Assembly: GCF_014284155.1 (NCBI RefSeq)
Contig: NZ_JACOFZ010000001.1
Coordinates: 372,001-436,000, forward strand
DNA length: 64,000 nt
From: Affinundibacterium nitidum
GTDB lineage: Bacteria; Pseudomonadota; Gammaproteobacteria; Burkholderiales; Burkholderiaceae_D
Direction of reading: 5' to 3'
This document shows, one piece after another, positions 1-64,000 of this stretch; within the stretch, counting starts at the first letter, position 1; each line of letters begins with the position of its first letter. The notes beneath the pieces were generated by a model that saw only the letters and a list, made by a program, of their open reading frames with translations, was not told the DNA's origin and did no database searches. The position numbers and the translations under genes are program-made.

Positions 1-1
1 A

Positions 2-130
2 ATCCGCCGCATGTGCGAAATGGTTGGATTGAAAGTGATTGGACTAAAGCGCGTACGAATTGGCAAAGTGCGTCTTGGAAATTTACCCGAGGGGCAATGG
101 CGTTATTTGAGAGACGATGAGCCGTTCTGA
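2..130 (+). CDS. 23S rRNA pseudouridine synthase, C-terminal end (partial)
   Basis: Only the last 42 codons are in the window, read in the frame starting at base 2 and ending at TGA 128-130. The peptide begins [10 protein letters not shown] and contains [12 protein letters not shown] followed by DDE, which resembles the C-terminus of RluF/RluB-type enzymes (the family's R-Q-I-R-R-M motif followed by a G-x-W-R-x-L ending). These enzymes isomerise uridine in 23S rRNA. The catalytic Asp and the S4 domain lie outside the window, so the exact paralogue (rluF, rluB or rluE) cannot be decided. It runs convergently into def, with only 20 bases between the stop codons. Confidence 0.75.
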
Positions 131-150
131 TTTAGGTGGGCTCTCTGAAA

Positions 151-684
151 TTAATCATCTTCGTTCGGATCGAGCTCTGGGAATAAAACCTCAGTAAATC
201 CAAACTTACTGAGGTCACGAATGCGCATCGGATAAAGCACACCGTTTAAGTGATCAGTTTCATGCTGCACAACCCGCGCATGAAAGCCATCGACATCACG
301 GCTAATTCGATTCCCGAATTGGTCAAAACCTTCATAGCGCAATTTGCTCCAACGCGGTACGAGTCCGCGCATACCAGGAACTGAAAGGCATCCCTCCCAC
401 GCTTCATCCGTCTCTTCAGATAAAGGTGTGAGCATCGGATTGATTAACACTGTCTCAGGAACGTTCGGCGCATCTGGATAACGTGGATTTTGTTTAAATC
501 CAAAAATCACCAATTGCAAATTAACACCAATCTGTGGCGCGGCGAGTCCCGCACCATTCGCGTCTTGCATGGTCTCAAACATATCAGCAATCAATTGGTG
601 CAATGCCGGCGTATCGAAATCCTTAATTGCTTCCGACACTCTCAACAATCTGGGATCGCCCATTTTAAGAATTGGATAAATCAT
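151..684 (-). CDS. def: Peptide deformylase
   Basis: Removes the N-formyl group from nascent proteins at the ribosome. All three family motifs are present: [10 protein letters not shown] (residues 44-53), EGCLS (97-101, metal ligand Cys99) and HETDH (141-145, two metal His and the catalytic Glu). At 177 residues the length is typical. The start is ATG with an AGGG-like ribosome site upstream. It is not beside fmt here, which is the usual partner in many bacteria; the upstream neighbour on the same strand is galU, 26 bases away, so the two may be cotranscribed. Confidence 0.96.
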
Positions 685-710
685 CGCAACGCCCTATTCT
701 TGGATTCGCT

Positions 711-1595
711 TTATTGTTTATTCATCAGCTCATGCAAATACTTTGCGAACTCATCACCAACATCAGGGTGCTTTAAGCCGAGAGCAACGCTTGCCTTAAG
801 GTAGCCTAATTTGGAACCGCAATCATAACGGAATGCATCACAGCGATAAGCAAAAACAGGATCATCTTTGAGCATCGCAGCGATACCATCGGTCAACTGA
901 ATCTCACCACCAGAGCCTTTACCCAGTTTTTCGAGGTAATTAAAGATCTTGCCGGACAATACATAACGGCCAGCAACCGCTAATGTGGATGGAGCATCCT
1001 CGGGCTTTGGTTTCTCAACGATACCGTGCATGCGCTCAAGATTTTCTTTGTAAGCGGTGCCGCTCACGATACCGTATTGATTCGTGAACTGACGCTGCAC
1101 TTCTTGCACTGCCACGATACTACCGCCTTCTTGTTCATATAGCGCCGCCATTTGGGCGGTGACGCCCTTTTGCCCTGGGCGAACATCCATCAAATCATCA
1201 GCCAGCAAGACCGCAAAAGGCTCATCCCCAACCACAGGACGCGCACACAAGACCGCATGCCCTAAGCCTAAAGCTGCGGGTTGGCGGATATAAATACAAT
1301 TGATATTACTTGGAATGACATTGCGAACGATTTCGAGAAGTGCGTGCTTTCCCGCTACCTCAAGTTCGTTTTCGAGTTCATACGCGGTGTCGAAATGATC
1401 CTCAATCGCGCGCTTATTTCGCCCAGTAATAAACACCATCTCAGTAATTCCGGCCTCCACAGCCTCTTCCACGGCATATTGAATGAGTGGTTTGTCGACT
1501 ACCGACAGCATCTCTTTTGGCTGCGCTTTGGTCGCTGGCAAAAAGCGACTACCGAAGCCAGCGACAGGAAATACCGCTTTCTTAATTTTCTTCAT
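711..1595 (-). CDS. galU: UTP-glucose-1-phosphate uridylyltransferase
   Basis: Makes UDP-glucose from UTP and glucose-1-phosphate for polysaccharide and envelope synthesis. The N-terminus has the nucleotide-binding signature [15 protein letters not shown] followed by PKEML, and the GalU-type segment [12 protein letters not shown] lies in the second half. I place the start at ATG 1595, because GAGGGG lies just upstream; two extra codons back there is only a TTG. The product is 294 residues, usual for bacterial GalU. It is the last gene before def on the same strand and is separated from ligA by about 130 bases. Confidence 0.95.
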
Positions 1596-1724
1596 TCCCA
1601 ACCCCTCGTATGTAATTTTTCTTATTTCTGTACTCTTCTTGACCGAACTCTACACTAAGCCTTAAGAGCTTTCTAAAAACTCTTTATCGGTCGAATTTCA
1701 GTGACAACACCATGCTTATCGAAC

Positions 1725-3812
<2,088 letters not shown>

Positions 3813-3837
3813 TCACGAAAAAGGGCTGACTTAGCGA

Positions 3838-4914
3838 TCAGCTAAATAAACGTTTTGCGCGACGTGAACCAGCCGGAATCTCGGCGACCGCCATGGCATT
3901 ACAGAATTCTCGAACCTGGTCAGCGATTTCGGCCAATGCCTGCTCGGAAATCGGATTATTACCATCGTCGACCACCGTCCCACCCAAACGAGAAGCAAGT
4001 GAACGAGCACATTTTGCCATCACACCAAAACCTTCAAGGTCTGGCGAAACACAAGGAACATCAAGTAACAGAGTTAATTTAGAAGTAACAGTTTCGCTAG
4101 CACTGACATTGGTTGAAAGTGTAAACAAATTGCCGACATCGCCATCTGGCATCACCAAGCGACCATCAGCACGAACATCGAAACCTTGCTTTTCCAATGC
4201 ACCTAGCAAAGTCGTGATATCCCAAGGAGCGCCGTTCGACAACACATTCACACTTAACTGTGCATCATGCTCCGCTACGAACTGATGCAATTCACGTGCG
4301 TTCGACATCACACGATTCATGTCTGGCACATCAGAATGGGCATTCAAACGATCTGCAATCTCACGTAACTTACTGACAAATTCGGAATATTCCAATTCAT
4401 TTAATGGCCCACTTCGGCTGACCATCTGAACACCTGCGAACATACTGGTATAGACACCGCCATGGGCAATCTCGTCACGTTTGCCCTCATGGGTTAAACC
4501 AATGAAATGCACTGGTTTTTTGCCCACATATTTAAGCTCTGCAACTTCTTGCAGTAGTTTTTCGCCACGCACCGGGCTTTCAAACTCAAGTGGAATCACG
4601 CAGTCAATCAAGTCGTCTACCGACAACTCCGGCTCGTCCTCAATACCAACTTCTGCCGCGGAAATAGCAGGCGTGACGGTATCGGCATCTGAAAAATCAG
4701 ATGCATCAATATCTCCATCACCAAACTGAGGCTCTTGCCGTGTGGCGGAGAAGTCTCCACGTTCCGCGGGATTCATCAGCACATCATCATGACCACCCGA
4801 AAAAGCTTGATCGACACTTTTGCGTGCACGATACTCCTGCCACTTGTTATAGATCACCAAAACAACAATAAAAGCGACACCCGCTGCTACCAAACTCAAT
4901 TGTAAATCCGTCAT
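3838..4914 (-). CDS. zipA: Cell division protein ZipA (FtsZ-binding domain)
   Basis: Probable membrane anchor for FtsZ at the divisome. An N-terminal transmembrane helix (about residues 6-22, SLVAAGVAFIVVLVIYNKW) is followed by an acidic, low-complexity linker rich in Asp and Glu up to about residue 105. A globular C-terminal domain of roughly 240 residues carries features of the ZipA C-terminal family (VHFIGLTHEGKRDEIA, GVQMVSRSGPLNELEYSEF). Sequence conservation in ZipA is low, so position between smc and ligA is important support. It starts 5 bases after the smc stop, so translation is likely coupled. Confidence 0.85.
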   Translation of the reverse strand: MTDLQLSLVAAGVAFIVVLVIYNKWQEYRARKSVDQAFSGGHDDVLMNPAERGDFSATRQEPQFGDGDIDASDFSDADTVTPAISAAEVGIEDEPELSVDDLIDCVIPLEFESPVRGEKLLQEVAELKYVGKKPVHFIGLTHEGKRDEIAHGGVYTSMFAGVQMVSRSGPLNELEYSEFVSKLREIADRLNAHSDVPDMNRVMSNARELHQFVAEHDAQLSVNVLSNGAPWDITTLLGALEKQGFDVRADGRLVMPDGDVGNLFTLSTNVSASETVTSKLTLLLDVPCVSPDLEGFGVMAKCARSLASRLGGTVVDDGNNPISEQALAEIADQVREFCNAMAVAEIPAGSRRAKRLFS

Positions 4915-4919
4915 ACTGC

Positions 4920-7900
4920 TTAACCCTCACCAACTAGGCTTGCGGCAGATTCCATATCCACCGCAACGATTCGAGAAACCCCCTGCTCTTGCATGGTGAC
5001 ACCAATCAATTGTTGTGCCATTTCCATCGCAATTTTGTTATGGGAGATAAATAAGAATTGTGTATTGCTCGACATTCGCTTCACCATATTACAGAAACGT
5101 TCAGTATTCGAGTCATCCAAAGGCGCATCAACCTCATCAAGCAAACAGAAAGGTGCTGGATTCAGTTGGAACATAGAGAAAACCAGAGCAGTCGCAGTCA
5201 AAGCCTTTTCACCACCCGACAACAAATGAATCGTGGCATTCTTTTTACCTGGCGGCTGCGCCATAACCTGTACACCCGAATCCAAAATTTCGTCACCGGT
5301 CATAATCAATTTTGCTTGACCGCCACCGAACAAGATCGGGAACAATTCTGCAAAATGATGATTGACTCGATTAAAGGTGTCTTGCAGGAGATCGCGCGTT
5401 TCAATATCGATTTTATGAATCGCATCTTGCAAAGTGGTAATTGCTTCAGTCAGATCCGCGAATTGTGAATCCAAGAAGGTTTTACGTTCTTGCGCTTGAG
5501 CTAATTCATCTAGAGCCGCCAAATTGACCGCCCCCAAAGCTGCGATAGCGTTTGTCAAACGCGTGACCTCACCTTGCAGATATGATGGTTTCAAATCATC
5601 GTGTAACTTCGGTTCTAAAGCAGCTTCATCCACTTCAAAATTGCGCAACTGTTCTTCGTATTGCTCTTGATTCAGACGAGCGGCTTGCTCCTTTAATTGC
5701 AACTCAACAATGCGATCTCGCTGCGGCTGCAAACTTCTTTCGACTTGCATTTTGGATTCTTCAGCATGACGCAATTTCTGCGTCAACTGATCCAACTCGT
5801 GACGTGCATCCGCTAATACCCGCTCTTGATCACTACGTTTTTCCAACAAGGTCTGCAAACCAGCCTGTGCAGTTTGCTCATCCATATTTTCAAGTTCAAG
5901 CTGCCCCTGTTGCATATTTGCGAACAACTGAGAAGCCTGCTCCACAGCAGTCGCAATACTGCGTTTCAGCTCGTCAATTTTGACCCGATGCGTCTTCTCC
6001 GCGAAGCTAGCTTCTTGAGCAGCCAATTCGAGATCTCGCAAACGTGATCTTGCATCATTGAGTTGCTGCTCTTTTTCAAGAAACTCGGTTTGACCTTCTT
6101 CGTGCGTCTCCTGCATTTCGGCCAGTGCTACATCGAGTTCTTCAAACTTTGCTTCAGACTCAGCGCGAGCGGTTTGCTGCTCTTGCTCTTGTTCGGAGAT
6201 TTCAGCTAAATCAGATTGAATTTGCGTACTGCGTTGGTTGAAACGCTCCTGCACTTCTGCCAACTTCATGTACTCGATCTGTAAGCTATGCACGGTCTGC
6301 GTCAACGTGGAAACGCGTCCGCGTAATTCCTGTAAAGTTTGGCTCGCTTGGCTGAACACCGCTTCAGCACGCACCGCACGTGTTTTACCTTCATCTGCCA
6401 GCAGATGCTGAGCACGGGCTTGCTTGCCGATATTTTCAATTTCTTGCTGACGAGCCAAAACGCCATCTTGCTCTGAATCGGCTGCATAAAAGCGAACACT
6501 GGAAGCACTTACCATGTGTCCCTGCTTCGTAATGAAACTTGCGCCGGCAGGAAGTTTGTTGCGCTCAATGAAAGCGGTTGCCACATCAGTCGCGACATAG
6601 ATGTTGTGCAACCAGTCTTGCATCACTCCGCGCACACCGGCGTCATTTAACTGCAGCAAATCGAACATCGACTGCATACCAGCAGCCACCGTCATCGGTG
6701 CGCTAACTTGAGGCGCATACAATGCTAATTTAGCAGGCGGTGCGTCACTAAAAAACGCTTTAGCCCATTCGAGATTTGACATTTCGAGCGCAGATGTTCG
6801 CTCACGTAAAACCGACTCCAGTGCCGTTTCCCAGCCCGCTTCTATCTGTACTTTTTGCCACAGCTTTGGAAGCTTTTCGAGCTCGTGCTTCGCCAGCCAG
6901 GGTTGCACTTTTCCTTGGCTCTCTACACTCTCCTGCAGAGACTTCAGAGCCGCCAAACGCGCATCGAGTTGTGCAGATTGTGCGGCGTCTTTATTGACTT
7001 GCTCCTGCGCAGTACGTCGTTCCTCTTCCAACTGAGGCAGTTGTTCTTGCGCCTCTTCAAGCTGCATCGTCGTTTCTTCGAGAATTTGTTTTTTCTCTTC
7101 GAGTTGCATTGCTAAATTTTGTAGATGTGAGGTATCCGGAACAACTAAACCTTGCTTTTCCTGATTGAGGCGCTCGCGCCGCGCCGCCAAAGTATTCAAG
7201 ATATTCGAAGCATTGCGTTGATGCGCAGACTCTAGCTCAATCTGCTGCTGCATTTGCATGATTTTCGCGCGTGACTCTGTCGTCTTCAACTGCGCTTCAC
7301 GCCACACTTGTTCTAGAGCAGGAATTTTTTCATTCTGCTGCGCGACTGTTTCTTGCGCTTGCTCACTGCGCATGGCTAGCTCGTCGACATGCATTTCCGC
7401 ATCAGACAAGTCATCTTGAAATTGTTGACCTTGCCGTTGCCACTGGTCACGTTGAGCCGCCAGTGAATTCAGTTGGGATTGCAAGCGAGCGCGCGATTCG
7501 ATGACAAACTTAATCTGCGCCTCGAGACTACCGATCTCTGCATTGGTTTGATACAAATTACCTTGGGCCTGATGCATCTTATCGCCAACAGCATAGTGCG
7601 CTTGGCGCATCTGCTCTAGTTCGAGTTCTACATGACGCAGTTTTGCAGTTTGCTCTTCGAGATCAATCTGACATTTCTCGATTTCTGCGAAATATTTTTT
7701 TTGCTCCACTGCTGCTTCACGTTTGCGCAACATCCACAAGAGTTTTTGTTTTTCTTCTTGATCGGCTTGCAAGGAGTGATATTTGTTTGCAACGACAGCT
7801 TGAGCTTCTAACTTTTCTAAATTGGCGTTCAGTTCGCGCAAAATATCTTCAACACGCACCAAATTCTCGTGCGTATCATGAATACGATTTTCGGTTTCAC

Positions 7901-8432
7901 GACGCCGCTCTTTATAGCGCGACACGCCAGCTGCCTCTTCCAAAAACACACGAAGCTCTTCTGGTCGGGATTCGATAATGCGAGAAATCATGCCTTGACC
8001 AATAATTGCATAGGCACGTGGACCTAGACCGGTACCAAGGAAAATATCTTGAATATCCCGCCGACGAACGGGCTGGCCATTGATGTAATAAGTGGAGGTG
8101 CCGTCACGTGTCAGTGTTCGCTTAACCGCAATCTCAGCATATTGACTCCACTGCCCAGCCGCTTTACCCAGACTATTGTCAAACACAAGCTCAACAGACG
8201 AGCGCCCCGCTGGTTTTCGGTGGGTAGAACCGTTGAAAATGACGTCCTGCATCGATTCGCCGCGAAGTTCCGATGCTTTTGACTCACCCAAAACCCAACG
8301 GACAGCGTCGATGATATTAGATTTACCACATCCATTGGGACCAACAACGCCAACAAGTTGACCTGGAACCTGAAAATGCGTGGGATCAACAAAGGATTTA
8401 AATCCAGATAATTTAATTGAAGTTAAGCGCAC
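4920..8432 (-). CDS. smc: Chromosome segregation SMC protein
   Basis: Condensin ATPase that organises and segregates the chromosome. Both halves of the ABC head are present: Walker A GPNGCGKSN near residues 32-40, and at the other end the signature LSGGEKALTA (about 1071) and Walker B CLLDEVDAPLDD (about 1096). Between them are two long Gln/Glu-rich coiled coils around a hinge at about 520-660. At 1170 residues it has full family length. The start is GTG (8430-8432), giving the expected N-terminus MRLTSIKLSGFKSF, with a weak ribosome site. First gene of the unit with zipA and ligA. No ScpA/ScpB gene is in the window. Confidence 0.97.
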   Translation of the reverse strand: MRLTSIKLSGFKSFVDPTHFQVPGQLVGVVGPNGCGKSNIIDAVRWVLGESKASELRGESMQDVIFNGSTHRKPAGRSSVELVFDNSLGKAAGQWSQYAEIAVKRTLTRDGTSTYYINGQPVRRRDIQDIFLGTGLGPRAYAIIGQGMISRIIESRPEELRVFLEEAAGVSRYKERRRETENRIHDTHENLVRVEDILRELNANLEKLEAQAVVANKYHSLQADQEEKQKLLWMLRKREAAVEQKKYFAEIEKCQIDLEEQTAKLRHVELELEQMRQAHYAVGDKMHQAQGNLYQTNAEIGSLEAQIKFVIESRARLQSQLNSLAAQRDQWQRQGQQFQDDLSDAEMHVDELAMRSEQAQETVAQQNEKIPALEQVWREAQLKTTESRAKIMQMQQQIELESAHQRNASNILNTLAARRERLNQEKQGLVVPDTSHLQNLAMQLEEKKQILEETTMQLEEAQEQLPQLEEERRTAQEQVNKDAAQSAQLDARLAALKSLQESVESQGKVQPWLAKHELEKLPKLWQKVQIEAGWETALESVLRERTSALEMSNLEWAKAFFSDAPPAKLALYAPQVSAPMTVAAGMQSMFDLLQLNDAGVRGVMQDWLHNIYVATDVATAFIERNKLPAGASFITKQGHMVSASSVRFYAADSEQDGVLARQQEIENIGKQARAQHLLADEGKTRAVRAEAVFSQASQTLQELRGRVSTLTQTVHSLQIEYMKLAEVQERFNQRSTQIQSDLAEISEQEQEQQTARAESEAKFEELDVALAEMQETHEEGQTEFLEKEQQLNDARSRLRDLELAAQEASFAEKTHRVKIDELKRSIATAVEQASQLFANMQQGQLELENMDEQTAQAGLQTLLEKRSDQERVLADARHELDQLTQKLRHAEESKMQVERSLQPQRDRIVELQLKEQAARLNQEQYEEQLRNFEVDEAALEPKLHDDLKPSYLQGEVTRLTNAIAALGAVNLAALDELAQAQERKTFLDSQFADLTEAITTLQDAIHKIDIETRDLLQDTFNRVNHHFAELFPILFGGGQAKLIMTGDEILDSGVQVMAQPPGKKNATIHLLSGGEKALTATALVFSMFQLNPAPFCLLDEVDAPLDDSNTERFCNMVKRMSSNTQFLFISHNKIAMEMAQQLIGVTMQEQGVSRIVAVDMESAASLVGEG

Positions 8433-8663
8433 GTTATTCTTATTTATCGATTTTTATTGAATTTTACGAACAAATCAAATCTCTGCAAAAAAGCCAAACA
8501 CCAGCAAAATCCACCTAAAGATAGCTTCTGGCGTGCAAAAAACCTTACTTTTAAACCAAGTAAGACCGCACATCATAACATTGCCGAGCCGCCAAATTGG
8601 AGTTTTTGGCGTTTTTGATCAACTCAACCAACAATACAAACATATGCTTATAGCAAATGAAAC

Positions 8664-8691
8664 TTCAAAGCCGCAAGCACAACGATATAAT
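8664..8691 (+). promoter_or_regulatory. Candidate sigma-70 promoter for dapC
   Basis: TTCAAA (8664-8669), a 16-base spacer and a perfect TATAAT (8686-8691) lie about 85 bases before the dapC GTG, in the AT-rich 344-base gap between divergent smc and dapC. I saw no other strong element in that gap. Only the -10 is a full match. Confidence 0.5.
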
Positions 8692-8776
8692 AGGAGCGCA
8701 CAAAGGCGCTTCGCTCGAGTTGCAGCATTTTTGAAAATTGATTTCTTACCCAAAACCGCATAACTGGCTCAACACC

Positions 8777-10012
8777 GTGAATCCCAATTTAGACTTACTT
8801 CAAGCCTATCCTTTCGAAAAACTCAAGAAACTGTTTGCAGGAACTACGCCAAACCCAGCGTATACGCCCATTAGTCTTGGGCTAGGCGAACCCAAACATG
8901 CGACACCACAACTAATTAAAGATGCACTCATTAACAACCTGGATGGGCTCGCAAATTATCCATCAACGATTGGCAATGAGTCATTAAGAAGATCGATCAG
9001 CGATTGGCTTGGACGCCGCTACCAAGTACCCGCGCTCGATATCAATACACAAATTCTTCCAGTAAATGGATCGCGCGAAGCATTATTCTCGTTAGCGCAG
9101 GCAGTAATTAATCCAACCCCACACCATCACGAAAAACCAATCGTGATGTGTCCCAACCCGTTTTACCAAATTTATGAAGGTGCAGCGTACCTTGCGGGCG
9201 CGGAGCCGTATTTTGTCAATGCAGATCCAAACCGCAACTTTGCACCTGACTATAGTAAAGTGCCTGACGAAATCTGGCGACGAACACAACTTCTCTTTGT
9301 TTGCTCCCCTGGTAACCCTACAGGTGCAGTGTTAACACAAACAGACTGGGAAGAACTATTTCACCTTTCTGATAAATATGGTTTCATCATTGCTGCCGAT
9401 GAATGCTATTCAGAGATCTACTTTGAGCAAGAGCCTCCGCTTGGCAGCTTGAGTGCAGCCTTCAAGGCTGGCAGAACAAATTTCGCTCGTCTAATAACAC
9501 TCTCAAGTTTATCAAAACGGTCGAATGTACCTGGTATGCGCTCAGGCTTCGTCGCTGGCGATGCGTCAATCATCAAACAATTCTTGTTGTATCGCACCTA
9601 TCATGGAGGAGCGATGTCACCGAGCGTACAGGCCGCATCTGTCGCGGCATGGAACGACGAGGAGCATGTTATTCACAATCGTGAACTGTATCGCAAAAAA
9701 TTTACCCAAGTAACACCAGTACTGGCGTCGGTACTTGACGTAAAGTTACCTGATGCTGCTTTTTATCTCTGGGCTGGTGTAGATAAGTACGTGAAAATCT
9801 CCGATACAGAGTTCGCACTGGGGCTCTACCGCGACTATAATGTCACTGTTTTACCTGGAAGCTTTTTGGCGCGCGAGGCGCACGGAAAGAATCCTGGTAA
9901 AAACAGGATCCGCATGGCTCTGGTTGCCGAGGTCGAAGAATGTATGGAAGCCGCACAACGGATCGCCGCCTACACTCAAGCACTGATGCGTACATCAACG
10001 CAAGAAACTTAG
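8777..10012 (+). CDS. dapC: Succinyldiaminopimelate transaminase
   Basis: PLP-dependent class I/II aminotransferase that makes N-succinyl-LL-2,6-diaminopimelate in the lysine and peptidoglycan-precursor pathway. The fold motifs are visible: CSPGNPTGAVL, DECYSEIYFE, and the PLP lysine in LSSLSKRSNVPG (about residue 247). I start at GTG 8777, because the N-terminus then reads VNPNLDLLQAYPFEKL, which matches the usual DapC start; a TTG 39 bases upstream is the alternative. No strong ribosome site is visible for either. First gene of the dap block; dapD follows after 73 bases. Specificity rests partly on this context. Confidence 0.92.
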   Translation: MNPNLDLLQAYPFEKLKKLFAGTTPNPAYTPISLGLGEPKHATPQLIKDALINNLDGLANYPSTIGNESLRRSISDWLGRRYQVPALDINTQILPVNGSREALFSLAQAVINPTPHHHEKPIVMCPNPFYQIYEGAAYLAGAEPYFVNADPNRNFAPDYSKVPDEIWRRTQLLFVCSPGNPTGAVLTQTDWEELFHLSDKYGFIIAADECYSEIYFEQEPPLGSLSAAFKAGRTNFARLITLSSLSKRSNVPGMRSGFVAGDASIIKQFLLYRTYHGGAMSPSVQAASVAAWNDEEHVIHNRELYRKKFTQVTPVLASVLDVKLPDAAFYLWAGVDKYVKISDTEFALGLYRDYNVTVLPGSFLAREAHGKNPGKNRIRMALVAEVEECMEAAQRIAAYTQALMRTSTQET

Positions 10013-10085
10013 CCGCAACCCACATTGTATTTAGCCATTTAATTTAGCCAATTCGTTCTCTAATTTCATTAATTACACTTAAGTC

Positions 10086-10913
10086 ATGACACAACAATTA
10101 CAGCAAATCATCGATCAAGCTTGGGAAGATCGCGCCAATTTCTCTCCAAAGAACGCACCAGCCGAGTTGCGTGAAGCAGTCGCCCATGTGTTGGAACAAT
10201 TAGATGGCGGCAGCCTGCGTGTCGCACAAAAGCTTGGTGGTGCTTGGCATGTTAATCAATGGGTAAAGAAAGCCGTACTATTATCTTTCCGTTTGGAAGA
10301 CAATATCGTAATGCCTTCGGGCGAACACATGCAGTTCTTTGACAAGGTGCCGACCAAATTTGCTAACTACACAGCAGAAGATTTTGCGAAAGGTGGCTTC
10401 CGCGTGGTACCACCAGCGGTAGCTCGTCGCGGCAGTTTTATCGGTAAAAACGTGGTTTTGATGCCGTCCTACGTCAACATTGGCGCCTACGTTGACGAAG
10501 GTGCGATGGTTGATACTTGGGCAACAGTCGGTTCATGCGCACAAATCGGTAAGAATGTGCACTTATCGGGCGGTGTGGGTATCGGTGGTGTATTAGAGCC
10601 AATGCAAGCGAACCCTACCATCATCGAAGACAATTGCTTTATTGGTGCGCGCTCAGAAATCGTTGAAGGTGTGATCGTCGAGGAAAACTCGGTGATTTCT
10701 ATGGGCGTCTATATCGGGCAATCAACGAAGATTTATGATCGTGCTACAGGCGAAGTAAGTTATGGGCGAGTGCCAGCTGGCTCGGTTGTGGTTTCTGGCA
10801 ATTTACCTTCTGCGTGTGGAAAGTATAGTCTGTATTGCGCTGTAATCGTTAAACGAGTCGACGCCCAAACACGCTCAAAAACAAGCATCAACGAATTACT
10901 GCGTGGCGCTTAA
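10086..10913 (+). CDS. dapD: Tetrahydrodipicolinate N-succinyltransferase
   Basis: Transfers succinyl from succinyl-CoA to tetrahydrodipicolinate, the step before DapC. The 275-residue product shows the DapD N-terminal helical domain followed by a left-handed beta-helix made of hexapeptide repeats, seen as [31 protein letters not shown] and [15 protein letters not shown]. The conserved [15 protein letters not shown] segment is near the C-terminus. The start is ATG, without a clear Shine-Dalgarno. It sits between dapC and the PilU-type ATPase gene. Confidence 0.97.
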
Positions 10914-10965
10914 TTCATCAAAAATCTAGAAAATTAAATCTATAAAGAATGGGAAGGAATTAATC

Positions 10966-12117
10966 ATGGCAATGGATCGTTTATTTCAGTTAATGAAGGA
11001 AAAAAATGCCTCTGATATGTTTTTCGCGATTAACTCCCCCATTCATTTGAAGATTAATGGCAACCTCTTGCCAATCAATCAGCAAAAGATGGATGAAGAC
11101 AACATCATGACTTTGCTCAGTGAAGTTGTTTCAGCCGAACACTTACAGCAGTTCAAGCGAGATAACGAACTTAACGTAGGTATTGGTGCACCAGGTATTG
11201 GCCGCTTCCGTTTGTCAGCATTTAAACAACGCGGTTCGACTTCTGCGGTTTTTCGCTTTGTTCCTGGAATCATCCCAGCGTTTACGTCCTTGAATTTACC
11301 TCCAGTACTGGCTGAGTTGGTCATGGAGAAGCGCGGCCTGATTCTGGTGGTTGGTGCAACAGGCTCTGGCAAGTCAACATCGATCGCTTCGATGTTGGAC
11401 TTTCGCAATGAAACAAAAACAGGCCACATTTTGACGATTGAAGATCCGATCGAATATTTGTTCCGCAGCAAAAAGTCTATTGTTAATCAACGCGAAGTTG
11501 GTACCGACGCAGATAGCTTGAAGACCGCTCTTCGTAACTCGTTGCGCCAGGCTCCAGACTGCATTTTGATCGGTGAGATTCGCGATCTAGAGACTATGAT
11601 GGCGGCGATCGCTTACGCTCAATCAGGTCACTTGGTGGTCGCAACTTTACATGCCAATAACAGCTACCAAGCCTTGAATCGTATCATTAGTTTCTTCCCG
11701 ATCGAAAACCGAAGCGCCTTACTATTAGATCTAGCCTCTGCAATTAAGGCGATTATTTCTCAACGCTTAGTGAAAGCTACCAACGGTGGTCGTTGTCCGG
11801 CCGTCGAAATCATGCTTAACACTCGTTACGTCGCTGAACTCATCGAACAAGGCAACATTTTCCAGATCAAAGAGGCAATCGAGAAAAGTTTAGCACCAGG
11901 CTCGCAAACTTTTGAACGAGCATTACTACAGCTGATCAAAGACGGGCTAATCACTCAAGATGAAGGCTTAGCCAATGCCGATTCCGCTAATAACTTATTG
12001 TGGCTCATTAATAACGATGCAATGCTCGCGGCGAAGAACCAACCTGCCGCTGCACCAGAACCTGAGCCAGAGTTAAAAGATCAGGCCACATTTACCGAAT
12101 TTACTTTAACAATTTAA
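10966..12117 (+). CDS. pilU: PilT/PilU-family type IV pilus retraction ATPase
   Basis: Hexameric ATPase of the type IV pilus retraction family, acting on the cytoplasmic face of the pilus machine. A PAS-like N-domain is followed by the RecA-like core with Walker A GATGSGKSTS (about residues 129-138), Asp box TIEDPIEYLF, Walker B GEIRDLETM and the His box TLHANNSYQALNR. The C-terminal tail is rich in Pro, Glu and Ala, as in PilU rather than PilT. A good GGGAAGGA site precedes ATG 10966. No pilT or other pilus gene is adjacent; it lies inside the dap block, and the next gene begins 2 bases after its stop. Confidence 0.88.
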   Translation: MAMDRLFQLMKEKNASDMFFAINSPIHLKINGNLLPINQQKMDEDNIMTLLSEVVSAEHLQQFKRDNELNVGIGAPGIGRFRLSAFKQRGSTSAVFRFVPGIIPAFTSLNLPPVLAELVMEKRGLILVVGATGSGKSTSIASMLDFRNETKTGHILTIEDPIEYLFRSKKSIVNQREVGTDADSLKTALRNSLRQAPDCILIGEIRDLETMMAAIAYAQSGHLVVATLHANNSYQALNRIISFFPIENRSALLLDLASAIKAIISQRLVKATNGGRCPAVEIMLNTRYVAELIEQGNIFQIKEAIEKSLAPGSQTFERALLQLIKDGLITQDEGLANADSANNLLWLINNDAMLAAKNQPAAAPEPEPELKDQATFTEFTLTI

Positions 12118-12119
12118 GC

Positions 12120-13639
<1,520 letters not shown>

Positions 13640-13640
13640 T

Positions 13641-14543
13641 ATGAGTACCACTAATTTCCCCTTCCAAACCTTGCGTGACTTACTACGCTATGCGGTGACT
13701 CGCTTCAACACGGAGCAATTATTTTTCGGTCATGGCAGTGCCAATGCACTTGATGAGGCCGCTTACCTTTTACTGCACACTTTAAAACTTCCGCTCGATA
13801 AGATTGACCCATTTTTGGATGCGCGCCTTCTACCTGAAGAAATTAACGCCGCAATTGCTGTCATTGAGCGCCGCGCAAGCGATCGAGTTCCAGCGTCTTA
13901 CATCACTAAGGAAGCATGGTTAGGCACGTACAATTTTTATGTTGATGAACGTGTCATTGTTCCACGATCCTTTATCGCCGAACTTATTCCTGAGCGCTTC
14001 TCACCTTGGGTACAAGATCCAGAAGAAGTAAGTGATATTCTTGAACTCTGTACGGGTTCGGGTTGTTTGCCAATTATGTTGGCAGATGCGTTTTACAACG
14101 CGCAGGTAGATGCGGTCGACATCTCCAAGGATGCGCTCGCCGTTGCACGCAAGAACGTACAAACCTATGAGTTAGAAGATCGTATTAGCTTGATTGAATC
14201 TGATCTCTACAGCAATGTTCCTGACAAGTTGTACGATATGATTATCACCAATCCACCGTACGTGAATTCAAACTCCATGAGTAAGCTTCCACAAGAGTAC
14301 TTACACGAACCGCAAATTGCATTAGCGGGTGGCGATGACGGCATGGACCTCGTGCGAAAAATCGTGGCTGGTGCTGGCAAACGCTTAAAACCAAACGGCA
14401 TTCTGATGGTGGAGATTGGTAATGAGCGCGTATTCGCCGAAGAGGCATTTGCGGAATACGGTTTGACCTGGCTATCCACAAGCGCTGGAGATGATATGGT
14501 GTTTATGTTGACGGCCGAGCAGTTACAAGACAGCGAAAGCTAG
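13641..14543 (+). CDS. prmB: Ribosomal protein L3 glutamine N5-methyltransferase
   Basis: SAM-dependent methyltransferase that modifies a glutamine of ribosomal protein L3. The SAM-binding motif is DILELCTGSGCLPIML (about 131-146), followed by VDAVDISKDAL, and the glutamine-methylase signature is IITNPPYVN (about 197-205). The N-terminal helical domain and the YITKEAWLGTYNFYVDERVIVPR segment match PrmB better than PrmC. Last gene of the dap unit; a strong terminator follows 57 bases downstream. Confidence 0.93.
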   Translation: MSTTNFPFQTLRDLLRYAVTRFNTEQLFFGHGSANALDEAAYLLLHTLKLPLDKIDPFLDARLLPEEINAAIAVIERRASDRVPASYITKEAWLGTYNFYVDERVIVPRSFIAELIPERFSPWVQDPEEVSDILELCTGSGCLPIMLADAFYNAQVDAVDISKDALAVARKNVQTYELEDRISLIESDLYSNVPDKLYDMIITNPPYVNSNSMSKLPQEYLHEPQIALAGGDDGMDLVRKIVAGAGKRLKPNGILMVEIGNERVFAEEAFAEYGLTWLSTSAGDDMVFMLTAEQLQDSES

Positions 14544-14600
14544 CATCTCAGTTTCACTCGGCGAGCCTAATTCGACAACGAATGCGCGCCACACATACAA

Positions 14601-14642
14601 GCTCAAAACGTTGTTTCCTGCGTTTTGAGCATTTTTATTTTT
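14601..14642 (+). terminator. Intrinsic terminator after prmB
   Basis: Perfect 10-base inverted repeat (GCTCAAAACG at 14601-14610 and its complement at 14621-14630) with a 10-base loop, followed by a T-rich run from 14632. It closes the dapC-prmB unit. Confidence 0.9.
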
Positions 14643-14667
14643 AGTAGCACTTCACACGTATTGCATA

Positions 14668-16677
14668 ATGATTCGTCTTCAACAAGTAATTCTGGCACGC
14701 GGCACCAAACCTTTGTTCGACAGCGTCGATGTCACGCTCAACCCTGGCGACAAGATTGGCCTGATCGGCTCAAACGGCGCTGGCAAATCGAGTCTGTTTG
14801 CGATGCTCAGAGGTGAACTGCATCCTGATCAAGGTAGCATCGAGTTTCCTGCGAAATGGCAATTAGCCCACGTCGCGCAGGAAACACCGCCACTGCAAAG
14901 AAGCGCCATCGATTATGCGATTGATGGGGATGTGACCTTACGAAAATTGGAGGCGCAGTTAGCCGAGTTAGAGGCCCAACCCGAATCCCACGACAATGGT
15001 ATCGCGATTGGCGAAGTCTATGGTGCCTTGGCAGACGCTGATGCCTACACTGTACGTTCGCGCGGAGAGCAGCTATTGATTGGTTTAGGCTTCACGCTGG
15101 AACAGATGGATCAACCAGTTGCTAGCTTTTCCGGTGGTTGGCGTATGCGTTTAAATTTAGCACAGGCCTTGATGTGCAAATCCGACCTACTGCTTCTAGA
15201 TGAACCAACTAACCATCTGGATCTCGATGCCATCATTTGGCTAGAAGACTGGCTGAAGCGTTACCAAGGTACATTGATTATTATTTCCCATGATCGCGAT
15301 TTTCTTGATGGTGTTGTGAATGTCGTGGTGCATATTGATGAACGCAAACTTAAGCGCTATTCAGGAAATTACTCGGCATTCGAACGTCAACGCGCTGCGC
15401 AGTTAATCCTAGCGCAAAGTTCTATCGAAAAACAAAACCGCAAACGTGCTCACCTACAATCTTTCATTGACAGATTCGCGGCAAAAGCGTCGAAAGCGAA
15501 GCAGGCACAAAGCCGTATCAAAGCTTTGGAGAAGATGGAAGAACTGGCCCCTTTGCGAGCTGCTGCAGAATTTTCATTTGAATTCCGCGAGCCTTTGAGT
15601 GCGCCTAATCCGATGTTAGTGATGGACGAGGTGGATTGCGGCTATCGTTTAGAATCGGAAACAGATCACAGCTTCACGGAAAAGAAAATTGTTGGCAATG
15701 TGAAGTTTTCTCTACAAATCGGACAACGAATCGGTTTGTTAGGGATTAACGGCGCCGGTAAATCAACCCTGATCAAAACTATCGTTGGCGATCTCCCACC
15801 ATTGAAGGGAACGATCACGACAGGAAAAGGCTTATCGATAGGCTACTTCGCGCAGCACCAAGTTGAAATGCTACGCCACGATGAATCGCCGCTCTGGCAT
15901 CTGGCCCACATCGCGCCGGATGTTCGCGAACAAGAACTTCGAAATTTCCTGGGCGGTTTTAACTTCCCTGGAACCATGGTGACAAGTCCGATCGCCCCAT
16001 TCTCTGGCGGTGAGAAAGCGCGCCTCGCTTTGGCGATGATTGTATGGCAGCGTCCAAACCTATTACTGCTCGATGAACCAACCAATCACTTAGACCTTGA
16101 AACCCGCGAGGCTCTCACCGAAGCATTAGCACAGTTCGAAGGCACGCTAGTGGTGGTATCACATGATAGGCATTTACTGCGTGCAACGACAGATCAATTC
16201 ATCATTGTTGCGGATGGTCAATTGCTGCCATTCGATGGCGATCTAGACGACTATAAAGATTGGCTCTACAAAACGAAACTGGAACAGGTCGCACAAGCCG
16301 CACAAAGTGCGGCAGCAAACTTACCGGAGAAAACGAAATCAAAAGCGGCAGAATTACCACAAGCAAAGCCAGTACCCAATACACCTCAACTTGACGACAA
16401 AGAGAGAAAACGTCGCGATGCTGAAGAACGTCAACGCATCGCGGCACTTCGCAAACCTATCGAGACTCGGATTAAGCGACTCGAAGAACAAATGGCGAAA
16501 CTTAATCTCAAAAAAGACGACTACAGCAAACAGCTAGCCGATAGCGATATCTACAACGATGAAAACAAAGACAAGCTAAAAAATATGCTGCTTGATCAAG
16601 CTTACGTTGTGAAAGAGCTAGAACAGCTAGAAATAGAGTGGTTGGAGCAACAAGAGTTCCTAGAGGCTGCGGTTTAA
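14668..16677 (+). CDS. ABC-F family ATPase (YheS-like)
   Basis: Soluble tandem ABC ATPase without membrane segments; ABC-F proteins act on ribosomes. Domain 1 has GSNGAGKSS (about 34-42), FSGGWRMRL and LLLLDEPTNHLD; domain 2 has GINGAGKST, FSGGEKARLA and LLLLDEPTNHLDLE. A charged linker joins them, and a Lys/Glu-rich coiled coil occupies the last 110 residues or so. Length (669) and the opening MIRLQQVILARGTKPLFDSV fit YheS better than EttA or Uup, but assignment within ABC-F is tentative. It is a single-gene unit after the prmB terminator. Confidence 0.88.
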   Translation: MIRLQQVILARGTKPLFDSVDVTLNPGDKIGLIGSNGAGKSSLFAMLRGELHPDQGSIEFPAKWQLAHVAQETPPLQRSAIDYAIDGDVTLRKLEAQLAELEAQPESHDNGIAIGEVYGALADADAYTVRSRGEQLLIGLGFTLEQMDQPVASFSGGWRMRLNLAQALMCKSDLLLLDEPTNHLDLDAIIWLEDWLKRYQGTLIIISHDRDFLDGVVNVVVHIDERKLKRYSGNYSAFERQRAAQLILAQSSIEKQNRKRAHLQSFIDRFAAKASKAKQAQSRIKALEKMEELAPLRAAAEFSFEFREPLSAPNPMLVMDEVDCGYRLESETDHSFTEKKIVGNVKFSLQIGQRIGLLGINGAGKSTLIKTIVGDLPPLKGTITTGKGLSIGYFAQHQVEMLRHDESPLWHLAHIAPDVREQELRNFLGGFNFPGTMVTSPIAPFSGGEKARLALAMIVWQRPNLLLLDEPTNHLDLETREALTEALAQFEGTLVVVSHDRHLLRATTDQFIIVADGQLLPFDGDLDDYKDWLYKTKLEQVAQAAQSAAANLPEKTKSKAAELPQAKPVPNTPQLDDKERKRRDAEERQRIAALRKPIETRIKRLEEQMAKLNLKKDDYSKQLADSDIYNDENKDKLKNMLLDQAYVVKELEQLEIEWLEQQEFLEAAV

Positions 16678-16829
16678 TTCGTTAATACAATTGACCTGCA
16701 AGTCAGGAGTGTTAACATCCCGTCAAACACATCAGCGTTGTTAAAGACGTCAATCGAGAAAGCATTTCTTGCTTCGTTAAAAATTCAGTTTTACTATTAG
16801 CTATTCATTTTTAACGCTGCAAGAAGAGT

Positions 16830-17591
16830 ATGAGAGCTTTATATTTACTTCTTATCGCTTGTTTGCTTTTTTGTCACGCTGATTGCCTAGCCTTCCAGCT
16901 CGAGTCCAACGCCATCCTGAGAGTTTATACAGAGCATCTTCCGCCCTATAATTATCTCGATAATGGCAAGTTTACAGGCTACTCCACTGAAATTCTTGAG
17001 GCCATGCTGAAAGAGGCGGATATCCCCGCCAACTTTACTCTACTACCTTGGGGGCGAGCCTATCTCAGCTCATCGAGTGAGCCAAATACCCTACTTTACA
17101 CAACCACCAGAACACCCGAACGGGAAGCTTTTTTTGAGTGGATCGGTCCAATCGGACCACGCAAGATGATGCTTTTCAAACTCGCAGAACGCACCGATAT
17201 TCATATCAAATCTAAAGAAGATTTGAAGAAATATCGAGTCGGCATTGTGCGGGATACTTCCGCCATCAAACTTGTTGTGGATCGCGGTTTGTTTTCACGC
17301 AGTCAAATTGACGAAGCACCAAGTACAACTTCGAATATGAAGAAATTGTTTTTCAAACGAATAGATATCATTCTCGCGACTAATGGTGGCGCAACATACG
17401 AGTTGAGTAAACTGCCCTATAAACTCAAGGATATCGAGCCGATTTACACATTGGACGAGGAGTATCTTTTTTATTTTGCGATCAATAGAAAATCTGATGC
17501 TGCAGTTATCACTAAACTCAAGCATGCGTTCGAAAAAGTGAAATCATCAGGGCTAATGGATGCACTACGAAAAAAATATAGTGTTGATTAG
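16830..17591 (+). CDS. Periplasmic solute-binding protein family 3-like (lone)
   Basis: A 253-residue protein with an N-terminal signal peptide (MRALYLLLIACLLFCHADCL, cleavage after about residue 21). It follows the SBP family 3 pattern: LRVYTEHLPPYNYLDNGKFTGYS at the start of lobe 1, then RTPEREAFFEWIGPI and a C-terminal helix ending MDALRKKYSVD. Such proteins bind amino acids or similar small ligands, but many lone members in Burkholderiales have no known transporter. No permease or ATPase gene is adjacent. AAGAAGAGT precedes the ATG. Ligand unknown. Confidence 0.82.
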   Translation: MRALYLLLIACLLFCHADCLAFQLESNAILRVYTEHLPPYNYLDNGKFTGYSTEILEAMLKEADIPANFTLLPWGRAYLSSSSEPNTLLYTTTRTPEREAFFEWIGPIGPRKMMLFKLAERTDIHIKSKEDLKKYRVGIVRDTSAIKLVVDRGLFSRSQIDEAPSTTSNMKKLFFKRIDIILATNGGATYELSKLPYKLKDIEPIYTLDEEYLFYFAINRKSDAAVITKLKHAFEKVKSSGLMDALRKKYSVD

Positions 17592-17600
17592 TTCATTAAT

Positions 17601-18536
17601 TCAATCCGGATCATATTGACGCAAATAAGTCGCAAAACGTGGGATCCCACTTTCTGTGGAATCACGATAACGAAAAGTCACCCATGATCCCACAGGGGGT
17701 GGTTTTTTTCTCAGATCTTGATCGAATCCAGAACCGAGTTTAAAGCGCTTTCCAAATCTATCCTCGACCAATAGTGCTCCCATCATTCCAGAAAACTTAC
17801 CATTACCAGTCAACTGCTTAATGACGATCGCTTCAGCATCAAAGTAGGGCTTATACTTGAATATCTTGTCACTACGTTTATTCTCATAATTAGCTTCTGC
17901 AAGATGAAGCACTATGCCCTCTGCCCCGTCTGCAATCAATTTTTGAAAATACTCGCGAATTTGCTCCTTAGTGTTGAAACGGTTTTGTTCGACAACAGTC
18001 AACCAAGGAACTTGCAAGCGTTTCGGCAGTGCTTGTAAGGTTTGCAGTCGTTGCTCGAAATCGCCCAAACTATCCGGCAACTCAAATAGACAATACTTAA
18101 TTTGCTTCCATTCAGCGTCATCCGCCCGCTGCCGCCTGACAGCGGCCGACAGTTCTTCAAATTTACCTCTTGCTATCCAAAGTTCGCCATCAATCGGAAA
18201 CGCTGGAAATCCTTGGGTGAACCATGGGGGACAGTGAATTTTCCGCCCGCTACGAAAGAGCAGAGCCTTACCATCCCAATAGGCTCGAACGCCGTCGAGT
18301 TTCTCGCTCACTAGATAATGGGATGCGTCTGCTTTCAATTGGTCCAAGTTAGACAAGCTTGTAGGCAGACTTAGGGGTAAAGTGATCTGACTTTGTTCGA
18401 TGCTTGCGGGAGTTTGAGGTTGAGCAATAGAGCTGGATGGCTTTTTTTGCGGGCTAGCACCTAACCCTTGTCCGGACACTGCAGACATCATTGCGATGCA
18501 AGAAAATTGGCAGAAGACTCTTCTTTTGCTTTTCAT
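17601..18536 (-). CDS. Exported ATP-dependent DNA ligase
   Basis: Nucleotidyltransferase-superfamily ligase, separate from LigA. Motif I is KLDGVRAYWDGK with the lysine nucleophile, motif III is FPIDGELW, motif IV is EGIVLHLAEANY and motif V is FKYKPYFDAEA; an OB-fold of about 70 residues ends the protein. The N-terminus (KSKRRVF then a hydrophobic stretch and GLGASPQ) looks like a signal peptide, as in the Lig E type of periplasmic ligases. The start is ATG 18536, which has GGAGG four bases upstream; a longer frame has no such site. 311 residues. Convergent with the binding-protein gene upstream, 9 bases apart. Confidence 0.87.
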   Translation of the reverse strand: MKSKRRVFCQFSCIAMMSAVSGQGLGASPQKKPSSSIAQPQTPASIEQSQITLPLSLPTSLSNLDQLKADASHYLVSEKLDGVRAYWDGKALLFRSGRKIHCPPWFTQGFPAFPIDGELWIARGKFEELSAAVRRQRADDAEWKQIKYCLFELPDSLGDFEQRLQTLQALPKRLQVPWLTVVEQNRFNTKEQIREYFQKLIADGAEGIVLHLAEANYENKRSDKIFKYKPYFDAEAIVIKQLTGNGKFSGMMGALLVEDRFGKRFKLGSGFDQDLRKKPPPVGSWVTFRYRDSTESGIPRFATYLRQYDPD

Positions 18537-18630
18537 ACTTCCTCCAAGAGAAGGATAACTTAACAAAGGCTAAACCACCCTTGAGATAGTATAAAAGCAA
18601 TACAAATAATTAACAATAAATGTATGCATC

Positions 18631-18668
18631 AAAACAACAAAACCTCATTTGGATCGACCCAAATGAGG
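18631..18668 (-). terminator. Terminator of the qmcA-nfeD unit
   Basis: Ten-base perfect stem (CCTCATTTGG at 18643-18652 and complement 18659-18668) with a 6-base loop; the A-rich stretch 18631-18642 gives a U tract on the minus-strand transcript. Confidence 0.85.
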
Positions 18669-18715
18669 TGTGTTTGAAAGCTTCCGCTCTACAAGTAAAT
18701 CTAAATTGTGGACCG

Positions 18716-19633
18716 TTATTTTTGTGCCTTGACGACCTGCATCGCGCTCGCAATTAAACCACTCATATCGCTCATATTGGCAGGTACGATAATCGAGTTG
18801 TTTGTTTTAGCAAGGTTCGCAAATGCAGCGACATATTGTTCAGCAACTTTCAGATTCACAGCATCTTCGCCGCCTGGTTCGCGAATCGCTGATGCTGTCT
18901 TGCGTATCGCTTCGGCACTGGCTTCTGCAATCGCCAAAATCGAAGCAGCTTGCCCCTGTGCACGATTAATCGACGCCTGCATCTCCCCCTCAGAACGAGC
19001 AATTGCTGCCTCACGTTCGCCCGATGCAATGTTGATTTGCTCTTGCTTACGACCTTCTGACGCAGCAATTAAGGCGCGCTTCTCACGTTCCGCTGTAATT
19101 TGCGCCTGCATCGCGTGCAAGATCTCTTTCGGTGGCGTTAAATCTTTAATCTCATAACGCAATACTTTGACACCCCAGTTTGCGGCCGACTCATCAATTG
19201 CATTTACAATCGTCGTGTTAATGTGATCGCGCTCTTCAAACGTCTTATCGAGCTCCATCTTACCAATCACAGAACGCAAGGTTGTTTGCGCCAATTGCGT
19301 AATCGCTGCAATGTAATTTGATGATCCATACGACGCTCGCATCGCGTCTGTAATTTGAAAGTACAAGATGCCATCGACCTGCAGCTGCGTGTTATCTCTT
19401 GTAATACAAACTTGCGGTGGCACATCGAGAGGAATCTCTTTGAGCACATGTTTGTATGCAATCCGATCCACGAATGGGACAACGATATTAAGCCCTGGAG
19501 CCAAAGTCGCGTGATACTTACCTAGACGTTCAACTACCCAAGCATCTTGTTGCGGCACAACCTTCACTGTCTTCATAATGAAGACCAACGCTAATACGAA
19601 TAATACAAACACTACAAATGTTGAATTTTCCAT
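18716..19633 (-). CDS. qmcA: SPFH/stomatin-family membrane protein (QmcA-like)
   Basis: An N-terminal transmembrane helix (FVVFVLFVLALVFIMKTV) is followed by an SPFH/Band 7 domain (VERLGKYHATLAPGLNIVVPF, ITRDNTQLQVDGILYFQI) and a long Ala/Glu/Arg-rich coiled coil. SPFH proteins form large membrane-bound rings and often stabilise proteases or lipid domains; the role here is not known. ATG 19633 is preferred since AAGG lies 7 bases before it, while ATG 19639 is too close. It is paired with nfeD upstream, an association typical of stomatin-like proteins. Confidence 0.88.
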   Translation of the reverse strand: MENSTFVVFVLFVLALVFIMKTVKVVPQQDAWVVERLGKYHATLAPGLNIVVPFVDRIAYKHVLKEIPLDVPPQVCITRDNTQLQVDGILYFQITDAMRASYGSSNYIAAITQLAQTTLRSVIGKMELDKTFEERDHINTTIVNAIDESAANWGVKVLRYEIKDLTPPKEILHAMQAQITAEREKRALIAASEGRKQEQINIASGEREAAIARSEGEMQASINRAQGQAASILAIAEASAEAIRKTASAIREPGGEDAVNLKVAEQYVAAFANLAKTNNSIIVPANMSDMSGLIASAMQVVKAQK

Positions 19634-19681
19634 TTCCATTCCTTATTTTTCTTGTGACTCGTTTTAAATATTCAATTGTAC

Positions 19682-20119
19682 TTAGTTGACTGATTTCACA
19701 ATCAGCCTACTTCCGACAACCTCTTCGATCTCAAACAATCCCGCTTCAGCGCGCCCTTGGTGCAACTCCACATCCCACAAAGCGCCGCGATACTTTGTAC
19801 GAGCGGTATATTTACCTTGCCCAATTTCGATCCATTCGGCCACAGTCAGCTGCTGCCCAATATCGATATTTACATTAGGATCGCGTGAAGCTTCGCCTCG
19901 CTGTTTCCAGCCAAAACGACTGAAATGCAGACTGATAGTCGCGATTGAACCAACAATCGCGGCCACCAATAATTGAAATGGCGAAGCAAAGCCAATCGCA
20001 GCAACGCCTGCACCGGCAAGCAATCCCACGGAAATCATTAATAAATAAAAGGTTCCTGTAAAGAGCTCCAAAATAACAACCAAGCCAGCAAGCACCAGCC
20101 ACATCATCCATGCATCCAT
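19682..20119 (-). CDS. NfeD-family membrane protein
   Basis: 145 residues with two or three N-terminal transmembrane helices (WMMWLVLAGLVVILELF, FYLLMISVGLLAGAGVAAIG, FQLLVAAIVGSIATISL) and a small C-terminal beta-rich OB-fold domain (ADWIEIGQ-type region, then YRGALWDVELHQ). This short form lacks the ClpP-like protease domain. NfeD OB domains are thought to work with SPFH partners, and the qmcA-like gene follows 48 bases downstream on the same strand. AGGAGAACAAT precedes the ATG, a strong ribosome site. Confidence 0.88.
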   Translation of the reverse strand: MDAWMMWLVLAGLVVILELFTGTFYLLMISVGLLAGAGVAAIGFASPFQLLVAAIVGSIATISLHFSRFGWKQRGEASRDPNVNIDIGQQLTVAEWIEIGQGKYTARTKYRGALWDVELHQGRAEAGLFEIEEVVGSRLIVKSVN

Positions 20120-20180
20120 ATTGTTCTCCTTTTTTGCAAGTGATTAGTTTGCCCCATCATAACTCTAAAAACATCGGTAA

Positions 20181-20225
20181 TCTAAAAACAAAAAAACCCT
20201 CGACACATTGTGTGTGGAGGGTTTT
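20181..20225 (-). terminator. Second terminator downstream of ppsA
   Basis: Stem AAAACCCTC (20193-20201) with its complement (20217-20225); the A-rich 20181-20196 region becomes a U tract on the minus strand. Lies between ppsA and nfeD. Confidence 0.75.
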
Positions 20226-20331
20226 ACATGATCGGGCAAATAAAGGTTTGATGTTTTTATTTTTCTTGTTGAGTCGAAGCAGATTATAAAGGCTGCAAAT
20301 GACAAAACAATGACAGACATAAAGAATGGAC

Positions 20332-20373
20332 GCAAAAACAACAAATGGCGTATGAGTGTGAGCTCATACGCCA
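20332..20373 (-). terminator. First terminator downstream of ppsA
   Basis: Eleven-base perfect stem (TGGCGTATGAG 20346-20356 and complement 20363-20373) with a 6-base loop. The adjoining A-rich stretch 20333-20345 provides the minus-strand U tract. Confidence 0.85.
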
Positions 20374-20446
20374 TTCAGGTAGATCAGACTATGGAGTCAG
20401 CGCGAATTAGAAATTTATGTTCACCGAATTTGGTGAAACAACTTTC

Positions 20447-22855
20447 TTACTTCGCCAATTTTTTCCACGTATCGACAACAGAGTCAGGGTTCAAAGATAT
20501 CGATTCAATTCCTTCTTGCATCAACCATTCTGCGAAATCTGGATGATCGGAAGGACCTTGGCCGCAAATTCCCACGTATTTACCCGCCTTACGACAAGCT
20601 GAAATCGCACGCGACAGCATCGCTTTAACTGCAGGATCACGTTCATCAAAATCAGCTGCCAACAATTCCATACCTGAATCGCGATCGAGACCCAAGGTCA
20701 ATTGCGTCAAGTCGTTAGAACCGATTGAGAATCCGTCAAAGTATTCGAGGAATTCATCCGCTAAGATCGCATTCGACGGCACTTCGCACATCATGATCAA
20801 ACGTAGACCATTTTCGCCACGCTTCAATCCGTTCTTCGCCAACAGGTTAACGACCTTCTCAGCCTGACCCAAGGTGCGCACGAATGGGATCATCAATTCG
20901 ACATTGGTCAAACCCATATCGTTACGTACGCGCTTCATCGCCGTGCATTCCATCTCGAACGACTCAGCAAAATCATTTGCCAAGTAACGAGCTGCACCGC
21001 GGAAACCCAACATTGGATTTTCTTCGTCCGGTTCATAACGGGTGCCGCCAATCAGTTTCTTGTATTCATTCGATTTAAAATCGGACAAACGCACAATCAC
21101 TTTCTTAGGCCAGAATGCGGCTGCAATTGTCGCCACGCCTTCGGCTAATTTATCGACATAGAACGCTTTTGGTGAAGCATGGCCACGAGCGACAGATTCC
21201 ACTGCTTTCTTCAAATCAGGGTCGATGTTTGGATATTCCAAAATCGCTTTTGGATGCACACCAATGTTGTTATTGATGATGAACTCCAAACGTGCCAAGC
21301 CCACGCCTTCATTCGGTACCGATTGGAAGTCAAACGCCAATTGTGGATTACCTACATTGAGCATAATCTTCAATGGCAGCTTTGGCAGTTCACCACGAAT
21401 TTCTTCAGTAACTTCTGTCTCTAGCAAACCATCGTAAATTTTACCTTCATCGCCCTCAGCGCAAGAGACAGTAACCAAGGTTCCATCTTTGAGCAAATCG
21501 GTCGCATCACCACATCCAACCACAGCTGGCACACCCAATTCACGCGCAATAATCGCGGCGTGGCAAGTACGTCCACCACGATTCGTCACAATCGCCGAAG
21601 CGCGCTTCATGACCGGTTCCCAATTAGGATCAGTCATATCGGCTACTAGCACGTCACCTGGCTGCACGCGTTCCATTTCCGAAGGATCATGAATCACACG
21701 TACGCGACCTGCACCAATTTTTTGACCAATGGCGCGACCCGACACCAACACGGTACCCGTACCTTTTAGTTTGAAACGCTGCTGAGCGTCAGTTGATTTT
21801 TGTTGTGACTTAACAGTCTCAGGGCGTGCTTGCAAAATGTAAAGTTTGCCGTCACGACCATCTTTACCCCACTCGATATCCATTGGACGACCGTAGTGTT
21901 TTTCGATGATCACTGCATATTTCGCCAACTCGACGACTTCTGTATCTGTCAAAGAATAGCGGTTACGCAGTTCGATAGGCACATCGACCGTTTTCACTGA
22001 ACGACCTGCTTTCGCTTCGCCTGTGAACTCCATCTTGATCAATTTAGAGCCGATGTTGCGACGAATTACTGGTAACTTACCTTGTTCCAGCATAGGTTTA
22101 TGCACATAGAATTCATCCGGATTCACAGCTCCCTGCACCACCGTTTCACCAAGACCATAGCTAGAGGTAATGAATACCACATCTTTAAAACCAGACTCAG
22201 TATCAATCGTGAACATCACACCAGCTGCACCAACGTCTGAGCGAACCATACGTTGTACGCCAGCAGACAAAGCCACTTCTGCATGCGTAAAGCCTTTATG
22301 TACACGGTAAGAAATTGCGCGGTCGTTATACAAAGATGCGAATACATGCTTCATAGCTTCAAGAACGTTGTCGATACCCACCACGTTCAAGAAAGTTTCT
22401 TGTTGACCTGCGAACGAAGCATCTGGCAGATCTTCAGCTGTTGCAGATGAACGCACGGCAAACGACATTTCAGCACTAGAGTCGGCGACGAGTTTGTTGT
22501 AGAACTCTTCGATCTCTTTTTGCAAACGTGGTTGGAATGGTGTGTCGATAATCCATTGACGAATTTCAGCACCCGCTTTTGCCAACTCTTTAACGTCTTC
22601 AATATCGAGTTTTTCCAAACGATCTGCAATACGTTGAGCCAATGGCAAACCACCATCAACACTGTGTGATAAGAAATCGCGGAAGGCTTGCGCCGTCGTG
22701 GCGAACCCGCCTGGCACACGAACACCAGCAGAAGCAAGCTGGCTAATCATTTCGCCGAGTGAAGCATTTTTTCCACCTACGGATTCAACATCTGTCATCC
22801 GTAAATGCTCAAACGAGGCAACGTAAGTTGCTTCGGTATTTGCTGCGTTAGACAT
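20447..22855 (-). CDS. ppsA: Phosphoenolpyruvate synthase
   Basis: Converts pyruvate and ATP to phosphoenolpyruvate, AMP and phosphate for gluconeogenesis. The N-terminal ATP-grasp domain begins [18 protein letters not shown]; the swivelling domain carries the phosphohistidine in [21 protein letters not shown] (about residues 429-449); the C-terminal PEP-binding barrel has [21 protein letters not shown] and [16 protein letters not shown] with the catalytic Cys. 802 residues is full length. GAGG precedes ATG 22855. Divergent from the gene for its bifunctional kinase/phosphorylase, which targets a Thr next to the active His. Confidence 0.97.
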
Positions 22856-23237
22856 AACAACCTCTTTTTTGATGATAAGAAATCTGTCGCACTGCGTTTA
22901 CTTCTCGCTGCTTACTGCCTGCTGTGATCGCGGCTAATTCACGCGACATGCATTATTTTTGTTATTCTGTTGCCAGCATTCAATTAAAATCTTTGTTGAG
23001 CATTTTACCTTGTGCGCTGCAAAAAACACATTAGACACACAAATTTTGTGACTATTTTTAATAATATATCAGCTGCGAAATCGCCCTTCGTCAAGGCTGT
23101 CTTCTTTCATAGACAAAATTGAGTGATTTTCACCCTAATCTTTGCCAAGCAAGCATCGATGTCAGGGAATCTTTACGAAGCTGTGCGCTCTAGTGCTATT
23201 CTTTAATTTATTACTAAATCAACTATTTCATCTTTTT
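22856..23237. other. Divergent ppsA / regulator intergenic region
   Basis: 382 bases, AT-rich, expected to hold promoters for both genes. The only symmetrical element I can point to is CACAAA-T-TTTGTG at 23038-23050, operator-like but short. I could not assign -35/-10 pairs with confidence. A frame open from a TTG at 23142 extends the downstream gene but does not match the family N-terminus. Confidence 0.4.
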
Positions 23238-24083
23238 ATGCCAGATCAAAGCCTGCCACCTCTCCCCAACGCCAACCGCACCGTATTTTTTGTCTCTGAC
23301 GGCACAGGCATTACCGCAGAAGCTTTTGGCCACTCGGTAATCACCCAATTTGACATGAAGTTCAAACAAGTACGTTTGCCTTTTATCGACACTTTAGATA
23401 AGGCCGAGGATGCTGTGCGACGGATTAACGAGGCTTTCGATCTTACAGGCAACAGACCGATCGTATTTTCTACTTTAGTCAAACCCGAACTGGCGCATGT
23501 GATCTTCCGCTCAAAGGGTTTGCATATGGATTTGATTCAAACCTTCGTAGCCCCACTCGAGGAAGAACTCGGCGTGAAGTCAACACACACGGTTGGCCGC
23601 AGCCACAATATCGCTGATACTGAAGAGTACAAAAACCGAATTGAAGCGATTAACTTTTCTTTGGCGCATGATGATGGCCAATCGAATAAAAACCTTGAGA
23701 TGGCTGATGTAATTTTGGTAGGTGTATCACGTTCAGGCAAAACCCCCACCACTTTATACTTAGCGATGCAATATGGAATTAAGGCTGCCAATTATCCGCT
23801 GATCCCTGATGATTTTGAGCGCGGCAAATTGCCATCAGCATTACCTCAATTTAAAGGGAAAATTTTTGGATTGAGTATCGCGCCAGAACGGCTTTCTGAA
23901 ATTAGGAATGAACGACGTCCGGGAAGTAAATATGCATCTCTGGAAAACTGTCGCTACGAAGTGAATGAAGCGGAGGCAATGATGAAGCGCGAGGGCATAC
24001 GATGGTTATCGTCAACAGCAAAATCGATTGAAGAAATCGCGACGACAATATTGCAAGAAGTAAAACCTGACTCGCGTTTATAA
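23238..24083 (+). CDS. Phosphoenolpyruvate synthase regulatory protein (kinase/pyrophosphorylase)
   Basis: Bifunctional DUF299 enzyme that switches PEP synthase off by ADP-dependent Thr phosphorylation and on by Pi-dependent dephosphorylation. The family N-terminus [20 protein letters not shown] follows soon after the start, and the P-loop is [11 protein letters not shown] (about residues 162-172). The start is set at ATG 23238 ([11 protein letters not shown]), giving 281 residues, close to the family norm. Its divergence from ppsA is the conserved arrangement and confirms the substrate. Confidence 0.94.
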
Positions 24084-24160
24084 ACCAAGCAGTAAATCGA
24101 CGCTCCTTTCAATTCAGAAAGGAGAGTCGGAAACACACATCAAGCGTTTATAGCATCCAT

Positions 24161-25888
24161 TTACAAAGCAAAATCCAAATCTGCTACGCCGATTAACTTA
24201 ATCGCTGCCTGAGTATCAGTTGCAGTGACAGCCTCAGCAATTTTGACCGCCTTTTGATAGGTCTCTTCTGGGGTGTTGTAACTAATTCCCTGGTCCAGAG
24301 AAAAATATTTGCCCACAGCGAATTTATTGTCCAACAAATCTGCCACATAGCCAAAATCAGCCTTACCTTTGAAACTATGAGCTGCACTGAGGATAGTATC
24401 AATAAGCGTGCCACGAGTTTCTGCGCCTTTTGTACCTGCTGGTAAAGCCAGTGCTTTAGTCCAATAGTTGAGCCCTTCTTGATCAACTTCCGTACGCCCC
24501 AAAACATTCTTGTAAATGGTACGTACAAACGCCTCATCACCCATTGCGGAAGAATAACCTGTGAGTGCACTAAAGGTTGGACTAATCGCTGCAGCATAAA
24601 ATGACTCACCGATTTTTTCGATGCTCACGCCATTCTTGTATTGAGTCATCCAGTAGTTCATTCCGCCGGAGTCTGGCACGCGGTTAAAATATGCAATATA
24701 CAATTCGATTATCTTTTGTACTGCGGTCGCAGATATGGATCGCGCGATTTCTGCCGCAGCAGCATCGATTGTCATGTCCGCAAACTGAATCGTTTCTACA
24801 GAAGTCAACTTATCAATATTTTGCGGTTTAATTTGATCTGCGACGGTGACGACGGTCTTGCCGTTTTCGTCAACCGATTTTGTTAATTTTGATTGAAGCC
24901 TTGATGTCGCCAATTTGACAGTATCAATGCCATTTCCGCCATCAATAACGTTCGCTTCGTCATTCAAAATGATGGAGTCGTTATAGGCACTTCCGATCAC
25001 GTTTTCAATTTTTGCATCAAAGGCAATTGATAAATTGTCTTTGGCCACCGAGTCATAGCGAGTTAATCCGATAGATGAGCTACCGCCTGGAGTCAAATCT
25101 ATTTTTGCACCGACGCTTGCACTCGATACCTTGATGGTATCGATGCCACCATCATCAACAATAATCTTCAAGACTCGCCCATCGAGATCAGAATATTCGT
25201 AGGTATCGTTTTGCGTATGATAGGCGACACTACCGTATAGATAGCGTAAAGCGAGGATATCAAACTTACCGAAGAAATCGCGTTCCTGTTTTTGTGGGCC
25301 AGAAATATAGGACATAACCGATACTAGGGTCGTATCTTCACTTGTCGCTAAATAATTTCCTTTTTGCTTAGATGAGCCGGCGTAGCCGTTATAGTCGCCG
25401 GGGTGTTTCAAACCAAGTGCGTGCCCAATCTCGTGGATTAGTGTTGAGTAATTTTGTTCACCAGGCACAAAATCTGTCAAACCGCCGATGTCGTAGCCAT
25501 TCAAATAAACGCTAGCAAAAACTGGAATTTGCACTTGCGTCTCACCGAGGCTATCCTTCTGGTAGCTATTTCCAAAACGAAGTACTCCAGTTTCACCTTT
25601 TGCCTCGTCTTTTTCGACAAAGGTGATCCCCACTTGCTGTGAGATATTTTTCAAAATCTCGCGAGTTGCTATTCGCTGTTGCTCGGTAAACTGAGAATAA
25701 CCGTTTGGGTCGCTCGGATTGGGCTTATCAAAACCAAGAAAAGTAAAACTATAAGTCAGCGTCACCGCCTCACCTGGCTTACTCCAACGCTTACTTAAAT
25801 CGTAAAGCATCACATCGATACGATAATCACCAGTGTAAGGAAATTCAATGACTGTTTTTGGTTGAAATGGAATAGTGGAATTTGCCAT
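24161..25888 (-). CDS. Serralysin-like M10 zinc metalloprotease with DUF4214
   Basis: Secreted metzincin. The zinc motif is HEIGHALGLKHP (residues 152-163) and the Met-turn SVMSY is at 190-194. A Ser/Asp/Gly-rich region follows with one good RTX nonapeptide (VIDGGNGIDTVKLA, near 315) and degenerate copies. A DUF4214 region (about 390-515) shows two FNRVPD/LGRTEVD-type repeats. There is no N-terminal signal peptide, and the end AIKLIGVADLDFAL is the hydrophobic kind seen in type I secretion substrates. No hlyB/hlyD/tolC-like genes are nearby. 575 residues, single-gene unit. Confidence 0.88.
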   Translation of the reverse strand: MANSTIPFQPKTVIEFPYTGDYRIDVMLYDLSKRWSKPGEAVTLTYSFTFLGFDKPNPSDPNGYSQFTEQQRIATREILKNISQQVGITFVEKDEAKGETGVLRFGNSYQKDSLGETQVQIPVFASVYLNGYDIGGLTDFVPGEQNYSTLIHEIGHALGLKHPGDYNGYAGSSKQKGNYLATSEDTTLVSVMSYISGPQKQERDFFGKFDILALRYLYGSVAYHTQNDTYEYSDLDGRVLKIIVDDGGIDTIKVSSASVGAKIDLTPGGSSSIGLTRYDSVAKDNLSIAFDAKIENVIGSAYNDSIILNDEANVIDGGNGIDTVKLATSRLQSKLTKSVDENGKTVVTVADQIKPQNIDKLTSVETIQFADMTIDAAAAEIARSISATAVQKIIELYIAYFNRVPDSGGMNYWMTQYKNGVSIEKIGESFYAAAISPTFSALTGYSSAMGDEAFVRTIYKNVLGRTEVDQEGLNYWTKALALPAGTKGAETRGTLIDTILSAAHSFKGKADFGYVADLLDNKFAVGKYFSLDQGISYNTPEETYQKAVKIAEAVTATDTQAAIKLIGVADLDFAL

Positions 25889-26181
25889 GTGAACGATACC
25901 TAAATTATGCTAAAACGAAATAAACACGAGCGTAAAAATTAGAAAATGCCCCAAATTAATGAATAACTTGGTGCAAAAATAATCAATGCGCAAAGAAAAA
26001 TGTAAAATTAACAATGTATTCGTATTCTAATATCGTGCAGCTTTTTTGGATACAGTTTTTATACAAAAACTAACATTAACTTTCGAAGTAAATCTCAGTA
26101 TTCCCCTCGAGAAATGCGAACACGGCAAATCATGGTCAGTGTGCTATTGGGCACTCCAAATCTAGCGACGACCACCTTATC

Positions 26182-26967
26182 CTACTTTAATCGCTGCCGA
26201 ACCTGCTCAAAAAAGCAAATAGCGCCACTTGCAGCAACGTTCAATGACTCAATTTCTGCTCTCTGCGGGATAGTGACAACTGCATGCGCCAAGGCCATCA
26301 GATTTTGCGAGACTCCTTGCCCCTCGTGTCCAAAAAGCCATGCCAATGGTTGAGTCAAATTAGCTTGGTAAATGTTAGTTGTCGTATGCGAGCTCGTTGC
26401 AAAGACAGGAATTGAGCTTTCTTTTATTAAGGTTTGAAGATCAACCGATTCAAAAATTTCAAGTAAAAAATGGGCTCCCATACCTGCCCGCAAGACTTTA
26501 GGTGACCAAGCTGATGCTGTTCCCTCACCACAATAAACTTGTTTAATTCCTGCAGCAGCAGCGCTGCGCAAAATCGAACCAAGGTTTCCTGGGTCTTGCA
26601 GCCCATCAAGTAACACTGCGTCCAACGCCAAAGGTCCGGCTATGGTGGCACTCGGAGCGTTAGCGACAAATACTAAACCTACTCCGTTATCTACTTGACT
26701 GATGGCTTGATATAAGGAGTCAGGCAAAGCGACTACTTTAGCGTTTTGCTTTTCGCATTCAGCGATAATTTGCTGTACCTCTGAATTCTGCAAACTTGAT
26801 TCGGATACGATGCATAACTCGGGGCCACCACGATGCTGCAAATAGGCTTGGCATAAGTGGGCGCCATCTAAGAGCGTCTTTCCGCTTTTACGCCGTGCGT
26901 TGGCGTTGGTTGCAAGGTGTTTGAGCTCCTTGAACAGCGCGTTGTCTCGCGACGTAATTTGCTTCAT
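26182..26967 (-). CDS. TrmH/SpoU-family RNA 2'-O-methyltransferase
   Basis: SPOUT-fold RNA methyltransferase of 261 residues. The N-terminal substrate-binding domain ([30 protein letters not shown]) precedes the knotted catalytic domain with motif 1 [20 protein letters not shown], motif 2 [11 protein letters not shown] and motif 3 [14 protein letters not shown]. The domain order resembles RlmB-like 23S rRNA enzymes, but the exact nucleotide cannot be told. Its ATG overlaps the rnhB stop by 4 bases (ATGA). Confidence 0.9.
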
Positions 26968-27581
26968 ATTGATTCTTTCAGGAGGGCTTTCACTGGGCCA
27001 TAGGACTTGCGATGGATGGGCGAAACACCAAATTCCTTGAGGCGAGCAAGGTGTAGTGCTGTTGGATATCCTTTATGCTGGTCTAGGGCATATTGTGGGT
27101 ACTGCTCGTGCAACTTTGCAAGTAAATGATCACGAGCGGTTTTCGCTAAAATCGAGGCTGCTGAAATCGCAGGAACCTTATCGTCGCCCTTCACAATGGC
27201 CTCGGAACGAACCGGCATCACCGGACATCGGTTGCCATCAATCAGCGCCAAGCTTGGCGTAATCTTCAAGCCCTCTACAGCCCTACGCATTGCCAACATT
27301 GTGGCTTGTAGGATGTTGAGATCGTCAATTTCCTGCTCTGAGCATTCAGCGATTGACCATGCTAAAGCTTTTTCTTTGATCTCGATCGCCAGTGCATCGC
27401 GTTGTGTTTCACTGAGTTTTTTTGAATCTCGCAAACCTTCAATTGGTCTTCGTGGATCAAGGATAACCGCTGCGGCAGTCACTGGGCCCGCCAAAGGGCC
27501 TCGACCAGCCTCATCGACTCCACAAATAACTTCGTTTTCATCGATGAAGTCGAACAAGGACATCGTCTCATTTTGTGCCAT
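26964..27581 (-). CDS. rnhB: Ribonuclease HII
   Basis: Cleaves RNA in RNA-DNA hybrids and removes single ribonucleotides from DNA. The active-site motif [15 protein letters not shown] (Asp and Glu near residues 22-23) is followed by [21 protein letters not shown] and [11 protein letters not shown], and by LDQHKGYPT with the usual KGYPT motif. 205 residues, typical. It overlaps the upstream glutaredoxin-like gene by 14 bases and the downstream methyltransferase gene by 4, so the three form one operon. Confidence 0.97.
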
Positions 27582-27855
27582 GTTGGAACACTTCCTTTGA
27601 TTCGTTTAGGAATAAATGTAATGCAGGCAAGTCGAGAAAATAATGACATAACTTTTGCCTCGGCCCGCCTTCAGGGCTCACCATTAATACGGGAACTAAT
27701 TCATCATAAACTTCGAGGAACTCCTCATTTCCTACGCAATCGATATCCACGACCTCAATCGTATGAACCACATCTCCTAATGCAACATGAAGTTGATCAA
27801 GCATGTCTTGGCAGAGGTGACAGTAACTGCGAGAATAAAGTGTAAATTGAAACAT
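27568..27855 (-). CDS. Glutaredoxin-like DUF836 family protein
   Basis: Small thioredoxin-fold protein of 95 residues. The redox pair is CHLC (Cys12 and Cys15) after a beta strand FQFTLYSR, with [16 protein letters not shown] and a cis-Pro-like VPVLMV further on. The family has no firm function; thiol-disulfide exchange is inferred from the motif. First gene of the operon with rnhB, which starts inside its 3' end. Confidence 0.85.
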
Positions 27856-27946
27856 ACTTAACGAACAGAGCCAGTGGTTTTGAAGAGGGTTTAAGCCCGA
27901 ATTATAAGCCCACCGCGCAGAAACACCCAGTGCTCTGTCTCACCAT

Positions 27947-27983
27947 AAAAAAACCGCAGTCCGAGAAGAGCTGCGGTTTTTTT
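27947..27983 (-). terminator. Terminator of the rpoE-degP operon
   Basis: Thirteen-base perfect stem, AAAAAAACCGCAG (27947-27959) and its complement (27971-27983), loop of 11. A and T runs on both sides let it work in both directions, but only the minus-strand degP lies directly upstream. Confidence 0.9.
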
Positions 27984-28001
27984 CAAACAAACTAACTTAA
28001 T

Positions 28002-29540
28002 CTATTGCACTGGGCGGATGACAACGAATTGTGAAGACTGACCTGATCGAACCAAGAGAACCACTGGCTTCTTGGCATCCAACTTCGCCGCAATCGATTC
28101 GAATTGTTTCGCATCTTTTATATCAACATTATTGATCATCAAGATGACATCGCCGGGACGCAATCCGCTTAAGGCTGCTGCACCTTCAACGCTTTCGATT
28201 ACAACACCCGCCGCATTTGGTACTGCTCGTTTTTGCGCATCTGTTAAGTCGGAAACTGTTAACCCAAGAATATTCTCAGCACTTTCCTTCTTTGATCTTT
28301 TCTCTGGCTTAGCACTTGCTTTATCGGGCTCAGCTTCGCCAACGATAGCGGAAATTTCTTTCTGAGCGCCTTTACGCCAGATCACCACATTTGCCTTGGT
28401 ACCTGGCTTAGTGCCGCCAACCACACGCGGTAAATCTGTACGTTTTTCGATTGCGATACCATTAAATTTCAATATCACATCACCATCCTGTAAACCAGCT
28501 TTATCAGCTGGGCCACCAGCCTCAACCCGAGCAATCAAAGCTCCTTGCTGTTTGCTCAACCCGAGAGACTCAGCAACCTCTTTGCTTAGATCCGCGATTT
28601 CGACGCCCAAACGTCCACGGGAAACAGTCCCCGTAGATTTCAGCTGCTCCACAACGCGCATCGCCTCATCGATCGGGATCGCGAACGAAATTCCCATATA
28701 ACCGCCAGAGCGGCTGTAAATTTGTGAATTGATGCCAATCACTTCGCCGCGCATATTGATCAATGGGCCACCAGAATTGCCAGGATTAACAGCCACGTCT
28801 GTTTGAATTAAAGGAAGGAAGTCCCCAGTATCACGAGCCTTAGAAGAAATGATGCCTGCAGTTACCGTGTTGTCTAGATCAAAAGGTGAGCCAATGGCAA
28901 TTACCCACTCGCCAGCACGAATTTTGTCAGAGTCACCAATTGCCATTTTTGGCAACTTACTTCCTTCGATCTTCAATACTGCAACATCAGTACGACGATC
29001 ACTTCCAATGACCTTGGCCTTAAACTCACGCTTATCATTGAGTTTGACATAGACCTCAGAAGCCCCATCAACCACATGTGTATTGGTTAGCACATATCCA
29101 TCTTGCGACACGATGAAACCTGAACCAACTCCACGAGGAACCTCTTGCTCTAATTGTTTCGGTGCCTGGCGCCGGTTACGAGGATTCGGTTGTGTCGGGG
29201 CTGGAATGCCAAAGAAACGACGTAGCATCTCTTGAGCTTGGTCATCATCGGCAAATGGATCGTTTTGAGCCTGAGATACTTTTTGGGTGGTGCGAATATT
29301 GACCACCGCGGGGCTGGTTTTTTCAACCAGTTGCGTAAAATCAGGCAAACCAGTGACCAATACCGGCGCTTGACTCTGCTGCGCAGTTGTAGGCACCTGC
29401 GCTATCGCATCACTCGAAGTACTGAAGTGGCTAATACCAGCGAAAACAGAAGCACTAATTAAAAGGGAGGAAATTAAAATAGAAATGTGTTTTTCAACAG
29501 GAAGAGATCGAATATTTTTCATATTGTCACCGTTATGCAT
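28002..29540 (-). CDS. DegP/MucD periplasmic serine protease-chaperone
   Basis: HtrA-family protease for misfolded envelope proteins. Signal-anchor or signal peptide region ISILISSLLISASVFAG, then the trypsin-like domain with the triad His155 (TNTHVVDGA), Asp185 (RRTDVAVLK) and Ser256 (NPGNSGGPL), then two PDZ domains (near 320-405 and 425-510). Numbers are from ATG 29540; an alternative ATG at 29522 removes six residues and has GGTGA upstream. Last gene of the sigma-E operon, starting 5 bases after rseB, as in MucD of pseudomonads. Confidence 0.94.
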   Translation of the reverse strand: MHNGDNMKNIRSLPVEKHISILISSLLISASVFAGISHFSTSSDAIAQVPTTAQQSQAPVLVTGLPDFTQLVEKTSPAVVNIRTTQKVSQAQNDPFADDDQAQEMLRRFFGIPAPTQPNPRNRRQAPKQLEQEVPRGVGSGFIVSQDGYVLTNTHVVDGASEVYVKLNDKREFKAKVIGSDRRTDVAVLKIEGSKLPKMAIGDSDKIRAGEWVIAIGSPFDLDNTVTAGIISSKARDTGDFLPLIQTDVAVNPGNSGGPLINMRGEVIGINSQIYSRSGGYMGISFAIPIDEAMRVVEQLKSTGTVSRGRLGVEIADLSKEVAESLGLSKQQGALIARVEAGGPADKAGLQDGDVILKFNGIAIEKRTDLPRVVGGTKPGTKANVVIWRKGAQKEISAIVGEAEPDKASAKPEKRSKKESAENILGLTVSDLTDAQKRAVPNAAGVVIESVEGAAALSGLRPGDVILMINNVDIKDAKQFESIAAKLDAKKPVVLLVRSGQSSQFVVIRPVQ

Positions 29541-29545
29541 TTACC

Positions 29546-30550
29546 CTATTTTTTGAATTGAATTGAACTCACCACTTGTTTAATTGCAGCTGATGGTACT
29601 TCCCCTACTACTGTCAACCAATGTTCGCCAAGACGTTTTGAGGTGATTGTCATCGCCCCTTGTTGTAGACTGCCCTCTGTACGATTTCCCAAATTAGGTT
29701 CAATAAACACCGAGAAAGTAGACAAGCCATCTGAAAACATCATTTGTACGACTTCATGAGACTTGACAACATTACTGTCGTTACCCGCCGCAGATGCTGA
29801 CATAGGTATTAATCGACGAGTTTCAAGAGTCTTTTTGTAACCGGCAGGTAAAGATTTCACTGACCAGCCAGAATTGACATTGGCTTTCACTGTCAGATAC
29901 TCCGTTTTCCAATTGGCAATACCGGAATAACTTGGTTTCAAACGTGATTTATCAATATCTCCAATACTAACTTGTGTAAAGGCGATCTGTTCAATAACCT
30001 CTTGACGAGGATTGAGTGTTTGAATCCCGAGTAAAAGATTCGTATTCTTTTCAACGCACAACTTAAATCCATAACGAGAAGAGTCTTTGGGCTGCAAACT
30101 TAAAACTTGGCACTCGGCACCTGCGACACGGCTCATTTGCGCTTTTCGTATCAAGTAAGATTGCGGCAACAAGTTAGCGCTCTCGTTGAGCAATGCAGGA
30201 AACTCTTCTTGTGTCAGATTTTTTTCCACTTGAATTGTTTTACTTTCGGGCAAATAACAATTTACCTCGCCATTGCGACGAACATATTCACGTGGCTTTC
30301 CATCCAAGATTTCCAGTTTCTCAACTTCAACATCACCATCATATCCATGGGTGATACGTGAAGTACGTATCTGGTTTCCTTGTTGATATACGAACGTACC
30401 TGAGTAACTCAGTTTTCTCGCAGCCGATTGTATCGACTGCAGCAACTTACCCATCTCGGCATCATCTGGATTCGATTGCGCAAAGGCGACAAGTGGCAAA
30501 ATACCACTTAAAAAGAAGACCCCTAATCGATATACCAAGCGTTGGAACAT
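29546..30550 (-). CDS. rseB: Sigma-E regulatory protein RseB/MucB
   Basis: Periplasmic sensor that binds the anti-sigma factor RseA and shields it from proteolysis. A signal peptide (ends LVAFAQ at about 25) precedes the two-domain lipoprotein-carrier-like fold; recognisable segments are ARKLSYSGTFVYQQGNQIRTSRITH and GYKKTLETRRLIP in the C-terminal domain. 334 residues, family length. It sits between rseA (3 bases away) and degP. Confidence 0.92.
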   Translation of the reverse strand: MFQRLVYRLGVFFLSGILPLVAFAQSNPDDAEMGKLLQSIQSAARKLSYSGTFVYQQGNQIRTSRITHGYDGDVEVEKLEILDGKPREYVRRNGEVNCYLPESKTIQVEKNLTQEEFPALLNESANLLPQSYLIRKAQMSRVAGAECQVLSLQPKDSSRYGFKLCVEKNTNLLLGIQTLNPRQEVIEQIAFTQVSIGDIDKSRLKPSYSGIANWKTEYLTVKANVNSGWSVKSLPAGYKKTLETRRLIPMSASAAGNDSNVVKSHEVVQMMFSDGLSTFSVFIEPNLGNRTEGSLQQGAMTITSKRLGEHWLTVVGEVPSAAIKQVVSSIQFKK

Positions 30551-30553
30551 AGC

Positions 30554-31246
30554 CTATTTCTCAATGGGTGTTGGAACAACGTTTGCTTTTTGGATATGTC
30601 GGGCACCACTCTCCAGAGTCGGAGAAACCTTTTGGTGCGCCTGCAAATAACTGTCAAGGCGAGGATCACGCAACATTTCAACTTGATCTTCAAGTTTAGG
30701 GGCAAATTCCATATCTTTAGAATTACCTGACATGGTATTTGGGGTTCCTGTATTTGACGACGAAGTCGGGACGCTACTATTAGAAGCGAGCTTGATATTG
30801 GAACCAAAGGTATCGACGTTTTCAGCTTTAGCAACCACTGCTGATTCCTGCCCAGGTCCATTTATGCTCGAAATAATCTGAGGCGCCATCACAAAAGCAA
30901 CCATCACCGCTGCAGCTATGCTGGTCATCGCCATATAGCGAGAAGTTCTCGCACGTCCTAAAGTTTGCTGGTCACTAGTCGCCTTCTCGATACTTTTTGG
31001 CGCAAACAATACCGGCTCAGTCTCAAGGCGCGCCATTATCTTTCGCGAAAAATCTGGGCTCATAGACACATCGAGGTCTTCCGAACGCAAAATATCGCCA
31101 ATTTGATGATATTCGCTCCAAGAGCGCAGTAATTGACGGTCCGGATCTTGGCGCATTTGCCCCAGCAATGCATCCAACTGCGCATCATTCAATTCGCCAT
31201 CCACGGCGCTTGAGATGCTAGTGTTAGTGTTGATCTTGGTTTCCAT
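30554..31246 (-). CDS. rseA: Anti-sigma-E factor RseA/MucA-like
   Basis: Inner-membrane anti-sigma factor. The cytosolic N-domain has SISSAVDGELNDAQLDALLGQM and WSEYHQIGDILR, typical of RseA; one transmembrane helix follows at about 104-122 (MAMTSIAAAVMVAFVMAPQ); the rest is a periplasmic Ser/Asn-rich tail ending with a helical segment that would meet RseB. It follows rpoE by 52 bases and has GGGGAAG before its ATG. Confidence 0.9.
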   Translation of the reverse strand: METKINTNTSISSAVDGELNDAQLDALLGQMRQDPDRQLLRSWSEYHQIGDILRSEDLDVSMSPDFSRKIMARLETEPVLFAPKSIEKATSDQQTLGRARTSRYMAMTSIAAAVMVAFVMAPQIISSINGPGQESAVVAKAENVDTFGSNIKLASNSSVPTSSSNTGTPNTMSGNSKDMEFAPKLEDQVEMLRDPRLDSYLQAHQKVSPTLESGARHIQKANVVPTPIEK

Positions 31247-31298
31247 CTTAACTTCCCCGGCTGATTTAATTCGTTTCTATTTGTTCTGAGATTTTGCA

Positions 31299-31901
31299 TT
31301 ACCAACGCTGATCGATCGCTGTACCAATCAATGGTCTCAATTTCTCTGCGATCGCTTCACGCGCTCTAAAAATTCGACTGCGAACAGTGCCGATCGGGCA
31401 AAGCATGACCTCTGCGATTTCATCGTAACTAAGCCCTTCAATCTCACGCAATGTAATGGCATTACGTAACTCTTCTGGCAGAGACTGCATTACGGCATTA
31501 ACGGTATTAGCGATTTGTTTGCTAGCCAATAAAGATTCCGGCGTATTGATATCTCTTAGTCCATCTGCATCATTAAAGCTCTCGGCTTCGTCTATATCCG
31601 AATCTGTCGAAGTTGGCGCTCTTCGCCCTTGTGTGACGAGATAGTTTTTCGCCGTATTAATTCCAATTCGATAGAGCCAAGTGTAAAACGCTGAATCACC
31701 TCGAAAATTCGCTAATGCACGATATGCCTTAATAAATGCTTCTTGGACCACATCCTCTGCCTCTGCATGATCATGGACGAGACGAGACACGAGCCGAAAT
31801 AGTTTCCTTTGATATTTGGAAACGAGAAGCTCAAATGCCCTTTTATCACCTTGTTGAACGCGCTCAACCAGTAATTGATCAATCTCGCGCTCTGTCGTCA
31901 C
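31299..31901 (-). CDS. rpoE: RNA polymerase sigma factor RpoE
   Basis: ECF sigma factor for envelope stress. Region 2 is FRLVSRLVHDHAEAEDVVQEAF with AFYTWLYRIGINTAKNYL; region 4 is LREIEGLSYDEIAEVM and GTVRSRIFRARE. The start is GTG 31901, giving MTTEREIDQLLVERVQQGD, which lines up with E. coli RpoE; no in-frame ATG upstream is free of stops. GGGA lies 8 bases before it. 200 residues. First gene of rpoE-rseA-rseB-degP, with a candidate autoregulated promoter about 60 bases upstream. Confidence 0.96.
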   Translation of the reverse strand: MTTEREIDQLLVERVQQGDKRAFELLVSKYQRKLFRLVSRLVHDHAEAEDVVQEAFIKAYRALANFRGDSAFYTWLYRIGINTAKNYLVTQGRRAPTSTDSDIDEAESFNDADGLRDINTPESLLASKQIANTVNAVMQSLPEELRNAITLREIEGLSYDEIAEVMLCPIGTVRSRIFRAREAIAEKLRPLIGTAIDQRW

Positions 31902-31962
31902 GCCGTTATTCCCATTTGTGCATTTATTGTTATGGCCCTGCTCTAAGTCTTTCTCACAGAAC

Positions 31963-31990
31963 TATGACAAAAGCCATTTTTAAAAGTTCA
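31963..31990 (-). promoter_or_regulatory. Candidate sigma-E promoter of rpoE
   Basis: On the minus strand: TGAACTT (complement of 31984-31990), exactly 16 bases, then TCATA (complement of 31963-31967). The E. coli sigma-E consensus is GGAACTT-N16-TCnnA, so this fits an autoregulated promoter about 60 bases before the rpoE GTG. It overlaps nothing but the last codons of the ygfX-like gene (stop at 31995). Confidence 0.6.
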
Positions 31991-31994
31991 TTTT

Positions 31995-32474
31995 TTACAG
32001 TTGATCTAACGCAAGTATATTAGAGGCCTGTCTCTGGCGTGCGAAACGTACGATAACCTTTAACCGACGAAAATCTGAATAACTCAAAGCATCTGGTAAC
32101 ACGGCCAAGTAAAAACATCGTCCCGTTTCGCTACGCAAATGCAATAAAACGAAGAAAGACCAAGCTTTACTACTCTGCTCAATCACCACAAACTGATTTA
32201 ACAATGTTTCACCATCTGATTCAAACTCCCTCAGTTGCAATGTAAAGTCTTGGCGAACACAAAGCTCCCATAACAGACGATCGCAAAATATCTGCTTGAT
32301 TTGCTCAAAGTTAAAGTAGACGATCGACGTAAGTAAAATAAGCCCAAATACAAACCAAGAAACATCAAACAAACTCAAGTAAGCGATCACTGCAACTGAC
32401 AGAAACAACATCAAGCCAATTGCGCTACGCAGGCATGCTGAAGTCTTAACGCGAATTCGTAGATCGGATTTCAT
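31995..32474 (-). CDS. YgfX/CptA-like membrane protein
   Basis: 159 residues with a hairpin of two transmembrane helices (about 15-33 and 36-53, around FDVSWFVFG) and a soluble C-terminal domain. The end, LRSETGRCFYLAVLPDALSY then FRRLKVIVRF, resembles the C-terminal domain of YgfX, where the pattern is LRS-x-G-(x)n-DxRRL. YgfX in E. coli is the membrane partner of SdhE/YgfY; no sdhE is present here. It lies between fabF and rpoE. The family call rests on weak similarity that I see by eye. Confidence 0.6.
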   Translation of the reverse strand: MKSDLRIRVKTSACLRSAIGLMLFLSVAVIAYLSLFDVSWFVFGLILLTSIVYFNFEQIKQIFCDRLLWELCVRQDFTLQLREFESDGETLLNQFVVIEQSSKAWSFFVLLHLRSETGRCFYLAVLPDALSYSDFRRLKVIVRFARQRQASNILALDQL

Positions 32475-32485
32475 AAGAGAAAGGC

Positions 32486-32518
32486 AAAAAAAAACACCAC
32501 ATTAAATATGTGGTGTTT
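32486..32518 (-). terminator. Terminator after fabF
   Basis: Eleven-base stem AAACACCACAT (32492-32502) with complement at 32508-32518, loop of 5, and a run of A (32486-32494) that becomes the U tract on the minus strand. Separates the fab genes from ygfX and rpoE. Confidence 0.88.
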
Positions 32519-32556
32519 ATTTTAATTCAATTGCAACAATCTACAATCGCTTGTGT

Positions 32557-33798
32557 TTAAACTTTTCCGAAGATTAGTGTGCCGTTTGTCCCACCAAAAC
32601 CGAACGAGTTCTTCATTGCATATTGAATCGGCATTTCACGGGCAACGTTCGCACAGTAGTCGAGATCGCACTCGGGATCTTGATTAATGATATTGATCGT
32701 TGGTGGAGAAACTTGATGATGAACCGCAAGAACAGACAATACTGACTCTAAGCCACCAGCGCCACCTAATAAGTGACCAGTCATCGACTTCGTCGAATTA
32801 ATTGTCATCTTATAAGCATGATCGCCAAAAGCTGCTTTGATTGCATCGGTTTCATTCTTATCACCCAGTGGTGTAGAAGTGCCGTGTGCGTTCAAGTAGC
32901 TGATTTGATCAGTGTTCAGGCCTGCATTTTTCAATGCACCCAACATACTACGTCGTGGACCATCAACAGTCGGAGTCGTAATATGATAAGCGTCGCCACT
33001 CATACCGAAGCCCATGACTTCAGCATAAATTCTAGCGCCACGCGCTTTCGCATGCTCATACTCCTCCAAGACCATAACACCAGCCCCCTCACCTAGAACA
33101 AAACCATCACGGTCTTTATCCCATGGCCGAGAAGCAGTGGATGGATCATCATTACGAGAAGACAATGCACGCGCAGACGCAAAACCACCCAAGCCCAGAG
33201 GTGAGATGGTTGACTCCGCACCACCAGCAATCATCACATCGGCATCACCGTACTCAATCATACGAGCAGCGTTACCAATACAATGCAAACCAGTCGTGCA
33301 AGCAGTAACGATCGCCAAGTTAGGACCTTTCAATCCATACTTAATCGACAAATTACCGGAAATCATATTAATGATAGATGCAGGCACAAAGAAAGGTGTA
33401 ATACGACGCGGTCCGCGCGCCATCAACACTTCCTTAGTTTCTTCGATCAATGGCAAGCCACCGATACCAGAGCCCACGATCACGCCAATGCGATCTGCAT
33501 TTTCTTCTGTGACAGTGAGACCAGAATCCTGAAAAGCCTGCACTCCAGCCGCGATACCGTAATGGATAAATGTATCCATATTGCGCGCTTCTTTTGCTGG
33601 AATGTAGTCTTCGATATTGAAGCCTTTCACCTCACCCGCAAAGTGAGTGGAGAAAGGTGTTGCATCAAACTTGGTGATCGTAGCGATACCAGATTTGCCG
33701 GCGAGGATGGCAGCCCATGTGTCGGCAATATTATTGCCGACAGGAGACACACAACCAAGGCCAGTAATTACAACTCGACGTTTACTCGTGAGGCTCAA
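32557..33798 (-). CDS. fabF: 3-oxoacyl-ACP synthase II
   Basis: Condensing enzyme of fatty-acid elongation. The thiolase-fold catalytic set is present: Cys in [12 protein letters not shown] (about 170), His in [11 protein letters not shown] and His in [15 protein letters not shown]. The start is TTG 33798: AGGAG sits 6 bases upstream, the N-terminus becomes [15 protein letters not shown], and no in-frame ATG or GTG occurs before the conserved fold. 413 residues. It follows acpP by 37 bases, the common order acpP-fabF. Confidence 0.96.
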
Positions 33799-33835
33799 GC
33801 GTCTCTCCTGGAATTTAAAAAGCTATCCGACGGAA

Positions 33836-34075
33836 TTAAGCTTTGACGTGCGCAGTTGCGTAGTCGATAGCTTGTTTTACTGTCGTGATTTTTTCTGCTT
33901 GTTCGTCAGGGATTTCCATTTCGAATTCATCTTCGAGTGCCATTACCAGCTCAACTGTGTCGAGAGAGTCAGCGCCCAAATCATCCACGAAGGAAGATTC
34001 GATTTTGATGTCGGCTTCTGGCACACCAAGTTGCTCAGCGACGATTTTCTTAACGCGTTGTTCGATATCGGACAT
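33836..34075 (-). CDS. acpP: Acyl carrier protein
   Basis: Carries acyl chains on a phosphopantetheine arm attached to Ser in [15 protein letters not shown] (Ser about 37). Highly acidic, 79 residues. ATG 34075 is chosen ([12 protein letters not shown]) because GGAG lies 6 bases before it; an in-frame ATG 12 bases upstream has no such spacing. Between fabG and fabF. Confidence 0.98.
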
Positions 34076-34207
34076 GTATGTCTCCATTAGTGGTTACAGA
34101 AAGTGCGCGCATTTTATCAGGTTTGCGCGCAAAAAAAGCATTTTTAGGTGCTCAAGTCATATCTCCGCTTAATTTCAGCGAAAAACATTTATTATACATC
34201 AAATCCA

Positions 34208-34960
34208 TTAACACAAATACATTCCACCGTTGACATGCAAGGTCGTTCCGGTGATATATCCTGCGCCTGAAGATGCCAAAAATACAGTTGCAGCACCAAT
34301 ATCCTCTGGCTGGCCCAATTTACCCATAGGAATTTGTCCTAGAATTGCAGCTTTTTGATCATCTGTCAGTGCTTTAGTCATGTCAGTGTCGATAAAGCCT
34401 GGGGCGATACAGTTCACAGTAATATTCCGACTACCAATTTCCAGTGCGAGGGCGCGGCTCATACCAGCGACACCCGCTTTAGCGGCTGCATAATTCATTT
34501 GACCAGGATTGCCAGAAGAACCGACCACAGAAGTAATATTAATGATGCGACCATGTCTGGCTTTCATCATGCCACGCAACACCGCGCGAGACAGGCGCGC
34601 AACTGAGTTTAAATTGGTAGAGATCACACTATCCCAATCATCTTCCTTCATGCGCATAGCTAATTGATCTTGAGTGATACCAGCGTTATTCACTAAAATC
34701 GACAAACTACCAAATTCCTTTTGAATCTCGTCGACCAAAGTTGAGCTACGTTCAATGTCGTTAACATTAAACACGACACCCTTCCCTGCTTCCACACCGA
34801 TTTCCTGCAAATAGCTAGTGATCGCTTGAGCGCCAGACTCGGATGTTGCTGTACCAATCACTTTAGCGCCAGCCTGAGCCAATGCCACCGCGATTGCTTT
34901 ACCAATTCCGCGCGATGCGCCAGTGACCAAAGCGACTTGATTTGCCAATTGTTGCGTCAT
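34208..34960 (-). CDS. fabG: 3-oxoacyl-ACP reductase
   Basis: NADPH-dependent short-chain dehydrogenase that reduces 3-oxoacyl-ACP. Cofactor motif TGASRGIGKAIA (near 14-25), structural motif NNAGIT, catalytic Ser in ITSVVGSSG and YAAAK (Tyr and Lys, about 155-159). ATG 34960 gives MTQQLANQVALVTG, a normal FabG start; a TTG 15 bases upstream is less likely. 250 residues. Part of the plsX-fabH-fabD-fabG-acpP-fabF run. Confidence 0.97.
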   Translation of the reverse strand: MTQQLANQVALVTGASRGIGKAIAVALAQAGAKVIGTATSESGAQAITSYLQEIGVEAGKGVVFNVNDIERSSTLVDEIQKEFGSLSILVNNAGITQDQLAMRMKEDDWDSVISTNLNSVARLSRAVLRGMMKARHGRIINITSVVGSSGNPGQMNYAAAKAGVAGMSRALALEIGSRNITVNCIAPGFIDTDMTKALTDDQKAAILGQIPMGKLGQPEDIGAATVFLASSGAGYITGTTLHVNGGMYLC

Positions 34961-35012
34961 TTTTTGCCCATCCAAAATTAATTTAATCTTTTTAGTTTTC
35001 TACTAACGTTAA

Positions 35013-35957
35013 TTAAGCTGCACTTACCAACGTCAAGACTTTATCCAATGTCTCTTGATCATAAAACGCCTCACCCACTAAATCGCTATTAATACGCTTT
35101 GTCAGGCCTGCCAATACCTTACCTGGACCACATTCGATTAGATGCGTCACACCTGATGCGGCAATTGCATTAACCGACTCAACCCAACGAACAGGACTTG
35201 CAGCTTGACGAACCAAGGCATCCTTAATCAAAGCAGGATCAGTCACAATAGCTACATCAACATTATTTACCAATGGAATTGCAGACGCGGCGAACGACAA
35301 GTTTGCTAAGTAATCGCGCAATTGATCAGAAGCTGGCTTTAATAGAGAAGAGTGGAACGGAGCGGAAACTGGCAATGGCAAAGCACGCTTAGCACCTTTT
35401 TCTTTCGCCAATTCACAAGCGCGCTCCACTGCTGCCTTGCTACCCGCAATAACAACTTGCGCAGGCGCATTAAAATTTACCGCCTCAACGACAGACGAAG
35501 TGGCTGCAGCGGCCTCAGAACATGCGGAAATCACTTCGGCATCTGACAAACCCAAAATAGCAGCCATCCCCCCCTGTCCGACAGGTACTGCATTTTGCAT
35601 AGCTTGGGCGCGGAATCGCACCAGTGGGACTGCATCTTTAAAAGCAATCACGCCAGCAGCAACCAAGGCAGAGTATTCGCCAAGGCTATGACCCGCAACG
35701 ATTCTCGGTGCATTACCGCCAGCAGCTATCCAAGCGCGATAGCAAGCGACGGCAGCAGTCAACATTACTGGTTGCGTATTTGTCGTCAAATCCAAATCTT
35801 CTTTTGGACCTTCGGCAATCAGTTTTGCCAAATCCATCTGCAAAGCATCAGAGGCTTCTTGCACAGTCTGCTGAACGACAGCATTGCCTGCAAAACCATT
35901 GAGCATACCAATGGCTTGCGAACCTTGACCTGGAAATACAAATGCAAATTGAGTCAT
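35013..35957 (-). CDS. fabD: Malonyl-CoA:ACP transacylase
   Basis: Loads malonyl groups onto ACP. Begins FAFVFPGQGSQAIGML, with the nucleophile Ser in GHSLGEYSALVAAG (about 92), and a catalytic His in PVSAPFHSSLLKP. 314 residues, full length. It follows fabH by 61 bases and precedes fabG by 52. Confidence 0.97.
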   Translation of the reverse strand: MTQFAFVFPGQGSQAIGMLNGFAGNAVVQQTVQEASDALQMDLAKLIAEGPKEDLDLTTNTQPVMLTAAVACYRAWIAAGGNAPRIVAGHSLGEYSALVAAGVIAFKDAVPLVRFRAQAMQNAVPVGQGGMAAILGLSDAEVISACSEAAAATSSVVEAVNFNAPAQVVIAGSKAAVERACELAKEKGAKRALPLPVSAPFHSSLLKPASDQLRDYLANLSFAASAIPLVNNVDVAIVTDPALIKDALVRQAASPVRWVESVNAIAASGVTHLIECGPGKVLAGLTKRINSDLVGEAFYDQETLDKVLTLVSAA

Positions 35958-36018
35958 ATTCTTCGTTTAGTTTAATAATTAATTGAACACAGAAAGCAGT
36001 AAAGCGTACGCAAAAGGC

Positions 36019-37005
36019 CTACATTTTTACTAGCGCTGCACCCCAAGTAAAACCGCCACCGACACCTTCGAGCATCACTATTTGACCTGCTTTGACACGA
36101 CCATCACGGATTGCAGCATCTAACGCCAACGGGATAGATGCCGCCGACGTATTTCCATGCTGATCAACAGTGACCACAACTTTGTCCATCGGCAATTGCA
36201 GTTTCTTCGCGGTGCTTTGCATGATGCGAATATTCGCCTGATGCGGGATTAACCAATCAACCTGATCTGCAGTGAGACCTGCGATCTCCAAAGCTTCATT
36301 GGCGACTTTCTCTAAGACGGTCACCGCTAATTTAAACACCGCTTGCCCGTCCATATATAAGAAGGCACTACCTGCTACCACTCCGCCATTGACATGACCA
36401 GGAACACACAATACGTGAGATTGACTTCCATCAGCATGTAGCTTTGTCGCCAAAACACCGGGCTCTTCAGAGCGCGCCATTACAATCGCACCAGCACCAT
36501 CTCCAAACAGGACGCAAGTTGTACGATCTTCAAAATTCAAGATGCGTGAGAAGACTTCCGCACCAATAATCAAGACCTTTTGATGAGTCCCAGACTTGAT
36601 CATGCTATCGGCCATCGCCATCGCATAAATAAATCCGCTGCAAACCGCTTGAACATCAACCGCTGCAGCGCCATTGGTAATGCCAAGTTTATTCTGAACG
36701 ATACACGCCGTACTCGGGAATCCGCCCAAAAAATCAGGCGTCGAAGTCGCCAAAATAATTAAATCAATATCATTCGCCTGCAAGCCCGCAGCTTCTAGTG
36801 CTCGCTTAGCAGCCTCAACACCAAGATCACTTGAGTTGACATTAGCTTCGGCATAATGGCGCGCGGAAATCCCGCTTCGAGAAACAATCCACTCGTCAGA
36901 TGTCTCAATTCCGCGAGCTGCAAGCTGGTCAGCCAATTCCTGATTGCTGACGCGCTTTGGCGGCAGGTAGCTACCTGTGCCAATTATTTTACTGAAAAAT
37001 GTCAT
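36019..37005 (-). CDS. fabH: 3-oxoacyl-ACP synthase III
   Basis: Starts fatty-acid synthesis by condensing acetyl-CoA with malonyl-ACP. Catalytic triad visible as Cys in [14 protein letters not shown] (about 115), His in [12 protein letters not shown] and Asn in [15 protein letters not shown]. The N-terminus [15 protein letters not shown] is typical. 328 residues. Its ATG overlaps the plsX stop by 4 bases (ATGA), so translation is coupled. Confidence 0.97.
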
Positions 37006-38081
37006 GCGTTTTCTTGTGGAGTATTTTGATTCAAATCGGAATTACTCGTCTCTTCGGACGCTGGCATCAATTCCGCCAAGGAAGTTGCGATGCGAGACAA
37101 AACATCATTTTTCACCGCATCAAAGGCTCTCTGTATAGCCCATTCATAACTATATTTGTCTGCGCTGCCATGGCTTTTAATCACAACGCCGCGCAAGCCT
37201 AACAAGCTGCCACCGTTATAATTCGATGGGTTCATTGTTTTAGATATCGCCTTCAATGCACCACGAGCGATCAGTGCACCCAAGATGTTAAGCGGATTAC
37301 TTTTGAATGCGTCGGTCATGGTCGTTTTCACAAAACGCCCCAAACCCTCAACCGCCTTTAGTGTCACGTTCCCGACAAAGCCATCACATACAACGATATC
37401 GGTTGTACCTTTAAAAATATCATTACCTTCAACGTTGCCATAAAAATTCAGCAGCCCACGCTCATGATCTGCACGCAAGAGTTGCGCTGTTTTTTTAACG
37501 ACATCATTACCTTTAATGTCTTCCTCGCCGACATTGAGTAAACCAATGCTTGGACGAGCTTTGCCCTCCAACGCAGAAACCAGTGCTGACCCCATGATCG
37601 CAAATTGATGCAAATGCAAAGGCTCACAGTCGACATTAGCGCCCAAGTCGAGCATATAAGTCGGAAGTTTTTTCTGATTCGGCAAAATACTGCAAATCGC
37701 TGGCCGATCTACACCACTCATAGTCTTTAAGACATATCGCGATACCGCCATTAAGGCACCGGTGTTGCCAGCAGAGACGCATGCTTGTGCCTCGCCTTCT
37801 TTCACTTTCATGAGGGCGATACGCATAGAAGAATCTTTTTTGCGACGCAAAGCAATCTCAATCGGATCGTCCATCTCGACCGTTTCACTGGCGTGAACAA
37901 CGGTCATCCGAGGATGATTTAAATAAGAATACTTCTTCAGTTCTGCGTTAAGAATTTCCTCGTTTCCAACTAACAAAAACGCGACATCCGGCTCGCGAGA
38001 TGCAAAAGAAACGGCAGCTGCGACTGTGACTGCTGGGCCAAAGTCCCCACCCATACAGTCAATTGAAATTTTTATTGTCAT
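37002..38081 (-). CDS. plsX: Phosphate acyltransferase PlsX
   Basis: Makes acyl-phosphate from acyl-ACP for phospholipid synthesis. Opens with [19 protein letters not shown] and has [35 protein letters not shown] and [15 protein letters not shown], all PlsX hallmarks. The C-terminal tail of about 20 residues is Ser/Asn-rich and not conserved. First gene of the fab run; a terminator upstream separates it from rpmF. Confidence 0.97.
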
Positions 38082-38230
38082 GTAATGTTACTAATTTTCC
38101 CACTCCAAGGGGGCTAATCTTATCAAGAATGCGCCAAACAATCACGCCAATTTTTGATTTTGCGCCGATGAAAAGGAAAAATGAAAGGAATTTGAGAATA
38201 GATTAGCAATGATGCCAATCATTTTTGAGC

Positions 38231-38274
38231 ATAAAAAAAAGCGGCGTTAAGTACAAGACTCAAAACGCCGCTTT
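38231..38274 (-). terminator. Terminator between rpmF and plsX
   Basis: Stem AAAGCGGCGTT (38238-38248) with complement 38264-38274 and an A run (38233-38240) giving the minus-strand U tract. It may only partly stop transcription into plsX. Confidence 0.85.
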
Positions 38275-38289
38275 ATCACTAAGAACGTA

Positions 38290-38472
38290 TTACTCGTCGT
38301 TCTTAGTTTTCAAAACTTTACGACCACGGTAAAAACCGTTTGGGCTGATGTGGTGACGCAAATGCGTTTCACCTGTCGTTGGCTCGATACCCAACTGTGG
38401 TGCAGTCAGAAAATCGTGTGAACGGTGCATACCACGCTTAGATGGTGATTTTTTATTTTGCTGAACGGCCAT
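38290..38472 (-). CDS. rpmF: 50S ribosomal protein L32
   Basis: 60-residue basic protein. [20 protein letters not shown] is the standard L32 N-terminus, followed by [21 protein letters not shown]. The four-cysteine zinc site seen in some L32 proteins is absent, as is normal for proteobacteria. AGGAG precedes the ATG. Follows yceD, the usual order. Confidence 0.98.
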
Positions 38473-38620
38473 GATAACTCCTAATACTTCAAAAAATGTT
38501 TCTAAAATTTAACACACTTGAATCGACAAGCAAACCTCGTTTGCCTTTCAAGAATCCCTAACAATACTTCGACCTGAGTGTTTTTTCAGAATAATGCCAC
38601 TAGGTACGCCCATTTACTTC

Positions 38621-39157
38621 TCATTGCAACTTCTTCAGTACAGCGAATGGAGACACTTTACCACCTGTGCTCGCTGCATCTACCGCATCTACATTGTTCG
38701 CTGCCTCTGATTGGTTCGATGAAACTAATACTACATCAGGGCATACTGCATGTTTGGGCGATTGGGGTATTGCCAGCAGCGCCTCATCCTCTATCAACTC
38801 TATGACATTGAATGTTTTGCTACCTACTACTACATCAACCTCGTCATCTTCGAGCATGCCTTCAATTTCATCAGCATGCTCTTCGTTTTTGGCGAGAATT
38901 AATTCTGAATGTGAATCGATATCAAACTTAAACGGTGTCAAACACCGCTGACACATCAATTCAACCTGAGTTTCTACGCTTAAATTTAAGCGAGGGAGTC
39001 CGAGTTGATCAAAACCACCGGACAAAGACCATTTCACTATAGCTTCAGCATTTACGCATTCCGCTTGCAAACGCGGAAATTCTGCAATTTTTGCACTGCC
39101 TTCACGCTGCTCATGATTTTGGCAAAACGCAAAAGCGTCAATAACAAATGCTTGCAT
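38621..39157 (-). CDS. yceD: YceD/DUF177 family protein
   Basis: 178-residue member of the family linked to 23S rRNA accumulation and, in plants and bacteria, to 50S assembly. A Cys-x-x-Cys motif appears in VELMCQRCLTPF (about 87-98), followed by an acidic stretch (EGMLEDDEVDVVVG), and by IELIEDEALLAIPQSP and CPD near the end. The neighbouring rpmF supports the call. Divergent from maf, with about 126 bases between the two starts. Confidence 0.9.
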   Translation of the reverse strand: MQAFVIDAFAFCQNHEQREGSAKIAEFPRLQAECVNAEAIVKWSLSGGFDQLGLPRLNLSVETQVELMCQRCLTPFKFDIDSHSELILAKNEEHADEIEGMLEDDEVDVVVGSKTFNVIELIEDEALLAIPQSPKHAVCPDVVLVSSNQSEAANNVDAVDAASTGGKVSPFAVLKKLQ

Positions 39158-39283
39158 AGGATTTCTAGACCCAGAAAACCTGCGATAATAACAGGATTAC
39201 ACCTTAATAGTCAAAGCCTTAGCACGGTTTTGGCCGAAGAAAAGTGATTTTTCCGAAGAAATCTTGCATAATTTTAACATTCC

Positions 39284-39940
39284 ATGAGCAAAATATCAAT
39301 TTCGCAAGGCAAGTCGAACTTAGAGCATGAAACCGTGCATTTGATTCTAGCCTCAAGTTCACGCTATCGCCAAGAATTGCTAACCCGACTTCAATTAGAA
39401 TTTGTAGCAATTGCTCCAGAAATTGATGAAACACCAATTGAAGGCGAAACCCCTGAAAAAACTGCACTTCGACTAGCTCGAGAAAAGGCCATGCATATTG
39501 CAATGGCAAATCCTGAGAGTATTGTCATCGGATCAGATCAGGTTGCCACGGTAGACGGAGCTCAAATTGGCAAACCAGGCAATCACGAAAATGCATTAAG
39601 ACAGCTACAATTTATGCGTGGAAGGCTAGTAATTTTTCATACCGCAATTTGCGTCTTTGATGGACGTGCTAATAAAATTGGTAGCGCATTACAATGCCAA
39701 ATCTACGATTGCCAAACTGAAGTGAAATTCCGAGATTTGCCTGATGAAGAGCTTGATGCTTATCTACATATCGAGCAACCCTATGATTGCGCAGGTTCAG
39801 CAAAAAATGAAGGGTTGGGCATTACCATTATCGAATCAATTACCAGCAAAGATCCCACATCGCTCACAGGTTTGCCGCTGATCGCATTGACGAGTATGCT
39901 ACGCAACCTTGGCGTCGGCTTTTATAGACAATCGAACTAA
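39284..39940 (+). CDS. Maf-family nucleotide pyrophosphatase
   Basis: House-cleaning NTP pyrophosphatase. Signature LILASSSRYRQELLTRLQL near residues 20-38, then EIDETPIEGETPEKTALRLAREKA and IVIGSDQVATVDG, with the catalytic Asp. Resembles the YceF (7-methyl-GTP) subgroup, consistent with yceD-rpmF as neighbours, but subgroup is not certain. 218 residues, with about 18 extra residues ahead of the core. A SAM methyltransferase follows after 21 bases. Confidence 0.92.
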   Translation: MSKISISQGKSNLEHETVHLILASSSRYRQELLTRLQLEFVAIAPEIDETPIEGETPEKTALRLAREKAMHIAMANPESIVIGSDQVATVDGAQIGKPGNHENALRQLQFMRGRLVIFHTAICVFDGRANKIGSALQCQIYDCQTEVKFRDLPDEELDAYLHIEQPYDCAGSAKNEGLGITIIESITSKDPTSLTGLPLIALTSMLRNLGVGFYRQSN

Positions 39941-39961
39941 ATACAAGAAGAGTTGAATTCA

Positions 39962-40708
39962 ATGACAGGCACGCTTTACCTCATTCCAAACACACTTGGA
40001 CAAGATACTGAATCGAGCAATCCTTTAGCGCATATTATTCCTGAAACTGTTCAGCAAATGACATCGCAGCTGAACCACTTTGTGGCAGAAAACGCGAAAA
40101 CGACTCGTGCATTTTTAAAAATACTCAATCAACACCACCCTTTAAGCAAGCCACTTCAGGAGCTCAAGATTTCCGAGCTCAATATAAACACCCCAACCGA
40201 AGCGCTTCACAGCTTGATTGAACCACTGTTGGCTGGAAATGACGTTGGTCTTATCTCAGAAGCGGGGGTTCCCGCAGTGGCAGACCCCGGTGCCAACCTT
40301 GTCCGACTTGCTCATCAAAAAAACATTAAAGTGAGGCCACTAGTTGGCCCTTCATCACTACTACTTGGCCTTATGGGAAGTGGCTTAAATGGCCAAAGTT
40401 TTGCATTCAATGGATACCTCCCCACAGACGCTGCTGCAAGAACAAAACGGATCAAGGAGCTAGAAGATAGGTCGCGTAAAGATAAACAAACTCAACTCTT
40501 TATCGAAACGCCATACCGCAATATCGGAATGCTCGAAGCCCTATCAAACTCATGCCAAGCACAAACATCGATTTGCGTGGCAACCGATCTCAGTCTCGAT
40601 ACAGAGACCATTTCTACAGCATCTGCAGCGGATTGGAAAAAACGCTTACAACAAAACAAAGCACCCGACTTTCATAAAAAACCAACTGTCTTCTTGTTTC
40701 TCGCGTAA
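39962..40708 (+). CDS. SAM-dependent methyltransferase, RsmI/tetrapyrrole-methylase fold
   Basis: 248-residue protein of the tetrapyrrole methylase superfamily. The end of the SAM pocket is seen as GLISEAGVPAVADPGANLV and RPLVGPSSLLLGLMGSGLNG, with FNGYLPTD downstream, matching the RsmI pattern. It is shorter than RsmI (about 285) and lacks the usual N-terminal P-x-GN-x-x-D signature, so 16S rRNA C1402 methylation is not assured. Start ATG 39962 has AAGAAGAG upstream; a TTG 9 bases earlier is possible. Cotranscribed with maf. Confidence 0.75.
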   Translation: MTGTLYLIPNTLGQDTESSNPLAHIIPETVQQMTSQLNHFVAENAKTTRAFLKILNQHHPLSKPLQELKISELNINTPTEALHSLIEPLLAGNDVGLISEAGVPAVADPGANLVRLAHQKNIKVRPLVGPSSLLLGLMGSGLNGQSFAFNGYLPTDAAARTKRIKELEDRSRKDKQTQLFIETPYRNIGMLEALSNSCQAQTSICVATDLSLDTETISTASAADWKKRLQQNKAPDFHKKPTVFLFLA

Positions 40709-41144
40709 ATCGAGCAAGAATAGACATCAGAACTCCGACACAGCATCTCAGATCGCGACTATTGCGATCTGAAATGCCCCTCCAACAAACGAATTCACGG
40801 CAAACTAAGTTCTTACTAACGGATTTTATTTCTTTAATTGCTTTCGAAGCACGGTCCATCCTTAAAGTCAAAAAAAACACCATTGTCTTCATGTTTTGAC
40901 CGAAAAATTTCAATACCTTTTCACAGTTACATAAAGAATTTACATAACTTTCCAATAAGAAATCATGCAATACAAATTGCATTTTTTGAACGTCAAAACA
41001 TAGTCAAATTTGTTGTTTTTTTCGATAAATGACGACTATTCTCGGACATAATTAACTCCTATACTAGTTTTCACGTTAGTCGAAATACAAGACCATGAAG
41101 AGTCAACACTAACGTAAATCACACTTAAACTAGGGAGAGAAATA
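40709..41144. other. AT-rich region ahead of the metallopeptidase gene
   Basis: 436 bases without a credible gene. It holds a 9-base stem-loop at 40748-40772 (TCAGATCGC, loop GACTATT, complement) without a U tract, AT-rich tracts around 40970-41030, and an 8-base inverted repeat ACGTTAGT (41073-41080) / ACTAACGT (41108-41115) just before the ribosome site. Promoter calls here are weak, so I list none. Confidence 0.5.
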
Positions 41145-43286
41145 ATGAAGTATCCAGTAAAAACTGTAATCGCTTCAATGCTTGCCATCGCTTTTGTCGG
41201 TAATGTTCAAGCAGCCAATAGCAGCGATGCGGACAACATCACGTTTTTCAGCGGCTATAAAGCAAGCAATCCACAAGAAGTACTGCGCCAACATGCGTCA
41301 CGCTTTGGTCTACCGAGCGACTTGAGTAATCTCGTACTTACACGTGTTCAAGACTCATTAACTGGTAAGCACTATTACTACCAACAAATGCTGCGCGGCT
41401 ACCCTGTTGATCGCGCTGAGATTATTGTTTCCATCAGCAAAACTGGGGAAGTTCAAAAGATCTACAACGAAACAAAACATATCTCCGCAAAGATGGACGC
41501 GAATGCAGTCAATCAACTCTATGTACAGAAGCGACAAGATACAGAAAAAGCTTTAGACCAAGCATGGAACAACATGAAAGTTCAACATGCATTGGTGAGT
41601 TCCCCGAAGACTGATCTAGTATGGGTGCCAACGAAAGATGGCGTTCAACTTGCACACAAAGTCAGCATCGCAGCACAGATGCCAACGGGTGGTTATGTTC
41701 AGTACTTGAATGCCCATACAGGCGATATGTTGGACTACTATTCAACTTCTCTCCCACGCGTAGGCAAGAATACAGACCGTAGCCTCGAGGCACGCGCCAA
41801 CTCATTCGCACCGACTTTGGATCGCCAACAAGCGATGAAAGATCTCGCTGCAAAGGGTTTAACAACAGCAGCAAGCACCACCAATTCGCTGACAGCTTTA
41901 GCAACGGTCGCATCAGGAATCAATGGTTCAGGTTTAGTGTTTGACCCTGATCCACGTACTGCACTAAACACCGACGCACTGACTGATACTTCCGCTGCAT
42001 CTGCATTCGACGCGGCATACTCAACAAAGACTTTAAAAGATCTAACCGTCACTTCTGGTGTCTACAAACTGAGTGGCCCCTACGTCAACATTACCAATAT
42101 CGAAGCGCCAAATACAGCACCGAGCACAACAAGCAATGGTGTGTGGACAGCGAAGCGTGGAAATAATGCATTTGATGACACCAATGTGTATTTCCATATC
42201 GACCAAAATCAACGCTACATTCAGTCACTTGGATTCACAGGAACCAAATCCATCATTAATCGCCCATTGAATGTCGATACAGATGGCGTTAACGGCGATG
42301 ACAACTCTCACTATAGTGGTGGCGCTAGCGACTACCTCGCCTTTGGTCATGGTTGTGTGAACGATTCCGAAGATGCCGACGTCATCTTGCATGAATACGG
42401 CCACGGCATTCAAGCCAACATCAACTCCAGCTGGAGCGGCGGCGACACTGGCGCGATGGGTGAAGGTTTTGGCGACTACTGGGCGGCTTCCTATTCATAC
42501 AGCACACCAAATGGAAAAACCTATCATCCAGAATGGGCATTTAGTTGGGATGGGCATGGCGCGTGTTGGGCAGGCCGTATGTTGAATCGTACCGATGCCA
42601 AATACAACAGCACAAAATCCTACGGAGCACACACCTCAGTCACAGAAGGTGGCGTCACTTTCCAATCAGATGAATTATGGTCTGCGCCCTTGTTCCAATC
42701 ATTGGTATCACTCGTTGCAGCTGGCAAAACCCGTGAAAACGTCGACAAAATTATTCTCGAAGCGCATTTCGGCTTGGGTGCGAATGTGAAGATGCCGGCG
42801 ATGGCTAGCGCGATCGTCAATGCAGCGAATACACTCTTCCCTTCTGACCCGACATATGCCAATACATTTAAGGCTAAGTTCGAAGCACAGAATATTCTAA
42901 CGACAGTTACACCTCCAGGAACGACGATTAGCGAAACTGAAAGTAACAACACAACAGCAACTGCGAACAATATCGCAACGGCCAATACCTTGGTCAATGC
43001 CACGATGAGCGCAAGCACTGATGTTGATTACTTCAAAGTGAGCACCCCTGCAGGCAAGACTTTGACCTTAACTTTGAAACCAAATGCAACTTCAGACTAC
43101 GATCTTGAGTTGTATAGCAGTTCAGGCACCAAAGTTAGTTCCAGCACAAATGGCACTGGCGCAACAGATACCATCACCAGTGCCAATACAGGAACAACGG
43201 CAAAAGTCGTTTATGCAAAAGTGATTTACTATGCTGGCGGCACGGGCGCTACCAGCGGCAAATACACGCTGACAGCTGGTTGGTAA
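41145..43286 (+). CDS. Secreted gluzincin metallopeptidase (M36/M4-like) with PPC domain
   Basis: 713-residue secreted zinc protease. A signal peptide (cleaved after VQAA, about 24) precedes an FTP/PepSY-like propeptide (RQHASRFGLPSDLSNL, YYYQQMLRGYPVDRAEI) and the catalytic domain with HEYGH (416-420) and a third ligand Glu at about 440 in GAMGEGFGDYW, as in fungalysin-type M36 rather than thermolysin. A C-terminal pre-peptidase domain (about 604-712, SETESNNTTATAN to GKYTLTAGW) is the usual secretion appendage. GGGAGAG precedes the ATG. Confidence 0.88.
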   Translation: MKYPVKTVIASMLAIAFVGNVQAANSSDADNITFFSGYKASNPQEVLRQHASRFGLPSDLSNLVLTRVQDSLTGKHYYYQQMLRGYPVDRAEIIVSISKTGEVQKIYNETKHISAKMDANAVNQLYVQKRQDTEKALDQAWNNMKVQHALVSSPKTDLVWVPTKDGVQLAHKVSIAAQMPTGGYVQYLNAHTGDMLDYYSTSLPRVGKNTDRSLEARANSFAPTLDRQQAMKDLAAKGLTTAASTTNSLTALATVASGINGSGLVFDPDPRTALNTDALTDTSAASAFDAAYSTKTLKDLTVTSGVYKLSGPYVNITNIEAPNTAPSTTSNGVWTAKRGNNAFDDTNVYFHIDQNQRYIQSLGFTGTKSIINRPLNVDTDGVNGDDNSHYSGGASDYLAFGHGCVNDSEDADVILHEYGHGIQANINSSWSGGDTGAMGEGFGDYWAASYSYSTPNGKTYHPEWAFSWDGHGACWAGRMLNRTDAKYNSTKSYGAHTSVTEGGVTFQSDELWSAPLFQSLVSLVAAGKTRENVDKIILEAHFGLGANVKMPAMASAIVNAANTLFPSDPTYANTFKAKFEAQNILTTVTPPGTTISETESNNTTATANNIATANTLVNATMSASTDVDYFKVSTPAGKTLTLTLKPNATSDYDLELYSSSGTKVSSSTNGTGATDTITSANTGTTAKVVYAKVIYYAGGTGATSGKYTLTAGW

Positions 43287-43341
43287 AGACTCTTTAGGCA
43301 CGACCAAAACACAATCAAAGTTTGATCGAGCTTGGGAATCT

Positions 43342-43387
43342 AAAAAAAATGCCGCTGCAAATATTTATTTTGCAGCGGCATTTTTTC
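43342..43387. terminator. Bidirectional terminator
   Basis: Eleven-base perfect stem GCCGCTGCAAA (43351-43361) and complement (43369-43379), A run on the left (43343-43349) and T run on the right (43381-43386). It ends the metallopeptidase gene from one side and the slyD/J-domain operon from the other. Confidence 0.93.
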
Positions 43388-43409
43388 TTTCACATTCGGT
43401 TTTACAAAT

Positions 43410-44678
43410 CTAAGTTTTCGCCTTGGATGCAGCTTTAACAATGTGACAATTCTCACTCAGGAAACGCAGAGCACCTGAGTAATTAGTATCCCAATCATCA
43501 AGTAAATAGTTATTGGCCTCTTCAACGAAAGCACTCCAATCTTCTAACAAACCTTCCTGTTTTTCATGCGGTGCTGTGTTTTTAATCCACTCGACAGTAC
43601 GCTCATGATCCAAGCCTTGTTCACGTACTTTTTTCACAATCGACTTTGCCGTCTTCTCTGGGATGCTAGTCTTCGCGGGCATCTCAGCAGCGATGCACAA
43701 AAACAATGTCAAGAGCGAATCTACGTCAGTCTTACCCTTCGTTAGTTTTGCCCACTCCTTCGACACCAAAGCGTCATACTCCGAGGTATCTTCCATCTCA
43801 TGAGCGCAAATAAAATAGCGCTCTTTCAATTCGAACACTAACTTATCCAACGAATTCTTAGCATCTGCGATCAAAGGAAAATCACGCAATTGCATTTCTT
43901 CAAGGATGTGCAGACTGAGCTCGTGAAACTTTCCAGGAATATCACCATCAAGAATGATTTGACGCCCTAACTCAACATCAAATACAGGTGATTTCTTTTC
44001 TTTCGCTTTCGGCTTCTTGCGCAAACTCTCGATTAGCGTTGCAAACTCAACTTGGTTCTCAATTGGAGAATCAGGCTCGCCAACCAAACGTTTCAAGATA
44101 GCCGTACGAACCACGGCACAAGCCTCAACATCCTCTTCTTGCAATTCCGTTTGCGTCAAATCCATGCTGTGGCCAAACCAAAAACCCGCTTCTATTTCAA
44201 GGGCATTGATCTGACGATAAGCAAGCAAATTACGATATTCTTGTGGCTTATCCTTGAGTGACCAGACTTCCAAAAACTCTTCGACGCGGCCTTTTTGTTC
44301 TCGCCCAAGTAGCGCATATTCAGGCAATGCAAACAAAGCTTTGAGCAAGCCCGAACCACCACGAGAGAGCGTCAAGAAAGTATTATCACGAATCAGTTTT
44401 GCAGCAATATCCAGATCACCTTGGGACGTTTCTAGCAAATACAAACTCGCTAAGTTGACAATGCGCTTTCGCGCCAGCTCAATCTCCGGACGCAGATATT
44501 TGCTACCAAAAGCTTCAGCAATTTGTACCAAACCTTTCGGCGCTTCACTGGCGATTGTCTCTAATTTAGCCTTGGTTAAGATGGCATTACGCACACCATG
44601 ACGTAAAGCCGTTTCAAAGAACGGTCTATCGTCATAGAGTGCAATCGCCTGCTCGCTGTACATGCGTTTTTCTGTCAT
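43410..44678 (-). CDS. Unrecognised 422-residue protein of the J-domain operon
   Basis: I do not recognise this family. No signal peptide or membrane helix. The sequence looks all-helical and mostly soluble, with a lysine-rich hinge (KKPKAKEKKSP, about 215-225) splitting it into two halves; the second half is rich in acidic and aromatic residues (WIKNTAPHEKQEGLLEDWSAF, YLLDDWDTNYSG). It starts 19 bases after the 256-residue gene and is the last gene of the operon before a bidirectional terminator. No catalytic motif is evident. A scaffold, client or adaptor of the chaperone partners is a guess only. Confidence 0.85.
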   Translation of the reverse strand: MTEKRMYSEQAIALYDDRPFFETALRHGVRNAILTKAKLETIASEAPKGLVQIAEAFGSKYLRPEIELARKRIVNLASLYLLETSQGDLDIAAKLIRDNTFLTLSRGGSGLLKALFALPEYALLGREQKGRVEEFLEVWSLKDKPQEYRNLLAYRQINALEIEAGFWFGHSMDLTQTELQEEDVEACAVVRTAILKRLVGEPDSPIENQVEFATLIESLRKKPKAKEKKSPVFDVELGRQIILDGDIPGKFHELSLHILEEMQLRDFPLIADAKNSLDKLVFELKERYFICAHEMEDTSEYDALVSKEWAKLTKGKTDVDSLLTLFLCIAAEMPAKTSIPEKTAKSIVKKVREQGLDHERTVEWIKNTAPHEKQEGLLEDWSAFVEEANNYLLDDWDTNYSGALRFLSENCHIVKAASKAKT

Positions 44679-44697
44679 TGCGGTCTAAATTCGAAAA

Positions 44698-45468
44698 TTA
44701 CAATGCAGACTCTTCGTCATCGTCATCGCCATCGTCGTTATTCTTTTTATTCGGCGCGACTTCATCATCCTCTTCCTCTTCGCTAACTTGACCTTCAGCG
44801 AACTCGTCATTTTGCAAATTACGCAGATACACTTGATAGCGTGCGCGTAATTTCATCAACACTTCACGGAAAATCTCAGGCAATTCGTAGCGTAGAATGT
44901 AAGTGACTTCCATCCAATCGTGGTCTTCTACACTTGCCCTATCCATGGAAGAGGCACGCGTTTCTGTATCGCTGGTGAGGCTCAAGAGATCATCATCAAT
45001 CGCTTGTGTTTTCGATTCATCACCGTACTCATACAAATCAAACGTCGCATAACGATAGAAGTGCTCTACCATTTGCGTACGGTCTTGTAGATAATCAGCC
45101 AAAGAATCATAACCACCTTCGACCTCTGCAATCTCATACAAAAATTCCGCTGCGTCTGCGCCATCACGGAAAATTACGGAATTGATCATCCCGCGCAGCT
45201 GCTCATGCGTGAGATCTTTGTAGCGTTTTTCCAAAACTACGGCCTGCGCAAATTGTTCGGGGGTCACTAACAAATTCACTAACGATTCTTTGGACGCATC
45301 ATATTCACGAATAATGGCCAGCAAATCCTTTGCCGGGAATTCATCCAATGCTGCCACCAAAGCTTGATCGCCTTCTGTTTCAGCCAAAGTAGCCAATGCA
45401 TGTTCAGCACCGGCGATATCGCCAGCCTTTACTAAACTTTGTGCTTCTATCAATGCTGGATAATGCAT
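44698..45468 (-). CDS. Unrecognised acidic-tailed protein of the J-domain operon
   Basis: 256 residues, family not recognised. The first 60 residues look like short helical hairpins (IEAQSLVKAGDIAGAEHALA, reminiscent of TPR-like packing but without a clean repeat). The middle is helical and aromatic (QMVEHFYRYATFDLYEYGDE). From about 222 the tail is almost all Asp, Glu and Asn (EEEEDDEVAPNKKN then a run of Asp). AAGGATATTT precedes the ATG. It follows the 194-residue gene by 33 bases. Predicted cytosolic; function unknown. Confidence 0.85.
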   Translation of the reverse strand: MHYPALIEAQSLVKAGDIAGAEHALATLAETEGDQALVAALDEFPAKDLLAIIREYDASKESLVNLLVTPEQFAQAVVLEKRYKDLTHEQLRGMINSVIFRDGADAAEFLYEIAEVEGGYDSLADYLQDRTQMVEHFYRYATFDLYEYGDESKTQAIDDDLLSLTSDTETRASSMDRASVEDHDWMEVTYILRYELPEIFREVLMKLRARYQVYLRNLQNDEFAEGQVSEEEEDDEVAPNKKNNDDGDDDDEESAL

Positions 45469-45501
45469 AAATATCCTTTTTAAAATAATGTAAAGGGCCG
45501 C

Positions 45502-46086
45502 TTAATCTTTGCGGTCAAAGCCTTGCTCTGCCAACCAATCAGCGCCTGCCTCTTCGAGATCTACATCGTCGCCATCATCCCCATCATCACGTCCGTGGCG
45601 ACCGTAATTTCCATCGAGATCACTATCTTCATGCGATTCATCTTGCTCATCTTGATCTTCGTTGTCGTCTTGCTCTGCAACCGCATTCGCGCGCGTATGG
45701 TGGCTGCGACTCAGGTATTCCAAACAAGCAGCAGTGACTAAGAAACGATCCCCCTCTTCTTCCGCCAACACTAATTTTGCCAACTTATCTGCCCACGGCT
45801 CCAACTTGACTGCAGCAGCTAAGCTTTTCCAGCTTGGTAGCTTGTTACCTTCTTTTGATGCCAAGTTTTCAAAGACCAAGGGGTTCATGAAAAGGAAAGC
45901 ACCATGAAAGGCGGTGACCAACATTTCGGGATTTTCTCCCATCATCGGAAGTAGAAATGGCAGCTGCTCGCGCTTTTCTTTCAAACGATGACGCATGACG
46001 TCCTTGCCTTCAGAATCGGTACGCAAATCGTCCAACTCTGCTTTATAGACCAACATCAATTCTTGAAAATAACGCGAAAACTTCAC
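45502..46086 (-). CDS. Second unrecognised acidic-tailed protein of the J-domain operon
   Basis: 194 residues from GTG 46086, which overlaps the stop of the J-domain gene as GTGA and has AGGAG 7 bases upstream; a longer frame from a TTG is less likely. The N-terminal 135 residues look helical (KFSRYFQELMLVYKAELDDL, LLPMMGENPEMLVTAFHGAF). From about 140 on it is a long Asp/Glu/His tail (NEDQDEQDESHEDSD, RDDGDDGDDVDLEE). No known domain or membrane segment. The translational overlap argues for a physical or stoichiometric link to the J protein. Confidence 0.85.
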   Translation of the reverse strand: MKFSRYFQELMLVYKAELDDLRTDSEGKDVMRHRLKEKREQLPFLLPMMGENPEMLVTAFHGAFLFMNPLVFENLASKEGNKLPSWKSLAAAVKLEPWADKLAKLVLAEEEGDRFLVTAACLEYLSRSHHTRANAVAEQDDNEDQDEQDESHEDSDLDGNYGRHGRDDGDDGDDVDLEEAGADWLAEQGFDRKD

Positions 46087-46361
46087 TGCAATACTCCTGT
46101 TAAATAATTCTGCCAAATTTCAGTGGCGGTCTCTATCGGTGACTCTAAAAGATTACGACGACGATTTTCATCGTAAGCGGAACGAGCCGACTCATCCGAC
46201 AAGACATCGTAGGCCTCTTTCACGGCATGGAACTTCATTGGAGCTAATTCGGAGCTGTTGCGATCTGGATGAAATTCCGCCGCCTTGACCCGATAGGCTT
46301 TTTTGATGTCGGCCAGTGAGGCATTCGTCGCCACACCCAGAACAAAATAATGATCCTGCAT
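46083..46361 (-). CDS. Minimal stand-alone J-domain protein
   Basis: 92 residues, essentially only a J domain. It has MQDHYFVLGVATNASLADIKK, the HPD motif in EFHPDRNSS (31-33), and the final helix YDVLSDESARSAYDENR. J domains stimulate DnaK ATPase; nothing here encodes a client-binding region, zinc fingers or a Gly/Phe stretch, so partners must supply specificity. ATG 46361 is chosen; a longer frame from a TTG at 46388 adds nine odd residues. Its stop overlaps the start of the next gene by 4 bases. Confidence 0.88.
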   Translation of the reverse strand: MQDHYFVLGVATNASLADIKKAYRVKAAEFHPDRNSSELAPMKFHAVKEAYDVLSDESARSAYDENRRRNLLESPIETATEIWQNYLTGVLQ

Positions 46362-46411
46362 GAGGAATGCTACTCCTATTAAACACAAGCGATACGAACT
46401 AACTTCGCTCT

Positions 46412-46443
46412 CGATCGACCATAGAAACGTCTATGATCGATCG
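46412..46443 (-). other. Intercistronic hairpin between slyD and the J-domain gene
   Basis: Thirteen-position stem, 46412-46424 against 46431-46443, loop of 6. On the plus strand one position is a C/A mismatch, but on the minus-strand RNA it becomes a G-U wobble, so the helix is complete only in the direction of the operon. No U tract follows, so it is not a standard terminator; a processing or stability element is possible. Confidence 0.6.
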
Positions 46444-46453
46444 GAAATCTGGA

Positions 46454-46936
46454 CTACTCGTGATGATGCCCGCCTGCGCCATGCACGTGACCATGCGCGA
46501 TTTCTTCTTCCGTTGCTGGGCGCACATCCAATACATGCGCTTCGAAACGCACTTGCATGCCAGCCAAAGGGTGATTGCCGTCCACTGTCACTTTACCGGC
46601 ATCGATCGCCGTTACACGAAATTGTGCAGACTCGCCCGTCTCTGGATCGCGCGTTTCAAACATCATGCCGATTTCCAAATCTGGTGGAAACAACCCAACA
46701 TCTTCCTCGTGCACCAAACTTGGGTCAACTTCGCCGAATGCATCGTCCGGATCCATTGTCACGGAAATTGTTTTGCCGACTTCTTGACCGTCCAATGCCG
46801 CCTCAACCGCTGGCAAAATATTGTCATAGCCACCATGCAAATAGACGATAGGATCGTGATTCTTGTCGATCATGACACCAGAAGCGTCAAACATTTCGTA
46901 GTTCAAGCTTACGACTGAGTTCATTGATATTTGCAT
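46454..46936 (-). CDS. slyD: SlyD-type FKBP prolyl isomerase
   Basis: Peptidyl-prolyl isomerase and chaperone. The FKBP core is split by an insert-in-flap domain as in SlyD: VVSLNYEMFDASG, then the IF insert (FGEVDPSLVHEEDVGLFP, FRVTAIDAGKVTVDGNHPLAGM) and FEAHVLDVRPA. The 14-residue tail is His/Gly-rich (HGHVHGAGGHHHE), the nickel-binding kind. 160 residues. Probable first gene of the operon; the next gene (J-domain) is 92 bases downstream with a hairpin between. Confidence 0.93.
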   Translation of the reverse strand: MQISMNSVVSLNYEMFDASGVMIDKNHDPIVYLHGGYDNILPAVEAALDGQEVGKTISVTMDPDDAFGEVDPSLVHEEDVGLFPPDLEIGMMFETRDPETGESAQFRVTAIDAGKVTVDGNHPLAGMQVRFEAHVLDVRPATEEEIAHGHVHGAGGHHHE

Positions 46937-47391
46937 AGTCTTAGATATTTCTGATTAATTTGTTTTGATTAATGTGACGAGAATGAAGAACACATTCTGT
47001 AGAAAGACCGTCATTGTATCAGAGCACGAATTGGCCGTATCGCTCGATTTTTCCTCTACAAAACTGATCTGCATTAAAGATTTCCCTATAAAACCCTACG
47101 AAATACCAGTTTTTCAATCATGACAAGCCCAAAAAAGACCACCTGAGGTAGAATTGCGCCTGTAGAAAATTTTGCTCAATTGGCCCTAGCACAAGACTCG
47201 CCAAAAAAGTTAGAAATCGAGTTCTAAAATAAGATCAAAAATCGGACTCTCAAGACCCAGCAGAAGGTTCAACGGAAGAATACATGATGTAGAAGATAAG
47301 TAATTGTCTTCTGATTAGATGAACTTTGGATAAGTTATCTGGTCTATTGCAGCGAAAACAATTTAGAGATCTAAGTAGTCCAAGGAAAACA
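46937..47391. other. Divergent slyD / flavoprotein intergenic region
   Basis: 455 bases with no gene I can support. On the plus strand it contains a sigma-E-like promoter (47320-47347) for the flavoprotein gene. A slyD promoter must lie on the minus strand, but I found neither a good sigma-70 nor a sigma-32 (CCCCAT-type) match there. Confidence 0.5.
47320..47347 (+). promoter_or_regulatory. Candidate sigma-E promoter for the flavoprotein gene
   Basis: TGAACTT (47320-47326), a spacer of exactly 16, then TCTAT (47343-47347). It shares GAACTT-N16-TC with the candidate rpoE promoter and would start transcription about 40 bases before ATG 47392. Only two bases of the -10 are strongly diagnostic, so chance is possible. 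Confidence 0.4.
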
Positions 47392-48633
47392 ATGAAACGT
47401 GTAGATGATTTTCGCCTGCGCCTAGGCAAACATGAACTAGTGCCAATTATGATTGGCGGCATGGGCGTGGATATTTCAACCGCAGAATTGGCCTTAGTGG
47501 CCGCACGTTTGGGCGGTGTTGGTCATATTTCAGATGCCTTGGTGCATGATGTTTCTGATCGTCGCTTTGACACCAGCTTTGTCAAAGAGAAAACGAAGCA
47601 ATACAAATACAACATTAACAATTCCGACAAAACTGATGTGAAATTCGACTTGGAATTGTTGGCGCAAGCGACAAAACTACATGTCGGCAAAACCATGGAA
47701 GCCAAGCAAGGCGACGGTATGATTTTCGTCAATTGCATGGAAAAATTGACGATGAATGGCCCACGCGACACTTTGCGCGTGCGCTTAGCATCGGCTTTAG
47801 ACGCTGGTATCGACGGCATTACTTTGAGCGCCGGGTTACACCTTGGTTCTTTCGGTTTAATGGAAGACCACCCACGTTTCCGCGATGCCAAACTCGGCAT
47901 CATCGTATCCTCAGTCCGAGCGCTACAATTATTCCTTCGCAAGAACGCCAAGCTTAATCGCTTGCCTGACTATGTAATCGTTGAAGGTCCATTGGCTGGT
48001 GGACATCTCGGTTTCGGTCTTGATTGGGCCAAGTACGATTTGCACACGATCGTCGCTGAAGTATTGCAATATCTCAAAGATGAGAACTTAGACATTCCTG
48101 TAATTGCAGCTGGTGGCATCTTCACCGGCAGCGACGCAGTTTCTTTCCTTGAAGCTGGTGCAGGCGGAGTACAAGTTGCTACGCGCTTCACCATCACCAA
48201 AGAATGCGGCTTGCCAGACGATGTCAAACAAGATTACTTCAAGGCTAAAGAAGAAGAGATCATTGTTAATACAATTTCTCCAACTGGCTACCCAATGCGC
48301 ATGCTGAGCAATACGCCAGCGATCGGCTCGAATATTCGCCCAGGTTGCGAGGCATATGGCTACCTACTTGATGGCAATGGCGGCTGCTCATACATCGATG
48401 CTTACAACCGCGAAGTTGAAGCTAATCCTGGTAACAAAGACTTCAAAGTCATGGACAAAACTTGTCTTTGCACGCATATGCGCAATTTCAAATGCTGGAC
48501 TTGCGGCCAAACAACCTACCGTTTAAAAGACACGACACGTCAGCTGCCCGATGGCACCTACGAGTTGTTGAGCGCAGAACATGTGTTCCGCGATTATCAA
48601 TTCAGTATCAATAATGAAGTTGCACTTCCTTAA
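47392..48633 (+). CDS. Nitronate monooxygenase / YrpB-like flavin oxidoreductase
   Basis: FMN-binding TIM-barrel protein related to 2-nitropropane dioxygenase and FabK. Conserved segments are PIMIGGMGVDISTAELALVA at the start, VEGPLAGGHLGFGLDW (phosphate-binding and catalytic His region) and IPVIAAGGIFTGSDAV then GGVQVATRF. A distinctive C-terminal extension carries CLCTHMRNFKCWTCG (four Cys). ATG 47392 has AAGGA upstream; a longer TTG frame is unlikely. 413 residues. Substrate unknown; single-gene unit. Confidence 0.85.
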   Translation: MKRVDDFRLRLGKHELVPIMIGGMGVDISTAELALVAARLGGVGHISDALVHDVSDRRFDTSFVKEKTKQYKYNINNSDKTDVKFDLELLAQATKLHVGKTMEAKQGDGMIFVNCMEKLTMNGPRDTLRVRLASALDAGIDGITLSAGLHLGSFGLMEDHPRFRDAKLGIIVSSVRALQLFLRKNAKLNRLPDYVIVEGPLAGGHLGFGLDWAKYDLHTIVAEVLQYLKDENLDIPVIAAGGIFTGSDAVSFLEAGAGGVQVATRFTITKECGLPDDVKQDYFKAKEEEIIVNTISPTGYPMRMLSNTPAIGSNIRPGCEAYGYLLDGNGGCSYIDAYNREVEANPGNKDFKVMDKTCLCTHMRNFKCWTCGQTTYRLKDTTRQLPDGTYELLSAEHVFRDYQFSINNEVALP

Positions 48634-48654
48634 AGTGCAAATTGCATAATACAG

Positions 48655-48682
48655 AAAGGCGCCTTGATGGGCGCCTTTTTTT
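48655..48682 (+). terminator. Terminator after the flavoprotein gene
   Basis: Stem AAAGGCGCC (48655-48663) and complement (48670-48678), loop of 6, T run to 48682. A second stem (TTGCACTT/AAGTGCAA) spans the stop codon just upstream. Confidence 0.88.
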
Positions 48683-48719
48683 ATTCTCCAAATAATTCTT
48701 TTCATCACGCTTACTGAGC

Positions 48720-48756
48720 AAAAAATAAAAAAGCCCGCTCGAAAGCAGGCTTTTTT
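48720..48756 (-). terminator. Terminator of tRNA-His
   Basis: Stem 48733-48739 against 48744-48750 with one G-U pair on the minus strand and a CGAA/TTCG tetraloop, followed in the minus direction by a long U-rich tract (complement of 48720-48732). Confidence 0.82.
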
Positions 48757-48765
48757 ATTGAATTT

Positions 48766-48841
48766 TGGGGTGGACGATGGGGCTCGAACCCACGACAACA
48801 GGAATCACAATCCTGGACTCTACCAACTGAGCTACGACCAC
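48766..48841 (-). tRNA. tRNA-His (GTG)
   Basis: On the minus strand the cloverleaf is clear: D arm GCTCAGTTGGTAGAGT, anticodon stem CAGGA/TCCTG around loop TTGTGAT (anticodon GTG), T arm GTGGGTTCGAGCCCCAT, discriminator C73 and encoded CCA. A G precedes position 1, the G-1 identity element of tRNA-His. The acceptor pairs are GTGGTCG with CGTCCAC, which leaves U5 opposite U68. A terminator lies just downstream. Confidence 0.95.
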
Positions 48842-48950
48842 CATTGGTACACTTAACAAAACAACCGCCAAGTGAGCCTCGCATTATACGAGAGTTTGAT
48901 GAATCTGGCAAATGTTTTCCTCGTGATTACTTTTTTCAACTTCGAAATCT

Positions 48951-48984
48951 CAAAAAAAAACCCATAGCAGAAAAGCTACGGGTT
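48951..48984 (-). terminator. Terminator after the copper chaperone gene
   Basis: Stem 48959-48968 against 48975-48984 with one G-U pair on the minus strand, loop of 6; nine A's (48952-48960) give the U tract. Confidence 0.82.
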
Positions 48985-49109
48985 GAGTTCCCTACAAGGG
49001 CACAGGACATACAATGAAAACATCTTCACTATAAATCCAGAAATTCAAAGCACCTCAAATTATTACAATTACTTACGAATTTCAGTTCATCGATACATAC
49101 CTTTAGAGA

Positions 49110-49577
49110 TCAGTGCATCGTCATTGCTGTTGAACTAGCCGCCATGCTTTTTACGGTAGCATTTACTGAAACCACTTGCCTCTTCCCTTGACGATCTTCA
49201 AAACTAAGTATTAATGCGATTTGATCCCCTTCTTTCGCTTGCTTTTTGAGGTTCATCAGCATGATATGAAAACCACCCGGGCTAAGCTCGGTTACTTTTC
49301 CGGCTGGGCAAATTACTTTATCGACTTCGCGCATTTTCATGACTCCGCCATCCATTTGCATTTCATGAATTTCGATCATACCCGCAGCTTTACTTTCAAC
49401 TTTGACGAGACTCACTTCAGTCTTGGTTTCAATCTGCAAAAAAGCACCTGTCGTTTTCTGCGGTCCAACTGTGGCGCGGACCCAGGCATTCTTGACATTA
49501 ATCTGGGCCATCGCCTGCGACATCATAACGATTCCTAATACGCCAGCTACACCGAACGACATCATCATCTTTTTCAT
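49110..49577 (-). CDS. Periplasmic PCu(A)C copper chaperone
   Basis: 155 residues with a signal peptide (cleaved after SQAMA, about 24). The copper ligands are arranged as HEMQMDGGVMKMR (His/Met) and, further on, GGFHIMLMNL (His-x-Met), the H-M-x10-M-x21-H-x-M pattern of PCu(A)C. Such proteins deliver Cu(I) to cytochrome oxidase. No SCO or cox genes are in the window. Another Met/His pair at the C-terminus (MTMH) may add binding. Confidence 0.92.
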   Translation of the reverse strand: MKKMMMSFGVAGVLGIVMMSQAMAQINVKNAWVRATVGPQKTTGAFLQIETKTEVSLVKVESKAAGMIEIHEMQMDGGVMKMREVDKVICPAGKVTELSPGGFHIMLMNLKKQAKEGDQIALILSFEDRQGKRQVVSVNATVKSMAASSTAMTMH

Positions 49578-49630
49578 TTACATTCACTTTCTTGAATTGA
49601 GAAAACAAACATCTTTTAAAACCAACGCAC

Positions 49631-50674
49631 TTAATTTGTTTGATATTGCTGTACACAAGCCCACGCTTCCAGCAAAAGCTTCGCATCGGCATTGGCGAGT
49701 TTTTTGGAATCGGATAATAGTTGTCTAAAACCACGTGCACCGACCAAGCCAAACGTCAGCCCCAGCATATGACGTGTAATGCTATTCAGCTTTAATCCTT
49801 TACCGTTTGCGCCAAACTTCGTCAGCTGCTCCTGTATGTAAGGAATCATCGCATGCAAAACTTCTTCACGGCTCTTGGCAGGACTAGCATCCCCGTAATA
49901 ACGCGCATCAAAGCTGCTCATCAGATAAGGATTATGATACGCCTCTCGACCCAGCATCACACCATCGCAATGTTGCAAATGAAGATCGATCTCTGCGATG
50001 GTTTTAATGCCACCGTTGATCAAAATTTCCAACTGTGGGAAATCGCGTTTTAGTTGATACGCGTATTCATACTTCAGCGGTGGTACCTCGCGGTTTTCTT
50101 TTGGTGACAAGCCTTTAAGAATCGCGTTACGGGCATGAACCACAAACGTTTTGCAGCCAGCGTCGGCGATTTGTCCGACGAAGTCACGCACAAAACTGTA
50201 TGAATCCACGTCATCGATACCGATTCGGTGCTTCACCGTCACGTCAATATCGACAACGTCGCGCATCGCCTTGACGCAATCTGCGACCAAAGCTGGCTCA
50301 GCCATCAAACAGGCTCCAAACGCGCCTTTTTGTACACGCTCTGAGGGACAGCCGCAATTAAGATTAATCTCGTCATAGCCCCACTCTTGGCCACGCTTGG
50401 CAGCAATCGCCAAATCAGCAGGCTCACTTCCGCCTAACTGCAAGGCGATTGGATGTTCGATTTCATTGAAATCTAGATGCCGAGCTAAGTCACCATGAAT
50501 GATCGCTCCCGTCGTTACCATTTCGGTGTAGAGCCAAGTATGGCGGGTGATATAGCGGTGAAAGACACGGCAATGCCTATCGGTCCAATCCATCATGGGC
50601 GCAACGGATAAGCGACGGGAGGGTAAAACAACTGAGCTCACAATAATCTGCCTACAGTAAAAATTAGCCGCCAT
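49631..50674 (-). CDS. dusA: tRNA-dihydrouridine synthase A
   Basis: FMN enzyme that reduces uridines 20 and 20a in the D loop. Signature RRLSVAPMMDWTDRHCR, then the active-site Cys in EINLNCGCPSERVQKG (about 105), FVVHARNAILKGLSPKENR and the FMN-phosphate loop INGGIKTIAEI and DGVMLGREAYHNP. 347 residues; ATG 50674 is used, but a GTG at 50641 would drop 11 non-conserved residues. Single gene, followed by the copper chaperone 53 bases later. Confidence 0.96.
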   Translation of the reverse strand: MAANFYCRQIIVSSVVLPSRRLSVAPMMDWTDRHCRVFHRYITRHTWLYTEMVTTGAIIHGDLARHLDFNEIEHPIALQLGGSEPADLAIAAKRGQEWGYDEINLNCGCPSERVQKGAFGACLMAEPALVADCVKAMRDVVDIDVTVKHRIGIDDVDSYSFVRDFVGQIADAGCKTFVVHARNAILKGLSPKENREVPPLKYEYAYQLKRDFPQLEILINGGIKTIAEIDLHLQHCDGVMLGREAYHNPYLMSSFDARYYGDASPAKSREEVLHAMIPYIQEQLTKFGANGKGLKLNSITRHMLGLTFGLVGARGFRQLLSDSKKLANADAKLLLEAWACVQQYQTN

Positions 50675-50856
50675 TGTACCTTTAGCGGCAAAGGCTTGCG
50701 AGTTGAAGTCCCTTCCATCATCTAGGCAACATACGATTTCTTAAGAAATACATTCAAAACTCCTTGTCTACAAAGCAAATTTCGGTTCATCAACGAGGTC
50801 AATTCGTTTATGCTTAGATATCAGAGAATTATTTGAATGCCAGAGGAATCAGCATC

Positions 50857-52179
50857 ATGTCCAAACAACAATTCGAACATTTGTGGATGCCTTTCACAGC
50901 CAATCGCCAATTTAAGAGCCAACCAAGACTCATCAAGGCAGCCAAAGGCATGTATTTCACGAGCGAAGATGATAGACAAATTTTAGACGGAACCGCAGGG
51001 CTATGGTGTGTGAATGCCGGACATAATCATCCAAAGATCGTCGATGCAATTCAACGCCAAGCGGCCACACTTGATTTCGCCCCCACCTTTCAAATGGCGC
51101 ACCCACTGGCCTTTGAAGCTGCGACAGCCTTAGCCGGGATCACTCCAAAAGGATTAGATCGCATATTTTTTTGCAACGATGGTTCGGAAGGTGTCGATAC
51201 GGCACTGAAAATGGCGCTTGCATACCATCGCGTTCGTGGCGACGCGGGGCGTCATCGCTTGATCGGCCGCGAGCGTGGATACCATGGCGTCGGCTTTGGT
51301 GGAATCTCGGTCGGCGGTATTGCTGGAAACCGCAAACAGTTCGGGCCAGGCTTGGCTGGAGTGGATCATCTCAAACATCCTTTGGATATCGATCGCAACG
51401 CTTTCAGTAAAGGATTGCCTCAACATGGCGCAGAATTAGCGAATGAATTTGAACAACGCTTACTGGCCTTGCACGATCCATCGACGATTGCTGCCTTGAT
51501 AGTCGAACCGATACAAGGCTCAACGGGCGTGATTATTCCTCCACGCGGATACCTACAGAAGATTCGCGAGATTTGTAGCAAACACGGCATCCTTTTAATC
51601 TTCGACGAAGTCATCACCGGTTTTGGCCGATTAGGTTCCGCATTTGCTGCAGACTATTTTGACATCAAACCAGACATGATCGTGTTGGCGAAAGGCTTAA
51701 CGAATGCCGCAGTTCCTATGGGCGCAGTGGTTTGTAATACGTCGATTTACGATAGCTTTATGCAAGCCGCGCCGCCGGATGCCATCGAATTCTTCCATGG
51801 CTACACCTACTCTGCTCACCCACTAGCTTGTGCTGCAGCAATCGCGAGCATCGAGGTGTATCGTGAGGAAAATATTTTTCAAGCTGCCGCTGACATGGCA
51901 TCTTATTTTGAAGCAGCCGCCCATCAGCTGCGAGGTCTCCCACATGTCAAAGATGTGCGCAACCTTGGCATGGTGTGTGGTATCGAACTAGAACCTCAAG
52001 TCGGTAAAACGACAACACGCGCTTTTGATGTATTTCATCGTTGTTTCTGGGAGAAGGATCTCCTCATTCGCACGACAGGCGATATCATCGCATTGTCGCC
52101 ACCATTGATCATATCGAAGGCCGAAATCGATTGCCTGTTTGGACGTCTAGCCGAAGCGATTCGGGAACAGGCTGCCTGA
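50857..52179 (+). CDS. Omega-amino acid (beta-alanine) : pyruvate aminotransferase
   Basis: Class III PLP aminotransferase of 440 residues. FEHLWMPFTANRQFK at the N-terminus is typical of the Pseudomonas beta-alanine-pyruvate enzyme. Other motifs: FCNDGSEGVDTALKMAL, IFDEVITGFGRLGS (PLP-binding Asp) and the PLP lysine in VLAKGLTNAAVPMGA (about 285). ATG 50857 is taken, after GAGGA. It likely channels beta-alanine or related amines into malonate semialdehyde. The GspF-like gene follows 3 bases downstream. Confidence 0.9.
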   Translation: MSKQQFEHLWMPFTANRQFKSQPRLIKAAKGMYFTSEDDRQILDGTAGLWCVNAGHNHPKIVDAIQRQAATLDFAPTFQMAHPLAFEAATALAGITPKGLDRIFFCNDGSEGVDTALKMALAYHRVRGDAGRHRLIGRERGYHGVGFGGISVGGIAGNRKQFGPGLAGVDHLKHPLDIDRNAFSKGLPQHGAELANEFEQRLLALHDPSTIAALIVEPIQGSTGVIIPPRGYLQKIREICSKHGILLIFDEVITGFGRLGSAFAADYFDIKPDMIVLAKGLTNAAVPMGAVVCNTSIYDSFMQAAPPDAIEFFHGYTYSAHPLACAAAIASIEVYREENIFQAAADMASYFEAAAHQLRGLPHVKDVRNLGMVCGIELEPQVGKTTTRAFDVFHRCFWEKDLLIRTTGDIIALSPPLIISKAEIDCLFGRLAEAIREQAA

Positions 52180-52182
52180 TTC

Positions 52183-53202
52183 ATGGGGACATCTTCAAAT
52201 CTATCAACCTTCAAAGCGCTCGATTTCGAAACTCGTGCGTTGATTTTCAATCATTTAGCGACGATGGAGAACGCAGGTGTTCCTGCCCTCCAAAGTTTTC
52301 AGCATCTCAAAATAAATGAGCAAGTGGCACAGCGGGTAGCTGTTTGCAGACGTTTATTAAACAAAGGTAAGGACATTGCGCATGCAGGCAATCAAGCTGG
52401 CTTGTTCGATTACTTCGAATTTGAACTGCTACGTGCAGCAAATGCTGCTGGTGGCTTAGGTGTCGCTTATAAACGCTTGGCCAAGGTCTATACAGAAAAA
52501 TTCACCTTACAAAAACGACTCAAAGCACGGATGCGTTTGCCAATGCTGATGTTCGTACTTTCTCTTTTTTTGCTGCGGATACCTGCTCTCGTCGCCAATC
52601 AAATCAGTAATTTTCAATTTATTTTGGGAATCGTGCTTCCCATCATTTTGCTTTTTGTGGTGATTCATTTATTTAAACGCCGCTTACAAAGGCCTATGCA
52701 AAAGCCGCAGCAAGAGGAGCCGCATACGATAGCGTTTGACCGCAAACTCTTACAGTTACCTATTTTTGGAAAAATGATCGCGCGCGATAACGCCAGACAG
52801 TTTTACGAATCACTCAGTCTCTTGCTGGAGGCTGGCGTCGCTATGTTTGAGGCAGCCCCCTTAGCATGCAATACCATTTGGAATGCCGAAGTACGACGCC
52901 ACTTTGCACCAATCGCCTCAAGCTTAGTGAGTGGATACAGTTTATCCACCGCCCTTGAATCAAATACCTTCAAGGGCGAAACGCAGGTGATAGATTTAAT
53001 TCGAACCGGAGAAGAAAGCGGCTGTCTACCGGAAATGCTCTGGCGCTACGTTGAATCTGAGAACGAAGCGCAGACGCAATTTCGAGAGCAATTAGCAGAT
53101 TGGGCACCTAAGATTATGTATTCCATTGTTGCCGTCTACATCATGTATCAAATCTTTCGGAGTGGCGCATTTATGCCGCAACTTCCTCCAGAGGCGAGTT
53201 AG
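52183..53202 (+). CDS. Orphan GspF/PilC-family inner-membrane protein
   Basis: 339-residue type II secretion / type IV pilus platform protein. Two T2SSF domains, each with helices (FDYFEFELLRAANAAGGLG and, later, ARQFYESLSLLLEAGVAMFEA), are separated by two transmembrane helices (MLMFVLSLFLLRIPALV and FILGIVLPIILLFVVIHLF); a third is near the C-terminus (YSIVAVYIMYQIF). Lone copy: no other secretion genes adjoin. It is translationally close to the aminotransferase and overlaps the next gene's stop by 4 bases, convergently. Confidence 0.85.
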   Translation: MGTSSNLSTFKALDFETRALIFNHLATMENAGVPALQSFQHLKINEQVAQRVAVCRRLLNKGKDIAHAGNQAGLFDYFEFELLRAANAAGGLGVAYKRLAKVYTEKFTLQKRLKARMRLPMLMFVLSLFLLRIPALVANQISNFQFILGIVLPIILLFVVIHLFKRRLQRPMQKPQQEEPHTIAFDRKLLQLPIFGKMIARDNARQFYESLSLLLEAGVAMFEAAPLACNTIWNAEVRRHFAPIASSLVSGYSLSTALESNTFKGETQVIDLIRTGEESGCLPEMLWRYVESENEAQTQFREQLADWAPKIMYSIVAVYIMYQIFRSGAFMPQLPPEAS

Positions 53203-53987
53203 TTCGAACTTGATGATGCTCGACCACGTTGATGGGTAGTGGCAACTGATTTTTCCAGCACGCGATTTAACTTGCTAATTAAGGCATCCGGCACCTGTTT
53301 AGTACACCAAAAATAGCGGGGATCTTCCTTTATTGTTTCTACAAAATAGCTCAACCTAAACTCAGCAGGAGAACGATCGGAACGCTGAATCAAGGCATTT
53401 GCCTCCTCCTCGCTGACGAGAAAATAGTCAGCGCGTTTGTACACCAACATATTCAGCATATTCGTATTCTCGCCCGTTGCAGGAATTACCTTCGGAGAAA
53501 AATTTCGGATTTGTTGATCAAGTATTTGTCCGTATGAATAACCATCTTTCACCAGCATCACGAGCTGGCTATCTTTCATTAAATCCCCTACTCTCATTTT
53601 TACTTGCAAACGAGGGTTCGACGCAAGACTGAGCGCTACCATTTGTTTTCCAGCATAAAGAGGAGCCGAATATTTCCCGATCAGCTCACGTTCTGGACGC
53701 TTAAACCAGCCAACTAAACAAGCTTGCTCCTGATTGCGATTCATTACGGCAAGTTGCTGTTCGGCCGTCGCCTTCTTCCAGGCATAAGAAATACTCGCTA
53801 ACTCAAGCGCGCGATTTGCAGGACTTGCCGTCAGTCCTTCGACGCGCCCATTTCCTCTTGATTCGAGATAAGGAGCACGCTCATTAAAATAAAGATTTAA
53901 TTTTTGAAATGTGTTGGCCTCTGCAGACGACAAACACGACGACGCTAGCACAAAAAAAGCGCCCAGCCAATTTACTCTTTTACGCAT
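53199..53987 (-). CDS. Second lone periplasmic binding protein (family 3-like)
   Basis: 262 residues with a signal peptide (RKRVNWLGAFFVLASSCLSS, cleaved near AEA at 25). Lobe structure resembles SBP family 3: KLNLYFNERAPYLESRGNG, WFKRPERELIGKYSAPLY, KDGYSYGQILDQQ, then DYFLVSEEEANALI and a short C-terminal helix. Start ATG 53987 is chosen since an upstream frame lacks a signal sequence at its start. No transporter genes adjoin. It converges on the GspF-like gene, with a 4-base stop overlap. Confidence 0.78.
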   Translation of the reverse strand: MRKRVNWLGAFFVLASSCLSSAEANTFQKLNLYFNERAPYLESRGNGRVEGLTASPANRALELASISYAWKKATAEQQLAVMNRNQEQACLVGWFKRPERELIGKYSAPLYAGKQMVALSLASNPRLQVKMRVGDLMKDSQLVMLVKDGYSYGQILDQQIRNFSPKVIPATGENTNMLNMLVYKRADYFLVSEEEANALIQRSDRSPAEFRLSYFVETIKEDPRYFWCTKQVPDALISKLNRVLEKSVATTHQRGRASSSSN

Positions 53988-54177
53988 CTCCGTTCCAAAC
54001 TTGATTCGCTCGCATAATTTGATATTATTTTGTTCGAGCATTTTTTGCTTTCTAACGAGATGATATTCGGAAACGTGAATCAGAATCGATATTTCACACA
54101 ACTTTGCATTCTTGCGTAACTCATAAGCTTTAAAGTAATGCCTAGAACGAAATTCAAATTTTTAATGTACCGTAACA

Positions 54178-54215
54178 AATAAAAAAGCCTACTTTGCGAT
54201 AGATACAAAGTAGGC
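54178..54215 (-). terminator. Terminator after trhP
   Basis: Ten-base perfect stem GCCTACTTTG (54187-54196) and complement (54206-54215), loop of 9; A-rich 54178-54186 gives the U tract on the minus strand. Confidence 0.9.
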
Positions 54216-54257
54216 TCAAATCTGTTAACGGCACGGAACCAATCCGCACTTTCTTTC

Positions 54258-55637
54258 TTACAGCATACGTGCCAGCAAGGCTTTATCGTATTTACCTTGC
54301 AGTGGAATTCTCACCTTATGACCGGCACCACCTATAACGTCAATCGCTTCATTGTGCTTATTACGAATCTCGCTCAGGGTCACTGTTTCGTTCCCACTTG
54401 GATGAATGATTTCAATGCGATCACCAACAGAGAAACGGTTTTTAACTTCAACCTCAGCCCATCCATCTGCTACCGAAAGCACATTACCCACATATTGACT
54501 GCGGTGAGCCTTTGAAACACCTTCCATGTAATTCTGGTGATCTTGCGTGTGGTGACGTTGGTAGAATCCATCAGTGTATCCACGATTCGCCAAGCCGTCC
54601 AACTCACTAATTAAACGCTCATTAAATGGACGGCCTGCTACTGCATCATCAATCGCACGACGGTATGTTTGAGCAGTACGTGCCACATAATATAGAGATT
54701 TTGTGCGGCCTTCGACTTTCAACGAATCGACACCAATTTTTGCTAGTCGTTCCACGTGCTCGATCGCACGCAGATCTTTGGAATTCATGATGTAAGTCCC
54801 ATGCTCATCCTCAAGGATAGGCATGAAATTACCGGGGCGTCCAGCTTCTTCAATTAGGTAAGGACGTTCTGCCAAAGGATGGCGCTGCATGTCGCCCATC
54901 GCTGAAAAGCTTTGATTAGCTTCTTCAAGTGCTTTGTTGAAATCAAACTTAATGGTCTCAACAGGAATGCGCTGCAGATCACCAGTCTCATTCTCTGTCG
55001 CATTTTCGACTTTGTAATCCCAACGGCAAGAATTGGTGCAAGTGCCTTGATTTGGATCGCGATGATTGAAGTAGCCAGACAATAAGCAGCGACCAGAGTA
55101 CGCAATACATAATGCGCCATGCACAAACACTTCGATTTCCATTTCTGGACAGCGTTGTTTGATTTCCTCGATTTCATCGAGCGATAATTCACGCGACAAG
55201 ATCACACGAGTCAGTCCCATTTTTTGCCAGAATTTCACGTCAGCCCAGTTCACCGCGTTGGCTTGCACAGACAAATGTACATTCACTTCTGGCCACTTCT
55301 CGCGCACCATCATAATCAAACCAGGGTCGGCCATGATCAATGCATCTGGTTTCATCGAGATCACTGGTTCCATATCATTCAGATAGGTCTTGAGCTTGGA
55401 ATTATGTGGAAAAATATTACTCGCCACAAAAAACAATTTGCCGCGTGCATGTGCATCATCGATGCCTTTTTGTAGTACATCTAAAGTCGAAAATTCATTG
55501 TTGCGCGCACGCAAACTATAACGTGGCTGACCGGCGTAGACGGCGTCCGCACCAAAATCAAAAGCAGCGTGCATTTTCTCTAAAGAACCTGCTGGCAACA
55601 GCAATTCCGGAGCTTTGAGTTGAGCAATGGATGACAT
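54258..55637 (-). CDS. trhP: U32-family tRNA hydroxylation protein TrhP (YegQ)
   Basis: Related to U32 peptidases; the E. coli homologue is required for 5-hydroxyuridine at tRNA position 34. It has LKAPELLLPAGSLEKMHAAFDFGADAVYAG, the U32 signature IEVFVHGALCIAYSGRC and the Cys cluster in LSGYFNHRDPNQGTCTNSC followed by RWDY, likely for an Fe-S cluster. 459 residues from ATG 55637, which has AGGA upstream; an earlier frame start adds 8 residues. Confidence 0.92.
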   Translation of the reverse strand: MSSIAQLKAPELLLPAGSLEKMHAAFDFGADAVYAGQPRYSLRARNNEFSTLDVLQKGIDDAHARGKLFFVASNIFPHNSKLKTYLNDMEPVISMKPDALIMADPGLIMMVREKWPEVNVHLSVQANAVNWADVKFWQKMGLTRVILSRELSLDEIEEIKQRCPEMEIEVFVHGALCIAYSGRCLLSGYFNHRDPNQGTCTNSCRWDYKVENATENETGDLQRIPVETIKFDFNKALEEANQSFSAMGDMQRHPLAERPYLIEEAGRPGNFMPILEDEHGTYIMNSKDLRAIEHVERLAKIGVDSLKVEGRTKSLYYVARTAQTYRRAIDDAVAGRPFNERLISELDGLANRGYTDGFYQRHHTQDHQNYMEGVSKAHRSQYVGNVLSVADGWAEVEVKNRFSVGDRIEIIHPSGNETVTLSEIRNKHNEAIDVIGGAGHKVRIPLQGKYDKALLARML

Positions 55638-55685
55638 ATGTGTATTCCTACAATAAAGCAAAAGATGAGAACTGACGCCTGCGCG

Positions 55686-56591
55686 TCAAACCAATTTATT
55701 TTTTTGTTGACGCTCTAAGTGCAAAGCCGTCATTTCATTAAAAATCAAAGCCGTGAGTACAACGGCGCCACCGACCAATGTCGCTTGAGCGGGCTCTTCA
55801 CCGACGGCCATCCACACCCACAAAGGTCCGAGTAAGACTTCGAGTAGTGATAGCAAAGATAATTCAGGCGCAGATAAACCTTTCGCAGCATGCACCATCA
55901 GCATACAAGGCACACCGAGCTGAAACACGCCCAATGTTGCGAGTATCACGAGATCGTGAACAGAAGCAGAAAATGGTAACGCCATAGGTAGCATCAAGCA
56001 TGCCGACAACAATCCGCCAACAAACACCGCGGGGATCAAATCAACGTCTTGTCCGCCTTTTTTGAGAATAATGACATTAGTCGACGCTGCCAGCGGTACG
56101 CAAGTGGCAAGTATGACGCCAATCAAGCCACGAGAATCGAGTTTAGAAAAACCATCAATGAACATCCACACCATACCGATGCAAGCGACGAATATCGCCA
56201 ACCAAGTACGTGCAGGTATTTTCTCCCGCAAAAATATCCACGCGAAAATCGCTGTCAACAGTGGTGATAAGCTTTCTACGATCAAGGCATTTGCCACTGT
56301 CGTCATGGTGATCGCCAACATGAAACAAGAAAACATCGAGCCCCACATTAGGCCTGAAAACGCACCGTACTTTCCAAGCGCGCGAATCTTGCCAAACACG
56401 CGTTGACGATGTTGTACAGCAAGTGCGATCAATACGAACAAAGCAGCAAAAAAGCTTCGCCAAAAACTCACCTCAAAGCCACGCGCCGATTCCAACTTGC
56501 GCGACAAGACGCCTGCTGAGCTCCACATTGCGGGTGCAATGATCATCAGGAATAAAGCTTGTTTATGACTTGGATGCGCCACCTGCTGCAT
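55686..56591 (-). CDS. EamA/DMT-family transporter
   Basis: 301 residues with about ten hydrophobic helices in two EamA halves (for instance ALFLMIIAPAMWSSAGVLSR, GLMWGSMFSCFMLAITMTT, LLTAIFAWIFLREKIPARTW, and in the second half LSLLSLLEVLLGPLWVWMAVGEEP). The RE(K)-x-P motif after each half is typical. Substrate cannot be predicted; many members export amino acids or metabolites. ATG 56591 follows the typA terminator. Confidence 0.9.
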   Translation of the reverse strand: MQQVAHPSHKQALFLMIIAPAMWSSAGVLSRKLESARGFEVSFWRSFFAALFVLIALAVQHRQRVFGKIRALGKYGAFSGLMWGSMFSCFMLAITMTTVANALIVESLSPLLTAIFAWIFLREKIPARTWLAIFVACIGMVWMFIDGFSKLDSRGLIGVILATCVPLAASTNVIILKKGGQDVDLIPAVFVGGLLSACLMLPMALPFSASVHDLVILATLGVFQLGVPCMLMVHAAKGLSAPELSLLSLLEVLLGPLWVWMAVGEEPAQATLVGGAVVLTALIFNEMTALHLERQQKNKLV

Positions 56592-56610
56592 GCATCGTCT
56601 CCTAATTCAA

Positions 56611-56684
56611 AATGCGAAAACCCGCTTGAGCAAAGTTCAAACGGGTCTTGATAAACCTATACGAGGGCCATTTAGGTGGCCCTC
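56611..56684 (-). terminator. Tandem hairpins after typA
   Basis: Hairpin 1: GAGGGCCA (56663-56670) with complement 56677-56684, no U tract. Hairpin 2: stem 56620-56629 against 56637-56646 with one G-U pair on the minus strand, then TTTT and further U's (complement of 56610-56619). Confidence 0.7.
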
Positions 56685-56698
56685 ACTCTCAATCGAGA

Positions 56699-58534
56699 TT
56701 AGGCTTCGCGAGAAGCTTTTTTACGTTCGTGCTCTTTCAAGAAGCGCTTACGCAAACGGATACTCTTCGGTGTGACTTCTACCAATTCGTCATCTTCAAT
56801 AAATTCAACCGCATATTCCAAACTCATTTGGATAGGTGGAACCAAACGAACCGCCTCATCTGTACCTGACGAACGGACGTTAGTCAATTGCTTACCTTTA
56901 ATCGGGTTCACAACCAAGTCGTTGTCACGAGAGTGGATACCAATGATCATACCTTCGTAGACTGGATCATTGTGCACGACGAACATACGGCCACGATCTT
57001 GCAACTTCCAGATAGCGTAAGCAACTGCTGCGCCATCATCCTGAGAAATCAACACGCCGTTACGACGGCCTGCCAACTCACCTTTAGTATTATCAACTGG
57101 TGCGTATTCATCAAACACGTGGCTCATCAAACCTGTACCGCGTGTCAAGGTCATGAATTCACCTTGGAAACCAATCAAACCACGTGCAGGAATGCGGTAC
57201 TCCAAACGCACACGACCTTTGCCGTCCGGTTCCATATTTTGCAAATCACCACGGCGACGACCGAGCTCTTCCATGACGCCACCTTGATTTGTTTCTTCAA
57301 CGTCGACCGTCAAATTTTCATACGGTTCGTGACGCACGCCATCGACCATTTTAAACACAACGCGTGGGCGGGAAACAGCCAATTCGAAACCTTCGCGACG
57401 CATATTTTCGATCAAGATCGTCAAATGCAATTCACCGCGACCAGAAACTTCGTATGTAGAATCATCGCCCTCAGCTTGCACTACGCGCAACGCCATGTTG
57501 GATTTCAATTCACGTTCGAGACGATCACGAATTTGACGTGTCGTAACGAATTTACCTTCGCGGCCAGCCAATGGAGAGCTGTTGACCATGAAGTTCATCG
57601 TCAATGTTGGCTCATCAATTTTCAACATTGGCAAACCTTCAGGCGTATCGGGAGCACAAATAGTAGAACCGATACTAATTTCCTCAATACCGTTGATCAA
57701 CACGATATCGCCCGCCAAGGCTTCTTCAACTTGAACGCGATCCAAGCCTTTAAATGTCAACACTTGGTTAATACGTGCTTTACTTGGCTTATCTTCTGGG
57801 CCATTCATCCAAACAACGTCTTGACCACCGCGGACGCGGCCACGCAAGATACGGCCAACACCAATTTTACCAACGTAGGAAGAGTATTCCAAAGACGTAA
57901 TTTGCAACTGCAATGGGCCATTTGGATCATCTTCACGCGCAGGAACGTGTTTCAAAATGGCGTCAAACAATGGCTCCATATTTCCTTCGCGCACTGTATC
58001 TTCCAATCCAGCGTAGCCTTTGAAACCAGATGCGTAAACGATAGGGAAATCTAGCTGTTCATCAGTCGCGCCGAGCTTGTCGAACAATTCGAATGTCGCA
58101 TTCACCGCTTTTTGTGGATCCGCGTTTTCACGGTCAATCTTATTCACCACAACGATAGGCTTCAAACCCAAAGCCAAAGCTTTACGCGTCACGAAACGCG
58201 TTTGTGGCATTGGACCTTCTTGCGCGTCAACTAGCAACAATACGCTATCAACCATAGACAATACACGTTCCACTTCACCACCGAAGTCAGCATGGCCTGG
58301 AGTATCAACGATATTGATGTGAGTACCTTTGTATTCAACTGCACAGTTTTTGGAAAGAATCGTGATACCACGTTCCTTTTCAATATCATTGGAGTCCATC
58401 ACGCGATTATCAACTTGTTGATTGTCACGGAAAGTACCTGATTGGCGCAGCAATTGATCCACGAGCGTAGTTTTGCCGTGGTCAACGTGGGCGATAATGG
58501 CGATGTTGCGAATAGCGCGTGTTGTGTTGGTCAT
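56699..58534 (-). CDS. typA: Ribosome-binding GTPase TypA/BipA
   Basis: Translational GTPase of 611 residues. G1 is [16 protein letters not shown], switch 2 is [15 protein letters not shown]4 is VVNKIDRE and the C-terminal domains carry the BipA sequence [19 protein letters not shown]. The basic tail [22 protein letters not shown] is typical. It has its own promoter in the 318-base gap shared divergently with htpG. Confidence 0.97.
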
Positions 58535-58761
58535 GATTGAGTTTCAATTGGAGATAATTCGGATAACCCACGATTATAGCATGCTGCAATGCAAAACTAT
58601 CACTTTCAAATCAAAGTTTAGGATTTAATGTAGGCGTAATGTGCCATTATTTCAAAGACTTACTACGGTTTGATGACAAAATGCCTCGATTTCCCGAAGT
58701 ACCCCTTCGCCTCAAATCTGCCTGACCGCACCACTCTTCATAGGAAATTTACCGCATCCCC

Positions 58762-58790
58762 CTTGAAATACGCAGCTCGCGTCCACATCT
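58762..58790 (+). promoter_or_regulatory. Candidate sigma-32 (heat-shock) promoter of htpG
   Basis: CTTGAAA (58762-58768), a 14-base spacer, then CCACATCT (58783-58790). The E. coli RpoH consensus is CTTGAAA-N(11-16)-CCCCATnT; the -35 is perfect and the -10 matches 7 of 8. It lies 63 bases before the htpG ATG in a gap of 318 bases; the rest of that gap shows nothing else clear. Confidence 0.8.
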
Positions 58791-58852
58791 GCCAGCACAC
58801 TTAGTTTTTTGTCTAAAGATTTATTGTCACTCTCTTATTTTTCGAGGAAAGC

Positions 58853-60766
58853 ATGTCAGAAAAACAAACCTTAGGATTCCAGGCCGAAGTTTCCCAATTA
58901 TTGCAATTGATGATTCACTCACTGTATTCCAATAAAGAGATCTTCTTGAGAGAACTGATTTCCAATGCTTCTGACGCGGCAGACAAACTGCGCTTTGAAG
59001 CCATTAACAATGCAGCCTTATTCGAGAACGACTCTGAACTCAAAATCAAGGTCAGCTTCGACAAAGCCGCACGTACCATCACCATTGCAGATAACGGTAT
59101 TGGCATGAATCGTGACGATGCAATCAATCACTTAGGTACGATCGCCAAATCTGGCACCAAAGAATTCTTTTCGAAACTGTCTGGCGATCAGCAAAAAGAC
59201 GCTGCGATGATTGGTCAATTCGGTGTCGGTTTCTACTCAGGCTTTATCGTTGCCGATAAAATCACCGTGGAATCTCGTCGCGCTGGCACAGCGGGAAACG
59301 AAGGCGTACGTTGGGAGTCGGCAGGTGCTGGCGACTTTAGCGTAGAACAAATCACTAAAGAAGATCGTGGCACGGCCATCATCTTGCATTTACGCGAAGG
59401 CGAAGACGAGTTCCTCTCAGCTTGGAAACTGAAGTCGGTCATACGCACCTACTCCGATCACATTTCATTACCGATCTTGATGCAAAAAGAAGAATGGGAT
59501 GAAGAGAAAAAAGAAATGACTCTGAAAGACGAGTTAGAAACAGTCAATCAAGCCAGTGCTTTGTGGGCGCGCAGCAAATCAGATATCACACCAGAACAAT
59601 ATACGGAGTTCTACAAGCATATCTCGCATGACTACACTGCCCCATTAACCCATACCCATAATCGAGTCGAAGGTCGCAGCGAATACACGCAATTGTTGTA
59701 CATCCCAAGTCGCGCACCATTTGATATGTGGGATCGCAATAAGCGCGGCGGCATCAAATTATATGTAAAACGCGTCTTCATTATGGACGATGCGGAACAA
59801 CTGATGCCGGTGTACCTGCGTTTCGTCAAAGGCATTATTGATTCCAACGATTTGCCACTCAATGTTTCTCGCGAGATCTTGCAAGAATCACGTGACATCA
59901 AAGCCATTCGCGAAGGTTCAACAAAACGCGTACTCGGCATGCTGGAAGACTTAGCGAATGCGGAAGGCGATGAGGCCGAAAGCAAGAAAGAAAAATTCGC
60001 CAACTTCTGGAAAGAATTTGGCCAAGTGTTGAAAGAAGGTATCGGTGAAGATGCTGCGAACAAGGATCGCATTGCAGCGCTCTTGCGCTTCGCCTCAACA
60101 CACAACGACAGTGACACACAGAACGTCTCTTTAGCCGACTATATCTCGCGCGCAAAAGAGGGTCAAGACAAGATCTATTACGTTACTGCTGACAGCTACG
60201 CTGCGGCAAAAAATAGCCCGCATCTAGAAATCTTCCGCAAAAAAGGCGTTGAAGTCTTGTTACTAACAGACCGTGTGGACGAATGGATGCTGTCTTTCCT
60301 CACTGAGTTTGAAGGTAAGACTTTGACTTCTGTCGCCAAAGGTGATTTGGACTTGGGCAAGCTAGAAGACGAGACTGAAAAGAAGCAGCATGAAGAAACT
60401 GAGACGCAGTTCAAAGACCTCGTTGAGAAAATGAAAGCGGCCTTGAGTGACAAAGCTAAAGATGTACGAGTGACATTCCGCTTAACAGATTCCCCAGCAT
60501 GTTTGGTCGCTGACGAAAATGAACTCTCAGGTAATTTGGTACGGATGTTGAAAGCCGCAGGCCAAACAGCGCCGGAATCAAAACCGATCTTGGAAATCAA
60601 CCCAGATCACCCATTAGTACAGCGTTTGAAATACGAAGAAGCTAAATTCGATGATTGGTCTCACATCTTGTTCGACCAAGCCTCGCTGGCCGAAGGTGGC
60701 AACCTTGCAGACCCGAGCGCCTTTGTTCGCCGGTTAAATGAAATGCTGCTGAATGTTTCGAAATAA
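58853..60766 (+). CDS. htpG: Chaperone HtpG (Hsp90)
   Basis: Bacterial Hsp90. The GHKL ATP site is complete: [19 protein letters not shown] (Asn/Asp), [25 protein letters not shown] and [16 protein letters not shown]. Middle domain [19 protein letters not shown] and the C-terminal dimerisation domain follow. 637 residues, usual length. GAGGA-type site precedes ATG 58853. A hairpin (60779-60801) and a strong terminator follow. Confidence 0.98.
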
Positions 60767-60837
60767 AGTAACTACAGTTCCCCGATCAACATGATGGGGG
60801 ATTGTTGAAGCAGCTTTTTTACATCTCGTTACAAAAC

Positions 60838-60872
60838 AAATGGGCTAGATTATCGAATCTAGCCCATTTTTC
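60838..60872. terminator. Bidirectional terminator after htpG
   Basis: Eleven-base perfect stem TGGGCTAGATT (60841-60851) and complement (60856-60866) with tetraloop ATCG; T run to the right and A-rich run (60833-60840) to the left. Shared with the lipoprotein gene on the opposite strand. Confidence 0.92.
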
Positions 60873-60924
60873 TTATCAACTTAGATTTATTGCAAACCGA
60901 CTCCAGGGGAGCCGAAAACAAAAT

Positions 60925-61383
60925 TTAATGTGTAACCCGCGTTGTGCGGCGATCTGACAATAAACGCACACGCTCACCTGGTCTAAACATCTCATCCGCA
61001 TCCTGCGTAATAGCGCGCAATTCACCATTATCTAAGCGCACAGTAATCTCCAAACCTTTACGCATATTGTTTTGAGATTCAATATTATGACCAACGATAC
61101 CGCCAACAACAGCACCGACGATACCTGTCGCTGTCGAACCGCGCCCACCACCCATGCTACCGCCAGCAATATTACCTAGTGCTGCGCCGGTTAAAGTCCC
61201 AACACCTGAATTTCCTTGTGCGATCGTGACCTCCCGAACTTGTTCAACGACCGCCAAACGCACGGTCATCTCATTTTGAGTCTGGTATGGGCGATAGACG
61301 CTGCCAGAGTTAGATGTTGATACACAAGCGCTCAGTGATAAAGCTGATACGATCACTGCCGTTACAAACACAATTTTCTTCAC
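60925..61383 (-). CDS. Outer-membrane glycine-zipper lipoprotein (SlyB-like)
   Basis: 152-residue lipoprotein. Lipobox LSAC with Cys20, then a glycine-zipper 2TM domain (LTGAALGNIAGGSMGGGRG and VGAVVGGIVGHNIE) and a small beta C-terminus (GLEITVRLDNGELRAITQ, RPGERVRLL). It belongs to the SlyB/Pcp group of envelope lipoproteins, often tied to Mg2+ or stress responses. GTG start (61381-61383) with GGAG upstream. Divergent from the spermidine-synthase-like gene. Confidence 0.92.
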   Translation of the reverse strand: MKKIVFVTAVIVSALSLSACVSTSNSGSVYRPYQTQNEMTVRLAVVEQVREVTIAQGNSGVGTLTGAALGNIAGGSMGGGRGSTATGIVGAVVGGIVGHNIESQNNMRKGLEITVRLDNGELRAITQDADEMFRPGERVRLLSDRRTTRVTH

Positions 61384-61567
61384 AATACTCTCCTTCGTTT
61401 TCCGAGCGATACACTATCACTGATAATCAAAGCCAAGCGATCTTCTCAGGCCGACCGTAGTAGGATCGAACGGCTTTCCACTAGACACCGGATACAGTTT
61501 ACAATCATGTTATCAAATAATCTTGGAAACAATGGTAAGTATTGTTATCCGCTACTAAAGGTATCTT

Positions 61568-62377
61568 ATGCTAATCAAGAGAAAATCGATTGAGGCCGAA
61601 GGCAACTTTCGATCCGGACCACAGGCGGCAAATAATATCACTAGACGAAAACCAAAATTCGCCCCTGTGACATTATCGGAACTCGATGGTGTGCGTTATC
61701 TACATTTTGGCACACAATGGATTCAAGGCGCCATGCGATTACGCAAGCCAGATTGGCCGGAGCTTGAATATGCTCAACAAATGATGTCTTGGATGCTATT
61801 CCACTCTAACCCTAACAATATCGTACAGCTAGGCTTGGGCACCGCGGCACTAACAAAGTTTTGCTATCGTCAATTTCCGACTGCGAAAGTCACTGCAGTC
61901 GATATTAATCCTGCTGTGATCATGATCTGCGAGAGTATGTTCAAGCTTCCACCTAACGATGATCGTCTTCAGGTTATCGAAATGGATGCGATGGATTTTG
62001 TGACTGATGAGGAGAATCATAATTCCTTAACCGCTTTACAAGTCGACCTATACGATGCCACTGCAAAAGGCCCAGTCCTCGATTCCACCGAGTTCTACCA
62101 AGCTTGTGCAAATTGTCTCAAAGAAGATGGCGTAATGACAGTGAATCTGTTTGGAGACCATCCCAGCTTCGCGAAAAATATGAAAGTTCTAAAGTATGTG
62201 TTTGGCACGGTTTTTTGCCTACCCGAGGTTCATGATGGCAATGTTGTCGCCATCGCGTTCAAACATCGACTTAAGCTTGATTTTGAGATCCTTTATCGCC
62301 GCGCTGATGAGATTTTTGCACAAACCAAACTGCCGGCGAAAACATGGGTGGACGGTTTAGCAAAGTCAAAGGCATAA
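61568..62377 (+). CDS. Spermidine synthase-like methyltransferase-fold protein
   Basis: 269 residues. The Rossmann core reads IVQLGLGTAALTKFCYRQF then VTAVDINPAVIMIC and, later, DLYDATAKGPVLDSTEFYQA, typical of spermidine-synthase-family proteins. The polyamine-site residues of true SpeE are not obvious, so aminopropyl transfer is doubtful. Upstream is a 9-base imperfect inverted repeat (61525-61550). The GspE gene follows after 60 bases, possibly in the same transcript. Confidence 0.8.
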   Translation: MLIKRKSIEAEGNFRSGPQAANNITRRKPKFAPVTLSELDGVRYLHFGTQWIQGAMRLRKPDWPELEYAQQMMSWMLFHSNPNNIVQLGLGTAALTKFCYRQFPTAKVTAVDINPAVIMICESMFKLPPNDDRLQVIEMDAMDFVTDEENHNSLTALQVDLYDATAKGPVLDSTEFYQACANCLKEDGVMTVNLFGDHPSFAKNMKVLKYVFGTVFCLPEVHDGNVVAIAFKHRLKLDFEILYRRADEIFAQTKLPAKTWVDGLAKSKA

Positions 62378-62437
62378 TCGAATACGAGCATTTTAACTAT
62401 CCAGTCCAAACTTCATTGACCAGGAATATTACTGAAC

Positions 62438-64000
62438 ATGAGCAATCAACATAAACATTTCAACATGCAACAATTGTTCACCTGGCTCATGGAAGATGGG
62501 ATCATTAAAAAAGACGACGCTAAAATCGCATTCAATCACGCACGAGGTTTGCAAAAAAATGGACCTCCTGACATGCATCCATTAACCGCAATTGCACAAT
62601 CAAAACTCTATTCAGCAATCAAACCACAGCAACTTTTGACTTTAGACTATCTCACAGAATGGGCCGCCAAGAAAGCAGGCGTTCCCTTCTACCGTATTGA
62701 TCCACTGAAAATTGACTTTACCAAAGTCGCGGACATCATGTCGTCGACCTATGCGACACGCTTCAATATTCTACCGGTAGATGCGACAAATGAGACCGTC
62801 ATTGTGGCAACGACCAATCCATTTGATAATGAATGGCTGGACGAAATTGGTCGGATCACCCAAAAAGAAATTCAATTGGTATTAGCGAACCCGCTCGACA
62901 TCGCTCAATACACCGCGCAATTTTTTTCATTAGCTAAATCGATTAAGGATGCACGCAAGACTAATAGCAACGACGTCGCTCTGCGCAATAACTTTGAGCA
63001 ATTGGTGGAGTTGGGCAAGTCGAATAAGGCGGTTGATGCCAATGATCAGCACATCATCAACATTGTCGACTGGCTATGGCAGTTTGCTTTTGATCAACGT
63101 GCTTCGGATATTCACTTAGAACCAAAACGCGATATGGCAGCCATACGCTTCCGTATCGATGGCGTCTTACACCAAGTGTATCAAGTCCCTGCGACAGTAA
63201 TGATTGCAATGACAGCCCGCATCAAGTTACTAGGCCGCATGGACGTCATTGAAAAACGACGTCCTCAAGATGGTCGCGTCAAGACCCGCACAGCCGACGG
63301 CCAAGAAGTCGAATTACGTTTATCAACGCTACCAACGGCTTTTGGTGAAAAAGTCGTGATGCGTATTTTCGACCCAGAAGTCGTGGTAAAAACTTTGCCT
63401 GAACTCGGCTTCCCCGAAAACGATGCCATACGCTGGGACCATCTTACCAAGAAGCCTCATGGGATTATTTTGGTAACAGGTCCAACCGGTTCAGGAAAGA
63501 CGACGACGCTCTACACAACTTTGAAAGCCTTAGCAACATCGGATGTTAACGTATGTACCGTCGAAGATCCGATAGAAATGGTGGAATCTTCATTTAACCA
63601 AATGCAAGTGCAAGCGAACATTGATTTGACTTTTGCGGATGGAATTCGTGCACTCATGCGACAAGATCCAGACATTATCATGGTCGGGGAAATTCGAGAT
63701 TTGCCCACCGCAGAAATGGCGATTCAAGCCGCACTAACAGGTCATTTGGTGCTCTCAACTTTGCATACAAACGACGCTCCCTCTGCAATCATGCGCTTAC
63801 TTCAACTCGGGGTTCCATACTACCTCCTTGAAGCGACAATCATCGGTATTCTCGCACAACGCTTGGTAAGAACACTCTGCCCTCATTGCAAGTCTGACGA
63901 CGGTGAACTTGCAGATCCTGTTTGGGCAGCATTAGTCGACGAAACACAATTAGAAAAACCGAGAAAGATTTACCGCCCTATCGGTTGTATTGAATGCCGT
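62438..64000 (+). CDS. GspE/PilB-family secretion ATPase (partial, runs off window)
   Basis: 521 codons before the window ends, in frame from ATG 62438 (SNQHKHFNMQQLFTWLMEDG). An N-terminal GSPII_E domain leads to the ATPase core: QRASDIHLEPKRDMAAIRFRID, Walker A GPTGSGKTTT (about 348-357), EDPIEMV, Walker B MVGEIRD and His box LSTLHTNDAPSA. The tetracysteine zinc motif begins CPHC and CIEC, with the end cut. It is an assembly ATPase, separated by about 9 kb from the orphan GspF-like gene. Confidence 0.93.
   Translation, partial: MSNQHKHFNMQQLFTWLMEDGIIKKDDAKIAFNHARGLQKNGPPDMHPLTAIAQSKLYSAIKPQQLLTLDYLTEWAAKKAGVPFYRIDPLKIDFTKVADIMSSTYATRFNILPVDATNETVIVATTNPFDNEWLDEIGRITQKEIQLVLANPLDIAQYTAQFFSLAKSIKDARKTNSNDVALRNNFEQLVELGKSNKAVDANDQHIINIVDWLWQFAFDQRASDIHLEPKRDMAAIRFRIDGVLHQVYQVPATVMIAMTARIKLLGRMDVIEKRRPQDGRVKTRTADGQEVELRLSTLPTAFGEKVVMRIFDPEVVVKTLPELGFPENDAIRWDHLTKKPHGIILVTGPTGSGKTTTLYTTLKALATSDVNVCTVEDPIEMVESSFNQMQVQANIDLTFADGIRALMRQDPDIIMVGEIRDLPTAEMAIQAALTGHLVLSTLHTNDAPSAIMRLLQLGVPYYLLEATIIGILAQRLVRTLCPHCKSDDGELADPVWAALVDETQLEKPRKIYRPIGCIECR

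Follow-up and report, generated by a model that had tools for sequence, protein, structure and literature searches.

A diverged beta-proteobacterial atcJABC operon, probably a DnaK-targeting and possibly a cold-growth system, in Undibacterium or a near relative

The Atc system is already known, and the four-gene operon found in the window, which is the whole 64,000-nucleotide stretch of DNA that was analysed, is a diverged member of it. It very probably represents a beta-proteobacterial branch of atcJABC, carried by Undibacterium or a near relative and likely working as a DnaK-targeting system, which may serve growth in the cold. In Shewanella oneidensis, atcJABC (SO_1850, 1849, 1848, and 1846) is a DnaK co-chaperone operon needed for growth at 7 °C, as described by Maillot et al. 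(2019, PMC6715715). The initial annotation had proposed the four genes of the window as a candidate for an undescribed system, a proposal that is no longer tenable because homologs of all four proteins stand in the same order in the Shewanella operon (PMC6715715). The result removes a false “new system” and provides a hypothesis on the function of four genes that are left unnamed by the family libraries used.

Table 1 The atcJABC-like operon and its surroundings (positions in the window)
Feature	Position	Strand	Description
J (atcJ-like)	46083..46361	-	92 aa; J-domain protein; HPD; C-terminal tail with P-x7-W (SPIETATEIW)
A (atcA-like)	45502..46086	-	194 aa; starts with GTG; has an acidic stretch and EQGFDRK as conserved C-terminal peptide
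B (atcB-like)	44698..45468	-	256 aa; modeled as helical; acidic tail of low confidence, with EESAL at its end
C (atcC-like)	43410..44678	-	422 aa; residues ~16-235 AtcC-homologous, 236-422 without detectable relative
Hairpin with A and T runs	43342..43389 (about)		Intrinsic terminator, probably bidirectional; RNA fold and sequence
FKBP-type prolyl isomerase gene	46454..46936	-	Neighbor, not part of Atc; Pfam FKBP_C E 0.0021, below cut-off

The operon that had been read from the sequence proved to be real: its four genes lie on the minus strand, the GTG start of A overlaps the stop codon of J as GTGA (46086-46083), the gaps between A and B and between B and C are 33 and 19 bases, respectively, and a strong hairpin follows C. 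The start of A is preceded by AGGAG, and the same GTGA was found in 19 of the 20 beta-proteobacterial relatives checked, with ATGA in the remaining one. The hairpin, at about 43346-43384 in its narrower delimitation, lies ~20 bases past the end of C, and a convergent plus-strand gene ends toward it from the other side. Its folding energy of -30.4 kcal/mol (z -7.65) was equaled by none of 200 shuffled sequences. The hairpin was not listed in a consensus terminator scan of positions 43200-47000, perhaps because its T run was counted as stem, and the minus strand yielded nothing promoter-like in the consensus scan of the same region. As for the products, the description of J as a minimal J-domain protein of 92 residues with HPD agrees with its match to Pfam DnaJ (E 4.5e-21), and A, B, and C are free of membrane or signal segments according to a reading of their translations.

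Searches of the family libraries with the window's own proteins gave only faint signs of their identity. The NCBIfam ActJ/AtcJ model NF050028 matched J with 62 bits over residues 1-86, below its cut-off of 150 and also below the 76.9 bits given to the same protein by the general DnaJ model. The AtcA model NF047888 matched A with E 0.0012 and 18.7 bits against a cut-off of 200, and the AtcC model NF047890 matched C with E 0.0005 and 19.7 bits against a cut-off of 370, while B showed no match to the AtcB model NF047889. The equivalog cut-offs of these four models were reached by none of the four window proteins, which are consequently not filed under NF050028, NF047888, NF047889, or NF047890. 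The best E values for A, B, and C were only 0.035 with Pfam and 0.11 with PHROGs, and PADLOC gave no matches to the four operon proteins at E up to 1. The earlier statement that the three partners of J match no known family thus stands for Pfam, PHROGs, and PADLOC, but it fails for NCBIfam, given the weak AtcA and AtcC matches. Single-protein matches to AtcA may, moreover, be inflated by acidic stretches.

A compact operon of unknown proteins might also suggest a phage-defense or toxin-antitoxin module, and A does have a weak NCBIfam match to a defense kinase model (E 0.015). We give this idea almost no credence and rejected it on the absence of PADLOC matches; the retention of C in nearly all genomes of the genus, described below, is also unlike the patchy occurrence of defense genes.

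The connection with Atc becomes clearer when relatives of the window proteins are considered. Among the aligned relatives, 14 of 21 for A and 19 of 22 for C matched the respective NCBIfam models AtcA and AtcC at E up to 0.01, with best values of 9.4e-7 and 1.7e-7. For B, only 3 of 22 matched the AtcB model at E up to 0.1 (best 0.0016), and the HflD model matched more of the same 22 proteins (six, best E 0.065). For profile-profile comparison by hhalign, the window-type loci and 11 distant beta-proteobacterial loci were combined into one beta set. The gamma-proteobacterial counterparts were taken from loci found with the AtcC model in 38 of 295 genomes of one order (that of G556), 34 of them above the cut-off; 18 of the 38 were fetched and divided into a main gamma set (g1, the 14 above the cut-off) and a second gamma set (g2, the 4 below). 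Representatives of these loci exceed the Atc cut-offs, given here in parentheses: J of L064 scored 175 bits (150), and L062 reached 273 (200), 488 (440), and 512 (370) bits with its A, B, and C, respectively.

Comparison of the beta set with g1 gave 99.6% for J, 95.8% for A (E 8e-9), 75% for B (2.5e-5), and 89.9% for C (1.7e-6), while the highest value among 96 mismatched pairs was 4.96%. In that run the A set of the third lineage, which is described below, had been badly trimmed, and 12 comparisons were redone after trimming. Against g2, the beta set gave 89% for B, 20% for A, and 3% for C. With A and C this weak against g2, the beta proteins connect by way of g1, and g1 and g2 are themselves connected with 94.5%, 98.9%, and 95.9% for A, B, and C, respectively. 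With a narrower beta set, the values against g1 were 89% for A, 45% for B (83% to g2), and 84% for C. The columns in which A is aligned with gamma AtcA lie ahead of most of the acidic stretch. Judging from these sequence comparisons, the links of A and C to AtcA and AtcC appear well supported and that of B moderately so, with gene order and position adding weight; the relation between B and AtcB seems to be the weakest link in the homology of the operon. When the Shewanella AtcC model was run across the class, the window genome alone matched (1 of 369); this sample seems to be empty or nearly empty of Enterobacterales, as SeqA was found in none of the 114 of a smaller one.

It could be argued that the four genes form an unrelated, undescribed system that looks like Atc simply by sharing a J protein, given that the curated cut-offs are unmet and the single-protein matches are weak. 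We regard such a coincidence as very improbable because AtcA, AtcB, and AtcC are each matched by the partner at the corresponding place in the operon, the mismatched controls are clean, and the J tail is shared. The weak NCBIfam matches to Atc models, the counts for AtcA and AtcC among relatives, and the hhalign links with their clean mismatched pairs led us to reject the undescribed system.

The tail of J provides a motif common to these lineages. The C terminus of the window J protein reads SPIETATEIWQNYLTGVLQ, and PX7W is present in all 23 window-type J proteins, the window's included, in all 14 of g1 and all 4 of g2, and in all 34 named loci with a J protein, whose species are largely the same as those of the window-type set. 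Nine of the 11 distant beta J proteins have the motif, the other two having A or F instead of W, and 4 of 8 J proteins of the third lineage have it, P being absent from the other 4. Besides the window J, a DnaJ and a J-domain protein that is HscB-like by reading were found in the genome, and neither has PX7W after HPD. Shuffling the window J tail produced the motif by chance in 2.6% of cases. The P-x7-W of the J tail is presumably the published AtcC-docking motif. Weber et al. (2023, in Environ Microbiol) reportedly described an AtcJ subfamily of environmental proteobacteria, encoded in operons with homologs of atcA, atcB, and atcC, and the AtcJ tails of beta- and gamma-proteobacteria are said in that work to carry PX7W, whose tryptophan drives AtcC binding. 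The window locus fits such a subfamily. In a literature search on Undibacterium, cold adaptation, and J-domain proteins, with the work of Weber et al. lying outside its scope, Undibacterium was absent from the matches listed. Few of the papers listed for the Atc names were relevant, and PMC8215388 mentions the Shewanella work in its references alone.

The arrangement of the genes is as well conserved as the motif. The order J-A-B-C on one strand is kept in 22 of 23 beta-proteobacterial loci and in 34 of 35 named loci, including that of Sapientia aquatica; the sole miss in each set is a cut contig (L127 among the named loci), and L110, in which A and B are read as a single frame through a stretch of N, is counted among the ordered loci. 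This neighborhood survey bears out the expectation that the genes are kept together in relatives and led us to reject a chance grouping. Within the genus, 23 of the 25 genomes searched have the C gene, the window's among them, and the two in which it was missed are 65% and 94% complete. Beyond the genus, it was found in 1 of 16 other genomes of the order in one sample, in 14 of 349 of the order, and in 73 of 246 of the family.

The likeness to the S. oneidensis operon includes the short J gene placed first and followed by A, B, and C in the same order, a J protein with HPD and a tail (of 21 residues in S. oneidensis), the P-x7-W in the J tails of the gamma relatives compared, an acidic-tailed A, a B of ~250 residues, and an AtcC with a homologous N-terminal half. 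The sizes, 92, 194, 256, and 422 residues in the window against 94 residues, 20 kDa, 29 kDa, and 34 kDa in Shewanella (PMC6715715), agree closely apart from that of C. There are also differences: all four window proteins are under the NCBIfam cut-offs, AtcC has 422 residues instead of ~297, A and B end in other C-terminal peptides, and an FKBP-type gene stands upstream. The spacing of J and A also differs: the two genes overlap by 4 bases in the window, whereas 8-24 bases separate them in 74 of 80 published genomes and the distance in S. oneidensis is 120 bases (PMC6715715).

Homology, gene order, and motif conservation are the properties established for the window operon itself, onto which DnaK stimulation, the binding of AtcJ to AtcC and of AtcC to AtcB, and the cold phenotype are transferred from S. 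oneidensis. In that organism, Maillot et al. (PMC6715715) describe a functional J domain in AtcJ that stimulates DnaK, binding of the last 21 residues of AtcJ to AtcC at 7 nM, and binding of AtcC to AtcB; strains without J, B, or C, but not the strain without A, grow very poorly at 7 °C. AtcB contacts RNA polymerase, according to a meeting report (PMC7871303). By analogy, the J domain of the window AtcJ would likely switch on ATP hydrolysis by DnaK through its HPD, and its short tail would likely dock on AtcC, presumably on the conserved N-terminal part, via the tryptophan of P-x7-W. AtcC would in turn carry AtcB, and together AtcJ, AtcC, and AtcB would hold DnaK at a single destination, which may be RNA polymerase reached via AtcB, and would thereby allow growth in the cold, with AtcA as an accessory protein. 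That the destination is RNA polymerase and the trait is cold growth in the window organism as well can be suggested only tentatively, and we are slightly more doubtful than confident on this point. The idea in the initial annotation that a dedicated J protein and three partners make up a DnaK-targeting complex is, by the same analogy, the likely reading.

The partners might instead be clients that the J protein passes to DnaK, in the manner of HscB and IscU; HscB is also encoded beside its client, as discussed in the Shewanella report (PMC6715715). This seems unlikely because the affinity of 7 nM between Shewanella AtcJ and AtcC is, in the view of its authors, difficult to reconcile with a short-lived interaction with a client (PMC6715715), and A, B, and C showed no convincing match to client families in Pfam and NCBIfam.

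What distinguishes the proposed beta-proteobacterial Atc branch is found mainly in AtcC and in the ends of A and B. The window C exceeds the Shewanella AtcC model, which has 297 positions, by 125 residues. Its residues 1-235 gave 92% with gamma AtcC and 98% with C of the third lineage, though only 5.7% with C of g2, while residues 236-422, 187 in number, reached at most 4.2% against 11 profiles, the end of gamma AtcC included. The C-terminal EQGFDR of A is invariant in all 21 aligned sequences and the ESAL of B in all 22; in the 11 distant beta loci B ends in EESAL (7), EESAI (2), EELAI (1), or EDDVL (1), and gamma AtcB has DDMFSFLD-like peptides instead. The conserved ends of A and B come after acidic stretches, with pLDDT below 50 for residues 226-253 of B, and they look like docking peptides. 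The structure model of C is nearly all helical (pLDDT 75.7, pTM 0.53) and that of B all helical (pLDDT 68.4, pTM 0.58). Neither model had a match in the PDB at E 0.001 in a fold search, and the mixed AtcC and AtcB profiles found no relative in the PDB by sequence. Among the 50 matches shown for B, TPR-type helical repeats were recurrent, all with E above 0.1.

These lineage-specific parts raise the possibility that the family is the same but its job has shifted, with DnaK tethered elsewhere via the tail peptides of AtcA and AtcB and the C-terminal half of AtcC, in a role other than growth in the cold. The last 187 residues of AtcC, unmatched among the profiles tried, the variation of the terminal peptides by lineage, and the unrecognizable A of the third lineage are in its favor, as is the statement in another report (PMC10939069) that Atc proteins likely confer unresolved functions on DnaK. 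We consider it possible but doubtful because the J tail motif and the N-terminal half of AtcC are retained, and the tail is the AtcC-binding part in Shewanella (PMC6715715).

The third lineage emerged from the 73 family matches to C, of which 15 were weak and partial and came from three genera (g626, g468, and g595). All eight loci fetched from these 15 have a J protein with HPD, an acidic-tailed protein of 164-172 residues at the position of A, and then B and C, which as trimmed have 257-261 and 290-302 residues, respectively. Compared with the window type by hhalign, B gave 97.8% and C 98.3%, but the trimmed A reached at most 3.5% against three other A sets, homology being undetectable. Comparison of the third-lineage B with the main gamma set (1.4%) and of C with the second gamma set (9%) also failed. 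No genome in the match list, in which not every candidate was scored, has both types.

A broader reading, which we offer as a speculation with rather less than even credence, treats Atc as a wide-ranging, modular device for targeting DnaK. The J tail and the N-terminal half of AtcC would be its constant core, and lineages would exchange A, the remainder of AtcC, and the end peptides of A and B so as to direct DnaK to different targets. If so, the unmatched second half of the beta AtcC would act as a novel targeting domain, and a further undescribed type would be seen in the third lineage, with its J, unrecognizable A, B, and C of 290-302 residues. Should the mechanism hold beyond S. oneidensis, the beta branch would serve as an independent test of the essential parts of Atc (the J tail and the N-terminal half of AtcC) versus lineage-specific aiming.

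The FKBP-type gene upstream, which we take to be SlyD-like, lies 92 bases from J on the same strand. A relative of it occupies the upstream position in 30 of 35 named loci and in 19 of 23 fetched beta stretches versus 0 of 18 gamma stretches, with 1 of 20 in further stretches.

A side observation concerns DUF6178 (PF19676). This family was found in none of 180 sampled genomes, where the controls were likewise silent, and our literature search found no paper naming it. None of 21 AtcB members matched DUF6178, leaving the notion that it is an AtcB-AtcC fusion unsupported from the AtcB side, and the window's own AtcC has no match to it in Pfam. AtcC of the third lineage, by contrast, matches it with E 4.3e-6, and 9 of 21 mixed AtcC members gave E values up to 1, the best being 1.5e-6; the single match with a stated position covers 285-358 of the 561 profile positions. 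In the modular reading offered above, the constant half of AtcC would, in part of the family, have a stretch in common with DUF6178.

A relative of the FKBP-type (SlyD-like) gene upstream of atcJ was found in 30 of the 35 named loci, in one of 20 further stretches and in none of the 18 gamma-proteobacterial stretches searched. The gene may contribute a second folding helper to the atc neighbourhood. At the other end of the operon, the 713-aa protein carries a thermolysin-type propeptide motif and a weak, below-cut-off PPC match; it is likely a secreted metalloprotease. Its gene and atcC face one and the same hairpin.

Features in and around the atc operon of the window
Feature	Position	Strand	Remarks
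FKBP-type (SlyD-like) prolyl isomerase gene	46454-46936	-	strand of atcJ, 92 bases upstream of it
713-aa gene	41145-43286	+	convergent to atcC; Pfam FTP 4e-9
AtcB C-terminal peptide EESAL	44698-44740	-	conserved, behind acidic stretch
AtcA C-terminal peptide EQGFDRK	45502-45540	-	conserved, behind acidic stretch

The C-terminal peptides of the window type differ from those of the other lineages: gamma-proteobacterial AtcB ends in a DDMFSFLD-like sequence, and A of a third atc-like lineage in a DDFAQMFDQE-like one. This lineage (loci L179-L185 and L189), hosted by genera of the window organism's family and described from 8 of 15 weak matches, comprises J, an acidic-tailed and unrecognisable A, B, and C of 290-302 aa.

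A Pfam DUF6178 stretch is common to 9 of the 21 AtcC members (best 1.5e-6), including L189:3146-4015, and the profile has about 284 more positions ahead of the displayed AtcC match. One genome from the window organism's family, 1.7 Mb in size, has AtcC solely as three pieces (G1286:C22:805-1803), two of which contain a stop codon, and judging from these it looks like a decayed copy.
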